Part shown: in pieces, positions 1 through 50,543 of the stretch
Layout of the letters: each line of letters begins with the position of its first letter
Position numbering within the stretch: position 1 is the stretch's first letter
NCBI GenBank assembly: GCA_025360715.1
Contig: JANYBS010000089.1
Location: forward strand, 1 to 50,543
Source: Candidatus Eiseniibacteriota bacterium
Lineage (GTDB): Bacteria > Eisenbacteria > RBG-16-71-46
DNA: 50,543 nt
Direction of reading: 5' to 3'
Notes under the pieces: generated by a model
The model's database searches: none
Told to the model about the DNA's origin: nothing
What the model saw: the letters and a program-made list of their open reading frames with translations, nothing else
Position numbers and translations under genes: made by a program

Positions 1-1
1 C

Positions 2-160
2 AGTTGCCACGGCTACTCCAATCTCGTAGTCGACTGCAGTATCGCCAACCGGGAGAATGGCGACCTTCAACGCTCGGAGGTGCCTACGAAGTACATCGAC
101 TGGCGGTCAAGGAGATTTCACCTTCGCTCAATCCTGCACGCGGCGCCACGCTGCAACTGA
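2..160 (+). CDS. Possible 3' end of a gene cut by the left edge
   Basis: Reading from base 2 gives 52 open codons ending at TGA 158-160. The third codon positions are fairly GC-rich, as in real genes here, but AGG/AGA arginine codons and AT-richer stretches are unlike the neighbours. I do not recognise the peptide. The antisense frame is also open for about 34 codons near the edge and reads plausibly, so the strand is uncertain. A dyad at 163-180 follows directly and could be its terminator. Confidence 0.22.
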   Translation, partial: SCHGYSNLVVDCSIANRENGDLQRSEVPTKYIDWRSRRFHLRSILHAAPRCN

Positions 161-162
161 TT

Positions 163-180
163 GCTAGAGTACACTCTAGC
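163..180. promoter_or_regulatory. Perfect 8-bp dyad, operator, terminator or divergent -10 pair
   Basis: GCTAGAGT and ACTCTAGC are exact inverted repeats around AC. Each arm contains TAGAGT, the same hexamer proposed as the -10 element of the gene starting at 28285, one on each strand. It could be a terminator for a gene to the left, a pair of overlapping divergent -10 boxes, or an operator. No T-tract follows. Bases 181-239 show nothing else. Confidence 0.35.
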
Positions 181-239
181 CCCCCAGACCACCAGTTACG
201 TATCCCTTGAACTTTGCCTTCTGACCGCGAGCCTCCTGT

Positions 240-1289
240 TCAGCGCCCCACGAGCCGCAGGCGCTCCGGCGCGCGCGCCAATTGTTCGCCCGCAGCGACC
301 CCGCTCAGGTAGGCGCCTTCGAAGCCCGGCTGCGACCCGAACGCATCGCCGATGATGAGCAACGTTCCGCCGCCCGGAGCGTTGAGCACCGCCGGCATGG
401 CCAGCTGATCGCCGGCGCGGATGCGCCCCGAACGCCACGTATGCGTCTGCGTCCAGAGCGGCTTGGCCGCCCACTCGCCCAGCACGTCGCCCAGCTCCCA
501 CAGCATGTCGCGGCTCCATGCTTCGGCGCTCTCGCCCATGCGGGCGCGCGCGAAGCCCGGACGCGAATGCAGCACGAGTACGCGGTGTGCAGGCGCTAGG
601 CGTTTGGCGGAGTCGTGGATGATCGCCTGCAGCATCACCGTCTCGAGCGGGTTCCACACTTCGAATCCCGGATCGGGCGTGTTGCAAGCATAGCCCGCGA
701 TCACCGCTAAGCTCGGCACCACCTCGAGATCGTGCAGCTTCGCGAACTGCTCCGCCGCGCCGGGGAACTGGCCTGCGAAGGGCTCGGCCAGCCGCAAGCT
801 CTGCGCCAGCGAGCCTGCCGCGACCACGAACTCCGCTTCGAATGTGGCGCCATGCTGCGTGTGCACGCGCACGCGATCGCCGGTGGACTCGAGCTTCGTG
901 ACGGTGTGCTGCAGACGCACGTCCAGATCCTTCGCGAGCATCTTGGGGAACGCGCTCATCCCCTCGCGGCGCGCGAAGCGCACCTGGCCGGGGCCGAACG
1001 CCTCGGGCTGGCAGGCGAGCCGCGTCTCGACCACGCGCTGCGGCCAGCCGTCGATGCGGCCCTCGACCGGCATCTGCGCGAGAGCCTGCGCGAACTCCGC
1101 TGAGCGCGCGTGGAAGAACGCGGCGCCGTGATCGACCGCCTGGCCATCGATGCGGCGCGTGGCACAGCGGCCGCCCACGCCGCGCGAGCGCTCGAGCACG
1201 ATGCTGCGCTGGCCGCGCTGCGCAAGCTCCCGCGCGCAGGCCAAGCCTGCGACACCCGCGCCGATGATGATGACTTGGGAATCACTCAT
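240..1289 (-). CDS. FAD-dependent amine oxidase-like protein (renalase-like)
   Basis: About 349 residues. The N-terminus has a classic Rossmann dinucleotide-binding motif (GAGVAGLACARELAQRG), followed by an acidic residue at the end of strand 2 (IVLERS) and the GGR motif of the renalase/amine-oxidase superfamily (GVGGRCATRR). The C-terminus has the second FAD-contact motif (GDAFG...GFEGAYLSG). It is probably a cytoplasmic NAD(P)/FAD oxidoreductase, substrate unknown. I chose ATG 1289 because the Rossmann fold begins six residues later and a TATCAT box lies 8 nt upstream. An in-frame ATG at 1331 would add 14 unlikely residues. Divergent from the MFS gene. Confidence 0.85.
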   Translation of the reverse strand: MSDSQVIIIGAGVAGLACARELAQRGQRSIVLERSRGVGGRCATRRIDGQAVDHGAAFFHARSAEFAQALAQMPVEGRIDGWPQRVVETRLACQPEAFGPGQVRFARREGMSAFPKMLAKDLDVRLQHTVTKLESTGDRVRVHTQHGATFEAEFVVAAGSLAQSLRLAEPFAGQFPGAAEQFAKLHDLEVVPSLAVIAGYACNTPDPGFEVWNPLETVMLQAIIHDSAKRLAPAHRVLVLHSRPGFARARMGESAEAWSRDMLWELGDVLGEWAAKPLWTQTHTWRSGRIRAGDQLAMPAVLNAPGGGTLLIIGDAFGSQPGFEGAYLSGVAAGEQLARAPERLRLVGR

Positions 1290-1297
1290 GCGCCTCG

Positions 1298-1303
1298 ATG
1301 ATA
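1298..1303 (-). promoter_or_regulatory. Putative -10 element TATCAT, leaderless type
   Basis: TATCAT on the minus strand ends 8 nt before ATG 1289, matching the TANNNT pattern seen close to five other start codons in this window. No convincing -35 box is visible. Confidence 0.45.
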
Positions 1304-1329
1304 CACCTTCTTTCTGGTACCAATGCGCC

Positions 1330-2679
1330 ATGGACGACCGACGCGGCGCTTTGGGCGCCCATGCTTCCGCCCAGGCTCAAGGCCCCCGCCAGCGCGTGCG
1401 CGCCCAGCGCGCCTGGTGCCTGTACGACTGGGCCAACTCGGTGTTCGCGACCAGCGTCGTGGCGGCGATCCTGCCGCCGTTCTTCGCCAGCGTCGCCACG
1501 CGCAGCATGCCCGCCCATCAGGCGACCGCCATCTGGGGCTACGCGAGCGCCGCCGCGCTGGCCGTGACCGCCGTTCTCTCGCCACTGACCGGCGCCATCG
1601 CCGACCGCTTGGGCGCGCGCAAGCGCATGCTGTTCGCGTGCGTGGTGCTGGGCGCCTCGGGCACCATGGCGCTCGCGCTGGTGCCCTGGCATGGCTGGGC
1701 GCTCATGCTGGCAGCGTTCGGCATCGCGTTCATCGCGTTCGCCACCGGCAACGTGCTCTACGACTCGCTGCTGCCTGCGGTCGCCGAGCCCGCCGAGATG
1801 GATACGGTGAGCTCGCGTGGCTTCGCGTGGGGCTACATCGGCGGCGGCATCCTGCTCGCGGTGCACGTGGCGCTCATCCTGTGGCCCAAGCGCTTCGGCC
1901 TGCCCGATGCCGACGCCGCCACGCGCGTGGCATTCGCCACCACCGCGATCTGGTGGTTCGTCTTCACGCTGCCGCTCATGCGAGATGTGCCCGAGCCGCT
2001 GAGCGAACACGCCAGCGTGCCCGCGTCACGGCTCGCGGCCGAGACCTTCGGCCAGCTCGCGCGCACGCTCGCGCAGATCCGCCGCAGCCCCGACCTGCTG
2101 ACCTTCCTGGTGGCCTTCTGGCTGTATTCGGACGGCATCGGCACGATCATCAAGATGGCGACCATCTACGGCGCCGAACTCGGCATCGGCCGCGGCAGCC
2201 TGATTGGGTCGCTCTTGTTGGTGCAGATCCTCGCCGCTCCCGCGAGCATCGCCTTCGGGCACCTGGCCGGTCGCATCGGCGCGCAGCGCACGGTCTTGAT
2301 CGGCATCGCCGGCTACGGCTGCATCAGCCTGTACGCGTACTTCCTGCACACGGCGTGGCAGTTCTGGGTGATGGCCGCGATGGTCGCCATCTTCCAGGGC
2401 GGCACGCAGGCGCTCTCGCGTTCGATGTTCGCATCGCTGGTGCCGCGCCGGCAGGTGAGCGAGATGTTCGGCTTCTACTCGGTCTCGGAGAAACTCGCCG
2501 GCGTGCTCGGGCCCATCCTGTTCGCGGTGGTCACGCAGATGGCGCACGGCGGCCGGCTGGCCACACTCACGTTGCTGCCCATGTTCATCGTCGGCGGCTG
2601 GCTGCTCACACGCGTGAACCTCTTGCGCGGAGCGCAACGGGCACAGGCGCTGGACGAAAGCGGTGCGGCGGGGCGATAG
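1330..2679 (+). CDS. MFS transporter, UMF1/Atg22-like family
   Basis: About 449 residues with roughly twelve hydrophobic segments. Near the N-terminus is the sequence RAWCLYDWANSVFATSV, the hallmark of the UMF1 (Atg22-like) branch of the major facilitator superfamily. An MFS-type loop with DRLGARKR follows transmembrane segment 2. Related proteins are inner-membrane effluxers, often of amino acids or unknown solutes; the substrate cannot be told here. Start taken at ATG 1330, about 20 residues before the conserved motif. The longer frame would run through the divergent flavoprotein gene. Ends 34 bp from the convergent aldo/keto reductase. Confidence 0.88.
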   Translation: MDDRRGALGAHASAQAQGPRQRVRAQRAWCLYDWANSVFATSVVAAILPPFFASVATRSMPAHQATAIWGYASAAALAVTAVLSPLTGAIADRLGARKRMLFACVVLGASGTMALALVPWHGWALMLAAFGIAFIAFATGNVLYDSLLPAVAEPAEMDTVSSRGFAWGYIGGGILLAVHVALILWPKRFGLPDADAATRVAFATTAIWWFVFTLPLMRDVPEPLSEHASVPASRLAAETFGQLARTLAQIRRSPDLLTFLVAFWLYSDGIGTIIKMATIYGAELGIGRGSLIGSLLLVQILAAPASIAFGHLAGRIGAQRTVLIGIAGYGCISLYAYFLHTAWQFWVMAAMVAIFQGGTQALSRSMFASLVPRRQVSEMFGFYSVSEKLAGVLGPILFAVVTQMAHGGRLATLTLLPMFIVGGWLLTRVNLLRGAQRAQALDESGAAGR

Positions 2680-2713
2680 AACCGGCCGCACCGCGGTACG
2701 TCGGAACCACTGG

Positions 2714-3760
2714 CTAGCGCTTCTTCGCCTGCTTCTTGGGTGCGGCCGGCCTCCGGCCGGTGGGCGCGGTCTTCGCCGCAGCGCCCTTCTTCTTGCCGGC
2801 GCTCGGCCCCGCGACGACGCTCTCGACCTCGCGCCACTCGGCGGGTGTGAGCTTCACGTCGAGCGCCTTCACGTTCTGCTCCAACTGCTGCACCGACGTC
2901 GCGCCGATGATCGCACTCGCAACTCCGGGTCGCTGCATGACCCACGCGAGCGCCACGGGCGCCGCTTCCAGGCCATGCGCCGCCGCCCATGCGCCCAGAC
3001 GCTCGGCGGCTGCGATGTTCTCGGGCGTCATCGCCTTCTCGCTCTCGAGGAAATGCTTGAACTCACCGGTCGCGCGGCTGCCGGCAGGTACCTGGCCGGC
3101 GGCGTATTTGTTGGTCAGCACGCCCTGCGCGAGCGGCGAGTAGACGATCATGCCGATGCCGTGCTTCTTGCAGTACGCCACGTGCCCGTCTTCCACGTGC
3201 CGGTCGATCAGGTTATAGCGCGGCTGGCTCGAGATCATGTGCATGTAGCCCATCTTGCCCTGCAGCGCGGCGACCTGATCGGCCAGTCGGGGCTCGCGAT
3301 CGAAGTTCGAGAAGCCCACGTAGCGCACCTTGCCCTCGCAGACCAGGTCATCGAACGCGCGCAGCGATTCCTCGATCGGCGTCTCGGGATCGGGCGCATG
3401 GAACTGGTAGAGGTCGATGTAGTCCACCCCCAGCCGCTGCAAGCTCTGGTCGCACGCGTCGAAGATGTGCTTGCGAGACAGGCCGCGGCCCAGCGGGCCT
3501 TCCCACACGCGGCCCATGCACTTGGTCGCGATCACGATCTGCTCGCGTGGCAGATCGGCGATGGCCTCGCCCAGAGCGCGCTCTGCGGCACCGCGCACGT
3601 ACACATCGGCGGTGTCGAAGAGGTTGATGCCCAGTTCGAACGCGCGGCGCACGATCGCGCGCGCGTCGGCGCTGCCCACCGACCCACCATAGGTGGTCCA
3701 TGAGCCGAGTGAGATCTCGGAGACCTTCAGGCCGGAATGGCCGAGGTTGCGGTAGTCCAT
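2714..3760 (-). CDS. Aldo/keto reductase with lysine-rich C-terminal tail
   Basis: About 348 residues. A TIM-barrel NADPH-dependent aldo/keto reductase of the Kv-beta/YajO-like group. The catalytic tetrad is visible: Asp and Tyr in FDTADVY, Lys in VIATKCMG, His in YQFHAPDP. The cofactor-binding end includes VYSPLAQGVLTNKY and GATSVQQLEQN. Start at ATG 3760, two residues before the typical RNLGHSGLKVS opening, with GAGGA about 8 nt upstream. The last 25 or so residues (KKKGAAAKT...KKQAKKR) are a basic Lys/Ala/Pro tail outside the barrel, unusual for the family. It may bind nucleic acid or a membrane, or be simple low-complexity extension. Confidence 0.9.
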   Translation of the reverse strand: MDYRNLGHSGLKVSEISLGSWTTYGGSVGSADARAIVRRAFELGINLFDTADVYVRGAAERALGEAIADLPREQIVIATKCMGRVWEGPLGRGLSRKHIFDACDQSLQRLGVDYIDLYQFHAPDPETPIEESLRAFDDLVCEGKVRYVGFSNFDREPRLADQVAALQGKMGYMHMISSQPRYNLIDRHVEDGHVAYCKKHGIGMIVYSPLAQGVLTNKYAAGQVPAGSRATGEFKHFLESEKAMTPENIAAAERLGAWAAAHGLEAAPVALAWVMQRPGVASAIIGATSVQQLEQNVKALDVKLTPAEWREVESVVAGPSAGKKKGAAAKTAPTGRRPAAPKKQAKKR

Positions 3761-3865
3761 GACAAAGTCCTCGGAAGGGATGAAGGGAAAGCGCTCTGCG
3801 CGGCCTGCAGGATCTGCGGCTCGGCGCGGCGCGGCGGCCACCTTACAGGATGCGCGCGCTTCTCG

Positions 3866-4282
3866 TCACTCTGCGGCGGACCCGCCCACTTCCCCTTCGA
3901 AATCCGCGGCGGCGCGCATGGGCCGGCGCCAGTACCACCACTCGTGATCGCTCTTCCAGCGCAGGCGCTTCGCGAGCACCTCGCCCCACAGGCACACGGG
4001 CACGATGTCGGTGGCGGCCATGATGCGCGAATCGGCGTCGTGGAGCCGCGCCTGCAGGCCGCCGGCGAGCGCGGCCGGTACCGCCGCCTGCAACTCCCAA
4101 AGCAACTGGCGGCCATCGAGTTCGTCGAGCCAGTCCTCCACATGGAACGGATAGACCTCGCGCTCCAACTCGCGCCCGGCCTGCTCCCAGCGCTCGATCA
4201 GCCCACCAGCGCCGGCCTCGACCACCTCGTCCGCGAGCCCGCGATCGCGCAGGAACGTCTTCACCGCATCGATGGCGCTCAT
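3866..4282 (-). CDS. Small conserved-looking protein coupled to the BECR-like gene
   Basis: 138 residues, no signal peptide, acidic. I do not recognise a named family. The protein has an N-terminal helical half (FLRDRG...LIERWEQAGRELE) and a C-terminal half with VCLWGEVLAKRLRW and an aromatic DHEWWYWRRP motif near the end. Its ATG overlaps the TGA of the upstream gene (ATGA, 4279-4282), so the two are translationally coupled. If the upstream protein is a ribonuclease, this would sit where an immunity protein or antitoxin usually sits. That role is inference only. Confidence 0.75.
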   Translation of the reverse strand: MSAIDAVKTFLRDRGLADEVVEAGAGGLIERWEQAGRELEREVYPFHVEDWLDELDGRQLLWELQAAVPAALAGGLQARLHDADSRIMAATDIVPVCLWGEVLAKRLRWKSDHEWWYWRRPMRAAADFEGEVGGSAAE

Positions 4283-4794
4283 CGCGACTCCGGTGCACGC
4301 GACGCCTGGCGCTCGAAATAACGCAAGCCATCGCGCGGCCTGAAGAAGGTCCGGATCACACCGTCCGGCGTGAAAGCCTCGAACGCGCCGAGGTGCGTAT
4401 CGAACCGGCTGATCACGCCGTCGGTAGCGCGGCGGAGTTCCTTCACATCGCCGCCCACGGGCGCGTCGCGCAACGCCTGCGCAGCGCGCAGGTACGCGGC
4501 CTCGTCACGAATGCCCAGCGAGGCGAACTCGCCGCCGTGCTTGGCCCAATGCTCATCGAGACGCTCCTGCGAGCGGAAGCCCACGCCCGCGCCATACGCG
4601 CTGGCCGCAGCCCCCGGCGAGGACGGCAGCGGCGCGGCCGGCTGTGATTCGGCCGCCGCGGGCGCATGCGCGGGCGCCTGTGCGCCCGGCGCGCCAGCGC
4701 CGTGCGGCGGGAAGAAACGCATGATCACGATCGCGGCCAGCACCACGATCAGAAGGATGTTGCGCAGGAACGGAGTCTTGGGATCGTCGGCCAT
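4279..4794 (-). CDS. Membrane-anchored protein with BECR-type nuclease-like domain
   Basis: 171 residues. Residues 10-30 form one transmembrane helix (NILLIVVLAAIVIMRFF), followed by an Ala/Pro/Ser-rich linker to about residue 65. The C-terminal 100 residues begin FRSQERLDEHWAKHGGEF and end DGVIRTFFRPRDGLRYFERQ. From memory, this His/Arg/Phe layout resembles small BECR-fold (barnase-EndoU-colicin-RelE) ribonuclease domains such as those in polymorphic toxins: an early His (HWAKHG), a central 'RFDTHLGAF' strand and a late FFRPRDG. The topology suggests the domain hangs outside the inner membrane. Start ATG 4794 with TAGGCT 6 nt upstream. Nuclease activity is a hypothesis. Confidence 0.7.
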   Translation of the reverse strand: MADDPKTPFLRNILLIVVLAAIVIMRFFPPHGAGAPGAQAPAHAPAAAESQPAAPLPSSPGAAASAYGAGVGFRSQERLDEHWAKHGGEFASLGIRDEAAYLRAAQALRDAPVGGDVKELRRATDGVISRFDTHLGAFEAFTPDGVIRTFFRPRDGLRYFERQASRAPESR

Positions 4795-4800
4795 GCGGCG

Positions 4801-4806
4801 AGCCTA
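4801..4806 (-). promoter_or_regulatory. Putative -10 element TAGGCT, leaderless type
   Basis: TAGGCT on the minus strand ends 6 nt before ATG 4794. The identical hexamer stands 8 nt before ATG 4945 and 9 nt before ATG 14672. Confidence 0.5.
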
Positions 4807-4930
4807 GCGCAGGTACGCATCTGCCGCATCTGAGGGCGGATGCCGCGAACAACGTGCCCGCGAACGACAAACCTGCGTCAGGTGTGCTGCAGGTGTGCTG
4901 CGGGGCCTTTCGCAGGCCGCCGCCACAAGC

Positions 4931-4936
4931 TAGGCT
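4931..4936 (+). promoter_or_regulatory. Putative -10 element TAGGCT, leaderless type
   Basis: TAGGCT ends 8 nt before ATG 4945; the divergent gene at 4794 has the same box on the other strand. No clear -35 box. Confidence 0.5.
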
Positions 4937-4944
4937 CATGGGCC

Positions 4945-5910
4945 ATGCCTACCTTTCTCAGCATCTCCCGCCCGCTGCTTGGGCGCGTCGTGGCCGCGTT
5001 CCTGCTCGTGATGCTCGCGATTTCCGGTTCTGGCGCCGCGGATGCCGCGTATTCCTCCGCGGCCACGCCGCGCCCGGACTATCGCGAGTACAACGCATTC
5101 CTCAAGCGCTACGTGGTCGTGGTCTCGAAGAAGGATGAGCCCTACGACACGCGCTTCGACTACGAGCAGCTGTACGTGGACGAGAACATCTATGGTCACG
5201 GCACGTCGGAGCGCTTGGGCGCGATCCGCACGGCGCTACTGGCCGTGCCGCCCGCGCAGATGAGCGCCAAGGACCGCCAGGCATGGGCGCTGAACCTGTA
5301 CGACTTCCTGGTACTGGAACGCGCGACCTTCAAGTTGATCGTGCCCAACCGCAAATACCTGCGCTTCAAGAGCGTGGACGAGATGAACTTCGGCGAGGGC
5401 CACTTCTTCGATGCGCCGGTGGTGACTCTGGACGGCCGCGCCTACTCGATCGCCGAGTTCGAGCGACGGTTCGTCTACGCAGACACCGCCAGTGAGATGA
5501 TCGAGGCGCGCCAGAAGCCGGGCGATCCGCGCTGGTGCATGGCGCTCTGCCGCGGCATGAAGGGCGGTCCGCCCGTGCTTCCATGGGCGTTCTCGGGCGA
5601 CTCGCTCGACGCACAACTCGACCGCGCGGCGCGGATCACGCTCGCTCTGCCGCGCTTCTTGCGCGCCGATGTCGCCACCAAGAGTCTGCAGATCAGCGAC
5701 TATTTCGCGCAGGCGAGAGCGGACTTCGGCGGCGACCTGAGCGGCATCAAGCCGCTGATCGCGCGCTTGGGGCCTTCGGCCGCGCGCACTGTGGCGCATG
5801 ACTCCAAGAGTGTCATGGCCCCGGTGACGATGCCGGTGGACCGGCTGCTCGATCAATTCGACCGGCCCAAAGCGGCAGCGCCGGCTGCGGATCCCAAGAC
5901 CAAGAGCTGA
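4945..5910 (+). CDS. Exported DUF547 domain protein
   Basis: About 321 residues. Residues 1-30 are a signal peptide (hydrophobic LLGRVVAAFLLVMLAISG, then a likely AxA cleavage near residue 32). The mature part resembles DUF547: a helical opening YNAFLKRYV, the QAWALNLYDFLVLERATF segment, DEMNFGEGHFFDAPVVTLDGR, and the CRGMKGGPPVLPWAF segment, which includes a cysteine. DUF547 has no established biochemical role but has a papain-like fold in some models. Start ATG 4945 gives a proper signal peptide and follows TAGGCT. Ends 29 bp from the convergent FMN reductase gene. Confidence 0.78.
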   Translation: MPTFLSISRPLLGRVVAAFLLVMLAISGSGAADAAYSSAATPRPDYREYNAFLKRYVVVVSKKDEPYDTRFDYEQLYVDENIYGHGTSERLGAIRTALLAVPPAQMSAKDRQAWALNLYDFLVLERATFKLIVPNRKYLRFKSVDEMNFGEGHFFDAPVVTLDGRAYSIAEFERRFVYADTASEMIEARQKPGDPRWCMALCRGMKGGPPVLPWAFSGDSLDAQLDRAARITLALPRFLRADVATKSLQISDYFAQARADFGGDLSGIKPLIARLGPSAARTVAHDSKSVMAPVTMPVDRLLDQFDRPKAAAPAADPKTKS

Positions 5911-5939
5911 ACGCCTGCCTGCGTCCGCGCGCTGGTGGA

Positions 5940-6536
5940 CTACGCCTCGGCGCAGGCCGCGGCGATCGTGCGGTTGCGAGCCACACGTTCCGCGATCGAT
6001 GCGATGAGCTTGGCCAACTGCGCGCGCGTCGGCTCATCGGTGAGCTTGCCCGATGCGTCGAACTTCGCGTTCGCGCTACCCACCACGAGTTCGGGGCGCT
6101 CGAGTGTGTCGGTCTCCAGGTAGTGCAGCACCTCGCGCAACGCGACCTGCGCGCGGATGCCGCCCAGCGCGCCGGCCGCCACGCTGGCCATGGCGGTGGG
6201 CTTGCCGCGAAACGGCTGCTCTTTGCCGCGTGAGAGCCAGTCGATCGCGTTCTTGAGCACGCCCGGGTAGGAGAAGTTGTACTCCGGCGTCACGATCAAG
6301 ACGGCATCCGCCTCGGCCACGCGCTGGCGTAACGATGCCACCACCTCGGGCAGCCCGTGCGCGTAGACGTCGTCGTCATAGAGCGGGATACCGGCAAGGT
6401 CGGCGATCTCGATCGCGACATGCGCCGGAGCCACTTCCGCCGCAGCGCGGCCGAGCGCCTTGTTGAGCGAGGCGCGGCGAAGGCTACCGGGGATCACAAG
6501 GATGCGGGTATCGGCAAGAGCGTGCGTGCGAGGCAT
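5940..6536 (-). CDS. NADPH-dependent FMN reductase (flavodoxin-like)
   Basis: 198 residues, about the usual length. The FMN phosphate loop is PGSLRRASLNK near residue 16. The second flavin-contact loop is TPEYNFSYPGVLKNAIDWLSR, and SVAAGALGGIRAQ is also typical of the NADPH:FMN/azo/quinone reductase family (ChrR, Lot6-like). It reduces flavins, quinones or azo compounds with NADPH in the cytoplasm. Start ATG 6536. A palindromic operator lies 38 nt upstream and is shared with the YceI gene at 28.6 kb, suggesting control by a small-molecule-responsive repressor such as a MarR-type protein. Confidence 0.92.
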   Translation of the reverse strand: MPRTHALADTRILVIPGSLRRASLNKALGRAAAEVAPAHVAIEIADLAGIPLYDDDVYAHGLPEVVASLRQRVAEADAVLIVTPEYNFSYPGVLKNAIDWLSRGKEQPFRGKPTAMASVAAGALGGIRAQVALREVLHYLETDTLERPELVVGSANAKFDASGKLTDEPTRAQLAKLIASIAERVARNRTIAAACAEA

Positions 6537-6574
6537 GACGGGCTCCGGGAATTCGGGATCTGGTTTACTCCTCT

Positions 6575-6590
6575 ACGTGTTCTAACACAT
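6575..6590. promoter_or_regulatory. Palindromic operator, ACGTGTT-N2-AACACAT
   Basis: A 16-bp inverted repeat with one mismatch between arms, 38 nt upstream of the FMN reductase start. It matches the perfect palindrome at 28370-28385 upstream of the YceI gene in 13 of the 14 arm bases. The size fits a dimeric winged-helix repressor; the regulator itself is not in this window. Confidence 0.6.
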
Positions 6591-6741
6591 ATCGGGATGC
6601 CCGGACCGCCGAAGAGATTCGGGGCCAGCGCGCGGCGCCCCGGTAAGGGCCAAGGTGTTATCGTGCGCCGGACCGAAGCTCGAGTAATGAGCAATGTCTA
6701 ACGAGCAATCTCTTGGCCGGAACCCCGATGGAGTCCTTCCG

Positions 6742-7440
6742 ATGACCGACCGCCCCGAAGACCTGCAGCGCCTGCTCGGCCTCCTCTTCCAGTCCCACCC
6801 GTGGCACGGCGTCTCCGCCGGCCCGCTCGCTCCGGGCGTGGTGACCACATTCATCGAGCTGGTGCCCAACGATACGGTCAAGTACGAGATCGACAAGCGT
6901 TCGGGGATCCTCAAGCTCGACCGCCCGCAGCGCTATTCGAGCCTGTCGCCCGAGCCCTACGGATTCATCCCGCGCACGTTGTGCGGCGAGTCCGTCGCGG
7001 CGTTCGCGGCGAAGGAGGCCGGCCGCAAGGGCCTGCGCGGCGATCTCGACCCTCTGGATATCTGCGTACTGACCGAACGAACGCTCAGCCACGGCAACAT
7101 CCTGGTGAAGGCGCGCCCGATCGGGGGCTTACGCATGTTCGACGGCGACGAGGTCGACGACAAGATCATCGCCGTGCTCGAGAGCGATCCCACGTACGAG
7201 TCATGGACCGAGCTCGAGCACTGCCCGCCCGTGCTGATCGACCGCATCCAGCACTACTTCCTCACGTACAAGGACATGCCGGGCACGACCGCCGCGCGCG
7301 TGGAGTTGGCCGGCGTCTACGGCGCCGAGACCGCGCGCGAGGTCATCGCCCGCTCGCAGGTGGACTACCGAGCCAAGTTCGGCGACCTCGAGCGCATGCT
7401 CGATGAGGCGCTGAGCCCATTGGATGACATCGACGCGTGA
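6742..7440 (+). CDS. ppa: Inorganic pyrophosphatase, family I
   Basis: About 232 residues. It hydrolyses pyrophosphate to phosphate and needs Mg2+. The family I signature D-x-D-P-L-D is visible in GDLDPLDICVL, and NDTVKYEIDKRSG and SPEPYGFIPRTLCG match the substrate pocket (E-x7-K and Y). It is longer than the 175-residue E. coli enzyme, with extra sequence before and after the DGDEVDDKIIAV segment. ATG 6742 has GGAG 8-9 nt upstream; an in-frame ATG at 6694 would add 16 residues that do not look like part of the family. The stop overlaps the GTG of glpD (GTGA), so the two are co-translated. Confidence 0.93.
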   Translation: MTDRPEDLQRLLGLLFQSHPWHGVSAGPLAPGVVTTFIELVPNDTVKYEIDKRSGILKLDRPQRYSSLSPEPYGFIPRTLCGESVAAFAAKEAGRKGLRGDLDPLDICVLTERTLSHGNILVKARPIGGLRMFDGDEVDDKIIAVLESDPTYESWTELEHCPPVLIDRIQHYFLTYKDMPGTTAARVELAGVYGAETAREVIARSQVDYRAKFGDLERMLDEALSPLDDIDA

Positions 7441-8903
7441 TCGCGACCGACCTCGTCATCCTGGGCGGCGGCATCACGGGACTGGGCATCGCCCGGCTTG
7501 CGAGCCGCAACGGCTGGTCGGTGACGCTGGTCGAGCGAGGCGATCTGGCAAGCGGCGCGAGCAGCGCCTCGAGCCACATGCTGCATGGCGGCCTGCGCTA
7601 TCTGGAGCATGGCCACCTGCGCTTGGTGCGCGAGGCGCTGGGCGAGCGCGCGGCGATCGCTCGCATGGCGCCCGCGCTCACGACGCCCGTGCGCTTCTTG
7701 GTGCCGCTCACGCGCGGCTCGCGGCTGCCCGCGTGGAAGCTGCGCGCGGGCCTGGCCTTGTACGATCTGCTCGCGGGCAAGCGCGAGCTGGCCCCGCACA
7801 GCATGGCGCGCGCCGCCGAGGCCGCCGCGATGGAGCCGGCGCTCGCGCGCGATGGCCTGCTGGGCGCGGGGCTGTATTCCGACGGCGTCATGGACGATGC
7901 GCGCCTCGCGGTCGCGGTCGCGCGCGATGCCGCGGCGCATGGCGCGCGCATCCTCACGTACACGCGACTCGTGAGCGCCAAGCCCAGCAGCGCGGAGCCG
8001 GGCACGCATGATGTGGTGCTGCGCGAGAACGATACGCGCGCGGAGACCCACCTGCGCGCCAAGCTGTTCGTGAACGCCACCGGTGCGTGGAGCGACGCGA
8101 CGCGGCTCGACATGCTGCGGATGCTGCGTCCCGGCGCGAGCGACCCCAAGCCGCAACTGGGGCCCTCGCGCGGCGTACATCTGGTCTATCCCGCGCTCAC
8201 GCGCAGCCACGGCCTGCTCATCACCGCGGCGTCGGACGGCCGCGTGTTCTTCGTGGTCCCGTTCGCGGGCCGCTCGCTCGTGGGCACGACCGAGGTCGAG
8301 ACGCTCTCGCCGCCCGAGCCCGCACAGTGTGTGGCCACCATCGAAGAGGTCCGCTACCTGGCGCGCGAGGTGGCGCGCGTGCTGCCCGGCGCGGCCGCAG
8401 CGCGCCCGCTCGCGGTGATGAGCGGCGTGCGCCCTCTGCTGCGCGCCGACGGCGGCGCGGGCGACGCCTCGCGCGAGCATCGCGTGACCGACGACGGCCC
8501 ACTGCTCACCATCGCCGGCGGCAAGTGGACCACCTTCCGGATCATGGCGCGCGAGGTGCTGCATGCGGCGGCACCCAAGCTGGGCCGCGATCTGAGGGCC
8601 TTGGATGACCCTGCGCTGCCCTTGCCCGTGCCGCTGCACGCCAGCGCCGATGCCGTTGCGGTGAGCGCACATGCGGTCGAACAGGAGTTCGCGCGGCACC
8701 TGGACGATGTGCTGCGCCGACGCAGCAGCCTCTGGCTCGCCGATGACCGCGGCATGAGCGCTGCGCCCGCCGTCGCCAGCGCCATGGCGCGGCGGCTGGG
8801 CTGGACGCCGGCGCAGGAACGCGATGAATCAGCCGCGTGGGAGCACCACGTGCACGAACAAGCTGCGCTGCTCGACCGTGCGCTCGAAAGGCAGGGCGCG
8901 TGA
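7437..8903 (+). CDS. glpD: FAD-dependent glycerol-3-phosphate dehydrogenase
   Basis: 488 residues, GTG start overlapping the ppa stop by 4 nt. It oxidises glycerol 3-phosphate to dihydroxyacetone phosphate at the membrane, feeding electrons to quinone. N-terminal FAD motif LGGGITGLGIARLAS, then the GlpD/GlpA signature SSASSHMLHGGLRYLEHG. Further family segments are SDGVMDDARLAV, NATGAWSD, FFVVPFAGRSLVGTTE and GGKWTTFRIMA. A short C-terminal domain follows, ending DESAAWEHHV. It lies in an operon with ppa and glpK and its product DHAP enters glycolysis. Confidence 0.95.
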   Translation: MIATDLVILGGGITGLGIARLASRNGWSVTLVERGDLASGASSASSHMLHGGLRYLEHGHLRLVREALGERAAIARMAPALTTPVRFLVPLTRGSRLPAWKLRAGLALYDLLAGKRELAPHSMARAAEAAAMEPALARDGLLGAGLYSDGVMDDARLAVAVARDAAAHGARILTYTRLVSAKPSSAEPGTHDVVLRENDTRAETHLRAKLFVNATGAWSDATRLDMLRMLRPGASDPKPQLGPSRGVHLVYPALTRSHGLLITAASDGRVFFVVPFAGRSLVGTTEVETLSPPEPAQCVATIEEVRYLAREVARVLPGAAAARPLAVMSGVRPLLRADGGAGDASREHRVTDDGPLLTIAGGKWTTFRIMAREVLHAAAPKLGRDLRALDDPALPLPVPLHASADAVAVSAHAVEQEFARHLDDVLRRRSSLWLADDRGMSAAPAVASAMARRLGWTPAQERDESAAWEHHVHEQAALLDRALERQGA

Positions 8904-8928
8904 CGCACCCCCATCGCCGGAGAGTGGG

Positions 8929-10416
8929 ATGATCCTCGCGCTCGATCAAGGTACGACTGGCACGACTGCACTGGTGATCGACCATGCGGGCCGCGTGCGT
9001 GGCCGCGGTTACGCCGAATTGCCACAGCACTTCCCCAAGCCGGGCTGGGTCGAGCACGACCCGGACCAGATCTGGGCCAGCGTCGTGGCCGCTGCAGCGC
9101 GGGCGCTCGCTGCCGCCAAGCTCGCGCGCACGCGCATCACCGCGATCGGCGTCACCAACCAGCGCGAGACCACGCTGTTGTGGGACAAGCGCACGGGCGA
9201 GCCGGTCGCGCGCGCGATCGTGTGGCAGGACCGGCGCACGAGCGAGCGCTGCGCCGAGCTGCGCCGGCGTGGCGGTGAGGCGATGTTCCGCCGCCGAACG
9301 GGACTCGTGCTCGATCCCTACTTCTCGGCGACCAAGCTGGAGTGGCTGCTCGCGCACCATCCGCGCGCTCGGCGGCTCGCGGCCCAGAACCGCTTGGCGT
9401 TCGGCACGGTCGACTCCTGGCTCGTCTGGAAGCTCACAGGCGGCCTTGTGCACGCCACGGATCCCACGAACGCCTCACGCACGCTGTTGTATGACCTGCG
9501 CACGCAGCGCTTCGAAGCGGACTTGCTCAAGCGCTTCGGCGTGCCCGCGAACATCCTGCCGCAGATCCGCCCGTCCGCCGGCGACTTCGGCCGCACGCGC
9601 GGCGCGCGTATCGTGCCCGACGGCGTCGCGGTGGCCGGCGTGGCAGGCGACCAGCAGGCGGCGCTCTTCGGCCAGGGTTGCGTGCGCGCGGGGCAGTCCA
9701 AGAACACGTATGGCACCGGTTGCTTCCTGCTGCTGCACACCGGCGCCAAGCCCGTGCGTTCGCGCGCGGGACTGCTCACCACGGTCGCGTGCGGACCGCG
9801 CGGCGAGATCGCGTATGCGCTCGAAGGCAGTGTGTTCATCGCCGGTGCTGCCATGCAGTGGTTGCGCGACGGACTCGGACTGATCGGCAGCGCCGCCGAG
9901 AGCGAAGCGCTTGCGCGTTCGGTGCCGGACAGCGGCGGCGTGGTGCTGGTGCCGGCGTTCGCGGGTCTGGGCGCGCCGCACTGGCGCGCCGACGTGCGTG
10001 GCATGCTGAGCGGCCTCACGCGCGGGACGAACCGCGCGCATATCGTACGCGCCGCGCTCGAATCCATGGCGCTGCAGAGCCGCGATCTCGTCGAGGCCAT
10101 GGCGCGCGACGCGGGCACGCGAGTGCGCGCGCTGCAGGTGGACGGCGGGGCGGCCGCGAACGCGTGGCTCATGCAGTATCAGGCGGACCTGCTGGGCATA
10201 CCGGTGCGCCGCCCGCGCGTGATCGAGACCACCGCGCTGGGCGCGGGCCTGCTTGCGGGCATCGCGACGGGCTTCTGGCGCTCACATCTCGAGGCCGACG
10301 CCGCTCGCAGGCTCGAGCGCGAGTTCCGGCCTGCGCGCGACGCCCGCTGGCGCCGCGCCGAGGTCGCGCGCTGGGACGCCGCGCTCGCGCGGCTGCTGGG
10401 TACGCGCGGGCGCTAG
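8929..10416 (+). CDS. glpK: Glycerol kinase
   Basis: About 495 residues, normal for the family. It phosphorylates glycerol with ATP in the cytoplasm. The FGGY-kinase N-terminus is LALDQGTTGTTALVID, the glycerol-binding region has QRETTLLW and WQDRRT, and HATDPTNASRTLLYDL is the GlpK-specific segment. GDQQAALFGQ, GTGCFLLLHTG and VPAFAGLGAPHW mark the C-terminal ATP-binding half. Start ATG 8929, 25 nt after glpD, directly before the first strand. No glycerol facilitator gene (glpF) is present in this operon. Ends 7 bp from the convergent MOSC gene. Confidence 0.95.
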   Translation: MILALDQGTTGTTALVIDHAGRVRGRGYAELPQHFPKPGWVEHDPDQIWASVVAAAARALAAAKLARTRITAIGVTNQRETTLLWDKRTGEPVARAIVWQDRRTSERCAELRRRGGEAMFRRRTGLVLDPYFSATKLEWLLAHHPRARRLAAQNRLAFGTVDSWLVWKLTGGLVHATDPTNASRTLLYDLRTQRFEADLLKRFGVPANILPQIRPSAGDFGRTRGARIVPDGVAVAGVAGDQQAALFGQGCVRAGQSKNTYGTGCFLLLHTGAKPVRSRAGLLTTVACGPRGEIAYALEGSVFIAGAAMQWLRDGLGLIGSAAESEALARSVPDSGGVVLVPAFAGLGAPHWRADVRGMLSGLTRGTNRAHIVRAALESMALQSRDLVEAMARDAGTRVRALQVDGGAAANAWLMQYQADLLGIPVRRPRVIETTALGAGLLAGIATGFWRSHLEADAARRLEREFRPARDARWRRAEVARWDAALARLLGTRGR

Positions 10417-10423
10417 CGCGCTC

Positions 10424-11119
10424 TCACGCCTGCCGCGCCGCCTTCGCCAGGAAGCTCTCGCGCCACTTGGGCGAGAGGACTTCCGCATGCGCGAGTTCGC
10501 GAACGAGCGCAGGATCACTCTCGGGCGCGAGCGCAGCCGCCGAGACGCGGCGCACATTCCACTCGGGATGCGGTCGCGCCACGCGCGTGAGCATCTGCCC
10601 GCGCTCGAGTGCGCCCTCATGGAGCACGCGCAGGTACCAGCCGGTGCGATGGGTCTCGGTCACGCGCTTGAGCAATGTGGGAATGCCCCAGTAGCGCGAG
10701 ATGTTGCTGCATGGCCCGCGCGGTTGCGAGACCTGAAGCCGGACGCCGCCCAAGGTGAACTCATCGCCGATGCCGACGTTCACTTCGTCGAAGTGCTCCA
10801 CGCACAGGTTCTCGCCGAATGCGCCGGGTCCGAACGCCTCCGCGCCGCTCTCGCTTCGGCCCAACTCCTGGCGCCACGCGGGATAGTGCGACGCCGCGTA
10901 CACGAGCACCGCCATGTGGACGCCGCCATGCACATGCGTGGCATACACGGCGTCGCCGTCCAGACCCAGCGGCCCGGCGTGCACGGGGCCACCGGCCTCG
11001 TCCTTCTGGTACGCGGTCTGCCACGTGCGCGTCTCGCGATGATCCCATTCGGGCATCGCATGCGTGCGCACGAGCCCCACTCGCACCGAGATCACCTTGC
11101 CGCTGTCTGCCAGCGCCAT
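10424..11119 (-). CDS. MOSC domain protein (YiiM-like)
   Basis: About 231 residues. MOSC domains bind molybdenum cofactor or transfer sulfur through a conserved Cys. Here the segments DGDAVYATHVHGGVHMAV, GAFGENLCVEHFDE and VSQPRGPCSNISRYWG are typical, with the candidate sulfur-carrying Cys in the last. The C-terminal part (GWYLRVLHEGALERGQ) matches the YiiM-type 3-alpha extension, whose members detoxify N-hydroxylated substrates. Start ATG 11119; the open frame continues upstream but only as the antisense of YdcF-type sequence. Last gene of a four-gene operon, 14 nt after the YdcF gene. Confidence 0.88.
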   Translation of the reverse strand: MALADSGKVISVRVGLVRTHAMPEWDHRETRTWQTAYQKDEAGGPVHAGPLGLDGDAVYATHVHGGVHMAVLVYAASHYPAWRQELGRSESGAEAFGPGAFGENLCVEHFDEVNVGIGDEFTLGGVRLQVSQPRGPCSNISRYWGIPTLLKRVTETHRTGWYLRVLHEGALERGQMLTRVARPHPEWNVRRVSAAALAPESDPALVRELAHAEVLSPKWRESFLAKAARQA

Positions 11120-11133
11120 GACAGCTCCCGAGT

Positions 11134-11709
11134 TCAACCGCCCGCGCGTGGCGAGCGGCGCGTCGTGTATTGCAGAAGCCCGATCACTTCGCGCGGCGCG
11201 GAGTACACATCGCGCCACTCGAAGTACTTCGGCCCCGAACGATACACGATGGGCACGCCAAAGCGCCGAAGCGCGATCTGGCAGCGCACCAGGTGGAAGT
11301 ACTGCGACACCGCGATGACCGAGTGCGCGTGATGTTCCGTGAGCCAGCGACTCGTGAATCGTGCTGTCTCCCAGGTATCGCGGCCTTGCGAATCGGTCAC
11401 GATCACGGAGTCCGGCAGGTGGTGCGCCAATAACGCCGCGCGCATGACCTGGCCTTCGTCCTCGCCATCTCTCTCGATGCCGCCCGAGACGATGATCACG
11501 GGCGCATATCCCGCGCGCCAGAGCCGCTCGCTTTCTTGCAATCGCGCTGCGAGCCGTGGCGACGGCTTGCCGTGATGCACGGTATTGCCCAGTACCACGA
11601 TCGCATCGGCGTGCTCCAGGTAAGGCTGCGCGCCGATCAGCGTGACCGAGGCAGCCGCGCCGGCCAGGAACAGTGCGCCCGCGAAAAGCACTCGCAGCAG
11701 CCGGCGCAT
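11134..11709 (-). CDS. YdcF/DUF218 family envelope protein
   Basis: 191 residues. One N-terminal hydrophobic segment (LLRVLFAGALFLAGAAASVTLI) acts as anchor or signal. The DUF218 core follows: ADAIVVLGNTVHHGKPSPRLAARL, VIIVSGGIERDG, DSQGRDTWETARF and VIAVSQYFHLVRCQIALRRFG. Members such as SanA/ElyC affect envelope integrity or vancomycin resistance, and the biochemical activity is not settled. ATG at 11709 shares one base with the lipase stop (TGATG), so translation is coupled. Confidence 0.9.
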   Translation of the reverse strand: MRRLLRVLFAGALFLAGAAASVTLIGAQPYLEHADAIVVLGNTVHHGKPSPRLAARLQESERLWRAGYAPVIIVSGGIERDGEDEGQVMRAALLAHHLPDSVIVTDSQGRDTWETARFTSRWLTEHHAHSVIAVSQYFHLVRCQIALRRFGVPIVYRSGPKYFEWRDVYSAPREVIGLLQYTTRRSPRAGG

Positions 11710-12575
11710 CAGACGACCAGCGCCGCGTCGAGCCAGTCGACCATGTGCTTGACGACCTTCTCGCGGCCCAGATCGTTGAAGATCTCGTGGTACGTGTCAC
11801 CGAGCGTCTCGAAGCGCACCATGCCGTGTGGGCACAGTCCCGCGAACTCGAGTGTCCCCTTGGGATCGATCATGCGGTCCGCCATGCCTTGGAAGAGCAG
11901 CGTGGGCACGGCGAGCTTGCGCGCATCGCGCATGACGCGCATTCGCGCTTCTTCGAATGCGAAGAAGAGCCGTGGGCTGATCTTGTCATGCACGCGCGGG
12001 TCGTCCCGGTACGCCTTGACGACTTCAGCGTCCCGCGAGATCGCGTCCACGGGCAGGCCGTGCGGGAAGCCCGCGCTCGGCGCTGCCACCCGCGCCGCCT
12101 GCGCCAGCGCCAGCTTCCACCACGGCGGCGTCGCGTTCCTGAGCCCCGGCGCCGAGACGATCAGCGCGTGCAGGGCCTTGGGGTGCGACAGCGCGAAGTC
12201 GAGCGCGAGCACGCCGCCCATACTGTGGCCGAGCAGGACATGCGGCAGGTTCGTGGGCTGGCCGGGCATGCCGCGCGAAGCGGTGAACATGGCCGGCACC
12301 ACCTGATCGCGCACGTGCAGCCACGACGTCATGTCGCCGCGCGGGCCAGCGGTGTCGCCGTGGCCGGGCAGGTCGAAGGCGGCCACGGAGAAGCGTGCGC
12401 GCACAAGGTCCGATGCGAGCGCCGCGTAGCGGCCGCTGTGCTCGCCCAGGCCGTGCGCGATGGCGACGAGTGCGCGCGGTCGGTCGGCGCACCACACTTG
12501 CCCAGGCAGCACGGTGTGCTTGTCGAGGCGCACCTCCATGCTGATGGGCGCGGCAGTTCCGATCGCGGGATTCAT
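11709..12575 (-). CDS. Alpha/beta hydrolase, monoacylglycerol lipase-like
   Basis: 288 residues. Serine hydrolase of the lysophospholipase/monoacylglycerol lipase type: HGLGEHSGRYAALAS near the oxyanion region, FDLPGHGDTAGPRG, and the nucleophile elbow GHSMGG. The late Asp is probably in LFQGMADRMIDP and the His in GDTYHEIFND. No signal peptide. It would free fatty acid and glycerol from monoglycerides. The glycerol-using glpD-glpK genes converge on this operon, which is suggestive. ATG 12575 overlaps the upstream stop (ATGA). Confidence 0.9.
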   Translation of the reverse strand: MNPAIGTAAPISMEVRLDKHTVLPGQVWCADRPRALVAIAHGLGEHSGRYAALASDLVRARFSVAAFDLPGHGDTAGPRGDMTSWLHVRDQVVPAMFTASRGMPGQPTNLPHVLLGHSMGGVLALDFALSHPKALHALIVSAPGLRNATPPWWKLALAQAARVAAPSAGFPHGLPVDAISRDAEVVKAYRDDPRVHDKISPRLFFAFEEARMRVMRDARKLAVPTLLFQGMADRMIDPKGTLEFAGLCPHGMVRFETLGDTYHEIFNDLGREKVVKHMVDWLDAALVV

Positions 12576-13069
12576 CGTAGAGACGAGTCGTCCTCTTCGT
12601 CGCCCTCGTCCTCGTCACCGTCCTCCTCGCGCCCATCAAGGCGCTCGTCGTCATCCTCGGTCTCGAGGATGATGTCTTCGCCCGGCGCAGTGCGGAAGAC
12701 GAGTTCGGTCGACGCGAAAGTGCCGCCGGTGTTCTTGACGAGCGTGGTGACCTGATCGAACAAGCTGGGCAGGTCGTCGGTCGCGAGCGTGGCGAGCGGA
12801 TGCACGACAAGGGCCCAGAGTTCGTTGCCGCGCATGGCGTAGCGCGCGTTGAGCGCGCGGTCGTAGTTCGCCTGCAACAGGACTTGCATGAGGTCGGGGT
12901 CCAGCTCTTCGAGCACGCCGATCGGCGCCATGATCCGCATCCGGTCGTGCGAGTCATCGCTGAACACGAATACCGGCACCTCGTCGCGCTGGCCGCGCCA
13001 GAAACCCGGCTGGCCGTCGAGTTCGGTCAGGTACGATTCAACGAGCTTACCCATCGCTTGAGTAGTCAT
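12572..13069 (-). CDS. YbjN/CesT-like small protein with acidic tail
   Basis: 165 residues. The first 130 resemble the YbjN / type III secretion chaperone-like fold: a helix (MGKLVESYLTEL), strands VFVFSDDSHDRMRIMAPI, the segment LLQANYDRALNARYAMRGNELWALVVHPL, then a long helix. The last 35 residues are almost all Asp/Glu with a few Gly/Arg. Such proteins often act as chaperones or adaptors, and I see no secretion system here. First gene of an operon with lipase, YdcF and MOSC genes; stop overlaps the lipase start. Confidence 0.75.
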   Translation of the reverse strand: MTTQAMGKLVESYLTELDGQPGFWRGQRDEVPVFVFSDDSHDRMRIMAPIGVLEELDPDLMQVLLQANYDRALNARYAMRGNELWALVVHPLATLATDDLPSLFDQVTTLVKNTGGTFASTELVFRTAPGEDIILETEDDDERLDGREEDGDEDEGDEEDDSSLR

Positions 13070-13180
13070 ATGCGGCGCATGATGAAACAGAATGGGCGGA
13101 AATGCACGTGAGGCGCAGCGGGCTTGGGCCAGGACTTGGCGAGAGAGCGGCCCGGGTGGCGGTTCACGAACGCTCCGGGA

Positions 13181-13186
13181 TAGACT
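13181..13186 (+). promoter_or_regulatory. Putative -10 element TAGACT
   Basis: TAGACT lies 49 nt before ATG 13236, leaving a leader of about 40 nt that carries GGAG near 13220. It matches the TAGACT boxes proposed at 23519-23524 and 42791-42796. Confidence 0.4.
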
Positions 13187-13235
13187 GCGCGGGACCGCAC
13201 GCCGCCCTTCCTTCGCACTGGAGAATCACGAGCCC

Positions 13236-14594
13236 ATGTCGCTCACGCCCGATGAGCCCGCGCGTCCGTCGAAATTGATCATCCCCGGCGCCGAAGACGA
13301 ACGCACCGAGCGGCCGCGCATCATCCTGCCGCCGGGCAGCGTGCGCGAGAGCGCCGAGGAGCTGCCTGAATATCCGCGCCTGCGCCGCGTGATGATGTCG
13401 CCGGTCCGCGATGGCGAGCGCGAGATGCTCGTGATCACCGATCCGCTGGGCATCGTCCCGGGCCAGCCCGTGCTCGGCATGGAGTCGCTCCCGGTGCTGC
13501 AGCTGCTCGACGGCACGGTGGCACTCAAGGACATCACCGCGGCGGTCATGCAAGAGAGCAAGGACCTGCGCGTGGGCAGCATGATCCGCGACTTCATCGC
13601 GCAGCTCGACGAGATGCTGTTGCTGGAATCGCCGCGCTTCGAGCGCGCGCTGCAGGAGGCGCGCGACGCCTACCATCCGCTCGAGATCCGGCCGGCTTCC
13701 TTGGAAGGCGTCTCGTATCCGGCCGAACGTGGCGAACTCGAGACCTTCCTGGACGAGAATTTCCGCGAAGCCGCGGAGCTGCGCACGAACGCCGGCGATA
13801 CCGTGGCCGCCGCGAACGCCGTGCCACGCGCCCTGCTCGCCCCACACCTGGACCCGCGCCGTGAAGGCCGGCTCATGGCGCGTGCGTTCTTAGAGTTGGG
13901 CGAAGCACCCGAGGAACCGCTGCGCGTGGTGATCTTCGGCACTGGCCACAACCTGATCGGCGATTTCGTGGCGCTCACGCGCAAGCACTTCCAGACGCCG
14001 CTGGGCACCGCCCGGTGCGACACGGCGTTCGTCGACCATATCGCCGCCGCGATCGGCGAGAACGCCTACCGCGGCGAACTCTCGCACCGCGACGAGCACT
14101 CGATCGAGTTCCAGGTGCTCTACCTGCAGCACCGGCTCAAGCAGCGTCCCTTCACGATCGTGCCGATCCTGTGCGGGGGTTTCTACCATCTGCTCGACGA
14201 ACAGAAAGGCCCGCGCGATGAGGCGAGCATCGAAGCGCTGCTGGCGTCGGTGCGCGAAGCCGAGGCCAGGCTCGGCGGCAAGACGCTGTATGTGGCGGGT
14301 GTCGACTTCTCGCACGTGGGTCCGCGCTTCGGCGACGGCAAGCTGACTGACGAACTCAAGGAGGAGGTCGCCAGACTCGACGCCGCCGCGCTCGATGCCG
14401 CGGTGAATGGTGACGCCGAGCGCTGGTTCCAGACCATCGCCTCGGTCGACGACGCCACGCGGATCTGCGGCTTCGCGCCGACCTACTGCATGCTGCGCAC
14501 CGCTGAGCCGGGCCTGGGCCGCGCATTGGGCTACGTGCAGAGCGCCGAGCGCGATACCAGCATCGTGAGCGTCGCTGCCGTCACATGGCCGTGA
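13236..14594 (+). CDS. amrB: MEMO1-type protein (AmmeMemoRadiSam system B) with extra N-terminal domain
   Basis: About 452 residues. From about residue 190 onward it is a MEMO1/DODA-like domain: APHLDPRREGR, FGTGHNLIGDF, HRDEHSIEFQVLYLQ, PILCGGFY and VAGVDFSHVGPRFGD. These include the His/Asp residues that bind metal in homologous dioxygenases. The first 150 residues contain a small helical module (LPVLQLLDGTVALKDITAAV...MIRDFIAQLDEMLLLES) that resembles a PqqD-like winged helix used for peptide or RiPP recognition. The usual AmmeMemoRadiSam partners (A protein and radical SAM enzyme) are not next to it. Start ATG 13236, GGAG 12 nt upstream. The symbol is tentative. Confidence 0.82.
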   Translation: MSLTPDEPARPSKLIIPGAEDERTERPRIILPPGSVRESAEELPEYPRLRRVMMSPVRDGEREMLVITDPLGIVPGQPVLGMESLPVLQLLDGTVALKDITAAVMQESKDLRVGSMIRDFIAQLDEMLLLESPRFERALQEARDAYHPLEIRPASLEGVSYPAERGELETFLDENFREAAELRTNAGDTVAAANAVPRALLAPHLDPRREGRLMARAFLELGEAPEEPLRVVIFGTGHNLIGDFVALTRKHFQTPLGTARCDTAFVDHIAAAIGENAYRGELSHRDEHSIEFQVLYLQHRLKQRPFTIVPILCGGFYHLLDEQKGPRDEASIEALLASVREAEARLGGKTLYVAGVDFSHVGPRFGDGKLTDELKEEVARLDAAALDAAVNGDAERWFQTIASVDDATRICGFAPTYCMLRTAEPGLGRALGYVQSAERDTSIVSVAAVTWP

Positions 14595-14633
14595 GCGCGG
14601 CTGCGGGCGCGACCGCGGCCCGGAACAAGGCCA

Positions 14634-14662
14634 TTGCCGCGAGGCGGCCGCACGTCTAGGCT
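14634..14662 (+). promoter_or_regulatory. Promoter TTGCCG-N17-TAGGCT, leaderless type
   Basis: A -35-like TTGCCG (14634-14639), exactly 17 nt, then TAGGCT (14657-14662) ending 9 nt before ATG 14672. Transcription would begin at or within a few bases of the start codon. This is the best complete promoter of the leaderless set. Confidence 0.6.
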
Positions 14663-14671
14663 CATCCTCCC

Positions 14672-19000
<4,329 letters not shown>

Positions 19001-19162
19001 CGCCTGCGGCGGTCCCACCGGGCGCACGCGTTCGGCGCTCGTACTCAAGCCCGCTCACAACCGAGCCGAGACTCGCAGTGGCTCCCGACCGATCACGACC
19101 CCCGCGAAGGCATCCCTCCGCTTGCGCTTCGTACGAACGCCCTCGCACGAGATGAGCCTCTG

Positions 19163-21388
19163 GTGACGACTCCATCCACGCAACCGCAGCGCTTCGAGCT
19201 GACGCCGGCACACCACGCGCATCTGCGCGCGCGTGCCGATGCGCTGCTTGCGGACCGGTCGCGTCCCGCGGCGTTCATCTACCTGATCGCGGCCTCGGTG
19301 ATCGCGTTCGGCACGCCGTACGCGCATGAGCACCCGCGCGGCATCGCGTTCGTATTCACAGCACTCGGCGTGGTCGGGGTGCTGCGTTTCGTTCTCGGGG
19401 TACGTTTCCAGATCCTGTACTGGCGTGACCCGCAACTGTGGCGGCGCTGGTTCGCGGCCGCCACGTTCGCGTTCGGCCTGGGCTGGGGCACGTTCGCAGC
19501 CGCCACCATCCTGGACGACCACATGACCATCATCTCGATGCTCATGGTCATCTCGAACGCCGGCATCGCGGCCGGCTCGCTGGCCTCGCTGTCGCCCGAC
19601 CTGCGTCTGCTGCGGCTGCATCTGGCGCTCATGATCCTGCCCGCGACGATGGTGCTGCTCTCGGGCAAAGTGCCCGATGGTGTCACGCCGGGAGTGTTGA
19701 GCGCGTTGTTCTTGGGATTCATGTGGGTGCTGGCGGGGCGCATCCACGACGAGTACGCGCGCGCCGAGCGCAACGTGCTGCTGCTCGAGGACCAGATGCG
19801 TGAAGTCGAGCTCGCGCGCGAGGCGGCGGTCACTGCCAGCCGCAGCAAGTCGGAGTTCCTCGCCAACATGAGCCACGAGATCCGCACCCCCATGAACGGC
19901 GTGCTGGGCATGACCGAGCTCTTGCTCAACACCAAGCTCGACGCGGAGCAACGCGACCTTGCCGAAACGGCGCGGCAGAGCGCGAACTCACTTCTCGAGA
20001 TCCTCAACGATATCCTTGACTTCTCCAAGGTCGAAGCCGGCAAGATGACGATCCAGGCGATCGAGTTCGATCCGCGCCAATTGCTGGAGGAGGTCCTCGA
20101 ACTCCTTGCCACGCGCGCGCAGGACAAGCGCCTGGAGCTGATCCTCGACCTGCCGCCAGCCGTGCCGGCGACGGTGATCGGCGACCCCCTGCGCCTGCGC
20201 CAGGTGCTGCTGAACCTGTTGGGCAACGCGATCAAGTTCACGGAAAGCGGTTCGGTGGAGGCCGGCATCGAGGTCATGGAGCAACAGCCCGGCAAGGCGC
20301 AGTTGCGATTCCGGGTGCGCGACACCGGCATCGGCATCCCTGCCGAGCGGCAAGGCGCCATCTTCGAGAGCTTCACCCAGGCCGACGGCAGCACGACGCG
20401 GCGTTTCGGCGGCACGGGACTCGGACTCACGATCTCGCGGCGCCTGGTCGAACTCATGGGCGGCCACATGGAGCTGCGAAGCGCCAGCGGCGAAGGCAGT
20501 ACATTCGCGTTCACGCTGTGCCTTCCGGTCGTGGCGTTGCACGAAGAGGACTTCGACCTGGGTCAGCGCCGGATCCTGATCGTCGAGAACCAGGCTGCCA
20601 CGGTTCGCGTACTCGAGCGCTGGCTCGCCACGTGGCATGCGCATGTGACCGTGGCCGCGACCGGCCGCGACGCGTTGAGCCTGCTGCGCGATTCGGTCGC
20701 AGGTGACCGCTTCGCCGCGGTGATCCTCGACATGGGGCTTCCCGATCTGGACGGCGTCGCGATCGCGCGGCGTATCCACGACATGCCCGAACTGCGCGGC
20801 CTGCCGCTCGTCTGGCTGTCGGGGCAAGGCCGTTCGGACGACCGCGAATCCCTGCGCGAACTCGGCTTCGTCGCATTCCTGGGCAAGCCGGCACGGCGCA
20901 TCATGCTCCAGCAAGCGCTGCGCGACGCGGTGCTCAGTCCGGTCACCAAGGCGACGAGTGATCTGCCGAAGGCTCCCACCAAGCGCCTGCCCGAAGGCCT
21001 GCAGGTCCTGCTCGTGGAGGACAACCCGGTCAACCGCAAGGTGGCGACGAGGCTTCTGGCGCAGCAGGGGGTGCAGGTCGCGATCGCCGAGAACGGCCGC
21101 GAAGGCGTGGAGCGCTGGCTCGCCGGCGGCCATCGGTTGGTGCTCATGGACATCCAGATGCCGGAGATGGATGGACTTGAGGCCACGGCCGAGATCCGCC
21201 GCCGCGAAATGGGGACGGACCAGCACACCGTGATCATCGCCATGACCGCGCATGCCATGGCCAGCGACCGCGAGCGCTGTCTGGAAGCCGGCATGGATGA
21301 CTATCTGACCAAACCGGTCAAAGCCGAGATTCTCTTCGAGATTCTCACACGCTGGGCCGATGACAAGGGCACGTCACAGGCCGCCTGA
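19163..21388 (+). CDS. Hybrid histidine kinase with two receiver domains
   Basis: 741 residues, GTG start. Residues 35-190 hold about six transmembrane segments with no large periplasmic loop, so it probably senses within the membrane. HisKA has the phospho-acceptor H238 in [12 protein letters not shown]; HATPase motifs are [20 protein letters not shown] and [13 protein letters not shown]. The first receiver (about 470-590) has D523 in [10 protein letters not shown], but its acidic pair is changed to Glu-Asn (IVENQ), so it may be weakened. The second receiver has VEDN, D663, the MTAHA threonine and TKPV, all canonical. The next gene supplies an Hpt domain. Confidence 0.93.
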
Positions 21389-21420
21389 CCGGCTGTCGCG
21401 ACACCTTCGAGGGAGGATGC

Positions 21421-21768
21421 ATGGCCACGGAATTCGATCACGCGCAGCTCGAAGCCATCACGGGCGGCGACGCCGACTTCGAGCGCGAGATCCTGCAGGA
21501 ATATCTTCAGTCGGCGCCCGCCGACGTCGCCAAGGTCGCGGCAGCGGTCAAAAGCGTTGATGCCACGGCGCTCGCGCGCGCGGCTCACGCGCTCAAGGGC
21601 GCAAGCGCCACGATCGGCGCCAAGGGGTTCGCGGCGATCGCGCTCGAACTGGAGCACGCCGGCAAGGCGAATGACCTGCGCAATGTGTCGGCGGCGTATG
21701 GCCGGCTGCAGAGCGAGTTCGCCGAGCTCGAATCGTTCCTGTGCCAGAAGGTCGCGAAGGCGGCCTGA
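21421..21768 (+). CDS. Histidine phosphotransfer (Hpt) protein
   Basis: 115 residues forming a single four-helix Hpt domain. The phosphate-accepting H56 is in AAHALKGASATIGA, the normal Hpt signature. It follows the hybrid kinase by 32 nt with GGGAGG just upstream of ATG 21421, so it almost certainly takes phosphate from that kinase's receiver. No output response regulator lies beside it, so its target is encoded elsewhere. Confidence 0.93.
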   Translation: MATEFDHAQLEAITGGDADFEREILQEYLQSAPADVAKVAAAVKSVDATALARAAHALKGASATIGAKGFAAIALELEHAGKANDLRNVSAAYGRLQSEFAELESFLCQKVAKAA

Positions 21769-21796
21769 CGCGCAGCAGCGCCACTGCAAAGCAGAC

Positions 21797-21824
21797 GAGG
21801 CCGGCGGATCTCTCCGCCGGCCTC
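21797..21824. terminator. Bidirectional stem-loop terminator
   Basis: A perfect 12-bp stem (21797-21808 with 21813-21824) closed by a TCTC loop, placed between the convergent Hpt and P5C dehydrogenase genes. There is no T-tract on either side, which is common in GC-rich genomes. Confidence 0.8.
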
Positions 21825-21852
21825 ATGCTTGGGACCGCGACGCTGCTCGTGA

Positions 21853-23454
<1,602 letters not shown>

Positions 23455-23518
23455 GAAGCCTCCGTGAGGACGCGCGCCCGTGGCGTGCGCGCGGTGAGTG
23501 GCAGGTGGGAACGCGGGG

Positions 23519-23524
23519 AGTCTA
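23519..23524 (-). promoter_or_regulatory. Putative -10 element TAGACT
   Basis: TAGACT on the minus strand in the 134-bp gap between the upstream sugar dehydrogenase gene and pruA, leaving a leader of about 58 nt that contains the GGAGG ribosome site. Confidence 0.4.
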
Positions 23525-23588
23525 GCCGAACGCGGGAGGGCCGCAACCGCAGGCCCGGAAAGCGCGCCGAACGTCGTTCGCCAGCCAC

Positions 23589-25166
23589 TCAGCGCAGCAA
23601 GGGCAGCTTCACGCTCGCGTGTTCGGTGCCGGCCTCGAGCCGCGCCCAATAGAGCCCCGAAGGCATGGCGCTGCCGCCGTCGTCGGCGCCGTCCCACGAC
23701 ACCTGGTAGTCGGCTGGTGTCTGCGTGCGCGAGGGAAGCAGCTCGCGCACAAGGCGGCCGCGCACATCGTAGATGCGCAGGTGCGTCACGACCGTGGCGC
23801 TGAGCGTGTAGGACAGCACCACCGGCAGACGCGCCGGCAGCGGCTTGGCCGACAGCCGCACGGCCACGCCGGTCACGGGCGGCGGCGTGAGCGTGTCACC
23901 CACCCATGCGATGCGGTGCACGGAGCCCGTGTTGGCGAATGCGCCGTTCCACTGGCTCAGGTACCAGAGCTGATTGTCGGGCCCCACGCGGAAGTCCGCA
24001 GGATGCGCCAGGTTCGTGGCCCAATAGGCGGCGTCGCTCTGGCCCGCCACGGCGGGCGCCGTGCTCCAGGAACCGCCCTGCTTGGACAGCCGCCACATGC
24101 GGCCGCTGTAGTACTCGGAGAAGAACAGGTCGCCGTGATACTGCGCCGGCCAGCTGGGCAGCGCGCCATCGGCGCTCTGATACGCGCCGGCGCTGATGAT
24201 CGCCGCGCCGCCTTGCGCGGAGCGGTCGACCACGAAGACCGGAGCCGCCAAGGCGGGCTCGCTGCCCGTGCAGGTCGAATAGCCGGCGTTGCCCTCGCGC
24301 CACGGCCAGCCGAAGTTCGAAGCGGCCGGCGCCGCGCCCGCCGATGCGCCGGGCATCGCGAGCAGGTCCAGCTCTTCATAGGTGTCCTGCCCCACGTCGC
24401 CGATCACGAGCCAGCGGCGCACGGGATCGATCTGGAAGCGAAAGGGATTGCGCAGGCCGTACGCGTAGACCAAGCACTGGTTGCTATCGGCGACTGCGGC
24501 GTAGGGATTATCCGCGGGCGTGATCTGCGCGCGGATCGCCGCGCCCGGCCCCGGCGGCAGGCTCCGCACGTCGAGCCGCAGGATCTTGCCTTTGAGCTGG
24601 GTCACGTCCTGTGCGCCGCACGGATCGGCGTCCTCGCCCAGGCTCACGTACAGCATGCTGTCGGGCCCGAAGCGCACCGTGCCGCCATTGTGGTTCGCAG
24701 CCTGGTTCGGGATGTCGGTGATAAGCTCGTACGCCGAAGCGGGGTCGGCGGTCATCTGGCCATCGCCGGTGCCTGCAAGGTCGCCCGTGAGCGTCCAGCG
24801 CGTGATGTGCAGGCGCTGGGCGGTGAGCGTCTCGTGCGTGTAGAGGTAAGGCTTCACGGGGAAACGCGGATCGAGCGCAACGCCCAGCAAGCCGAGCTCA
24901 CCACTGGTGATCACTTCGGGCACCGTGATGACCGGCGTGGAGAGCAGGGCGCCATGCGCGACGATCCGCACGGTCGCCTGCGCCTGCGTCGTGAACAGCA
25001 GCCGGCCATCGGGCGTGAACTCCAGCGCGCAAGGCTGGTCGATGCTGGATGCGATGATGGTGTCGGAGAAGCCGGTGGGCAGCGACTGCGCCGCCGCGGG
25101 CGTGACGAGACGACCAACAGCCAGGGCGGCGAACAGTATCGTGGCGATCGAGAGGATGCGGCGCAT
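23589..25166 (-). CDS. Secreted glucose/sorbosone dehydrogenase-like propeller with C-terminal sorting-type domain
   Basis: About 525 residues. Signal peptide at 1-26 (ILSIATILFAALAVG...AAAQ). The body is a six-bladed propeller of the PQQ-dependent soluble sugar dehydrogenase (GSDH) family, with ELGLLGVALDPRFP, NHNGGTVRFGPDSMLYVSLG and YGLRNPFRFQIDP. From about residue 435 a FlgD-like / T9SS-type Ig domain follows (LRIYDVRGRLVREL, then SWDG, then MPSGLYWARLE). Start ATG 25166: upstream open frame only mirrors the divergent oxidase gene, and TATGCT sits 6 nt before. Sugar oxidation and PQQ use are inferred from family. Confidence 0.87.
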   Translation of the reverse strand: MRRILSIATILFAALAVGRLVTPAAAQSLPTGFSDTIIASSIDQPCALEFTPDGRLLFTTQAQATVRIVAHGALLSTPVITVPEVITSGELGLLGVALDPRFPVKPYLYTHETLTAQRLHITRWTLTGDLAGTGDGQMTADPASAYELITDIPNQAANHNGGTVRFGPDSMLYVSLGEDADPCGAQDVTQLKGKILRLDVRSLPPGPGAAIRAQITPADNPYAAVADSNQCLVYAYGLRNPFRFQIDPVRRWLVIGDVGQDTYEELDLLAMPGASAGAAPAASNFGWPWREGNAGYSTCTGSEPALAAPVFVVDRSAQGGAAIISAGAYQSADGALPSWPAQYHGDLFFSEYYSGRMWRLSKQGGSWSTAPAVAGQSDAAYWATNLAHPADFRVGPDNQLWYLSQWNGAFANTGSVHRIAWVGDTLTPPPVTGVAVRLSAKPLPARLPVVLSYTLSATVVTHLRIYDVRGRLVRELLPSRTQTPADYQVSWDGADDGGSAMPSGLYWARLEAGTEHASVKLPLLR

Positions 25167-25172
25167 GGCGGC

Positions 25173-25178
25173 AGCATA
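25173..25178 (-). promoter_or_regulatory. Putative -10 element TATGCT, leaderless type
   Basis: TATGCT on the minus strand ends 6 nt before ATG 25166. The same hexamer precedes the gene starting at 35488. Confidence 0.5.
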
Positions 25179-25271
25179 GCGCAGACGGCTGCGTGCGTGG
25201 GATATTGCGCGGCACCGCGAACACGGCCACAGGCCATGCTTCGGCAACCCATTCTCCATCCCGGAGCGATC

Positions 25272-26429
25272 ATGGCGTCCGCACCGCAGCCCAAAGCCTT
25301 CCACACGCTGGTGATCGGCGGCGGCGTCGCTGGCCTGGCCACCGCGTGGCAGCTCGCGCGCACGGGCGGTGAGCGCATCGGTGTGGTCGAACGCTTCCGC
25401 CTGGGCCACGCCCACGGCAGCTCTCACGGCGCCGGGCGTATCACGCGCACCTCTTACACCGACAGCGTCTACATGCGACTCGCGCAGCTGGCGCATGTCG
25501 AGGAATGGCCGCGGCTCGAACGCGACGCGGGCATGAAACTGATTCATCCATGCGACGGCGCGTTCTTCGGGCCCGCCGGCAGCGCATTCGACAGCTATGT
25601 GGCCGCGGCCGCCGAGGTGGATGCCGGCGTGGAACTGATCGACGTGGCCGAAGCCCGGCGCCGCTTCCCGCTCTTTCGCTTCCCCGACGCCGCAGGGGTG
25701 CTGCACGATCACACCGCCGGCGTGGTAGCTGCCGATGGCACCATCCGCGCGCTCGCCACGCGCTGCTCGGTGGAAGGCGTCTTCACGCTCGAGGAGACGC
25801 GCGTGCTGGGCATCGACCCTTCGCGCGATCCGATCGTGATCGAGACCGATCGCGGGCAGCTGCTCGCCGAGCGGCTGGTGATCACCGCCGGCGCCTGGCT
25901 GCCAGCGCTGCGGCCCGAGTTCGCGCCACGGCTCACCGTGCGCCGGCAGAGCGTGGGCTACTTCCAGCTCGATGCGCCCGCCGCGGCGGTGCAGCCCGGC
26001 GCGTTCCCGGTGTGGATCCACACCGGCTCACCGGATAACAGCTACGGCTACTACGGCCTGCCCGAGTTCGGCGTGGCCGGCATCAAGGCCGGGCATCATC
26101 AGACCGGTGGCGCCTCGCAGGATCCGGACGGCGATGCCGCCGCAGACGCCCAGACGCTCGCGCACATCCAGGCTTTCTTGCACGAACAACTGAGCGTTCC
26201 GGTGATCGCGCGCGTTCACGCGGAGACGTGCCTGTACACGAACACCGACGATGAGGACTTCATCCTGGGCCGCCTGCCCGGCGATCCACGCATCGTGATC
26301 GGCTCGCCGTGCTCGGGGCACGGTTTCAAGTTCGCGCCGCTCACCGGCCGCATCCTCGCCGAGCTCTCGCGCGATGGCGTGACCACCGTGCCCGCGTTCG
26401 AAGCCGCGCGCGAGCGCTTCGCGATCTGA
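25272..26429 (+). CDS. N-methyltryptophan / sarcosine oxidase-like flavoenzyme
   Basis: About 385 residues, the normal length of monomeric sarcosine oxidase (MSOX) and SolA. N-terminal FAD motif VIGGGVAGLATAWQLA with an acidic VVERF, then the SSHGAGRITR segment. C347 in GSPCSGHGFKFAP is at the place of the Cys that binds FAD covalently in MSOX. It oxidises N-methyl amino acids to the amine and formaldehyde, making H2O2. ATG 25272 has GGAG 5 nt upstream and begins 15 residues before the FAD motif. Convergent with the next gene. Confidence 0.92.
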   Translation: MASAPQPKAFHTLVIGGGVAGLATAWQLARTGGERIGVVERFRLGHAHGSSHGAGRITRTSYTDSVYMRLAQLAHVEEWPRLERDAGMKLIHPCDGAFFGPAGSAFDSYVAAAAEVDAGVELIDVAEARRRFPLFRFPDAAGVLHDHTAGVVAADGTIRALATRCSVEGVFTLEETRVLGIDPSRDPIVIETDRGQLLAERLVITAGAWLPALRPEFAPRLTVRRQSVGYFQLDAPAAAVQPGAFPVWIHTGSPDNSYGYYGLPEFGVAGIKAGHHQTGGASQDPDGDAAADAQTLAHIQAFLHEQLSVPVIARVHAETCLYTNTDDEDFILGRLPGDPRIVIGSPCSGHGFKFAPLTGRILAELSRDGVTTVPAFEAARERFAI

Positions 26430-26434
26430 CGCCG

Positions 26435-26454
26435 CACGGCCGCGCACGGCCGCG
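26435..26454. repeat. Tandem 10-bp repeat between convergent genes
   Basis: CACGGCCGCG occurs twice in direct tandem in the 29-bp gap between two convergent stops. Too short to interpret; it might help stop transcription through its CGGCCG self-pairing. Confidence 0.5.
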
Positions 26455-26458
26455 AGTA

Positions 26459-28285
26459 TCAGGGCGCCAGACGCTCGAACAACGCGCGTGCCTGCGCGTC
26501 GTCCGGATACCGCCGCAAATGCGCCTCCAACAGTTCGCGCGCGCGCGCGTGCTCACCGTGGCGCTCGGCGGCCTGCGCCAGCAGCACGCGTGCGTCGCGG
26601 TCGTCGGCGTACCAGGCGAACGCGCGCTTCGCGGCCGCCTCGCAGGAATCGGCGTCGCCCGCGCGGGCGCGCGCGTCGTAAGCTGCCGCGAGCTTCCCCT
26701 GCACGGTGGCTTGGAAGAGCGCGCTCGCCGTGTCGGTGGCGGGGATCGCTCGCAGCGCCGCGATGCCGGCATCGAGGTCGCCGCGGCGCAGTTCGCGCAC
26801 GGCGTCCAGCAGCGCGCGCATCGCCGCGATATCCACCAGCGTCAGCTGCGGCTCGCGATGCGGCTGGAACTCCACGATGGCATCCACCCGCTGCCCGGGA
26901 TCGCGCTGCAGGGACTCGAACGCGACCAGGTGCACGCTCGTGTCGCGATACCAGGCCGCGAATGCGGCATCGTGCGCCAGCGCGTAGTCGGTCGCGCGCG
27001 GCCATGCGTGGCGCACGATCACCGCGCCGGCCGGCAACGCCGGCTGCCGGGACGCCAGCGCCACGCGCACGCCGCGGGCAAAGCGCTGCACCTGCGTGAG
27101 GCGCGGAAAGTCGAACGCCGCGCCGTGATCGCTCCACTCGGCATCGATGAGCGGTGGCGCGCCCGGTGCCATGAGCACGCCGGCCAGATGCACACCCACG
27201 AACGTGAGCAAGACGCTGGGCCAGGCAGCCGCGAGCAGCGCCGAGCTGGCGATGCCCAACCCCAGCGCGGGCACGACGCTGCGATAGGTGGCCCACTCCG
27301 GGAAGTACGGCGCGAGTGGCACGCTGCCCAGCGCCCAGAAGAGCACTCCCCATGCGACCCAAGGCAACAGCGACCCGGTGAGCTGCCGGCGCCCGCGCGA
27401 AATGAAAACCACCGCGATGGCAGCCGACAAGCACGACACCACCCCCCAGATGAGCGTGCGATGGATGTCGCCGGTCTCCGGTGAATCGAAGGCATCCTGC
27501 AGCGTGCGCTGCAGCGACCACACCACTCGCGTGAGCCAGGGCGGCGCCTGTGCATCGGGCGGCGTGTAGGCCGTGAGCGGCAACTGGTGCGCCGAGGCAC
27601 GCACCAACTCGTGCAGGCCCACGTACACCGCGAGCACCACCCCCAGCTGCAGCGCGAAGCGTCCACGCGCCGCGCCGCCGCCCGGCCAGACAAAAGGCAC
27701 CAGCGGCAACGCGAGCGCGAGCGGCGCCGCGATCTCCTTGCAGAGCAGCGCCGCGGCGACAGCCACGAGGGCCCACGCCGTACGCCCGCGAGAGAGCGCG
27801 AAGATCGCCGCGCAGAACGCCACGAACACACCCAGGTCCTGCGCGCAGCTGGGCCATGCAAGCATGACCCGCACGCCCGGCAGCGCGAGTGGGAACACCG
27901 CCGCCATCGCCGCCGCAGGCGCCGGCCAGACGCGGCTGAGCGCGCGCTGCAGAAGCACTGCAGCCCCGGCGAGCGCGGCCGCATGCAGCAACGCGATCAC
28001 GATCGGATGCGACAGCAGCAGCGGGCTCAGCAAGCCGTAGTAGGCCTGACGCGCGAGCGGCCGCCAGTACATGGGTCCGCCCCCGCCATCGAGCAGGCTC
28101 CACGGCCCCGAGAAGAACGCGTGCCGCAGGAAGTAGAAGTCGTCCGCGAAGGGCTCACCCAGCGGCGTGCCACGCGAGACCCACAGCACAGGCACGACCG
28201 CGGCCGCCACCAGCCAGGACCACAAGGCATGGGCAGACCGGACCGGCGCAGCGCCGGATGCGGGGACGTCAGGGGGACGCGGCAT
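26459..28285 (-). CDS. Multi-pass membrane protein, GT-C glycosyltransferase-like, with TPR tail
   Basis: 608 residues. Residues 20-390 contain about ten transmembrane segments. After the first comes EPFADDFYFLRHAFF, whose paired Asp in the first outer loop resembles GT-C enzymes that use lipid-linked sugars; the PMT-like segment MYWRPLARQAYYGLL follows. The C-terminal 200 residues are soluble and end in two or three tetratricopeptide-like helices (DSCEAAAKRAFAWYADDRDARVLLAQAAERHG). It probably glycosylates a substrate outside the inner membrane. The acceptor is unknown and the GT-C call rests on topology and the acidic motif only. TAGAGT lies 6 nt before ATG 28285. Confidence 0.8.
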   Translation of the reverse strand: MPRPPDVPASGAAPVRSAHALWSWLVAAAVVPVLWVSRGTPLGEPFADDFYFLRHAFFSGPWSLLDGGGGPMYWRPLARQAYYGLLSPLLLSHPIVIALLHAAALAGAAVLLQRALSRVWPAPAAAMAAVFPLALPGVRVMLAWPSCAQDLGVFVAFCAAIFALSRGRTAWALVAVAAALLCKEIAAPLALALPLVPFVWPGGGAARGRFALQLGVVLAVYVGLHELVRASAHQLPLTAYTPPDAQAPPWLTRVVWSLQRTLQDAFDSPETGDIHRTLIWGVVSCLSAAIAVVFISRGRRQLTGSLLPWVAWGVLFWALGSVPLAPYFPEWATYRSVVPALGLGIASSALLAAAWPSVLLTFVGVHLAGVLMAPGAPPLIDAEWSDHGAAFDFPRLTQVQRFARGVRVALASRQPALPAGAVIVRHAWPRATDYALAHDAAFAAWYRDTSVHLVAFESLQRDPGQRVDAIVEFQPHREPQLTLVDIAAMRALLDAVRELRRGDLDAGIAALRAIPATDTASALFQATVQGKLAAAYDARARAGDADSCEAAAKRAFAWYADDRDARVLLAQAAERHGEHARARELLEAHLRRYPDDAQARALFERLAP

Positions 28286-28291
28286 GGGAGC

Positions 28292-28297
28292 ACTCTA
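28292..28297 (-). promoter_or_regulatory. Putative -10 element TAGAGT, leaderless type
   Basis: TAGAGT on the minus strand ends 6 nt before ATG 28285. Confidence 0.5.
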
Positions 28298-28369
28298 GAC
28301 CCGCGCCGGGCAAGGCTCCAGCAGGAGAAGATGACGCCGCAACAGCTTCGGAGCATGGCCTGTTGATTT

Positions 28370-28385
28370 ATGTGTTACAACACAT
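28370..28385. promoter_or_regulatory. Perfect palindromic operator, ATGTGTT-N2-AACACAT
   Basis: Seven-base arms are exact inverted repeats around AC. It lies in the 287-bp region between the GT-C-like gene (start 28285) and the YceI gene (start 28573), and is nearly identical to the operator upstream of the FMN reductase at 6575-6590. TTGATT at 28363-28368 just before it could be a -35 box. Nothing else recognisable fills the rest of the gap. Confidence 0.62.
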
Positions 28386-28572
28386 GTCAGGCGGTCGTCA
28401 ATCCTTTGCGCCTCTCGCGAGTAAGCCGAGTCAAAGAATAGGCGATGCGCGATGATGAGTGCGTCGCGAGGCCGCAGATGGCCTTGGAGCAGCATCGCTG
28501 TTGCTTTGATGACTCCCCCCGTTCAGTTCAGGTTCGGCCGCAGCCGGACCGCACTTCAAGGAGAACAACGCT

Positions 28573-29178
28573 ATGAAGTCTGCGCTTCGGCTGCTCGTCG
28601 CCATGCTGTCCCTTGCGGCATTCGCCGCTGTCGCTCACGCCGCCCCGGTCACCTACTCGCTCGATAAGTCGCACACCGAGGTGGGCTTCGAGGTCCGTCA
28701 CTTCTTCAGCAAGGTGCACGGCAACTTCACGAGCTTCGACGGCACGATCACGTTCGACGAGGCCTCGCCCGCGAATATCGTCGTGAACACCTCGGCCGAG
28801 ACCAAGAGCATCAACACGGGCAATGAGCGTCGCGACAACCATCTTCGCAGCGGCGACTTCTTCGCCGCTGATTCGTTCCCGCAGCTCACTTTCAAGAGCA
28901 CCAAAGTGACGCTGGTCAAGAAGGGCACGTACAAGGTGGAAGGCGACCTGACGCTGCGCGGCGTCACGAAGAAGGTCGTGTTCGACGCGGAGTACCTGGG
29001 CGCCGGTTCCACGGGCATGGGCGTCAAGGCCGGCTTCAGCGCCACGACGGTCGTGAACCGCAAGGACTTCAACATCAACTGGAACAAGGTGCTCGACAAC
29101 GGCAGCCTCATGCTCGACGACAAGGTCACGATCGTGCTGAACATCGAGGGTAACGGCCAGGAAGCGCCGAAGAAGTAA
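28573..29178 (+). CDS. Exported YceI-family polyisoprenoid-binding protein
   Basis: 201 residues. Signal peptide 1-24 (LLVAMLSLAAFAAVAHA). The lipocalin-like YceI barrel follows: YSLDKSHTEVGFEVRHFF, VHGNFTSFDGTI, RRDNHLRSGDFFAADSFPQLTFKST and GDLTLRGVTKKVVF are all diagnostic. Family members bind long isoprenoids such as quinones in the periplasm and are induced by base or stress. ATG 28573 has AAGGAG 9 nt upstream. The operator about 190 nt upstream is shared with the FMN reductase gene, and a strong terminator follows. Confidence 0.95.
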   Translation: MKSALRLLVAMLSLAAFAAVAHAAPVTYSLDKSHTEVGFEVRHFFSKVHGNFTSFDGTITFDEASPANIVVNTSAETKSINTGNERRDNHLRSGDFFAADSFPQLTFKSTKVTLVKKGTYKVEGDLTLRGVTKKVVFDAEYLGAGSTGMGVKAGFSATTVVNRKDFNINWNKVLDNGSLMLDDKVTIVLNIEGNGQEAPKK

Positions 29179-29202
29179 GCAGACCTCCCGCACTGCAACG
29201 AC

Positions 29203-29232
29203 AAGGGGACCCGGAGCGATCCGGGTCCCCTT
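29203..29232. terminator. Rho-independent terminator after YceI gene
   Basis: Perfect 13-bp stem (29203-29215 with 29220-29232), GCGA tetraloop, then TTATT. It lies between the convergent YceI and TPR genes and probably serves both. Confidence 0.88.
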
Positions 29233-29261
29233 ATTCGTGGTCCGGCGACCGGCTCGCGCCG

Positions 29262-29858
29262 CTACTTCGTGCCCTTGCCCGTAGAGGCCGCACTGGAGTC
29301 CGCTGGCGCCGCCGCCACCTTGTCGATCGCCGCCTGCAGCAGTGCCGCTTGATCCTTCGCGCCGAGCTTGATCAGCATCGCCAGCTGCTCCTTGGCGCCC
29401 TTCATGTCCTTGGTCTCGAGCAGCGCTTCGCCGTAGTACTCGCGCGCCTGCACGAAGTCCGGCTTGATGCGCAGCGCCGTGCGATAGGCCTCGAGCGAGT
29501 GCGGATAATCGCCGAGCTTGCGCGACGTGAAGCCGATCAGGTTCCACGCCTCGTGGTAGGTCGAGTCGATCGCCACGGCGTCACGGCAGTCGCTGAGCGC
29601 GCGCTTGAAGAGCTTCTCGGCGTTCTTCTGCTTGCCGGCTGCTACGGCTTCCTTGGCCTTGGCGACATCGTCGTAGGCATTGCCGTAGTGCTGCTCGGCC
29701 TGCTGCCGCGGCGAGAGGTCATTCCCGTTGCCGGGCACGCCCGCCGGATTGTTATTCGTGGGGCTGGTCGGCGCCTCGGGCTTCTCGGTGCCGGACGAGA
29801 ACGCGGGCGCGGCGATCAACAGCATCGCGAGCATCAGGTACCAGGGGCGGATGCGCAT
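29262..29858 (-). CDS. Exported TPR protein
   Basis: About 198 residues. Signal peptide 1-22 (LMLAMLLIAAPAFSSG), a disordered Pro/Asn/Gly stretch to about 50, then three tetratricopeptide-like repeats: AEKLFKRALSDCRDAVAIDSTYHEAW, GDYPHSLEAYRTALRIKPDF, and GAKEQLAMLIKLG. It ends in a short Ala/Ser tail. Probably a periplasmic scaffold protein; no catalytic motif. Start ATG 29858 with AGGA about 8 nt upstream; the longer open frame does not encode a better signal peptide. Confidence 0.85.
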   Translation of the reverse strand: MRIRPWYLMLAMLLIAAPAFSSGTEKPEAPTSPTNNNPAGVPGNGNDLSPRQQAEQHYGNAYDDVAKAKEAVAAGKQKNAEKLFKRALSDCRDAVAIDSTYHEAWNLIGFTSRKLGDYPHSLEAYRTALRIKPDFVQAREYYGEALLETKDMKGAKEQLAMLIKLGAKDQAALLQAAIDKVAAAPADSSAASTGKGTK

Positions 29859-29969
29859 CGAAGAATCCTCATGGGTCGGAAGCGATCGGGGACAACCTGC
29901 ATGATGCACCTCCCCCGGCGCCGCGGCCAGCACTTGCGTGCAGGGGTCGCCGCAACCCGGGCCGCAGCG

Positions 29970-29975
29970 TACACT
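29970..29975 (+). promoter_or_regulatory. Putative -10 element TACACT
   Basis: TACACT lies 30 nt before ATG 30006 and fits TANNNT. The expected leader would be about 24 nt, with only a weak ribosome site. Confidence 0.3.
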
Positions 29976-30005
29976 CCAGCCGAACCCCTCCCCTTCGAGG
30001 CCCAC

Positions 30006-30848
30006 ATGACCCCCTCCCATCACGCACTCGAGACCGTCCCTGCCGACCGCCTGTCCATGCCGGACTTCGCGGGCCTCTTCATGCGCGCCTACTCGGACTA
30101 CCTGGTGCCCCTGCACCTGGACGAGGCGGCCGTGGCGAGCATGATCCGCAACTGGGACCTCTCACTCGCCGACTCCCGCGTGGTCCTGAGCGCGGACACG
30201 CCGGTCGCCTTCGCCTGTCTGGCGATTCGCGGCGAGCGCGGCTGGATCGGCGGCATGGGCGTGCCTCCCGAGCATCGTGGACACCGCCTGGGCGAGGTCG
30301 CGATGCGCGCCGTGCTCGATGCGGCTCGCCAGCGCGGGCTCGCCCGTGTGGGCCTCGAGGTGCTGAGCGGGAACGACATCGCCCGCTTGCTGTACGAGCG
30401 CCTGGGCTTCGAGGCCACGCGCATGCTCGACATCTGGTCGCTCGATCCGCTGACCGGACAAGCCCGCCCCGCGCGAGCGATCGAGACCTGCTCGGTCGTC
30501 GAGGCGCTTTCGGCGCCGGCACCCGGCCGTGCGCCCGAAGCACCGTGGCAGCGCGCGGCGGCGTCGATCGTGAACATGCAGGCGCACGGTGCACCGCTCG
30601 AGGCATTCGCCACGCACACATCAGGTGTCATCGACGGGGTCGTGATCCTGGCGCGCGCAGGCGGCCGCGCGTCGGTGCTGGCGCTCGACGCCGTGCCCGA
30701 GGCCACCGACGCGTTGCTCGCCGCGGCGTCTGCGGGCATGCCGCTGCGCTATGTGAACGTGGCCGAGGACGATCCGCACCGCAGCGCGATCCTTGAGCGC
30801 GGCGGCCGCGTGGACCTGCGCCAGTACGAGATGTGCTGGCGGCCCTGA
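30006..30848 (+). CDS. GNAT N-acetyltransferase, probably with two GNAT-like halves
   Basis: 280 residues. The N-terminal half is a clear GNAT domain: IGGMGVPPEHRGHRLGEVAM is the acetyl-CoA pyrophosphate loop (motif A, R/Q-x-x-G-x-G/A form) and NDIARLLYERLGFEATRM is motif B. The C-terminal half (about 165-280) has a GNAT-like strand pattern, with no obvious CoA loop, so it may be a degenerate second domain. Substrate unknown. Start ATG 30006. Convergent with the O-antigen-ligase-like gene 13 bp away. Confidence 0.87.
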   Translation: MTPSHHALETVPADRLSMPDFAGLFMRAYSDYLVPLHLDEAAVASMIRNWDLSLADSRVVLSADTPVAFACLAIRGERGWIGGMGVPPEHRGHRLGEVAMRAVLDAARQRGLARVGLEVLSGNDIARLLYERLGFEATRMLDIWSLDPLTGQARPARAIETCSVVEALSAPAPGRAPEAPWQRAAASIVNMQAHGAPLEAFATHTSGVIDGVVILARAGGRASVLALDAVPEATDALLAAASAGMPLRYVNVAEDDPHRSAILERGGRVDLRQYEMCWRP

Positions 30849-30861
30849 CACCGCGGCAGTC

Positions 30862-32625
30862 TCAGCGCACCGGTGCCGCGAGCGAGTCCCTCGGCGCCAC
30901 GCTCGCCTGCAGCAACGCATGCGCATCGGCGCGGCACCGCTCGTTCTCGGCGCGCCTGGGCACGAGCGCGCACGCCTTCGCCGCCGCCGCCTCGGCCTCG
31001 CCGAGCAGGCTGTCGCGCAGGCTGTCGCGCGTGCTGTCGCGCACGTCGTCGCGCCTGCCGTCGCGCGCGCCGCTGCCGGCCTGGCTCGCCGCGAGCAGCG
31101 AGGCTGCGCGCCAGCGCCAGAGCTCATCGTCGGCCGGCGGCCTTGCCACCATGCGGGCACTGTGCGCGAGCGCCACGTCGAGCGCTGCCGCGCGCGTGGC
31201 GGCATCGCCCGCGGGCTGCATGAGGGCGGCGCGCGTGATGGCGGCCTCGCGCAGCGCGCGCATCTCGGGGATGGCCTGTGCGAGCGCCTCGGCCACCAGC
31301 AGAGCCGCGAGCACGAGCGAGACGCGCCGCGCGCGCGATGGCGGGCGCGCGGCCACATACGCGATATCGGGCACGGCGACTCCGGTGCACACGACCATCG
31401 CACCCAGAACCGTGAACGCTGCAGCGCCCGCCAGGCCGGTCACGTTGAGCGCGCCGGCGACCGTGAGCGCCAGGAGCGGCGGCGCCAGTGTTGCGCGCGC
31501 CACGCGATCGCCGGTGGATCCCCAGGCGCGCGCAAGGCATACGAGCCACGCGCTGCCCGTGACCACGCCCGCGATGCCCAATGTGGCCAGCACTTGAAGT
31601 GGCACCGCGTGCGCGTGCAGCGGAGTTCCCAACGTCTCACGCATGCCAGAAGCAAGGCCGGTGGCGCGGGCCGCCTGAGCGAACAGCAGGCCGAAAGTGT
31701 CAGGGCCGCCACCCGTGAGCAGATGCTCGCGGGCGATCTGGAGCGCCACGCGCGCCAGATCGACACGCGCGGGCAGCGAAGTCGCACCGGCCGATGTGTG
31801 CTCGATGGCGCGCGCGAGCACGCCAGCGCGTGCCACGAATGCTGCCCAGAGCAGGGCCGGTACCAGCGCCAGCGCCGCCGCCCGCACCGCCCGCATGCGC
31901 GATGTCGTATCGGCTGCACTTGCCATCACGACAGCAACGATCACGCCGGCCGCCCCCGCCAGCCAGGCACCACGCGAGAGCGTGGCCACCAGTATCACGG
32001 CGATCAGGCCGATCGCGGGTCCCAGCCAGACCAGCGACACCTTCGGCCGGGCCGCGCGCGCGACGGCTGCCGAGAGCGCCGCCGCCATCACCACGCCAAG
32101 CAGATTCGCGTTGCCAACGCTTGCTCCTGGGCGCAGGAACACGATGCCGCCTGCGGGATAGCGCGCCACCTGCTCCCATGCGAGTGGATCGCGGCCCGCG
32201 AGCTGAGCCAAGGCATAACACGCCGCCATCGCGCACGCACCGAGCCACCATGTGAGCGTGCCCTCACGGGCCGCGGCCTGAGCGTGCGTGCGCCGCGACC
32301 CGGCGTACAACCCCGCCAATGAAAGCGTGGTGAGCACGCCTTCACGTTGTGAGATCTCACCGAGCAGGCTCAGATGCGGCGCCGTCGAGCGCAATGCCGA
32401 GATCACACTGGCCAGCACCCAGGCCAGCACTGCGAAGTCGAGCGGTTGCGCGGGGCCGGCGCCCTGCGGAGACCGGCGATCCGCGTCCCACTCCAGCAGC
32501 GCCCATGCGAGCAAAGGCAGCCCGAGCAACCGCAATAGTGCCGCCTTGAGCGGCATGAACGGGTCGAGCGCCCCGGGCAGGAACGCGAGCACGCTCGATA
32601 CCAGTGCCAGGCGAACCGCCCACAG
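30862..32625 (-). CDS. O-antigen ligase/polymerase-like membrane protein (Wzy/WaaL family)
   Basis: About 588 residues with some twelve transmembrane segments. The outer-loop region (AREHLLTGGGPDTFGLLFAQ and an LHAHAVPLQVLATLGI segment with His) is typical of the Wzy_C/O-antigen ligase superfamily, which joins or polymerises lipid-linked glycans outside the inner membrane. The start is uncertain: there is no ATG near the first helix. CTG 32625 is 11 nt after the upstream stop; GTG 32592 is the first standard alternative but would cut into helix 1. The soluble tail holds a four-residue RDSx repeat. It is the last gene of the nine-gene minus-strand run. Confidence 0.82.
   Translation of the reverse strand: MWAVRLALVSSVLAFLPGALDPFMPLKAALLRLLGLPLLAWALLEWDADRRSPQGAGPAQPLDFAVLAWVLASVISALRSTAPHLSLLGEISQREGVLTTLSLAGLYAGSRRTHAQAAAREGTLTWWLGACAMAACYALAQLAGRDPLAWEQVARYPAGGIVFLRPGASVGNANLLGVVMAAALSAAVARAARPKVSLVWLGPAIGLIAVILVATLSRGAWLAGAAGVIVAVVMASAADTTSRMRAVRAAALALVPALLWAAFVARAGVLARAIEHTSAGATSLPARVDLARVALQIAREHLLTGGGPDTFGLLFAQAARATGLASGMRETLGTPLHAHAVPLQVLATLGIAGVVTGSAWLVCLARAWGSTGDRVARATLAPPLLALTVAGALNVTGLAGAAAFTVLGAMVVCTGVAVPDIAYVAARPPSRARRVSLVLAALLVAEALAQAIPEMRALREAAITRAALMQPAGDAATRAAALDVALAHSARMVARPPADDELWRWRAASLLAASQAGSGARDGRRDDVRDSTRDSLRDSLLGEAEAAAAKACALVPRRAENERCRADAHALLQASVAPRDSLAAPVR
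31010..31069. repeat. Five tandem 12-bp units coding for RDSx repeats
   Basis: Units of the form CTGTCGCGCNNG at 31010, 31022, 31034, 31046 and 31058, the last two diverged. On the coding (minus) strand they encode RDGR-RDDV-RDST-RDSL-RDSL in the cytoplasmic or periplasmic tail of the ligase-like protein. The unit is a whole number of codons, so copy-number change would keep the frame. Confidence 0.85.
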
Positions 32626-32636
32626 CGGCGCGCGGG

Positions 32637-34067
32637 CTATCGGACCACCGCTACGCGCTGCACAGCACTGTTGCCATCGCGATCGCGCACACGCACGAAA
32701 TAGATACCCGGCGGTGCCGCGCGCCCATCGGCGCCCGCGCCGCTCCAGAGCCAGTGGCCACTCGCGGCGTCGGCCGAAGTCGCGCCCGAGATTCGGCGGC
32801 CGCGCGCATCGAGTACCTCGATGTCGAGGTGGCCCGCCCCCCCACGCCAGGATGCCTGCACCGGGCCGCGCGCGGGATCGGGGGTGAGCACCAGGTGCAG
32901 GGGCGCGCCTGGCACCATCGGCGGCGACGCCACCCCGACGGCGCCCGTCGGAGTACCGATGAGTCGCATGCTCAACGCGCGCGCCGGCACTTGCGTCCAC
33001 GCGCCATTCGCGCTCCTGCGCGCATACAAAGGCCCGATGGCGTTCTGGAAGTCACTGCTCTCGGCACCGGTGATCACGCGGGTACGGAAACTGTAGTCGT
33101 GCAGCGTTCGCAGCAGCACCCAGTAGTCATGATCGGGCATGAGTACCGGAAGCTGGTCGAAGTCCGTGTGCGAGACCCACTGCGGCAGCGCTGGCGGCTG
33201 ACCGAAGGTCGCCGCTGCCGCCGTCGCCGCGAATACGCCCACCGGCAGCGCCTGGACTCCGTCCGCGATCTGCACCACACCGGCGGGGCGGGCAAGATCC
33301 GCCGAGAGCGGATCGTCCATCGCGAACTCGCACCACGACAACTGCAGCGCGACCGGCACGCGCACGCGCTGAGCGATCTCGTACCACGTCGTATCCAGCA
33401 CACTGTTCGCGGTCATCACGCTCTGGCCGAGCACGAGCGCCTGGGTGGCCGCATCGCCCGCGCACGTGCCATACGAGAGCACGGGGTGCGCGCCGGGCAG
33501 CGGCACGCGGGCCGCGGGCGTGGCGATCGGGTAGGTCCACGCCGAAGGCATGCTGAGCGGACCCGAGTGATCGTACGAGATACTCTCGCCGCCGCTCAGG
33601 AACGAGGGTCCGTTCAGATCGAGCGCGTAGTGAGCGGCCGGAGGATCGGCCAGATGCCCCACACGCCTCGTCACGACGGGACGGCTGCCCAGGTCGACGC
33701 GCAGGTGGTTGATCTGGAGCGCCGAGATACTGTACGGAAACCATCGCAACGGAACGCTCGACGCGTCGGCCGTCTGCGCCGCGGCGTCCCAGACGACGAT
33801 GCGCGCATCGGCTCGATCGTTGTAGACCGGTTGCACTCGCAGGCTGCAAGCTTGGACGTTGGTGGTGGGATCGAAGGGTTGCGCGACGCCCCAGTACCGC
33901 GCCATCGGGAACACATCGTTCGCGGGGCTGCAGACGAGCGCGCTGTCGCAAGAGTCGGCTGCGGCCACGCCCGAAGCGCCCCCGCGCATGCCAGCCGCCG
34001 CGGCGAAGACCAACGCCATCGCGCCCAGGCTCGGCAGCGCGCGCAGCAACCTCCCAGGCGCGCTCAT
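32637..34067 (-). CDS. Secreted protein with FlgD-like C-terminal domain, paralogue B
   Basis: 476 residues. N-terminal hydrophobic signal (LPSLGAMALVFAAAAG), then a Cys-containing stretch and QPFDPTTNVQACSLRV. I do not recognise the central 330 residues, but they match the upstream neighbour throughout. Shared segments include HLRVDLGSRPVVT, ADPP, GAESSDF.N.IGPL and RALSMR.IGTP. The last 85 residues are a FlgD-like Ig domain (DIEVLDARGRRISG, WLWSGAGADGR, PPGIYFVRV, ending in an Arg after a beta strand), as used for outer-membrane anchoring or sorting in FCB bacteria. Its ATG overlaps the stop of its paralogue (ATGA). Confidence 0.82.
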   Translation of the reverse strand: MSAPGRLLRALPSLGAMALVFAAAAGMRGGASGVAAADSCDSALVCSPANDVFPMARYWGVAQPFDPTTNVQACSLRVQPVYNDRADARIVVWDAAAQTADASSVPLRWFPYSISALQINHLRVDLGSRPVVTRRVGHLADPPAAHYALDLNGPSFLSGGESISYDHSGPLSMPSAWTYPIATPAARVPLPGAHPVLSYGTCAGDAATQALVLGQSVMTANSVLDTTWYEIAQRVRVPVALQLSWCEFAMDDPLSADLARPAGVVQIADGVQALPVGVFAATAAAATFGQPPALPQWVSHTDFDQLPVLMPDHDYWVLLRTLHDYSFRTRVITGAESSDFQNAIGPLYARRSANGAWTQVPARALSMRLIGTPTGAVGVASPPMVPGAPLHLVLTPDPARGPVQASWRGGAGHLDIEVLDARGRRISGATSADAASGHWLWSGAGADGRAAPPGIYFVRVRDRDGNSAVQRVAVVR

Positions 34068-35488
34068 CGCACCACCGTCACGCGTTGCACTGCAGCTCCG
34101 CCTGCATCATCACGCATGCGCACGAAGTACAGCCCGGGAGGCGCAACGCGGCCGTCGGCCGATGCGCCACTCCAGAGCCAGCGGCCGCTGCGTGCAGCGG
34201 ACAACGTCGCGCCGCTCACACGCCGGCCGCGCGCATCGAGGACGTCGATGCTCGCGCGCCCCGATCCGCCGCTCCACGAAGCGAACACGGCGCCGCGCGA
34301 GGGATTCGGCGAAAGCGAAAGCTTGAGCCCTGCGCCCGGCGCGAGTGGCGGCTGTGGTACGTCGACGCTCGTGAGCGGCGTGCCGATGATGCGCATGCTC
34401 AACGCGCGCCCCGGGATCGGCACCCACGGCGCGTCGGGTCCCGTACGTCCGCACAGGGGGCCGATATCGTTCACGAAGTCCGAGCTTTCGGCGCCCGACA
34501 GCACGCGCGCACGAAGCCGCATCAGATGATTCGTGCGCACCAGAAGCGCGTAGGCATGGCCCGATCGCAGCGACGGCTGCACATCGAAATCCAGATGCGA
34601 CGTCCACTGCGGCAACGGGTCGAACGCCGCCGGCATGAGCGCTTCCCCTATCGGCGTGCCTGAGCCGACACCGCCCGCAGCGACGTCGAGCACCCGGACC
34701 AAGCCATTGTTCACGTAGTAGTCGTAAGAGTCCGCGAACGGCGGATCTTGGGCGAACTCGGCGAATTGCATCGAGACATTTGCGGGCACCTGGAAGGGTT
34801 GGCAGAACTCGAACCACGACGTGTCGAGCGCCGCGTTCGCCGTCATCACGCACTGCGCGAGGAGCAGAGCCTGCGCGGCAGCATCTCCAGGACACACGCC
34901 AAAGGAGATCACCGGATGCGGTCCCGCGACCGGCTGCCGGACGCCCGTGACGGTGGAGTACTCGAGCGCCCCGGGAACGGATGCCGGCCCCGCATGGTCG
35001 TAGTAGACCTGCTCACCATTCGCGAAGTAGTAAGCATTCGAGAAGTCGATCGCTAGCCGGCTTCGCGGCGGATCCGCGACGCGGCCCAGCCGTTTCGTCA
35101 CGACCGGGCGCGATCCGAGATCCACTCGCAGGTGGTTGTACTGCATGTGCGATGCGTCGTAGCTGAAGTAGCGCAGGACCGGCGTGCTGGCATCGGGCGC
35201 GCCCAAGGCATCATCCCAAGCAAGGATTCGGAAATCGTTGTGGTTGTAGCCGGTCATCACCCGCAGGCTGCACGACTGCACGTTCGTCGTGGGGTCGAAC
35301 GGCTGGGTGAGTCCCCACTGCGCGGCCAGCAGGTACGCATCATTCGTGTTCGAGACCACGGGATCGCACAGCGCCGCAGCCGTGTCCGGAACGCTCTGCG
35401 ATCGCATGCCGGCCGCAGCGGCGAAGATCAGCCCCAGGACGACCAGCGACGGGATGAAACGCAGGGCCCGGCGAAAGCGATGCCACAT
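34064..35488 (-). CDS. Secreted protein with FlgD-like C-terminal domain, paralogue A
   Basis: About 474 residues. Signal peptide with RFIPSLVVLGLIFAAAAG, almost the same as in the next gene. The central region has QPFDPTTNVQSCSLRV, HLRVDLGSRPVVTKRLG and SGAESSDFVNDIGPL; function unknown. The jelly-roll-like strand density would suit a carbohydrate- or surface-binding protein, but this is a guess. The C-terminal FlgD-like domain ends LYFVRMRDD...VTVVR. ATG 35488 has AAGGAG 6 nt upstream, and a TATGCT box stands about 47 nt before it, so a new transcript may start here. Confidence 0.84.
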   Translation of the reverse strand: MWHRFRRALRFIPSLVVLGLIFAAAAGMRSQSVPDTAAALCDPVVSNTNDAYLLAAQWGLTQPFDPTTNVQSCSLRVMTGYNHNDFRILAWDDALGAPDASTPVLRYFSYDASHMQYNHLRVDLGSRPVVTKRLGRVADPPRSRLAIDFSNAYYFANGEQVYYDHAGPASVPGALEYSTVTGVRQPVAGPHPVISFGVCPGDAAAQALLLAQCVMTANAALDTSWFEFCQPFQVPANVSMQFAEFAQDPPFADSYDYYVNNGLVRVLDVAAGGVGSGTPIGEALMPAAFDPLPQWTSHLDFDVQPSLRSGHAYALLVRTNHLMRLRARVLSGAESSDFVNDIGPLCGRTGPDAPWVPIPGRALSMRIIGTPLTSVDVPQPPLAPGAGLKLSLSPNPSRGAVFASWSGGSGRASIDVLDARGRRVSGATLSAARSGRWLWSGASADGRVAPPGLYFVRMRDDAGGAAVQRVTVVR

Positions 35489-35535
35489 CGGGAACTCCTT
35501 ACGAAGACGGCGAGGGCGGCTCCTCGCACGCATCG

Positions 35536-35541
35536 AGCATA
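35536..35541 (-). promoter_or_regulatory. Putative -10 element TATGCT inside the cluster
   Basis: TATGCT on the minus strand lies in the 82-bp gap after the sugar dehydrogenase stop (35571), 47 nt before ATG 35488. It could let the paralogue pair and ligase-like gene be transcribed apart from the acylation genes. Confidence 0.4.
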
Positions 35542-35570
35542 GCCCGCCTGCCGGCTTGCCGAAAGGGCGT

Positions 35571-36731
35571 TCAGCGCCCCCGGGAAGGAGCCCGGGCGAG
35601 CCGCAGCAACGCCCCGCGCGGGTCGTGCGGGCCGCCCGTGGGCAACGACGCGCCGCGAACGAGCACGTACAGCGCGCCATCGGCGCTCACGCGGAGATCC
35701 ACAGGACCGGGCAGCAGCGTCTGCGCGAAAACGTGCGCGTGCGCCGGAGCTTCGGGCGCAAGCCAGCGGATCTCGCCCCGGCAGTAGTCGGCGAAGAAGT
35801 ACCGGCCCTCCCACTCGCGACCGAAAGCCATACGTTGCGGCGCATACCAGGCGCCACCGGTGATCGCGCAACCTTCCGTATGGTTGTACGCGAAGACGGG
35901 CGACATGAAGGCGGTGTCGCGCGCGGTGCCCTCGTGCAGCGGCCAGCCGTAGTCACCGCCGGCGACGCCGTCGTCGATCTCCTCGGCCTTGCTCCCGCCC
36001 ACATCGTTGACGAACATCCGCCCGGTCCCCGGATGGATATCGAACGTGAACGGGTTGCGCAGGCCCCGCGCCCAGATCGCGCGATAGCGGCCGGTGGCGA
36101 TATGCGCGAAGGGGCCATCGTCGGGGACGCCCCCCTGCGGCGTGATACGCAGGATCTTGCCGGCGGTGGACCGCAAGCTCTGCGCCGCTTCGCCTAGCTG
36201 CCCCTCGCCCGTGCTCGCGTAGAGCATGCCGTCGGGGCCGAAGCGCAATGCGCCGGCCACGTGCTGATGCGCGCTCTGCGCATCGCACTCGAACAGCACG
36301 CGCAGCGAACCCGGCACCATGGAATCGCCGGCGGCGGTCACGCGCGCGATCACGCTGTGGCGCGCGGGCGCCTGCGCCGTGTAGCACACGTACACGAGGG
36401 AATCGCGCGCGAAGGTGGGACTGAAGGCCACGCCGAGCAGACCCTCTTCCTCGAACGCCACCGTCGGGAACGTGCCGAACGCGCGCGGCAGCAGCTGGCC
36501 GCCGCGGATCACGCGCATACGACCCGCCTGCTCGCAGACGAACACGCGGCCATCGGGCGCGATCGCCATGCTCACGGGGCTGTCGAGCCCGCGCACGACC
36601 ACGCTCTGCTCAAAGCCCGCGGGCGGCACGGGCGCGGGCGCAGCCTGCACACGGACGACTGCGCCGAGCGCCAGCAGGCCCGCGACGGCAGGCCACTTCA
36701 CCCGCGTGCGACTACCTCCCGCCATCGTCAT
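35571..36731 (-). CDS. Secreted PQQ-type sugar dehydrogenase-like propeller
   Basis: About 386 residues. Short signal peptide (VAGLLALGAVVRVQA). Glucose/sorbosone dehydrogenase propeller: LDSPVSMAIAPDGRVFVCEQ, EEGLLGVAFSPTFARD, HVAGALRFGPDGMLYASTGE, ARGLRNPFTFDIHP, GWPLHEG. Unlike the 23.6-25.2 kb homologue it has no C-terminal sorting domain. It would oxidise a sugar or polyol in the periplasm. ATG 36731 lies 20 nt inside the end of the SGNH hydrolase gene, so it belongs to the same operon. ATG 36725 is an alternative start. Confidence 0.87.
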   Translation of the reverse strand: MTMAGGSRTRVKWPAVAGLLALGAVVRVQAAPAPVPPAGFEQSVVVRGLDSPVSMAIAPDGRVFVCEQAGRMRVIRGGQLLPRAFGTFPTVAFEEEGLLGVAFSPTFARDSLVYVCYTAQAPARHSVIARVTAAGDSMVPGSLRVLFECDAQSAHQHVAGALRFGPDGMLYASTGEGQLGEAAQSLRSTAGKILRITPQGGVPDDGPFAHIATGRYRAIWARGLRNPFTFDIHPGTGRMFVNDVGGSKAEEIDDGVAGGDYGWPLHEGTARDTAFMSPVFAYNHTEGCAITGGAWYAPQRMAFGREWEGRYFFADYCRGEIRWLAPEAPAHAHVFAQTLLPGPVDLRVSADGALYVLVRGASLPTGGPHDPRGALLRLARAPSRGR

Positions 36732-37521
36732 CGGCACTCCAGAGTGACAGTTCTGGCCGCCGCGCGAGGCGCCCGTCGCTCGTGCGCTGACCACGCAAGC
36801 CGGCCGCGATCCAGGAAGCAAGATGCTCGCACATCCACGCCCACTCCACCGCGATGCGTTCGCCGAGCGAGGCCGCGCGCATGGGCGGCAACGGCTGCTG
36901 CCAGGTCGCATCGCTGCCTGGCAGCGCCAGCGCGTGCGCCAGCGCTGCAGCGATGCGCGCGTGCCCAGCGGCGTTCGCATGGATGCGATCGGCGGCCCAC
37001 AGGCGCGTGTCGACGGTGACGGGATAAGGCGCGAAGTCGACCAGCACCGCGCCGGTACGCGCGGCCGCCGCGCGCACCTCGCGCGCCAGCGCCTGCACGC
37101 GCGGCGTGAGTGCGCGCGCCAGCGGCATGACGGGCGCCAGGTCAGGCAGCGTGAATGTGAGCACACGCGCGCCATGCGCGATGCCAGCGGCGAACATCGC
37201 TTCAAGGTCCGCGGCGACCACGCGCGCATCGAACCGTGGCGCGAGCAGGTCATTGGTGCCCGCGAAGACGCTCAGCAGGTCCGGCTGCATCGCGAGCGCC
37301 GGCGCGAGTTGTTCGGCGCGAACCTCGCGCGTGCGCTTGCCGCGCACGGCGAGGTTCGCGTAGAGCAGGCCGCCGTGTGTCTCGTGCAGCCGCTGCGCGA
37401 GCCGATACGACCAACCGCGCAACTCGCCGCCTGGCGCGCGGTCCTCCATGCCTTCGGTGGAACTATCACCGATCGCCACATAGCGATACGCGCGTCGCTC
37501 ACTCGCCGGCGGCGTCACCAC
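36712..37521 (-). CDS. SGNH/GDSL-family hydrolase, cytoplasmic
   Basis: 269 residues, GTG start overlapping the P450 stop by 7 nt. Block I is AIGDSSTEG with the nucleophile Ser, block III is AGTNDLLAP (Gly and Asn of the oxyanion hole), and block V is ADRIHANAAGH with the catalytic Asp and His. No signal peptide, so it acts inside the cell. SGNH enzymes remove or transfer acyl groups on sugars, lipids and thioesters; in this operon an acyl-glycan or acyl-carrier editing role is plausible but unproven. Confidence 0.92.
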   Translation of the reverse strand: MVTPPASERRAYRYVAIGDSSTEGMEDRAPGGELRGWSYRLAQRLHETHGGLLYANLAVRGKRTREVRAEQLAPALAMQPDLLSVFAGTNDLLAPRFDARVVAADLEAMFAAGIAHGARVLTFTLPDLAPVMPLARALTPRVQALAREVRAAAARTGAVLVDFAPYPVTVDTRLWAADRIHANAAGHARIAAALAHALALPGSDATWQQPLPPMRAASLGERIAVEWAWMCEHLASWIAAGLRGQRTSDGRLARRPELSLWSADDDGGR

Positions 37522-38777
37522 GTCACCGGCAGCGCCTCGAGACCGTGAAAGTGATACGTGTCGCGGTAGCGCGGCTGGCCATTCAGCCGCAAGCGCGGGA
37601 AGCGCTGGAATAGCAGCGGCAGCGCCATCTGCATCTCGAGCCGCGCCAGCGGCGCGCCCACACAGAAATGGATACCCGCGCCGAAGCTCACGTGTGGGTT
37701 GGGCGCGCGGCGCGGCCGGAACTCGTGCGGCGCCTCGAAACGCGCGGGATCCGCATTGGCAGCACCCAACAGCAGGCCAATTCTCTGCCCGCGCTCGAAG
37801 CGCGTGTTGTGAAACTCACAGGGCTCTAAGCAATAGCGCGTGAACAGGTGCAGCGGCGGATCGAAGCGCAGCAGTTCCTCCACACACGTAGCCGTGGCGG
37901 CGGGATCGGCGAAGGCGAGCTGCGTATCGATCTCGCGCTCGAGCAGTGTCTTCACGCCGTTGCCTAGCGCGTGCACGGTGGCCTCGTGGCCGGCGTTGAG
38001 CAGCAGGATGATCGTCGAGATGAGCTCGGCTTCCGAGAGACCTGCGTCATTCTCGCGCGCGTCGAGCAGCATGCCCACCAGATCGTCGGCGCCGGCATCT
38101 GCGCGACGCGTGCGCAGCAACTCGCGCACGTACGCCGAGAACTCATCGGTGGCGCGAGCGGCTTCGCGCTCGATCGTCTCATCGCGCCGCGCCTGATAGA
38201 TCGCCACCATGTCATGCGACCATGCCAGCAGCTGCGGCGCCATGGACTCCGGCACGCCGAGCATGCCAGCGATCACGCGCACGGGGATCGGCATCGCGAA
38301 GGCCGTCAGCAGATCCGCCTCGCCCTGCGGCGCGATGCCATCCAGGCACTGGCTCGCCACGTGCGCGATCCGCGGCCGCAGCTTCTCGATGACGCGGCCA
38401 AGGAACGCCGGATTCACGAGGCTACGGATGCGCGTGTGCTCCGGTGGTTCAAGCTCCAAAAGCGAATGGCGCTCGAACGCGGTCACGCTCGCCAGGTGCG
38501 CGGGCGGCTCCGGCCAGCCCAGCTCGGCGCGAGAGACCACCTGCGTGACCTGCCGGCCGAAGCGCCTGTCGCGCAAGAGCGCATTCACATCGGCGTGGGC
38601 GGCGAAGCACCAGTAGCCGTACTGCTGCCAGAAGAACATCGGCGCTTCGGCATGCATGCGCGCATACGTGAGCGCGGGCGCCTGCACGAATGCGTCCTCG
38701 CGCGGGTCCAGAGTCAGCACCCGCGTCGCTGCGTCGAACGCGAACGTGGCCGACGCGGTCGCTCGGGCGCCGCTCAT
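37515..38777 (-). CDS. Cytochrome P450
   Basis: About 420 residues, a soluble bacterial-type P450. The heme-binding Cys is C372 in FGAGIHFCVGAPLARLE. The K-helix ExxR is in CVEELLRFDPPLHLFTR, and the I-helix oxygen-activation motif reads LLNAGHEATVHA. In the last, the usual Thr directly after Glu is Ala and a Thr follows one place later, so proton delivery may differ. Substrate unknown. ATG 38777 overlaps the deacetylase stop (ATGA). Redox partners are not in the window. Its position in a glycan-modification operon suggests oxidation of an acyl chain or lipid rather than general detoxification. Confidence 0.94.
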   Translation of the reverse strand: MSGARATASATFAFDAATRVLTLDPREDAFVQAPALTYARMHAEAPMFFWQQYGYWCFAAHADVNALLRDRRFGRQVTQVVSRAELGWPEPPAHLASVTAFERHSLLELEPPEHTRIRSLVNPAFLGRVIEKLRPRIAHVASQCLDGIAPQGEADLLTAFAMPIPVRVIAGMLGVPESMAPQLLAWSHDMVAIYQARRDETIEREAARATDEFSAYVRELLRTRRADAGADDLVGMLLDARENDAGLSEAELISTIILLLNAGHEATVHALGNGVKTLLEREIDTQLAFADPAATATCVEELLRFDPPLHLFTRYCLEPCEFHNTRFERGQRIGLLLGAANADPARFEAPHEFRPRRAPNPHVSFGAGIHFCVGAPLARLEMQMALPLLFQRFPRLRLNGQPRYRDTYHFHGLEALPVTW

Positions 38778-39691
38778 GCGCCGGCCGCGGTGGTCACGCG
38801 TGTCATCTGGCTTGCTTGATAGCGCCAGCGCTCGCGCGGCGGATGCGCGGCGAGCACCGCCTGGCACGAGCCGAATGCGTAGCGCGCGAGCATGCGGCGC
38901 AGCTTGCGCTCGCAGTCCGCGATGCCGACGTAATACTGGAAGCCGCGCAGCCACGGCAGCGCCATGCGCGGCTGGTCCACGTCGATCTCGCGCGGGTGGA
39001 TGTACGCCATGACCGGGCGACTCGCTCGGTGATTCTGCGCGAAGCCGGCATCGGTGAGTGAGTCCGGGAACAGCCGCAAGTAGCCGCCGCCCGAGAACGG
39101 GATCGCGCGCCCGGCCACGTCCATGACCGAGACCGGGAAGAGTGTGAGCGTGCCGTGGTCGGTCTCGAGCCAGCACGCGTCGCGCGAGAAGCCCGCTACG
39201 CCGCCGTGCGTGCGAGCGGCCGGCACGATCGACGTATCGATGGTGAAGCCCAGCTCGGCCAATATCGGATACGCCCAGAAGGCCTCGCGCGTGATCGAGA
39301 ACCCCGGCGCGCGGAACGTGACCACGCTCTGGCCCGAGACATCTTCGAGCAATTTCTTGGCGCGATCGATCTCGGCGCGGAACGCCTGCGGCGTCTGTTC
39401 ATAGACGAGATGATGGTGATAACCATGGCAGCCCACCTCGTGGCCTTGATCGGCGATACGCCGCACCATCTGCGGGTAGCGCTCCGCGATCCAGCCGAGC
39501 GTGGGGAACGTGCCCTTGGCGCCTGCGTCACTGAGCAGCTGCAGGATCACATCGGTGTCACGTTCCACGCGCGAGGGCGCCGCATTCCACGTGGACGGAT
39601 CCGCCCACGGCGTCTCGACGGCGCACACATGGAACCATTCTTCAGTGTCCACGCAGAATGCATTCAGCGGGCCTGCCGTGCGATCGCTCAC
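38774..39691 (-). CDS. Polysaccharide deacetylase, XrtA-system type
   Basis: 305 residues, GTG start 3 nt after the acyltransferase stop. NodB-type fold of the exosortase/EPS-linked subfamily: FCVDTEEWFHV near the start supplies the metal Asp, HEVGCHGYHHHLVY the two metal His, and TFRAPGFSIT the substrate Arg. The C-terminal half (FSGGGYLRLFP, MAYIHPREID, YYVGIADCERKLRRML) is the DUF3473-like extension found with XrtA/PEP-CTERM loci. It removes acetyl from an N-acetylated sugar. No exosortase gene is present. A free amine made here could be the acceptor for the neighbouring acyltransferase. Confidence 0.93.
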   Translation of the reverse strand: MSDRTAGPLNAFCVDTEEWFHVCAVETPWADPSTWNAAPSRVERDTDVILQLLSDAGAKGTFPTLGWIAERYPQMVRRIADQGHEVGCHGYHHHLVYEQTPQAFRAEIDRAKKLLEDVSGQSVVTFRAPGFSITREAFWAYPILAELGFTIDTSIVPAARTHGGVAGFSRDACWLETDHGTLTLFPVSVMDVAGRAIPFSGGGYLRLFPDSLTDAGFAQNHRASRPVMAYIHPREIDVDQPRMALPWLRGFQYYVGIADCERKLRRMLARYAFGSCQAVLAAHPPRERWRYQASQMTRVTTAAGA

Positions 39692-39694
39692 GCG

Positions 39695-40744
39695 TCAGCC
39701 CTGCGCGCGGTCGGGCCGGGGAAAGCGCTTGATCACCCTTGCGGGATTGCCCTGCACCATCGTGTAGGGCGGCACGTCCGAGAAGACGACCGAGCCACTG
39801 ATCACCACGCTCGCCTTGCCCACGCGCACGCCGGGCATGACGACGGCGTTGATGCCGATGAAGCAGCTGTCTTCGAGCACCACCTCTTTGACGAGGTTCG
39901 GGATCAGGCCGGTCTCGCGCAGGTGATGCGGCGCCTTGAGGTGAGTCATGATCACCGAGCCCGCCGCGATGCGCACATCATTGCCGATGGTGATGTTCTC
40001 GGGATACGCGGTCTCGACGATCGCGGTGGGATCGATGAACACGCCGCTGCCCATCTTGACGCCACGCATGCGATGCAGCACCAGGATCACGCCGCGCGGG
40101 GCGATGCGCACGAGCAGGCCGAGGAGGTAGTTGCGAAAGAGATAATTCAGCGCGAGCGTGAAGGGATTCGTGCCGCGCTCGCGGGAGGAGACGAATACGT
40201 CCTTTAGCGCGCCGATGCGGCCTCCGGCCGCGCCTGAAGTGGCTGACGGGACGGTATTCGACGCGTTTGAGGGGTGCCCGGCTTGCGTCGACCCCACGCC
40301 TGCCTTCGCGCCGTGCTCGAGCGCCTGCTGCACGTCGCTCTCGCGGACGATCGCCAGGTGCTTGAATAACGCCACGTCGAGGCCCTTCTCGTCGATGAGC
40401 GCGCGGGCCTTCTTGGTGATGACCTGGGCACCGTTGCCGCCGCTGGCGGCGCTGCTCGCGCCAACCGCGGGCGCAGCGGGCGGCGGCACGACCACCGCGA
40501 ACGGTGTGTCGTGGATACGCGCGGCCAGCTCGCCGACCGCGATCTCCTCGCCCGCCGGGCAGACGATCTCGACGTAGCCCTCCACCTCGGCCTCGATCGT
40601 GTAGACCGTCTTGGCGGTCTCGATCTCGAACAGCAACTGCCCGGCGCGCACGCGCTCACCCGGCGCCGCGTGCCAGCGCACGAGCGTCACGATGTCGTCG
40701 TTCACGTTCTCCCTGGGCACCAACACCGACGCGGGCTCAGCCAC
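39695..40744 (-). CDS. Fused lipoyl domain, E3-binding domain and hexapeptide-repeat acyltransferase
   Basis: 349 residues, GTG start inside the last codons of the E1 gene (8-nt overlap). Residues 5-80 are a biotinyl/lipoyl domain with the carrier lysine K45 in EIETAKTVYTIEAEVEG. Residues 108-143 look like a peripheral subunit-binding domain (ITKKARALIDEKGLDVALF, then IVRESDVQQAL). A flexible Ala/Ser/Gly linker leads to residues 226-345, a left-handed beta-helix of hexapeptide repeats (FIDPTAIVE, ITIGNDVRIAAGSVIM, CFIGINAVVMPGVRVG, ending VQGNPARVIKRF). A normal E2 has a catalytic core of the CAT type at this place; here it is replaced by a sugar-acetyltransferase-like fold. Confidence 0.92.
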   Translation of the reverse strand: MAEPASVLVPRENVNDDIVTLVRWHAAPGERVRAGQLLFEIETAKTVYTIEAEVEGYVEIVCPAGEEIAVGELAARIHDTPFAVVVPPPAAPAVGASSAASGGNGAQVITKKARALIDEKGLDVALFKHLAIVRESDVQQALEHGAKAGVGSTQAGHPSNASNTVPSATSGAAGGRIGALKDVFVSSRERGTNPFTLALNYLFRNYLLGLLVRIAPRGVILVLHRMRGVKMGSGVFIDPTAIVETAYPENITIGNDVRIAAGSVIMTHLKAPHHLRETGLIPNLVKEVVLEDSCFIGINAVVMPGVRVGKASVVISGSVVFSDVPPYTMVQGNPARVIKRFPRPDRAQG

Positions 40745-42716
40745 GTGTCACCTCCCGGATCTTCTGGATGATCGACTCGGCCGTGGGCAGCGCTTGTGCT
40801 TCGAGCGGCCGCGCCGACGGGATCGGAACCGGCGCCGCGCTCACGCGCGCCACACGCACCGCATGCGGCAGCGCGAGTTCGGCGACCTGAGCCAGGATCT
40901 CGCTGCCCAGGCCGGCGAAGCCCTGGCCTTCCTCGGCCACGACCAGGCGCCTCGTCTGCATCAGGCTTTCGGCCAAGAATGTCGCGTCGAACGGATAGAG
41001 TTGCGTGGGCAGGAACAGGTCCACCAGCAACTCGTCTTCTTCGAGCACGTGCAACACCGCGCGCTCGGCTTCCACCGACAGCCCGCCGATCACGACCAGC
41101 GTCACGTCGGCCGGCCCTTCGGGCTGGAGCCGCGACGTGGGGAATCCCGCGCTGTCCTGCAACAGCTGGAAGCCCGGCGGCGGCGCGGCGTCGGCCTGAC
41201 ACGCGTAGAGCAGCTTGTTCTCCACGACGAGCGTCGGCAGCGGCTCCGCCTTTCGCAGCGCGGCATACAGCGCCGCCGGGCTCATGCGGTGATGCAGCGC
41301 CAGCACGCGCGTGCCCGGCGCGCCCACGAACAAGCGCTCCAGGCTCTGGCTGTGGGTGGGACCGTAACCACGATGGCCGCCCATGGGCGTGCGTACCGTG
41401 AGCGGTACCGTCACTTGATGGCGGTACATGCCCGCGAACTTGGCCGCGTGATTGATCCACTGATCCGTCGCCAGCGACAAGAAATCGCCGAACATGATCT
41501 CGGCGTACGGCCGGTAGCCCGCGAGCGCGAGGCCATTGCCCACGCCAATGATCGCGGCTTCTGAGATGGGCGCGTTGCGCACGCGGCCTGGAAACCGCGC
41601 GCTCAACTCCGCGGTGGCTTTGAACGCGCCACCATAGGGTGATTCCACGTCCTCGCCGAACACGATCGTGCGCGGGTCCTCGGCAAGCGCGCGCTCGAGC
41701 GCATCGCGCACCGACGTGACCACGCGCTGCTTCTCGAACGCCACCTTCGACCACACTGGTGCGGCCGCGCGCGGCGGCAGCGCGGGCATGGCGCCGTAGG
41801 GAGCAGCGTCGGCGCGCTTCACGGCCTGCGCCAGGCGCTCGTCGATCTGCGCGAGCGTGGTTCGCACCCACGCGTGATCGGCGTACCGCGCGAGCAGCAG
41901 GTTCAAGGGATCGCGCTCCTCGTAAGCCGCGATCTCGGCGGGCGCGCGGTCGTCGTCGCCCTTGGAGTGTGCGCGCAGGCGGTAGGTCTGCACGACATGG
42001 CAGTGCGGGCGGCCGCTCGTGCGCACGCGCGCGACGCTCGCTCCCATGCCGGTGACCAGTTCGTCCCACTGCCACGTGGCGCTGCGCGACGTGCCGATCC
42101 CGAACGCTTGGAAGCGCGCCTCGACGTCGCCTGCGAGCGTCTGGGTCCGCGCGGTGGACTGCGCGTAGCCATTGTCCTCGAGCACAATCAGCAGCGGCAG
42201 GTCCCAGCGCGAGGCGATGTTCAGGCTCTCGTAGAGCACGCCTTCACCAAGTGTGCCGTCGCCGATGCATACGACCGAGATGGCGTCGTGCTTGTCGAGC
42301 TGGTGCGCCAATCCAAGGCCCGTCGCGACAGGGGCGATGCCGCCTTGCACGCCGTTCGAGAAGAAGCGCTTGTGCTGCAGATGCTGGCTGCCGCCCAGAC
42401 CGCCGCACACGCCGCTGTCGCGGCCCATGACCTCGGCGATAAGCCCATCGACCTCATCGCAGTACGCCAGGAAGTGCCCGTGGCAGCGGTGGTTCGAGAA
42501 CCACGTGTCGCCCTCTTCGAGATACGCAGCGATGGCAGGCCCGGTGAACTCCTGGCCGATGCACGTGTGAACAGTGCCGAAGAGCTTGCCCTCGGAGAAC
42601 AGATGCAGCAGCCGCAGTTCGGTGTACCGGATCGTCAACGCCTGCCGCAGGACGCGCTCATGCGCGGCCAACACGCGCGCATCGTCCAGATCGGGAACGA
42701 ATGTCTCCGGCGACAT
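40737..42716 (-). CDS. Fused E1 alpha/beta 2-oxoacid dehydrogenase
   Basis: About 659 residues. The first half is an E1-alpha: NHRCHGHFLAYC, GGLGGSQHL and the thiamine diphosphate motif GDGTLGEG ... LEDNGYAQST at about 150-185. The second half, from about 330, is an E1-beta: VFGEDVESPYGGAFKAT, ISEAAIIGVGNGLALAG, GGHRGYGPTHSQSLE and a transketolase C-terminal domain. It decarboxylates a 2-oxo acid and passes the acyl group to a lipoyl arm. Pyruvate, branched-chain and other substrates cannot be separated by eye. No E3 gene is present. ATG 42716 is preferred to 42764, which adds a basic stretch. First gene of the cluster. Confidence 0.94.
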   Translation of the reverse strand: MSPETFVPDLDDARVLAAHERVLRQALTIRYTELRLLHLFSEGKLFGTVHTCIGQEFTGPAIAAYLEEGDTWFSNHRCHGHFLAYCDEVDGLIAEVMGRDSGVCGGLGGSQHLQHKRFFSNGVQGGIAPVATGLGLAHQLDKHDAISVVCIGDGTLGEGVLYESLNIASRWDLPLLIVLEDNGYAQSTARTQTLAGDVEARFQAFGIGTSRSATWQWDELVTGMGASVARVRTSGRPHCHVVQTYRLRAHSKGDDDRAPAEIAAYEERDPLNLLLARYADHAWVRTTLAQIDERLAQAVKRADAAPYGAMPALPPRAAAPVWSKVAFEKQRVVTSVRDALERALAEDPRTIVFGEDVESPYGGAFKATAELSARFPGRVRNAPISEAAIIGVGNGLALAGYRPYAEIMFGDFLSLATDQWINHAAKFAGMYRHQVTVPLTVRTPMGGHRGYGPTHSQSLERLFVGAPGTRVLALHHRMSPAALYAALRKAEPLPTLVVENKLLYACQADAAPPPGFQLLQDSAGFPTSRLQPEGPADVTLVVIGGLSVEAERAVLHVLEEDELLVDLFLPTQLYPFDATFLAESLMQTRRLVVAEEGQGFAGLGSEILAQVAELALPHAVRVARVSAAPVPIPSARPLEAQALPTAESIIQKIREVTRG

Positions 42717-42790
42717 GAGGTTCGGCAGGTTCCTTCCGGGTCGGGAACAGGGACGGCCGACCACGACCGCCCCACGGCTGAGCGGAGACT

Positions 42791-42796
42791 AGTCTA
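42791..42796 (-). promoter_or_regulatory. Putative -10 element TAGACT for the acylation operon
   Basis: TAGACT on the minus strand, 74 nt before ATG 42716, in the divergent 260-bp region between E1 and the amidohydrolase. It overlaps the palindrome AGACTAGTCT (42786-42795), which could be an operator or a pair of back-to-back -10 boxes. Confidence 0.4.
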
Positions 42797-42919
42797 ACTG
42801 CACTGGGCGTGAACTGTCTTGCCGCGCTGAGCCAGCCGGGGTCATCGGCTTACCCCCGCGCCCGCGCCAGCCGGCGACGCGCCCGACAACTGCCCTCTTG
42901 CCCGGCTCGCAGGGGCGTG

Positions 42920-42925
42920 TATCGT
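42920..42925 (+). promoter_or_regulatory. Putative -10 element TATCGT
   Basis: TATCGT is preceded 16 nt upstream by TTGCCC (42898-42903) and lies 51 nt before ATG 42977, giving a leader of about 45 nt. Confidence 0.4.
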
Positions 42926-42976
42926 CCGCCGCGCTTGCGCCTCGCCGTCCCCCCACTCCCGCCACCGAGGACCCGG

Positions 42977-45900
42977 ATGCTCCCACGCCGCTTGCCGTCT
43001 GCTGCCCTGCTCGTGTTCGCTGCACTCTCGCTGCTGACCCTGCTCGCATGCTGCCCGCTCGCCGCCCGCGCCGACGGCGGCGACCCCGACGACCGCACGC
43101 CGAAGTCCATGGACGGGGTGTCATTCCTCATGGTGGGCAATGGCGCGAACCCGCCGGCCACCAAGCCTGATGGCAAGTGGGACGTGAACAACCCGCCCGG
43201 GCCGCACCGTGATGTGACGATCGATACGCGCACGGGCACATGGATGAGCGTGGACTTGAGCCCGGACGGCAAGGAGATCGTGTTCGATCTCATGGGCGAC
43301 CTCTACGTGATCCCGGCCACGGGCGGTGAAGCCAAGGCTCTCACGAGCGGCCTCGCGTGGGACGAGCAGCCGCGCTACAGCCCCGACGGCAAGCACATCG
43401 CATTCACGAGCGACCGCGCGGGCGGTGACAACATCTGGGTCATGGACCGCGATGGTTCGCACCCGCGGCAGGTGACGCACGAGAGCTTTCGCCTGGTGAA
43501 CAGCCCGGTCTGGACACCCGACGGCCAGTACATCGCCGTGCGTAAGCACTTCACGTCCACACGCTCGGCCGGCGCGGGCGAGATCTGGCTCTACCATTGG
43601 ATGGGCAGCGACGGCGTACAGATGACCAAGCGTCGCACGGACCAGAAGGACGAAGGCGAGCCGGCCTTCTCGCCCGATGGCCGCTACCTGTACTGGAGCA
43701 TGGATGCCACGCCGGGTCCGTCATTCGATTACAACAAGGACGGCAATGGCCAGATCTATGTGATCCGCCGGCTCGATCGCGAGAGCGGCGAGATCACGCA
43801 GGTCGAAGGCGGTGCCGGCGGCGCCATCCGCCCCACGCCGTCTCCCGACGGCAAGAGCCTCGCGTTCATCCGCCGCGTGCGCGGCCAGAGCGTGCTGTAC
43901 GTGATGGACATCGCCTCGGGCGCCGAGCATCCGGTGCACTCTCCCATGGAACGCGACATGCAGGAGGTCTGGGCGGTGCACGGCGTGTATCCGGGCATCG
44001 CGTGGAGCCGCGATTCGCGCACGATCGTGTTCTGGGCCAAGGGCGGCATCCATCGCGTCGACGTGGCCACGCACGTGGCCTCCGACATCCCGTTCCATGT
44101 GAAGGACACGCGCCGCATCACCGACGCCGTGCGCTTCGCTGTGGCGGTGCGTCCGGATTCGGCCGACGCGCACATGCTGCGCTGGGTCGGCGTCTCGCCG
44201 CAGGGCGACCGTGTGGTGTACTCGGCGCTCGGCTACCTGTTCGTGAAGGCGCTGCCGAACGGCGCGCCCAAGCGCTTGACCACGCAGAGCGACCACTTCG
44301 AGTTCTATCCGTCGTGGTCGCGCGATGGCCGCTCGATCGTGTATGCCACGTGGAATGACGATGCGCTCGGCAGCATCCGCGTCGTGCCCTCCACAGGCGG
44401 TGCGGGCCGAGTGGTCACGTCGCATCCCGGCGACTACGTGGAGCCGTGCTTCTCGCCCGACGGCAACACGGTCGTGTATCGCGCCACGCAGTTGGGCGGC
44501 CTGTTCTCGCCGCAGTGGTCGCGCGGTCCTGGCATCTACCGCGTGCCGGCGAATGGCGGCGCCTCGGCGCTCATCACGCAGGACGGTGCCGCGCCGCACT
44601 TCGGCGCGCGTAACGATCGCGTGTTCCTGGTGCGCACCGCGGGCGCCGATGATGACGAGCGCTCGCTCGTGAGCGTCGACCTGAACGGCGCCGATGTGCA
44701 CACGCACCTGAAGGGCGTGTATTTCACCGAGGCGCGCCTCTCGCCCGATGAGCGCTGGATCGCGTTCCGCGAGAAGTACAAGGCGTGGGTGATGCCCTTC
44801 GTGTACGCGGGCCGCCCGGTGGACGTGGGGCCAAGCTCCGGCGCCGCGCCGGTCAAGCTTCTCTCATCCGATACCGGCGACTTCCTGACGTGGGCGGGCG
44901 ACTCGCAGTCGCTGCACTGGTCGCTCGGCGCCACACTCTACACGCGCGCGCTCAAGGACCTGTTCACGTTCGCGCCCGGCGCGCCGGATTCGCTCGCGGG
45001 CACGCCGGCCACGAAGCAAGCGATCGGCTTCCGCTACGCATGCGATCAAGCGAAGGGCGTGATCGCGCTCACCGGCGCGCGTCTGGTGACCATGAAGGGT
45101 GACGAGGTCGTCGAGGACGGCACCATCGTCGAGCGAGACGGCCGCATCACCGCGATCGGCCCGCGCAGCAGCGTCACGGTGCCGGCCGGCGCGCAGGTGA
45201 TCGATGTGCGCGGCAAGACGATCACGCCAGGGTTCGTCGACGTGCACTGGCACGGCGGCATGGGCAGCGACGAGTTGATCCCGCAGCGCTCGTGGATCGA
45301 CTATGCCTCGCTCGCGTTCGGCGTGACCACGCTGCATGACCCCTCGAACGACTCGGGCGAGATCTTCACGCAGGGCGAGATGCAGCGCGCGGGCAGCGTG
45401 GTAGCGCCGCACATCTTCTCGACCGGCACCATCTTGTATGGCGCCAAAGGCGACTTTCACGCCGATGTCGACAGCCTGGGCGACGCGATGATGCACCTGC
45501 GGCGCATGCAGGCGTATGGCGCGAATAGCGTGAAGAGCTATAACCAGCCTCGCCGCGAGCAGCGCCAGGAGGTGCTGGAAGCCGCGCGGCAGCTGGGCAT
45601 GAACGTGGTGCCCGAGGGCGGCGCGCTCTATCCGCACAACATGACGATGGTGATCGACGGCCACACAGGCGTGGAACACGCGCTGCCCGTCGAGCGCGTG
45701 TACGACGACGTGGTGCAGCTGTGGAGCCAGACGAAGGTCGGCTGGACGCCCACGTTCAACGTGGCGTACGGCGGCCTCGACGGCGAGCACTATTGGTATG
45801 CCAAGACACAGGTCTGGGCCGACACGCTGCTCACCAAGTACGTGCCGCGGCGCGTACTCGATGCGCGCGCTCGCCGCCCACAGACCGCGCCCGACGACGA

Positions 45901-46318
45901 ATGGAATCACATCGCGGTGGCCGAAGAAGCCAACAAGCTCCACAAGGCGGGCGTGAGCATCCAGATGGGCGCGCACGGCCAGCGCGAGGGACTGGGCGCC
46001 CACTGGGACATCTGGAGCATGGTGCAGGGTGGCATGACGCCCCACGAGGCGCTCAAGTGCGCCACGATCGGCGGCGCCGCGTACCTGGGGTATGACCACG
46101 ACATCGGCTCGCTCGAGCCCGGCAAGCTGGCGGACCTGGTGATCATGGACAAGAACCCGCTCGTCGACATCCGCGACACGCACAGCCTGACCATGGTCAT
46201 GCTCGATGGCCGGCTCTACGAGACCGCCACCATGAACGAGATCGCGCCGCGCAAGAGGGCGCGCGGTTCGTTCTGGTGGGAGGCTGAGCAGAAGGAACTT
46301 GAAGCCGTCCGCAAGTGA
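42977..46318 (+). CDS. Secreted amidohydrolase with N-terminal TolB-type propeller
   Basis: About 1113 residues. Signal peptide 1-36 (AALLVFAALSLLTLLACCPLAARA), perhaps a lipoprotein-like Cys pair. Residues 60-700 carry repeated PD40/WD40-like units (SPDGKEIVFD, SPDGKHIAFTS, SPDGRYLYWS, SPDGKSLAFI, SRDGRSIVYA, SPDGNTVVYR, SPDERWIAF). Residues 710-1100 are an imidazolonepropionase-like amidohydrolase: metal-binding HxH in FVDVHWHGG, later His in GHTGVEHAL and MGAHGQREG, closing SLEPGKLADLVIMDKNPL. Such proteins are probably periplasmic peptidase-like or amide hydrolases; the substrate is unknown. ATG 42977 is chosen for its signal peptide. Confidence 0.93.
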   Translation: MLPRRLPSAALLVFAALSLLTLLACCPLAARADGGDPDDRTPKSMDGVSFLMVGNGANPPATKPDGKWDVNNPPGPHRDVTIDTRTGTWMSVDLSPDGKEIVFDLMGDLYVIPATGGEAKALTSGLAWDEQPRYSPDGKHIAFTSDRAGGDNIWVMDRDGSHPRQVTHESFRLVNSPVWTPDGQYIAVRKHFTSTRSAGAGEIWLYHWMGSDGVQMTKRRTDQKDEGEPAFSPDGRYLYWSMDATPGPSFDYNKDGNGQIYVIRRLDRESGEITQVEGGAGGAIRPTPSPDGKSLAFIRRVRGQSVLYVMDIASGAEHPVHSPMERDMQEVWAVHGVYPGIAWSRDSRTIVFWAKGGIHRVDVATHVASDIPFHVKDTRRITDAVRFAVAVRPDSADAHMLRWVGVSPQGDRVVYSALGYLFVKALPNGAPKRLTTQSDHFEFYPSWSRDGRSIVYATWNDDALGSIRVVPSTGGAGRVVTSHPGDYVEPCFSPDGNTVVYRATQLGGLFSPQWSRGPGIYRVPANGGASALITQDGAAPHFGARNDRVFLVRTAGADDDERSLVSVDLNGADVHTHLKGVYFTEARLSPDERWIAFREKYKAWVMPFVYAGRPVDVGPSSGAAPVKLLSSDTGDFLTWAGDSQSLHWSLGATLYTRALKDLFTFAPGAPDSLAGTPATKQAIGFRYACDQAKGVIALTGARLVTMKGDEVVEDGTIVERDGRITAIGPRSSVTVPAGAQVIDVRGKTITPGFVDVHWHGGMGSDELIPQRSWIDYASLAFGVTTLHDPSNDSGEIFTQGEMQRAGSVVAPHIFSTGTILYGAKGDFHADVDSLGDAMMHLRRMQAYGANSVKSYNQPRREQRQEVLEAARQLGMNVVPEGGALYPHNMTMVIDGHTGVEHALPVERVYDDVVQLWSQTKVGWTPTFNVAYGGLDGEHYWYAKTQVWADTLLTKYVPRRVLDARARRPQTAPDDEWNHIAVAEEANKLHKAGVSIQMGAHGQREGLGAHWDIWSMVQGGMTPHEALKCATIGGAAYLGYDHDIGSLEPGKLADLVIMDKNPLVDIRDTHSLTMVMLDGRLYETATMNEIAPRKRARGSFWWEAEQKELEAVRK

Positions 46319-46400
46319 TCCGTCGTCTCACTCGCGCGGGTGCGATGCACGCGCACACGCACGTTCTTATTGCCCGACATCCCGCTTCCAAGGAGGTCTC

Positions 46401-46931
46401 ATGCTGCGCCGCGCCGTCTTGCTAGGGTCGCTGCTTGCGGCGATCCCTGCCTTCGCCGCCGTCGATGACGTTACGCCGGGAGGATTTCTCGTCCACCACC
46501 GCGTGACCGTCCATGCCGCTCCCGCGCGCGCGTGGGACGCGCTCGTCACTCCGAGCCTCTGGTGGAGTCCGGATCACACGTGGTCGGGCGACGCGAAGAA
46601 CCTGTCGATGGACGTGCGTCCTGGCGGCTGTTTCTGCGAGAAGCTCGCGAACGGCGGTGTGCAGCATCTTGCGATCGTGTACGCCGGCAAGCCCGAGGTA
46701 CTCCGCATGGCCGGTGCGCTCGGGCCTCTGCAGGGCTCCGGCGTGGCGGGCGCGCTCACTTTCGCGCTCAAGGCGCAGGGCGATTCCACGGTGGTGGACA
46801 TGACCTACAGCGTCGGCGGCTACCTGAAGGGCGGCCTCGACAAGATCGCGGCTCCGGTGAACGGCATGCTGGGCGAACAGATCGAACGCTACAGACGCCT
46901 GGTCGACAACGGCTCGCCTGCGTTGAAGTGA
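46401..46931 (+). CDS. Exported SRPBCC/START-like protein
   Basis: About 176 residues. Signal peptide 1-19 (VLLGSLLAAIPAFA). The rest is an SRPBCC (Bet v1/AHSA1-like) hydrophobic-pocket domain: VTVHAAPARAWDALVTPSLWWS opening, GGCFCEKLANGGVQHLAIVY, then a long C-terminal helix (NGMLGEQIERYRRLVD). Export is uncommon for this mostly cytoplasmic superfamily. ATG 46401 has a perfect AAGGAGGT ribosome site at 46390-46397. The ligand is unknown. It follows the amidohydrolase by 82 bp and may be co-transcribed. Confidence 0.88.
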   Translation: MLRRAVLLGSLLAAIPAFAAVDDVTPGGFLVHHRVTVHAAPARAWDALVTPSLWWSPDHTWSGDAKNLSMDVRPGGCFCEKLANGGVQHLAIVYAGKPEVLRMAGALGPLQGSGVAGALTFALKAQGDSTVVDMTYSVGGYLKGGLDKIAAPVNGMLGEQIERYRRLVDNGSPALK

Positions 46932-47101
46932 GGCCTTGGGACGGGCGCGAACTCATCGGATTGCCGTCATCTACGCCGGCGACATCAAAATCGGCCTCGT
47001 TCTCCTGAGCAGGGGTCGAGCGCTTGCGGTTCCATCCGATACTCGATGAGTAGCCCGTTGTGCGCCCCCCTTGCGCGCGGGCCCGTGAGTGACGGAGGAC
47101 C

Positions 47102-49660
47102 ATGCACGAACCGGCGCCTATCGCCGCGAGCCCCGCGGCACGACAAGCACAGGCGGTCCGCACCGCGTTCACGCGCGTGCTGCTGCCTGCGGCTGCTCTG
47201 TGTGCCGGCGCGCTGGGCAGCATGTCGTTCGTGCACGACGCCCGGCTGCGTACGGTGCTCGACAACGTCCACTGGACCGTGTCCTATTCGGCTGCGGCGT
47301 GGCTCGCGTGGATCGGCGTGTCGGTCGCTGACGCGGGCACCGTGCGCACTCGGCGCTGGTTCGCCTGGGGCCTGAGTGCCTATGCCGCGGGCCAGGTGCT
47401 CTGGGACATCCAGGTCGCAGCCGGATGGAATCCGTTTCCCGGACCGTCCGACGCGCTCTATCTCCTGCTTGGACCCGCCGTGGCTGCCGGCCTCATCGAA
47501 GCGATGCGCGCGCGCATCTCCGGTGGCGTCCTGCGCTCGGCCATGCTGGACGCTGGCGCTTTCACGGTCGCGAGCATCGCACTCATCCTTGCGCTCTATC
47601 TGCCGCTGCGGCACGACTCGAGCCTGCTACAACTGACCGTGCTCGTGCTCTACCCCGTGGGCATGTTCGCAGCGGCAGGCCTGGCCTTCATGGTGTTTCT
47701 CACGCTGCGTCTGCGGCCGGCATTCGGAAGTGTCCTTCTGTTCGCAGCGATGTCAGCGAACGGCTTGCTGTGGCTGCGCTGGAACGCGCTCACGCTATCG
47801 AACGCACTGGGCACCGGTACACTTTTCAATGCATGTTTCTCGGCCGCAGCACTCGCCGCGGGCGTTGCCGCCATGACATGGGACGCCACGGCGATCCGCA
47901 CACAGCGGTGGAAGCAACACATGCAGAGCGCGTTGCATGCGCTGCCGACGCTGGTGGTGATCGCGGCCGCGGCGGCCGTGACCATCGTGAATGCTCAGCC
48001 CACTTCGGCGCTCGTCACGGCGTGCGCCACCTACGGCGCTGGCCTCGTGATCGTGCTCGCGCTCGCGCGGCAGCACCTGATGTTCCGCGAAGAAGCGCGG
48101 CTGCGTGATGCGGAGTCGCAATTCCATACCCTGTTCGAGTCGGCGACCGACGGCATCCTGGTCATGGATGGGCCGCGTTTCGTGGCGTGCAATGCCGCGG
48201 CCGAGCGCATGTTCCGGATGTCGCGCGAGGAACTCTGCCGGCTGACGCCCATGGACCTCTCTCCCGAACGGCAAGCCGACGGGGCTCGTACCGCGGAGAG
48301 AGCTCCGCAGATCCTGGAGCGCGCATTCGCGGGCGAGAGCCAGTTGTTCCCTTGGAACCACCGGCGCGCAGACGGCACTGTCTTCGAAGCCGAAGTCCGG
48401 CTCGATCGGGTGCAATTGCCCACAGGCAACCTGCTCCAAGCCGTCGTGCGTGACGTGACCGAGCGCAACGCGGCTGAACGCCAGCGCCAACTATTGGAGG
48501 AGCAGTTGCGCCACTCCTCGCGGCTCGAGGCCGTGGGTCGGCTCGCCGGCGGTGTGGCGCACGACTTCAACAACATCCTCACGGTCATCCTGGGAATGAC
48601 GGATCTGGCGCAGAGCCGTCCGAGTGTCGACGAGCAGCTGGGCCGCGACCTGGACGAGATCCGCCACTCCGCCAAGCGCGCGGCGCGGCTCACGTCACAG
48701 CTGTTGGCGTTCAGCCGCCGCCAGGTGATCACGCCATTGCCGTGCGATCTGGATCAGCTGGTCGAAGGCTCGCTGCAGATGCTCCAGCCGCTGCTCGGCG
48801 AAGACATCGAGCTCAGCCTCACCTGTTCCGAAGGCGAGTCGACTGTGCTCGCCGATCCCACGCAGATCGAGCAGGTCCTGATCAACCTAGCGGTCAACGC
48901 GCGCGACGCGATGCCGCTGGGTGGCCGCCTCGAGATCGAGACGTTCCCGTTCCACGTGAGCGAGGACCGCGCGCGCGCGGCCGGCGTGCAGCCCGGGCCA
49001 TACCGCTGTCTGCAAGTCCGCGATCACGGTACCGGCATCGCACCGGAGCTCATGGAGCACGTGTTCGAGCCCTTCTTCACCACCAAGGAGCTCGGGCGCG
49101 GCACCGGCTTGGGGTTGGCGACCACCTACGGCATCGTGCACCAAAGCGGCGGGTTCATCGACCTCATCTCCCAGGTCGGTGCGGGAACCACATTCCGCGT
49201 TTACCTGCCGTTGATCGACGCTGCTGCGGTTGCCGCACCGGCTGTGGAATCCCATGCGGCAGAGCCCCAAGGCGGCTCGCAGCACATCTTGCTGGTCGAG
49301 GACGAACCCTCGGTGCGCGAGCTCACAAAGCGCTTGATGGAGGCGCAGGGCTACCGCGTCACCGCGGCGGAGTCCGGTGAGCAGGCCCTCGCGCTCGTGG
49401 ACTCGAGCGCGCTCACGTTCGACCTGTTGATCACCGACGTGATACTGACCGGCATGAGCGGCCGTGAATTGCAGGAGCGCTTGCGCGAGCGCATCACAGG
49501 TCTGCGCGTCGTGTACATGTCGGGATACACCGACAACATCATCGCCCCGCATGGCGTGCTCGAGCCGGGCACCTGTTTCGTGCAGAAGCCGTTCACGAGT
49601 GCCGCGATCGGCGCCACCGTGCGCGAAGCGCTACAGGCGCCCACGAAGCTCGCCGCCTGA
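47102..49660 (+). CDS. Membrane hybrid histidine kinase with PAS and receiver domains
   Basis: 852 residues. Residues 20-310 hold about eight transmembrane helices with no large outer domain. A PAS domain starts near 335 (FHTLFESATDGILVMDG). HisKA has H487 in RLAGGVAHDFNNILTVILG, the form common in PAS-hybrid kinases. HATPase motifs are LINLAVNARDAM, VRDHGTGIAPE and GRGTGLGLATTYG. The C-terminal receiver has VEDEP, the phospho-accepting D779 in LLITDVILTGMSG, the YMSGYT Ser/Thr and QKPF Lys. ATG 47102 follows GGAGG by 3 nt. No response regulator is adjacent; signal and output are unknown. Confidence 0.94.
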   Translation: MHEPAPIAASPAARQAQAVRTAFTRVLLPAAALCAGALGSMSFVHDARLRTVLDNVHWTVSYSAAAWLAWIGVSVADAGTVRTRRWFAWGLSAYAAGQVLWDIQVAAGWNPFPGPSDALYLLLGPAVAAGLIEAMRARISGGVLRSAMLDAGAFTVASIALILALYLPLRHDSSLLQLTVLVLYPVGMFAAAGLAFMVFLTLRLRPAFGSVLLFAAMSANGLLWLRWNALTLSNALGTGTLFNACFSAAALAAGVAAMTWDATAIRTQRWKQHMQSALHALPTLVVIAAAAAVTIVNAQPTSALVTACATYGAGLVIVLALARQHLMFREEARLRDAESQFHTLFESATDGILVMDGPRFVACNAAAERMFRMSREELCRLTPMDLSPERQADGARTAERAPQILERAFAGESQLFPWNHRRADGTVFEAEVRLDRVQLPTGNLLQAVVRDVTERNAAERQRQLLEEQLRHSSRLEAVGRLAGGVAHDFNNILTVILGMTDLAQSRPSVDEQLGRDLDEIRHSAKRAARLTSQLLAFSRRQVITPLPCDLDQLVEGSLQMLQPLLGEDIELSLTCSEGESTVLADPTQIEQVLINLAVNARDAMPLGGRLEIETFPFHVSEDRARAAGVQPGPYRCLQVRDHGTGIAPELMEHVFEPFFTTKELGRGTGLGLATTYGIVHQSGGFIDLISQVGAGTTFRVYLPLIDAAAVAAPAVESHAAEPQGGSQHILLVEDEPSVRELTKRLMEAQGYRVTAAESGEQALALVDSSALTFDLLITDVILTGMSGRELQERLRERITGLRVVYMSGYTDNIIAPHGVLEPGTCFVQKPFTSAAIGATVREALQAPTKLAA

Positions 49661-49694
49661 ACGCAGGGACGCTGCGGGGCGCTGCGGGGCGCTG

Positions 49695-50543
49695 CTAGAC
49701 CGCGAACGCCTCGGGTTCCCACGCCAGGCCCAGCTCGCTGGGCGGAGCCATGTAGCCGAGCAACGCGCTCGCCGCGACGACGCTCGGGCTTGCCAGGTAG
49801 CCTTCACCGCCCAGTCCCATGCGGTTCGTCCAGTTGCGGTTGAACGTGGTGATCGCCTTCTGCCCCGGCTTGAGCGAGTCCGGCCCCTGCCCAAAGCACG
49901 GCCCGCACCAGCTCTGGCGGATCTCGCCGCCGACCGAGCGGAACACGTTCGCGATGCTCTGGCCATCCAGGCGCGGATCAGGATGCTCGATGCGCTCCTT
50001 CACGCCGCCGGAGCCCGGGAAGATCACGAACGGCTTCACGGCTTTGACGTAGCCGCGGCCTGCGGCCGCCCGGATCACCAGTGCACCGGATAGCAGATCG
50101 TCGTAGCTGCCGTTCGTGCACGAGCCGATCATCGCCACATCGAACGTGAGCCGTTCTTTTGCAACCTCGTCGGCTGCGAAGGCATTGCCGGGGCTGAAGG
50201 GCTTCGCGATCATCGGCTGCACGCTCGAGAGTTCGAGCACTTCATCGATCTCGTACGCGGCCTGCGCGCCCGGCGCGATGCGCGGGTACGGCAGACCCGT
50301 CATGCCCTTGGCGTCGAACCATGCGTTCGTGATGTCGTCGGGCGCGAAGATGCCGTTGAAGCTCTCGGCCTCGGCCATCATGTTGCAGATCGTGTTGCGG
50401 TACGCGATGGGCAGTTGCTTGCCGGCATCGACGAACTCCACACTCATGCCCTGCGACTGCTTGGCACCCCAGCGGCGCAGCAGCTCGAGCACGATGTCTT
50501 TTCCGGTGACCCACGGCTTGAGCTCGCCCGTGAACACCACGCG
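49695..50543 (-). CDS. Aconitase-family hydratase, 3' part only
   Basis: The last 282 residues of a gene whose start lies beyond the right edge. Two iron-sulfur cluster Cys segments are visible: GSCTNGS (first Cys) and CGPCFG (second and third Cys). NRNWTNRMGLGGEGYLASPSVVAASALLGYM is the family's signature stretch near the end, and the frame stops without the swivel domain. A bacterial-type mitochondrial-like aconitase would continue into domain 4, so this looks like a large subunit of the split kind (LeuC, homoaconitase or two-part aconitase), or an aconitase whose swivel domain is separate. Substrate cannot be decided here. Confidence 0.88.
   Translation of the reverse strand, partial: RVVFTGELKPWVTGKDIVLELLRRWGAKQSQGMSVEFVDAGKQLPIAYRNTICNMMAEAESFNGIFAPDDITNAWFDAKGMTGLPYPRIAPGAQAAYEIDEVLELSSVQPMIAKPFSPGNAFAADEVAKERLTFDVAMIGSCTNGSYDDLLSGALVIRAAAGRGYVKAVKPFVIFPGSGGVKERIEHPDPRLDGQSIANVFRSVGGEIRQSWCGPCFGQGPDSLKPGQKAITTFNRNWTNRMGLGGEGYLASPSVVAASALLGYMAPPSELGLAWEPEAFAV

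Follow-up and report, generated by a model that had tools for sequence, protein, structure and literature searches.

Organization of the locus

The window, i.e. the whole stretch of 50,543 nt that was analyzed, belongs to a genome of 4.29 Mb (G000) and carries on its minus strand a compact group of genes, listed here with their main features.

40737..42716, minus strand: fused E1 alpha-beta (thiamine diphosphate) of a ketose-phosphate/glycolyl-type clade, with the ThDP motif GDG...N
39695..40744, minus strand: lipoyl / PSBD-like / LbH acyltransferase fusion, composed of lipoyl (aa 1-80, with Lys45), PSBD-like (aa 106-147) and LbH (aa about 185-343, with the candidate catalytic His268) parts and Pro/Ala linkers
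40610..40612, minus strand: predicted lipoylated Lys45 codon, motif ET[SA]K, invariant in aligned type-A fusions
39941..39943, minus strand: His268 codon, M-x-H-[IL]-K-x-P, candidate LbH catalytic base, invariant in aligned type-A fusions
38774..39691, minus strand: CE4-type deacetylase (TIGR03006, XrtA-type polysaccharide deacetylase; DUF3473), signal peptide absent by eye
37515..38777, minus strand: cytochrome P450, translationally coupled here
36712..37521, minus strand: GDSL/SGNH hydrolase, same transcription unit
30862..36700, minus strand: probable rest of the transcription unit, with a GSDH homologue, two secreted paralogues and a Wzy_C O-antigen-ligase-like gene

The genes from E1 to SGNH look like one transcription unit, since they overlap (E1/fusion 8 nt, deacetylase/P450 4 nt, P450/SGNH 7 nt) or are separated by 3 nt (fusion/deacetylase); E1, fusion, deacetylase and P450 are thus arranged as described in the initial annotation. 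The E1 alpha and beta parts that it had named are present as one fused ORF of 659 aa, with the Pfam domains E1_dh, Transket_pyr and Transketolase_C. The fusion is also a single ORF (349 aa, Biotin_lipoyl at 4.8e-10 and Hexapep at 1.6e-9). The deacetylase (305 aa) passes the TIGR03006 cut-off, with 277.2 bits for a cut-off of 276.2, and the P450 (420 aa) has a profile match at 7.6e-30. Past the SGNH gene, the two secreted paralogues carry FlgD/Por-tail domains and lie on the same strand as E1. The window contains two GSDH-family genes, at 35571-36700 and 23589-26021, the latter encoding at its C-terminus a FlgD-like domain that resembles those of the secreted paralogues (32637-35500). A short 12/24-nt tandem repeat is found in the Wzy_C gene (window 31005-31072).

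When all six frames were scanned with profiles, no E2 core, ACP or PPTase was found in the 50 kb, and the fusion protein itself has no E2 core (PF00198, HxxxDG), in agreement with the earlier claim that this core is missing. A six-frame scan with profiles built from related loci found no glycosyltransferase in the 50 kb. As only the deacetylase and Wzy_C point to glycans, the strongly glycan-centered description first given of the window is not supported.

Elsewhere in the genome, lipA (truncated at a contig end), two dihydrolipoamide dehydrogenases over the cut-off and two canonical lipoyl-E2 proteins were identified. Lipoylation and reoxidation of a lipoyl arm are therefore available to the cell.

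E1 clade and likely substrate

It was initially supposed that E1 uses a 2-oxoacid. A search of plasmid records gave as nearest annotated relative RenH, from the renieramycin cluster (45% identity over 97%), with pyruvate and branched-chain E1s at only 30-36% identity. On the E1 tree, the E1s of NRPS clusters (RenH, L067, L077, L099 and L100) are placed inside or basal to the family of the window E1, which itself sits in the fusion-A clade (SH-aLRT 98). RenH is the renieramycin counterpart of NapB/NapD and QncN/QncL. Among homologues from related antibiotic pathways, SclQ and QncN/QncL/QncM are described as taking a C2 glycolyl unit from a ketose phosphate, e.g. xylulose-5-phosphate, to an ACP via a lipoyl protein (PMC6335953), and NapB/NapD as likewise obtaining from a ketose phosphate the C2 glycolyl unit that is loaded onto ACP (PMC7570522). 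By its sequence the window E1 is a member of this ketose-phosphate/glycolyl clade, the link to NapB/QncN running through RenH, and the 2-oxoacid supposition is not supported for this reason.

At least 95% of 81 family members share a set of E1 residues that differ from those of human PDH E1, among them H76, H81, Q111, Q124 and K252, as well as K366 and R449, which lie in the beta half. These basic or polar residues stand in for the PDH residues, several of them near cofactor-binding motifs. Because of this difference and of the kinship with the RenH clade, E1 probably carries a glycolyl group derived from a ketose phosphate rather than a 2-oxoacid acyl group.

The same direct transfer could be imagined with pyruvate, a lactate-derived or a branched 2-oxoacid as the substrate of E1, the sugar then receiving an acetyl or another acyl group. 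The E1 fold would fit, as would the best curated model for the window E1, which is pyruvate dehydrogenase E1 alpha (TIGR03182); yet its 181 bits are under half of the cut-off of 394, the clade contains the ketose-phosphate-type RenH, the residues cited above depart from PDH E1, and an acetyl-CoA-dependent LbH could acetylate with one gene. We regard this variant as unlikely.

Domains of the fusion protein

The initial annotation had described three domains, of which the lipoyl and hexapeptide parts are borne out. The lipoyl domain matches PF00364, contains the lipoylable Lys45 and has fold matches among PDB lipoyl domains; the LbH domain shows PF00132/PF14602 hexapeptide repeats and the invariant His268. 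Both residues are invariant in the 8 aligned type-A fusion rows. The "E3-binding" label given to the middle domain is softer: the fusion has no Pfam match to PF02817 even at E<=5, and the canonical E3-binding GTGxxGR loop is missing, as it is in RenI. This domain nevertheless gives a weak but collinear profile alignment to canonical PSBDs (hhalign) and is predicted as a helix-turn-helix (helix, short helix, helix; pLDDT 85-89), and is called PSBD-like here. The AlphaFold model of the full fusion, which used 8 alignment rows, is good for the lipoyl and PSBD-like parts; for LbH (mean pLDDT 65) it is too poor to support structural claims on the active site.

Distribution of E1 loci and fusion classes

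One genome per species was scanned with the window E1 and RenH as queries, and 80 E1 relatives were retained with their flanks. The gene downstream of E1 is nearly always a lipoyl protein, of several kinds. The commonest (52 loci, a count that includes RenI and a Nonomuraea locus) keeps a 2-oxoacid_dh E2 core. The architecture of the window, hereafter type A (lipoyl, PSBD-like and DapH-like LbH), is found at 9 further loci, at 42-56% identity, in Planctomycetota, Verrucomicrobiota, Acidobacteriota and Bacteroidota. Its recurrence at such identities in four further phyla indicates that the window fusion is not a chance product. Nine other loci carry lipoyl-LbH fusions of different classes: seven are type D (lipoyl plus a NeuD/PglD LbH with a PglD_N domain, one of them passing the NeuD curated cut-off), and L050 and L098 are single fusions to a WcaF-like and an EpsC/CysE-like LbH, respectively.

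These fusions are not one lineage: an E1 tree that unites all of them in a single clade is rejected (p-AU 3e-5), and the LbH domains of type A and those of type D form separate supported clades, type D grouping with free-standing NeuD-like genes. In our reading of these trees, an LbH acyltransferase carried on the lipoyl protein may have taken the place of E2 core and ACP on more than one occasion.

The fusion is rare and sporadic, as illustrated by the single carrier among 392 Planctomycetota sampled. No relative was found in the viral contigs scanned with the fusion protein, and in a plasmid tblastn no record spans 80% of the fusion, the matches being LbH genes only. Within the phylum of the window (a set of 47 genomes), none of the 46 other genomes examined carries E1 or fusion, and the module looks horizontally acquired. 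This absence would also suit a decayed or non-functional acquired cassette, a reading that we judge very improbable since the frames are open, the genes overlap and the catalytic residues are invariant across divergent copies.

Tailoring by P450 and SGNH, part of the first interpretation, finds no echo at the other loci, where neither gene is conserved. The P450 had been considered as a conserved partner of the module and was rejected on this ground. It has homologues of up to 58% identity in relatives without the module; as its closest kin (57-58%) occur in this way, it looks like a local addition. The SGNH gene showed no conservation with the module at other loci, and the genes past it are not conserved at the other fusion loci.

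Five Planctomycetota E1 genes (L033, L035, L041, L047 and L054) form a sister clade to that of the window. No lipoyl protein was recognised near them, in about 8-10 kb of downstream flank, and three of the five have one secreted-looking downstream gene in common.

Carrier proteins at E2-core and fusion loci

Carriers were detected with an iterated ACP profile, after two simple ACP motif scans had proved useless. An ACP or ACP-PPTase gene is present at 44 of the 52 E2-core loci and at none of the 18 fusion loci (Fisher p 6.7e-11). When the comparison is restricted to loci with at least 2.8 kb of downstream flank, the proportions are 39 of 46 and 0 of 16. Once kinship is taken into account, the contrast is reduced to 3-5 independent phylogenetic pairs, all in one direction, a number too small for significance (sign test p 0.25).

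At 32 E2-core loci, the product of the next gene contains an ACPS-type 4'-phosphopantetheinyl transferase domain (PF01648 in the representative), and in most copies the N-terminal part of this product matches the iterated ACP profile; other E2-core loci have a separate ACP. Directly behind the E2-core lipoyl gene, L037:4883-5722, L079:13280-14008 and about 30 more thus show what looks like a carrier joined to the enzyme that primes it. Eight E2-core loci are devoid of carrier: L103 is truncated and most of the others bear very long NRPS-looking ORFs. In Ruminiclostridium sufflavum, one protein of 2390 aa (L067:11926-19098) starts with lipoyl and E2 core and is then very long, probably NRPS.

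Lipoyl arms usually give their acyl group to CoA, and to ACP in a few antibiotic pathways. Free-standing LbH acyltransferases take acyl-CoA, and LpxA/LpxD take acyl-ACP. It could be argued that the fused LbH uses acetyl- or acyl-CoA, the lipoyl/PSBD part only docking E1 and E3, or that an E2 from another locus passes the lipoyl-bound acyl group to CoA or ACP. Such a scheme has in its favor that this LbH retains, at its C-terminal end, the GNPA[RK]V motif typical of CoA-dependent members, and that the genome has two canonical lipoyl-E2 proteins. However, it leaves unexplained why several LbH classes are fused to the same lipoyl unit beside the same E1, and why the ACP-PPTase gene is absent exactly at fusion loci. 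It seems improbable to us. The direct transfer of the acyl group from lipoyl arm to LbH is, in our opinion, probable; its CoA-independence is putative, since the motif is retained and the fatty-acid ACP and CoA of the cell could act in trans.

Deacetylase, glycan context and acceptor

A deacetylase of the same kind as that of the window follows the type-A fusion at all 8 loci with enough flank, in addition to the window, compared to 2 of the 52 E2-core loci. Its role as a partner of the fusion, proposed from the window alone, is therefore a conserved one. Deacetylase homologues of 33-41% identity are common in the phylum of the window. The link is not confined to fusions, since two Nitrospirales E2-core loci, L043 (6195-7139) and L045 (1172-2107), have a deacetylase about 3 kb upstream of E1. 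At L042 (12950-14622), a second CE4 deacetylase and a formyltransferase separate the type-A fusion from the DUF3473-type deacetylase.

The expectation that homologous loci contain glycan genes holds in part. Several type-A loci are included in glycan clusters, with glycosyltransferase, Wzx-type flippase, UDP-GlcNAc 2-epimerase, heparinase-like and formyltransferase genes; at others (L031, L036 and L106) this context is thin. Type-D fusions occur in pseudaminic-acid-type operons: the gene order at L097 is PseB, PseC, PseF, E1, lipoyl-NeuD/PglD, aminotransferase, PseI/NeuB, and L105, from Rhodohalobacter, and L083, from Neolewinella marina, are similar. PseH normally acetylates the 4-amino sugar from acetyl-CoA. 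None was found over the cut-off in these three genomes, and the lipoyl-NeuD/PglD fusion appears, from gene order, to take its place. This position of the type-D fusion in the PseH slot supports sugar amines as acceptors.

Many LbH relatives, among them the WcaF, WbbJ and maltose/galactoside types that match the fused domain, are O-acetyltransferases, and glycolyl might instead be added to a sugar hydroxyl, the deacetylase acting on another residue. Against this, the N-acyltransferase models DapH and NeuD/PglD score as well or better on the LbH domain, and the deacetylase is tightly linked to the type-A fusion. O-acylation thus appears rather unlikely, with about one chance in four. We consider the odds even that the amine made by the deacetylase is the acceptor.

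Proposed mechanism and comparison with known systems

The explanation that we find best for these data, with a probability of roughly one half, is a carrier-free glycolyl-transfer module. As suggested by its clade, the thiamine E1 would cleave a ketose phosphate and hold the dihydroxyethyl unit. It would then reductively acylate the lipoyl arm on Lys45, giving glycolyl-dihydrolipoyl; that E1 loads this arm is very probable from the domain content. Without CoA or ACP as an intermediate, the arm would deliver glycolyl directly to the LbH that replaces the E2 core in this protein, and His268 would activate the acceptor, either a sugar amine or a hydroxyl. The adjacent deacetylase, whose linkage is conserved, would free the amine of an N-acetyl sugar linked to a nucleotide or lipid in the cytoplasm, the natural substrate for an enzyme in which no signal peptide is seen by eye. 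The ordinary dihydrolipoamide dehydrogenase of the genome would finally reoxidise the arm. In net terms, an N-acetyl group would be exchanged for an N-glycolyl group. The initial idea of a transfer from lipoyl arm to sugar via the fused LbH has thus gained comparative support, with glycolyl as the acyl group and without P450 and SGNH.

The module shares with Qnc (QncN/QncL/QncM), Nap (NapB/NapD/NapC), SclQ1-4 and RenH/RenI the E1 clade (through RenH), the gene order E1 then lipoyl protein, and a lipoyl domain type starting with VP[RK]xxxND(D), which is VPRxxxNDD in RenI; RenI and the window fusion also have in common a PSBD-like domain devoid of the GTGxxGR loop. It differs from them by an LbH in place of the 2-oxoacid_dh E2 core and by the lack of the ACP to which they transfer. 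The pyruvate and branched-chain 2-oxoacid dehydrogenase complexes resemble it in E1 fold, lipoyl domain and probable use of a shared E3, whereas the window has no E2 core, an E1 of a separate clade and no expected CoA product. With LbH of the NeuD/PglD/DapH/WcaF type it shares hexapeptide repeats, a catalytic-type histidine and GNPA[RK]V, the difference being the lipoyl carrier fused at the N-terminus. The pseudaminic pathway (PseB, PseC, PseH, PseG, PseI, PseF) is related through L097 and L105, in which E1 and lipoyl-NeuD/PglD lie inside such operons, and differs in that the acetyl-CoA-dependent PseH is not recognised and the fusion appears instead. No description of a lipoyl-LbH fusion was found in the literature searched, a collection lacking most subscription journals, and the system is not described in a review of DNA-alkylating products (PMC9570651), in "Flashy flagella" (PMC4875605) or in the lipocone paper (PMC12419801).

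The operon and the recurrent swaps suggest that some bacteria add a two-carbon group to sugars without CoA or ACP. More generally, and more tentatively, at slightly less than even odds, E2 core and ACP may have been exchanged repeatedly across phyla, within an E1 family that takes C2 units from ketose phosphates, for a lipoyl-fused LbH. Sugar amines would then receive glycolyl originating in the pentose-phosphate pool, without the help of CoA or ACP. If true, glycan acylation would have a third acyl-donor system, linked to the metabolism of thiamine, lipoate and sugar phosphates. The known N-acetyl hydroxylases are CMAH and NamH; the module would allow N-glycolyl sugars of bacterial surface glycans, including nonulosonic acids, to be made without a hydroxylase. 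Such sugars would then be predicted in bacteria without CMAH/NamH, with a gene signature for finding them. As the pseudaminic-type operons supply known acceptors, the idea is directly testable.

Two minor observations concern the E2-core loci. The L037 record is titled as a Klebsiella pneumoniae MAG, but its sequence groups with Verrucomicrobia and looks misassigned. The E2-core proteins L037:3451-4872 and L039:6515-7894 have a C-terminal tail with paired CxxC motifs, which is zinc-ribbon-like.
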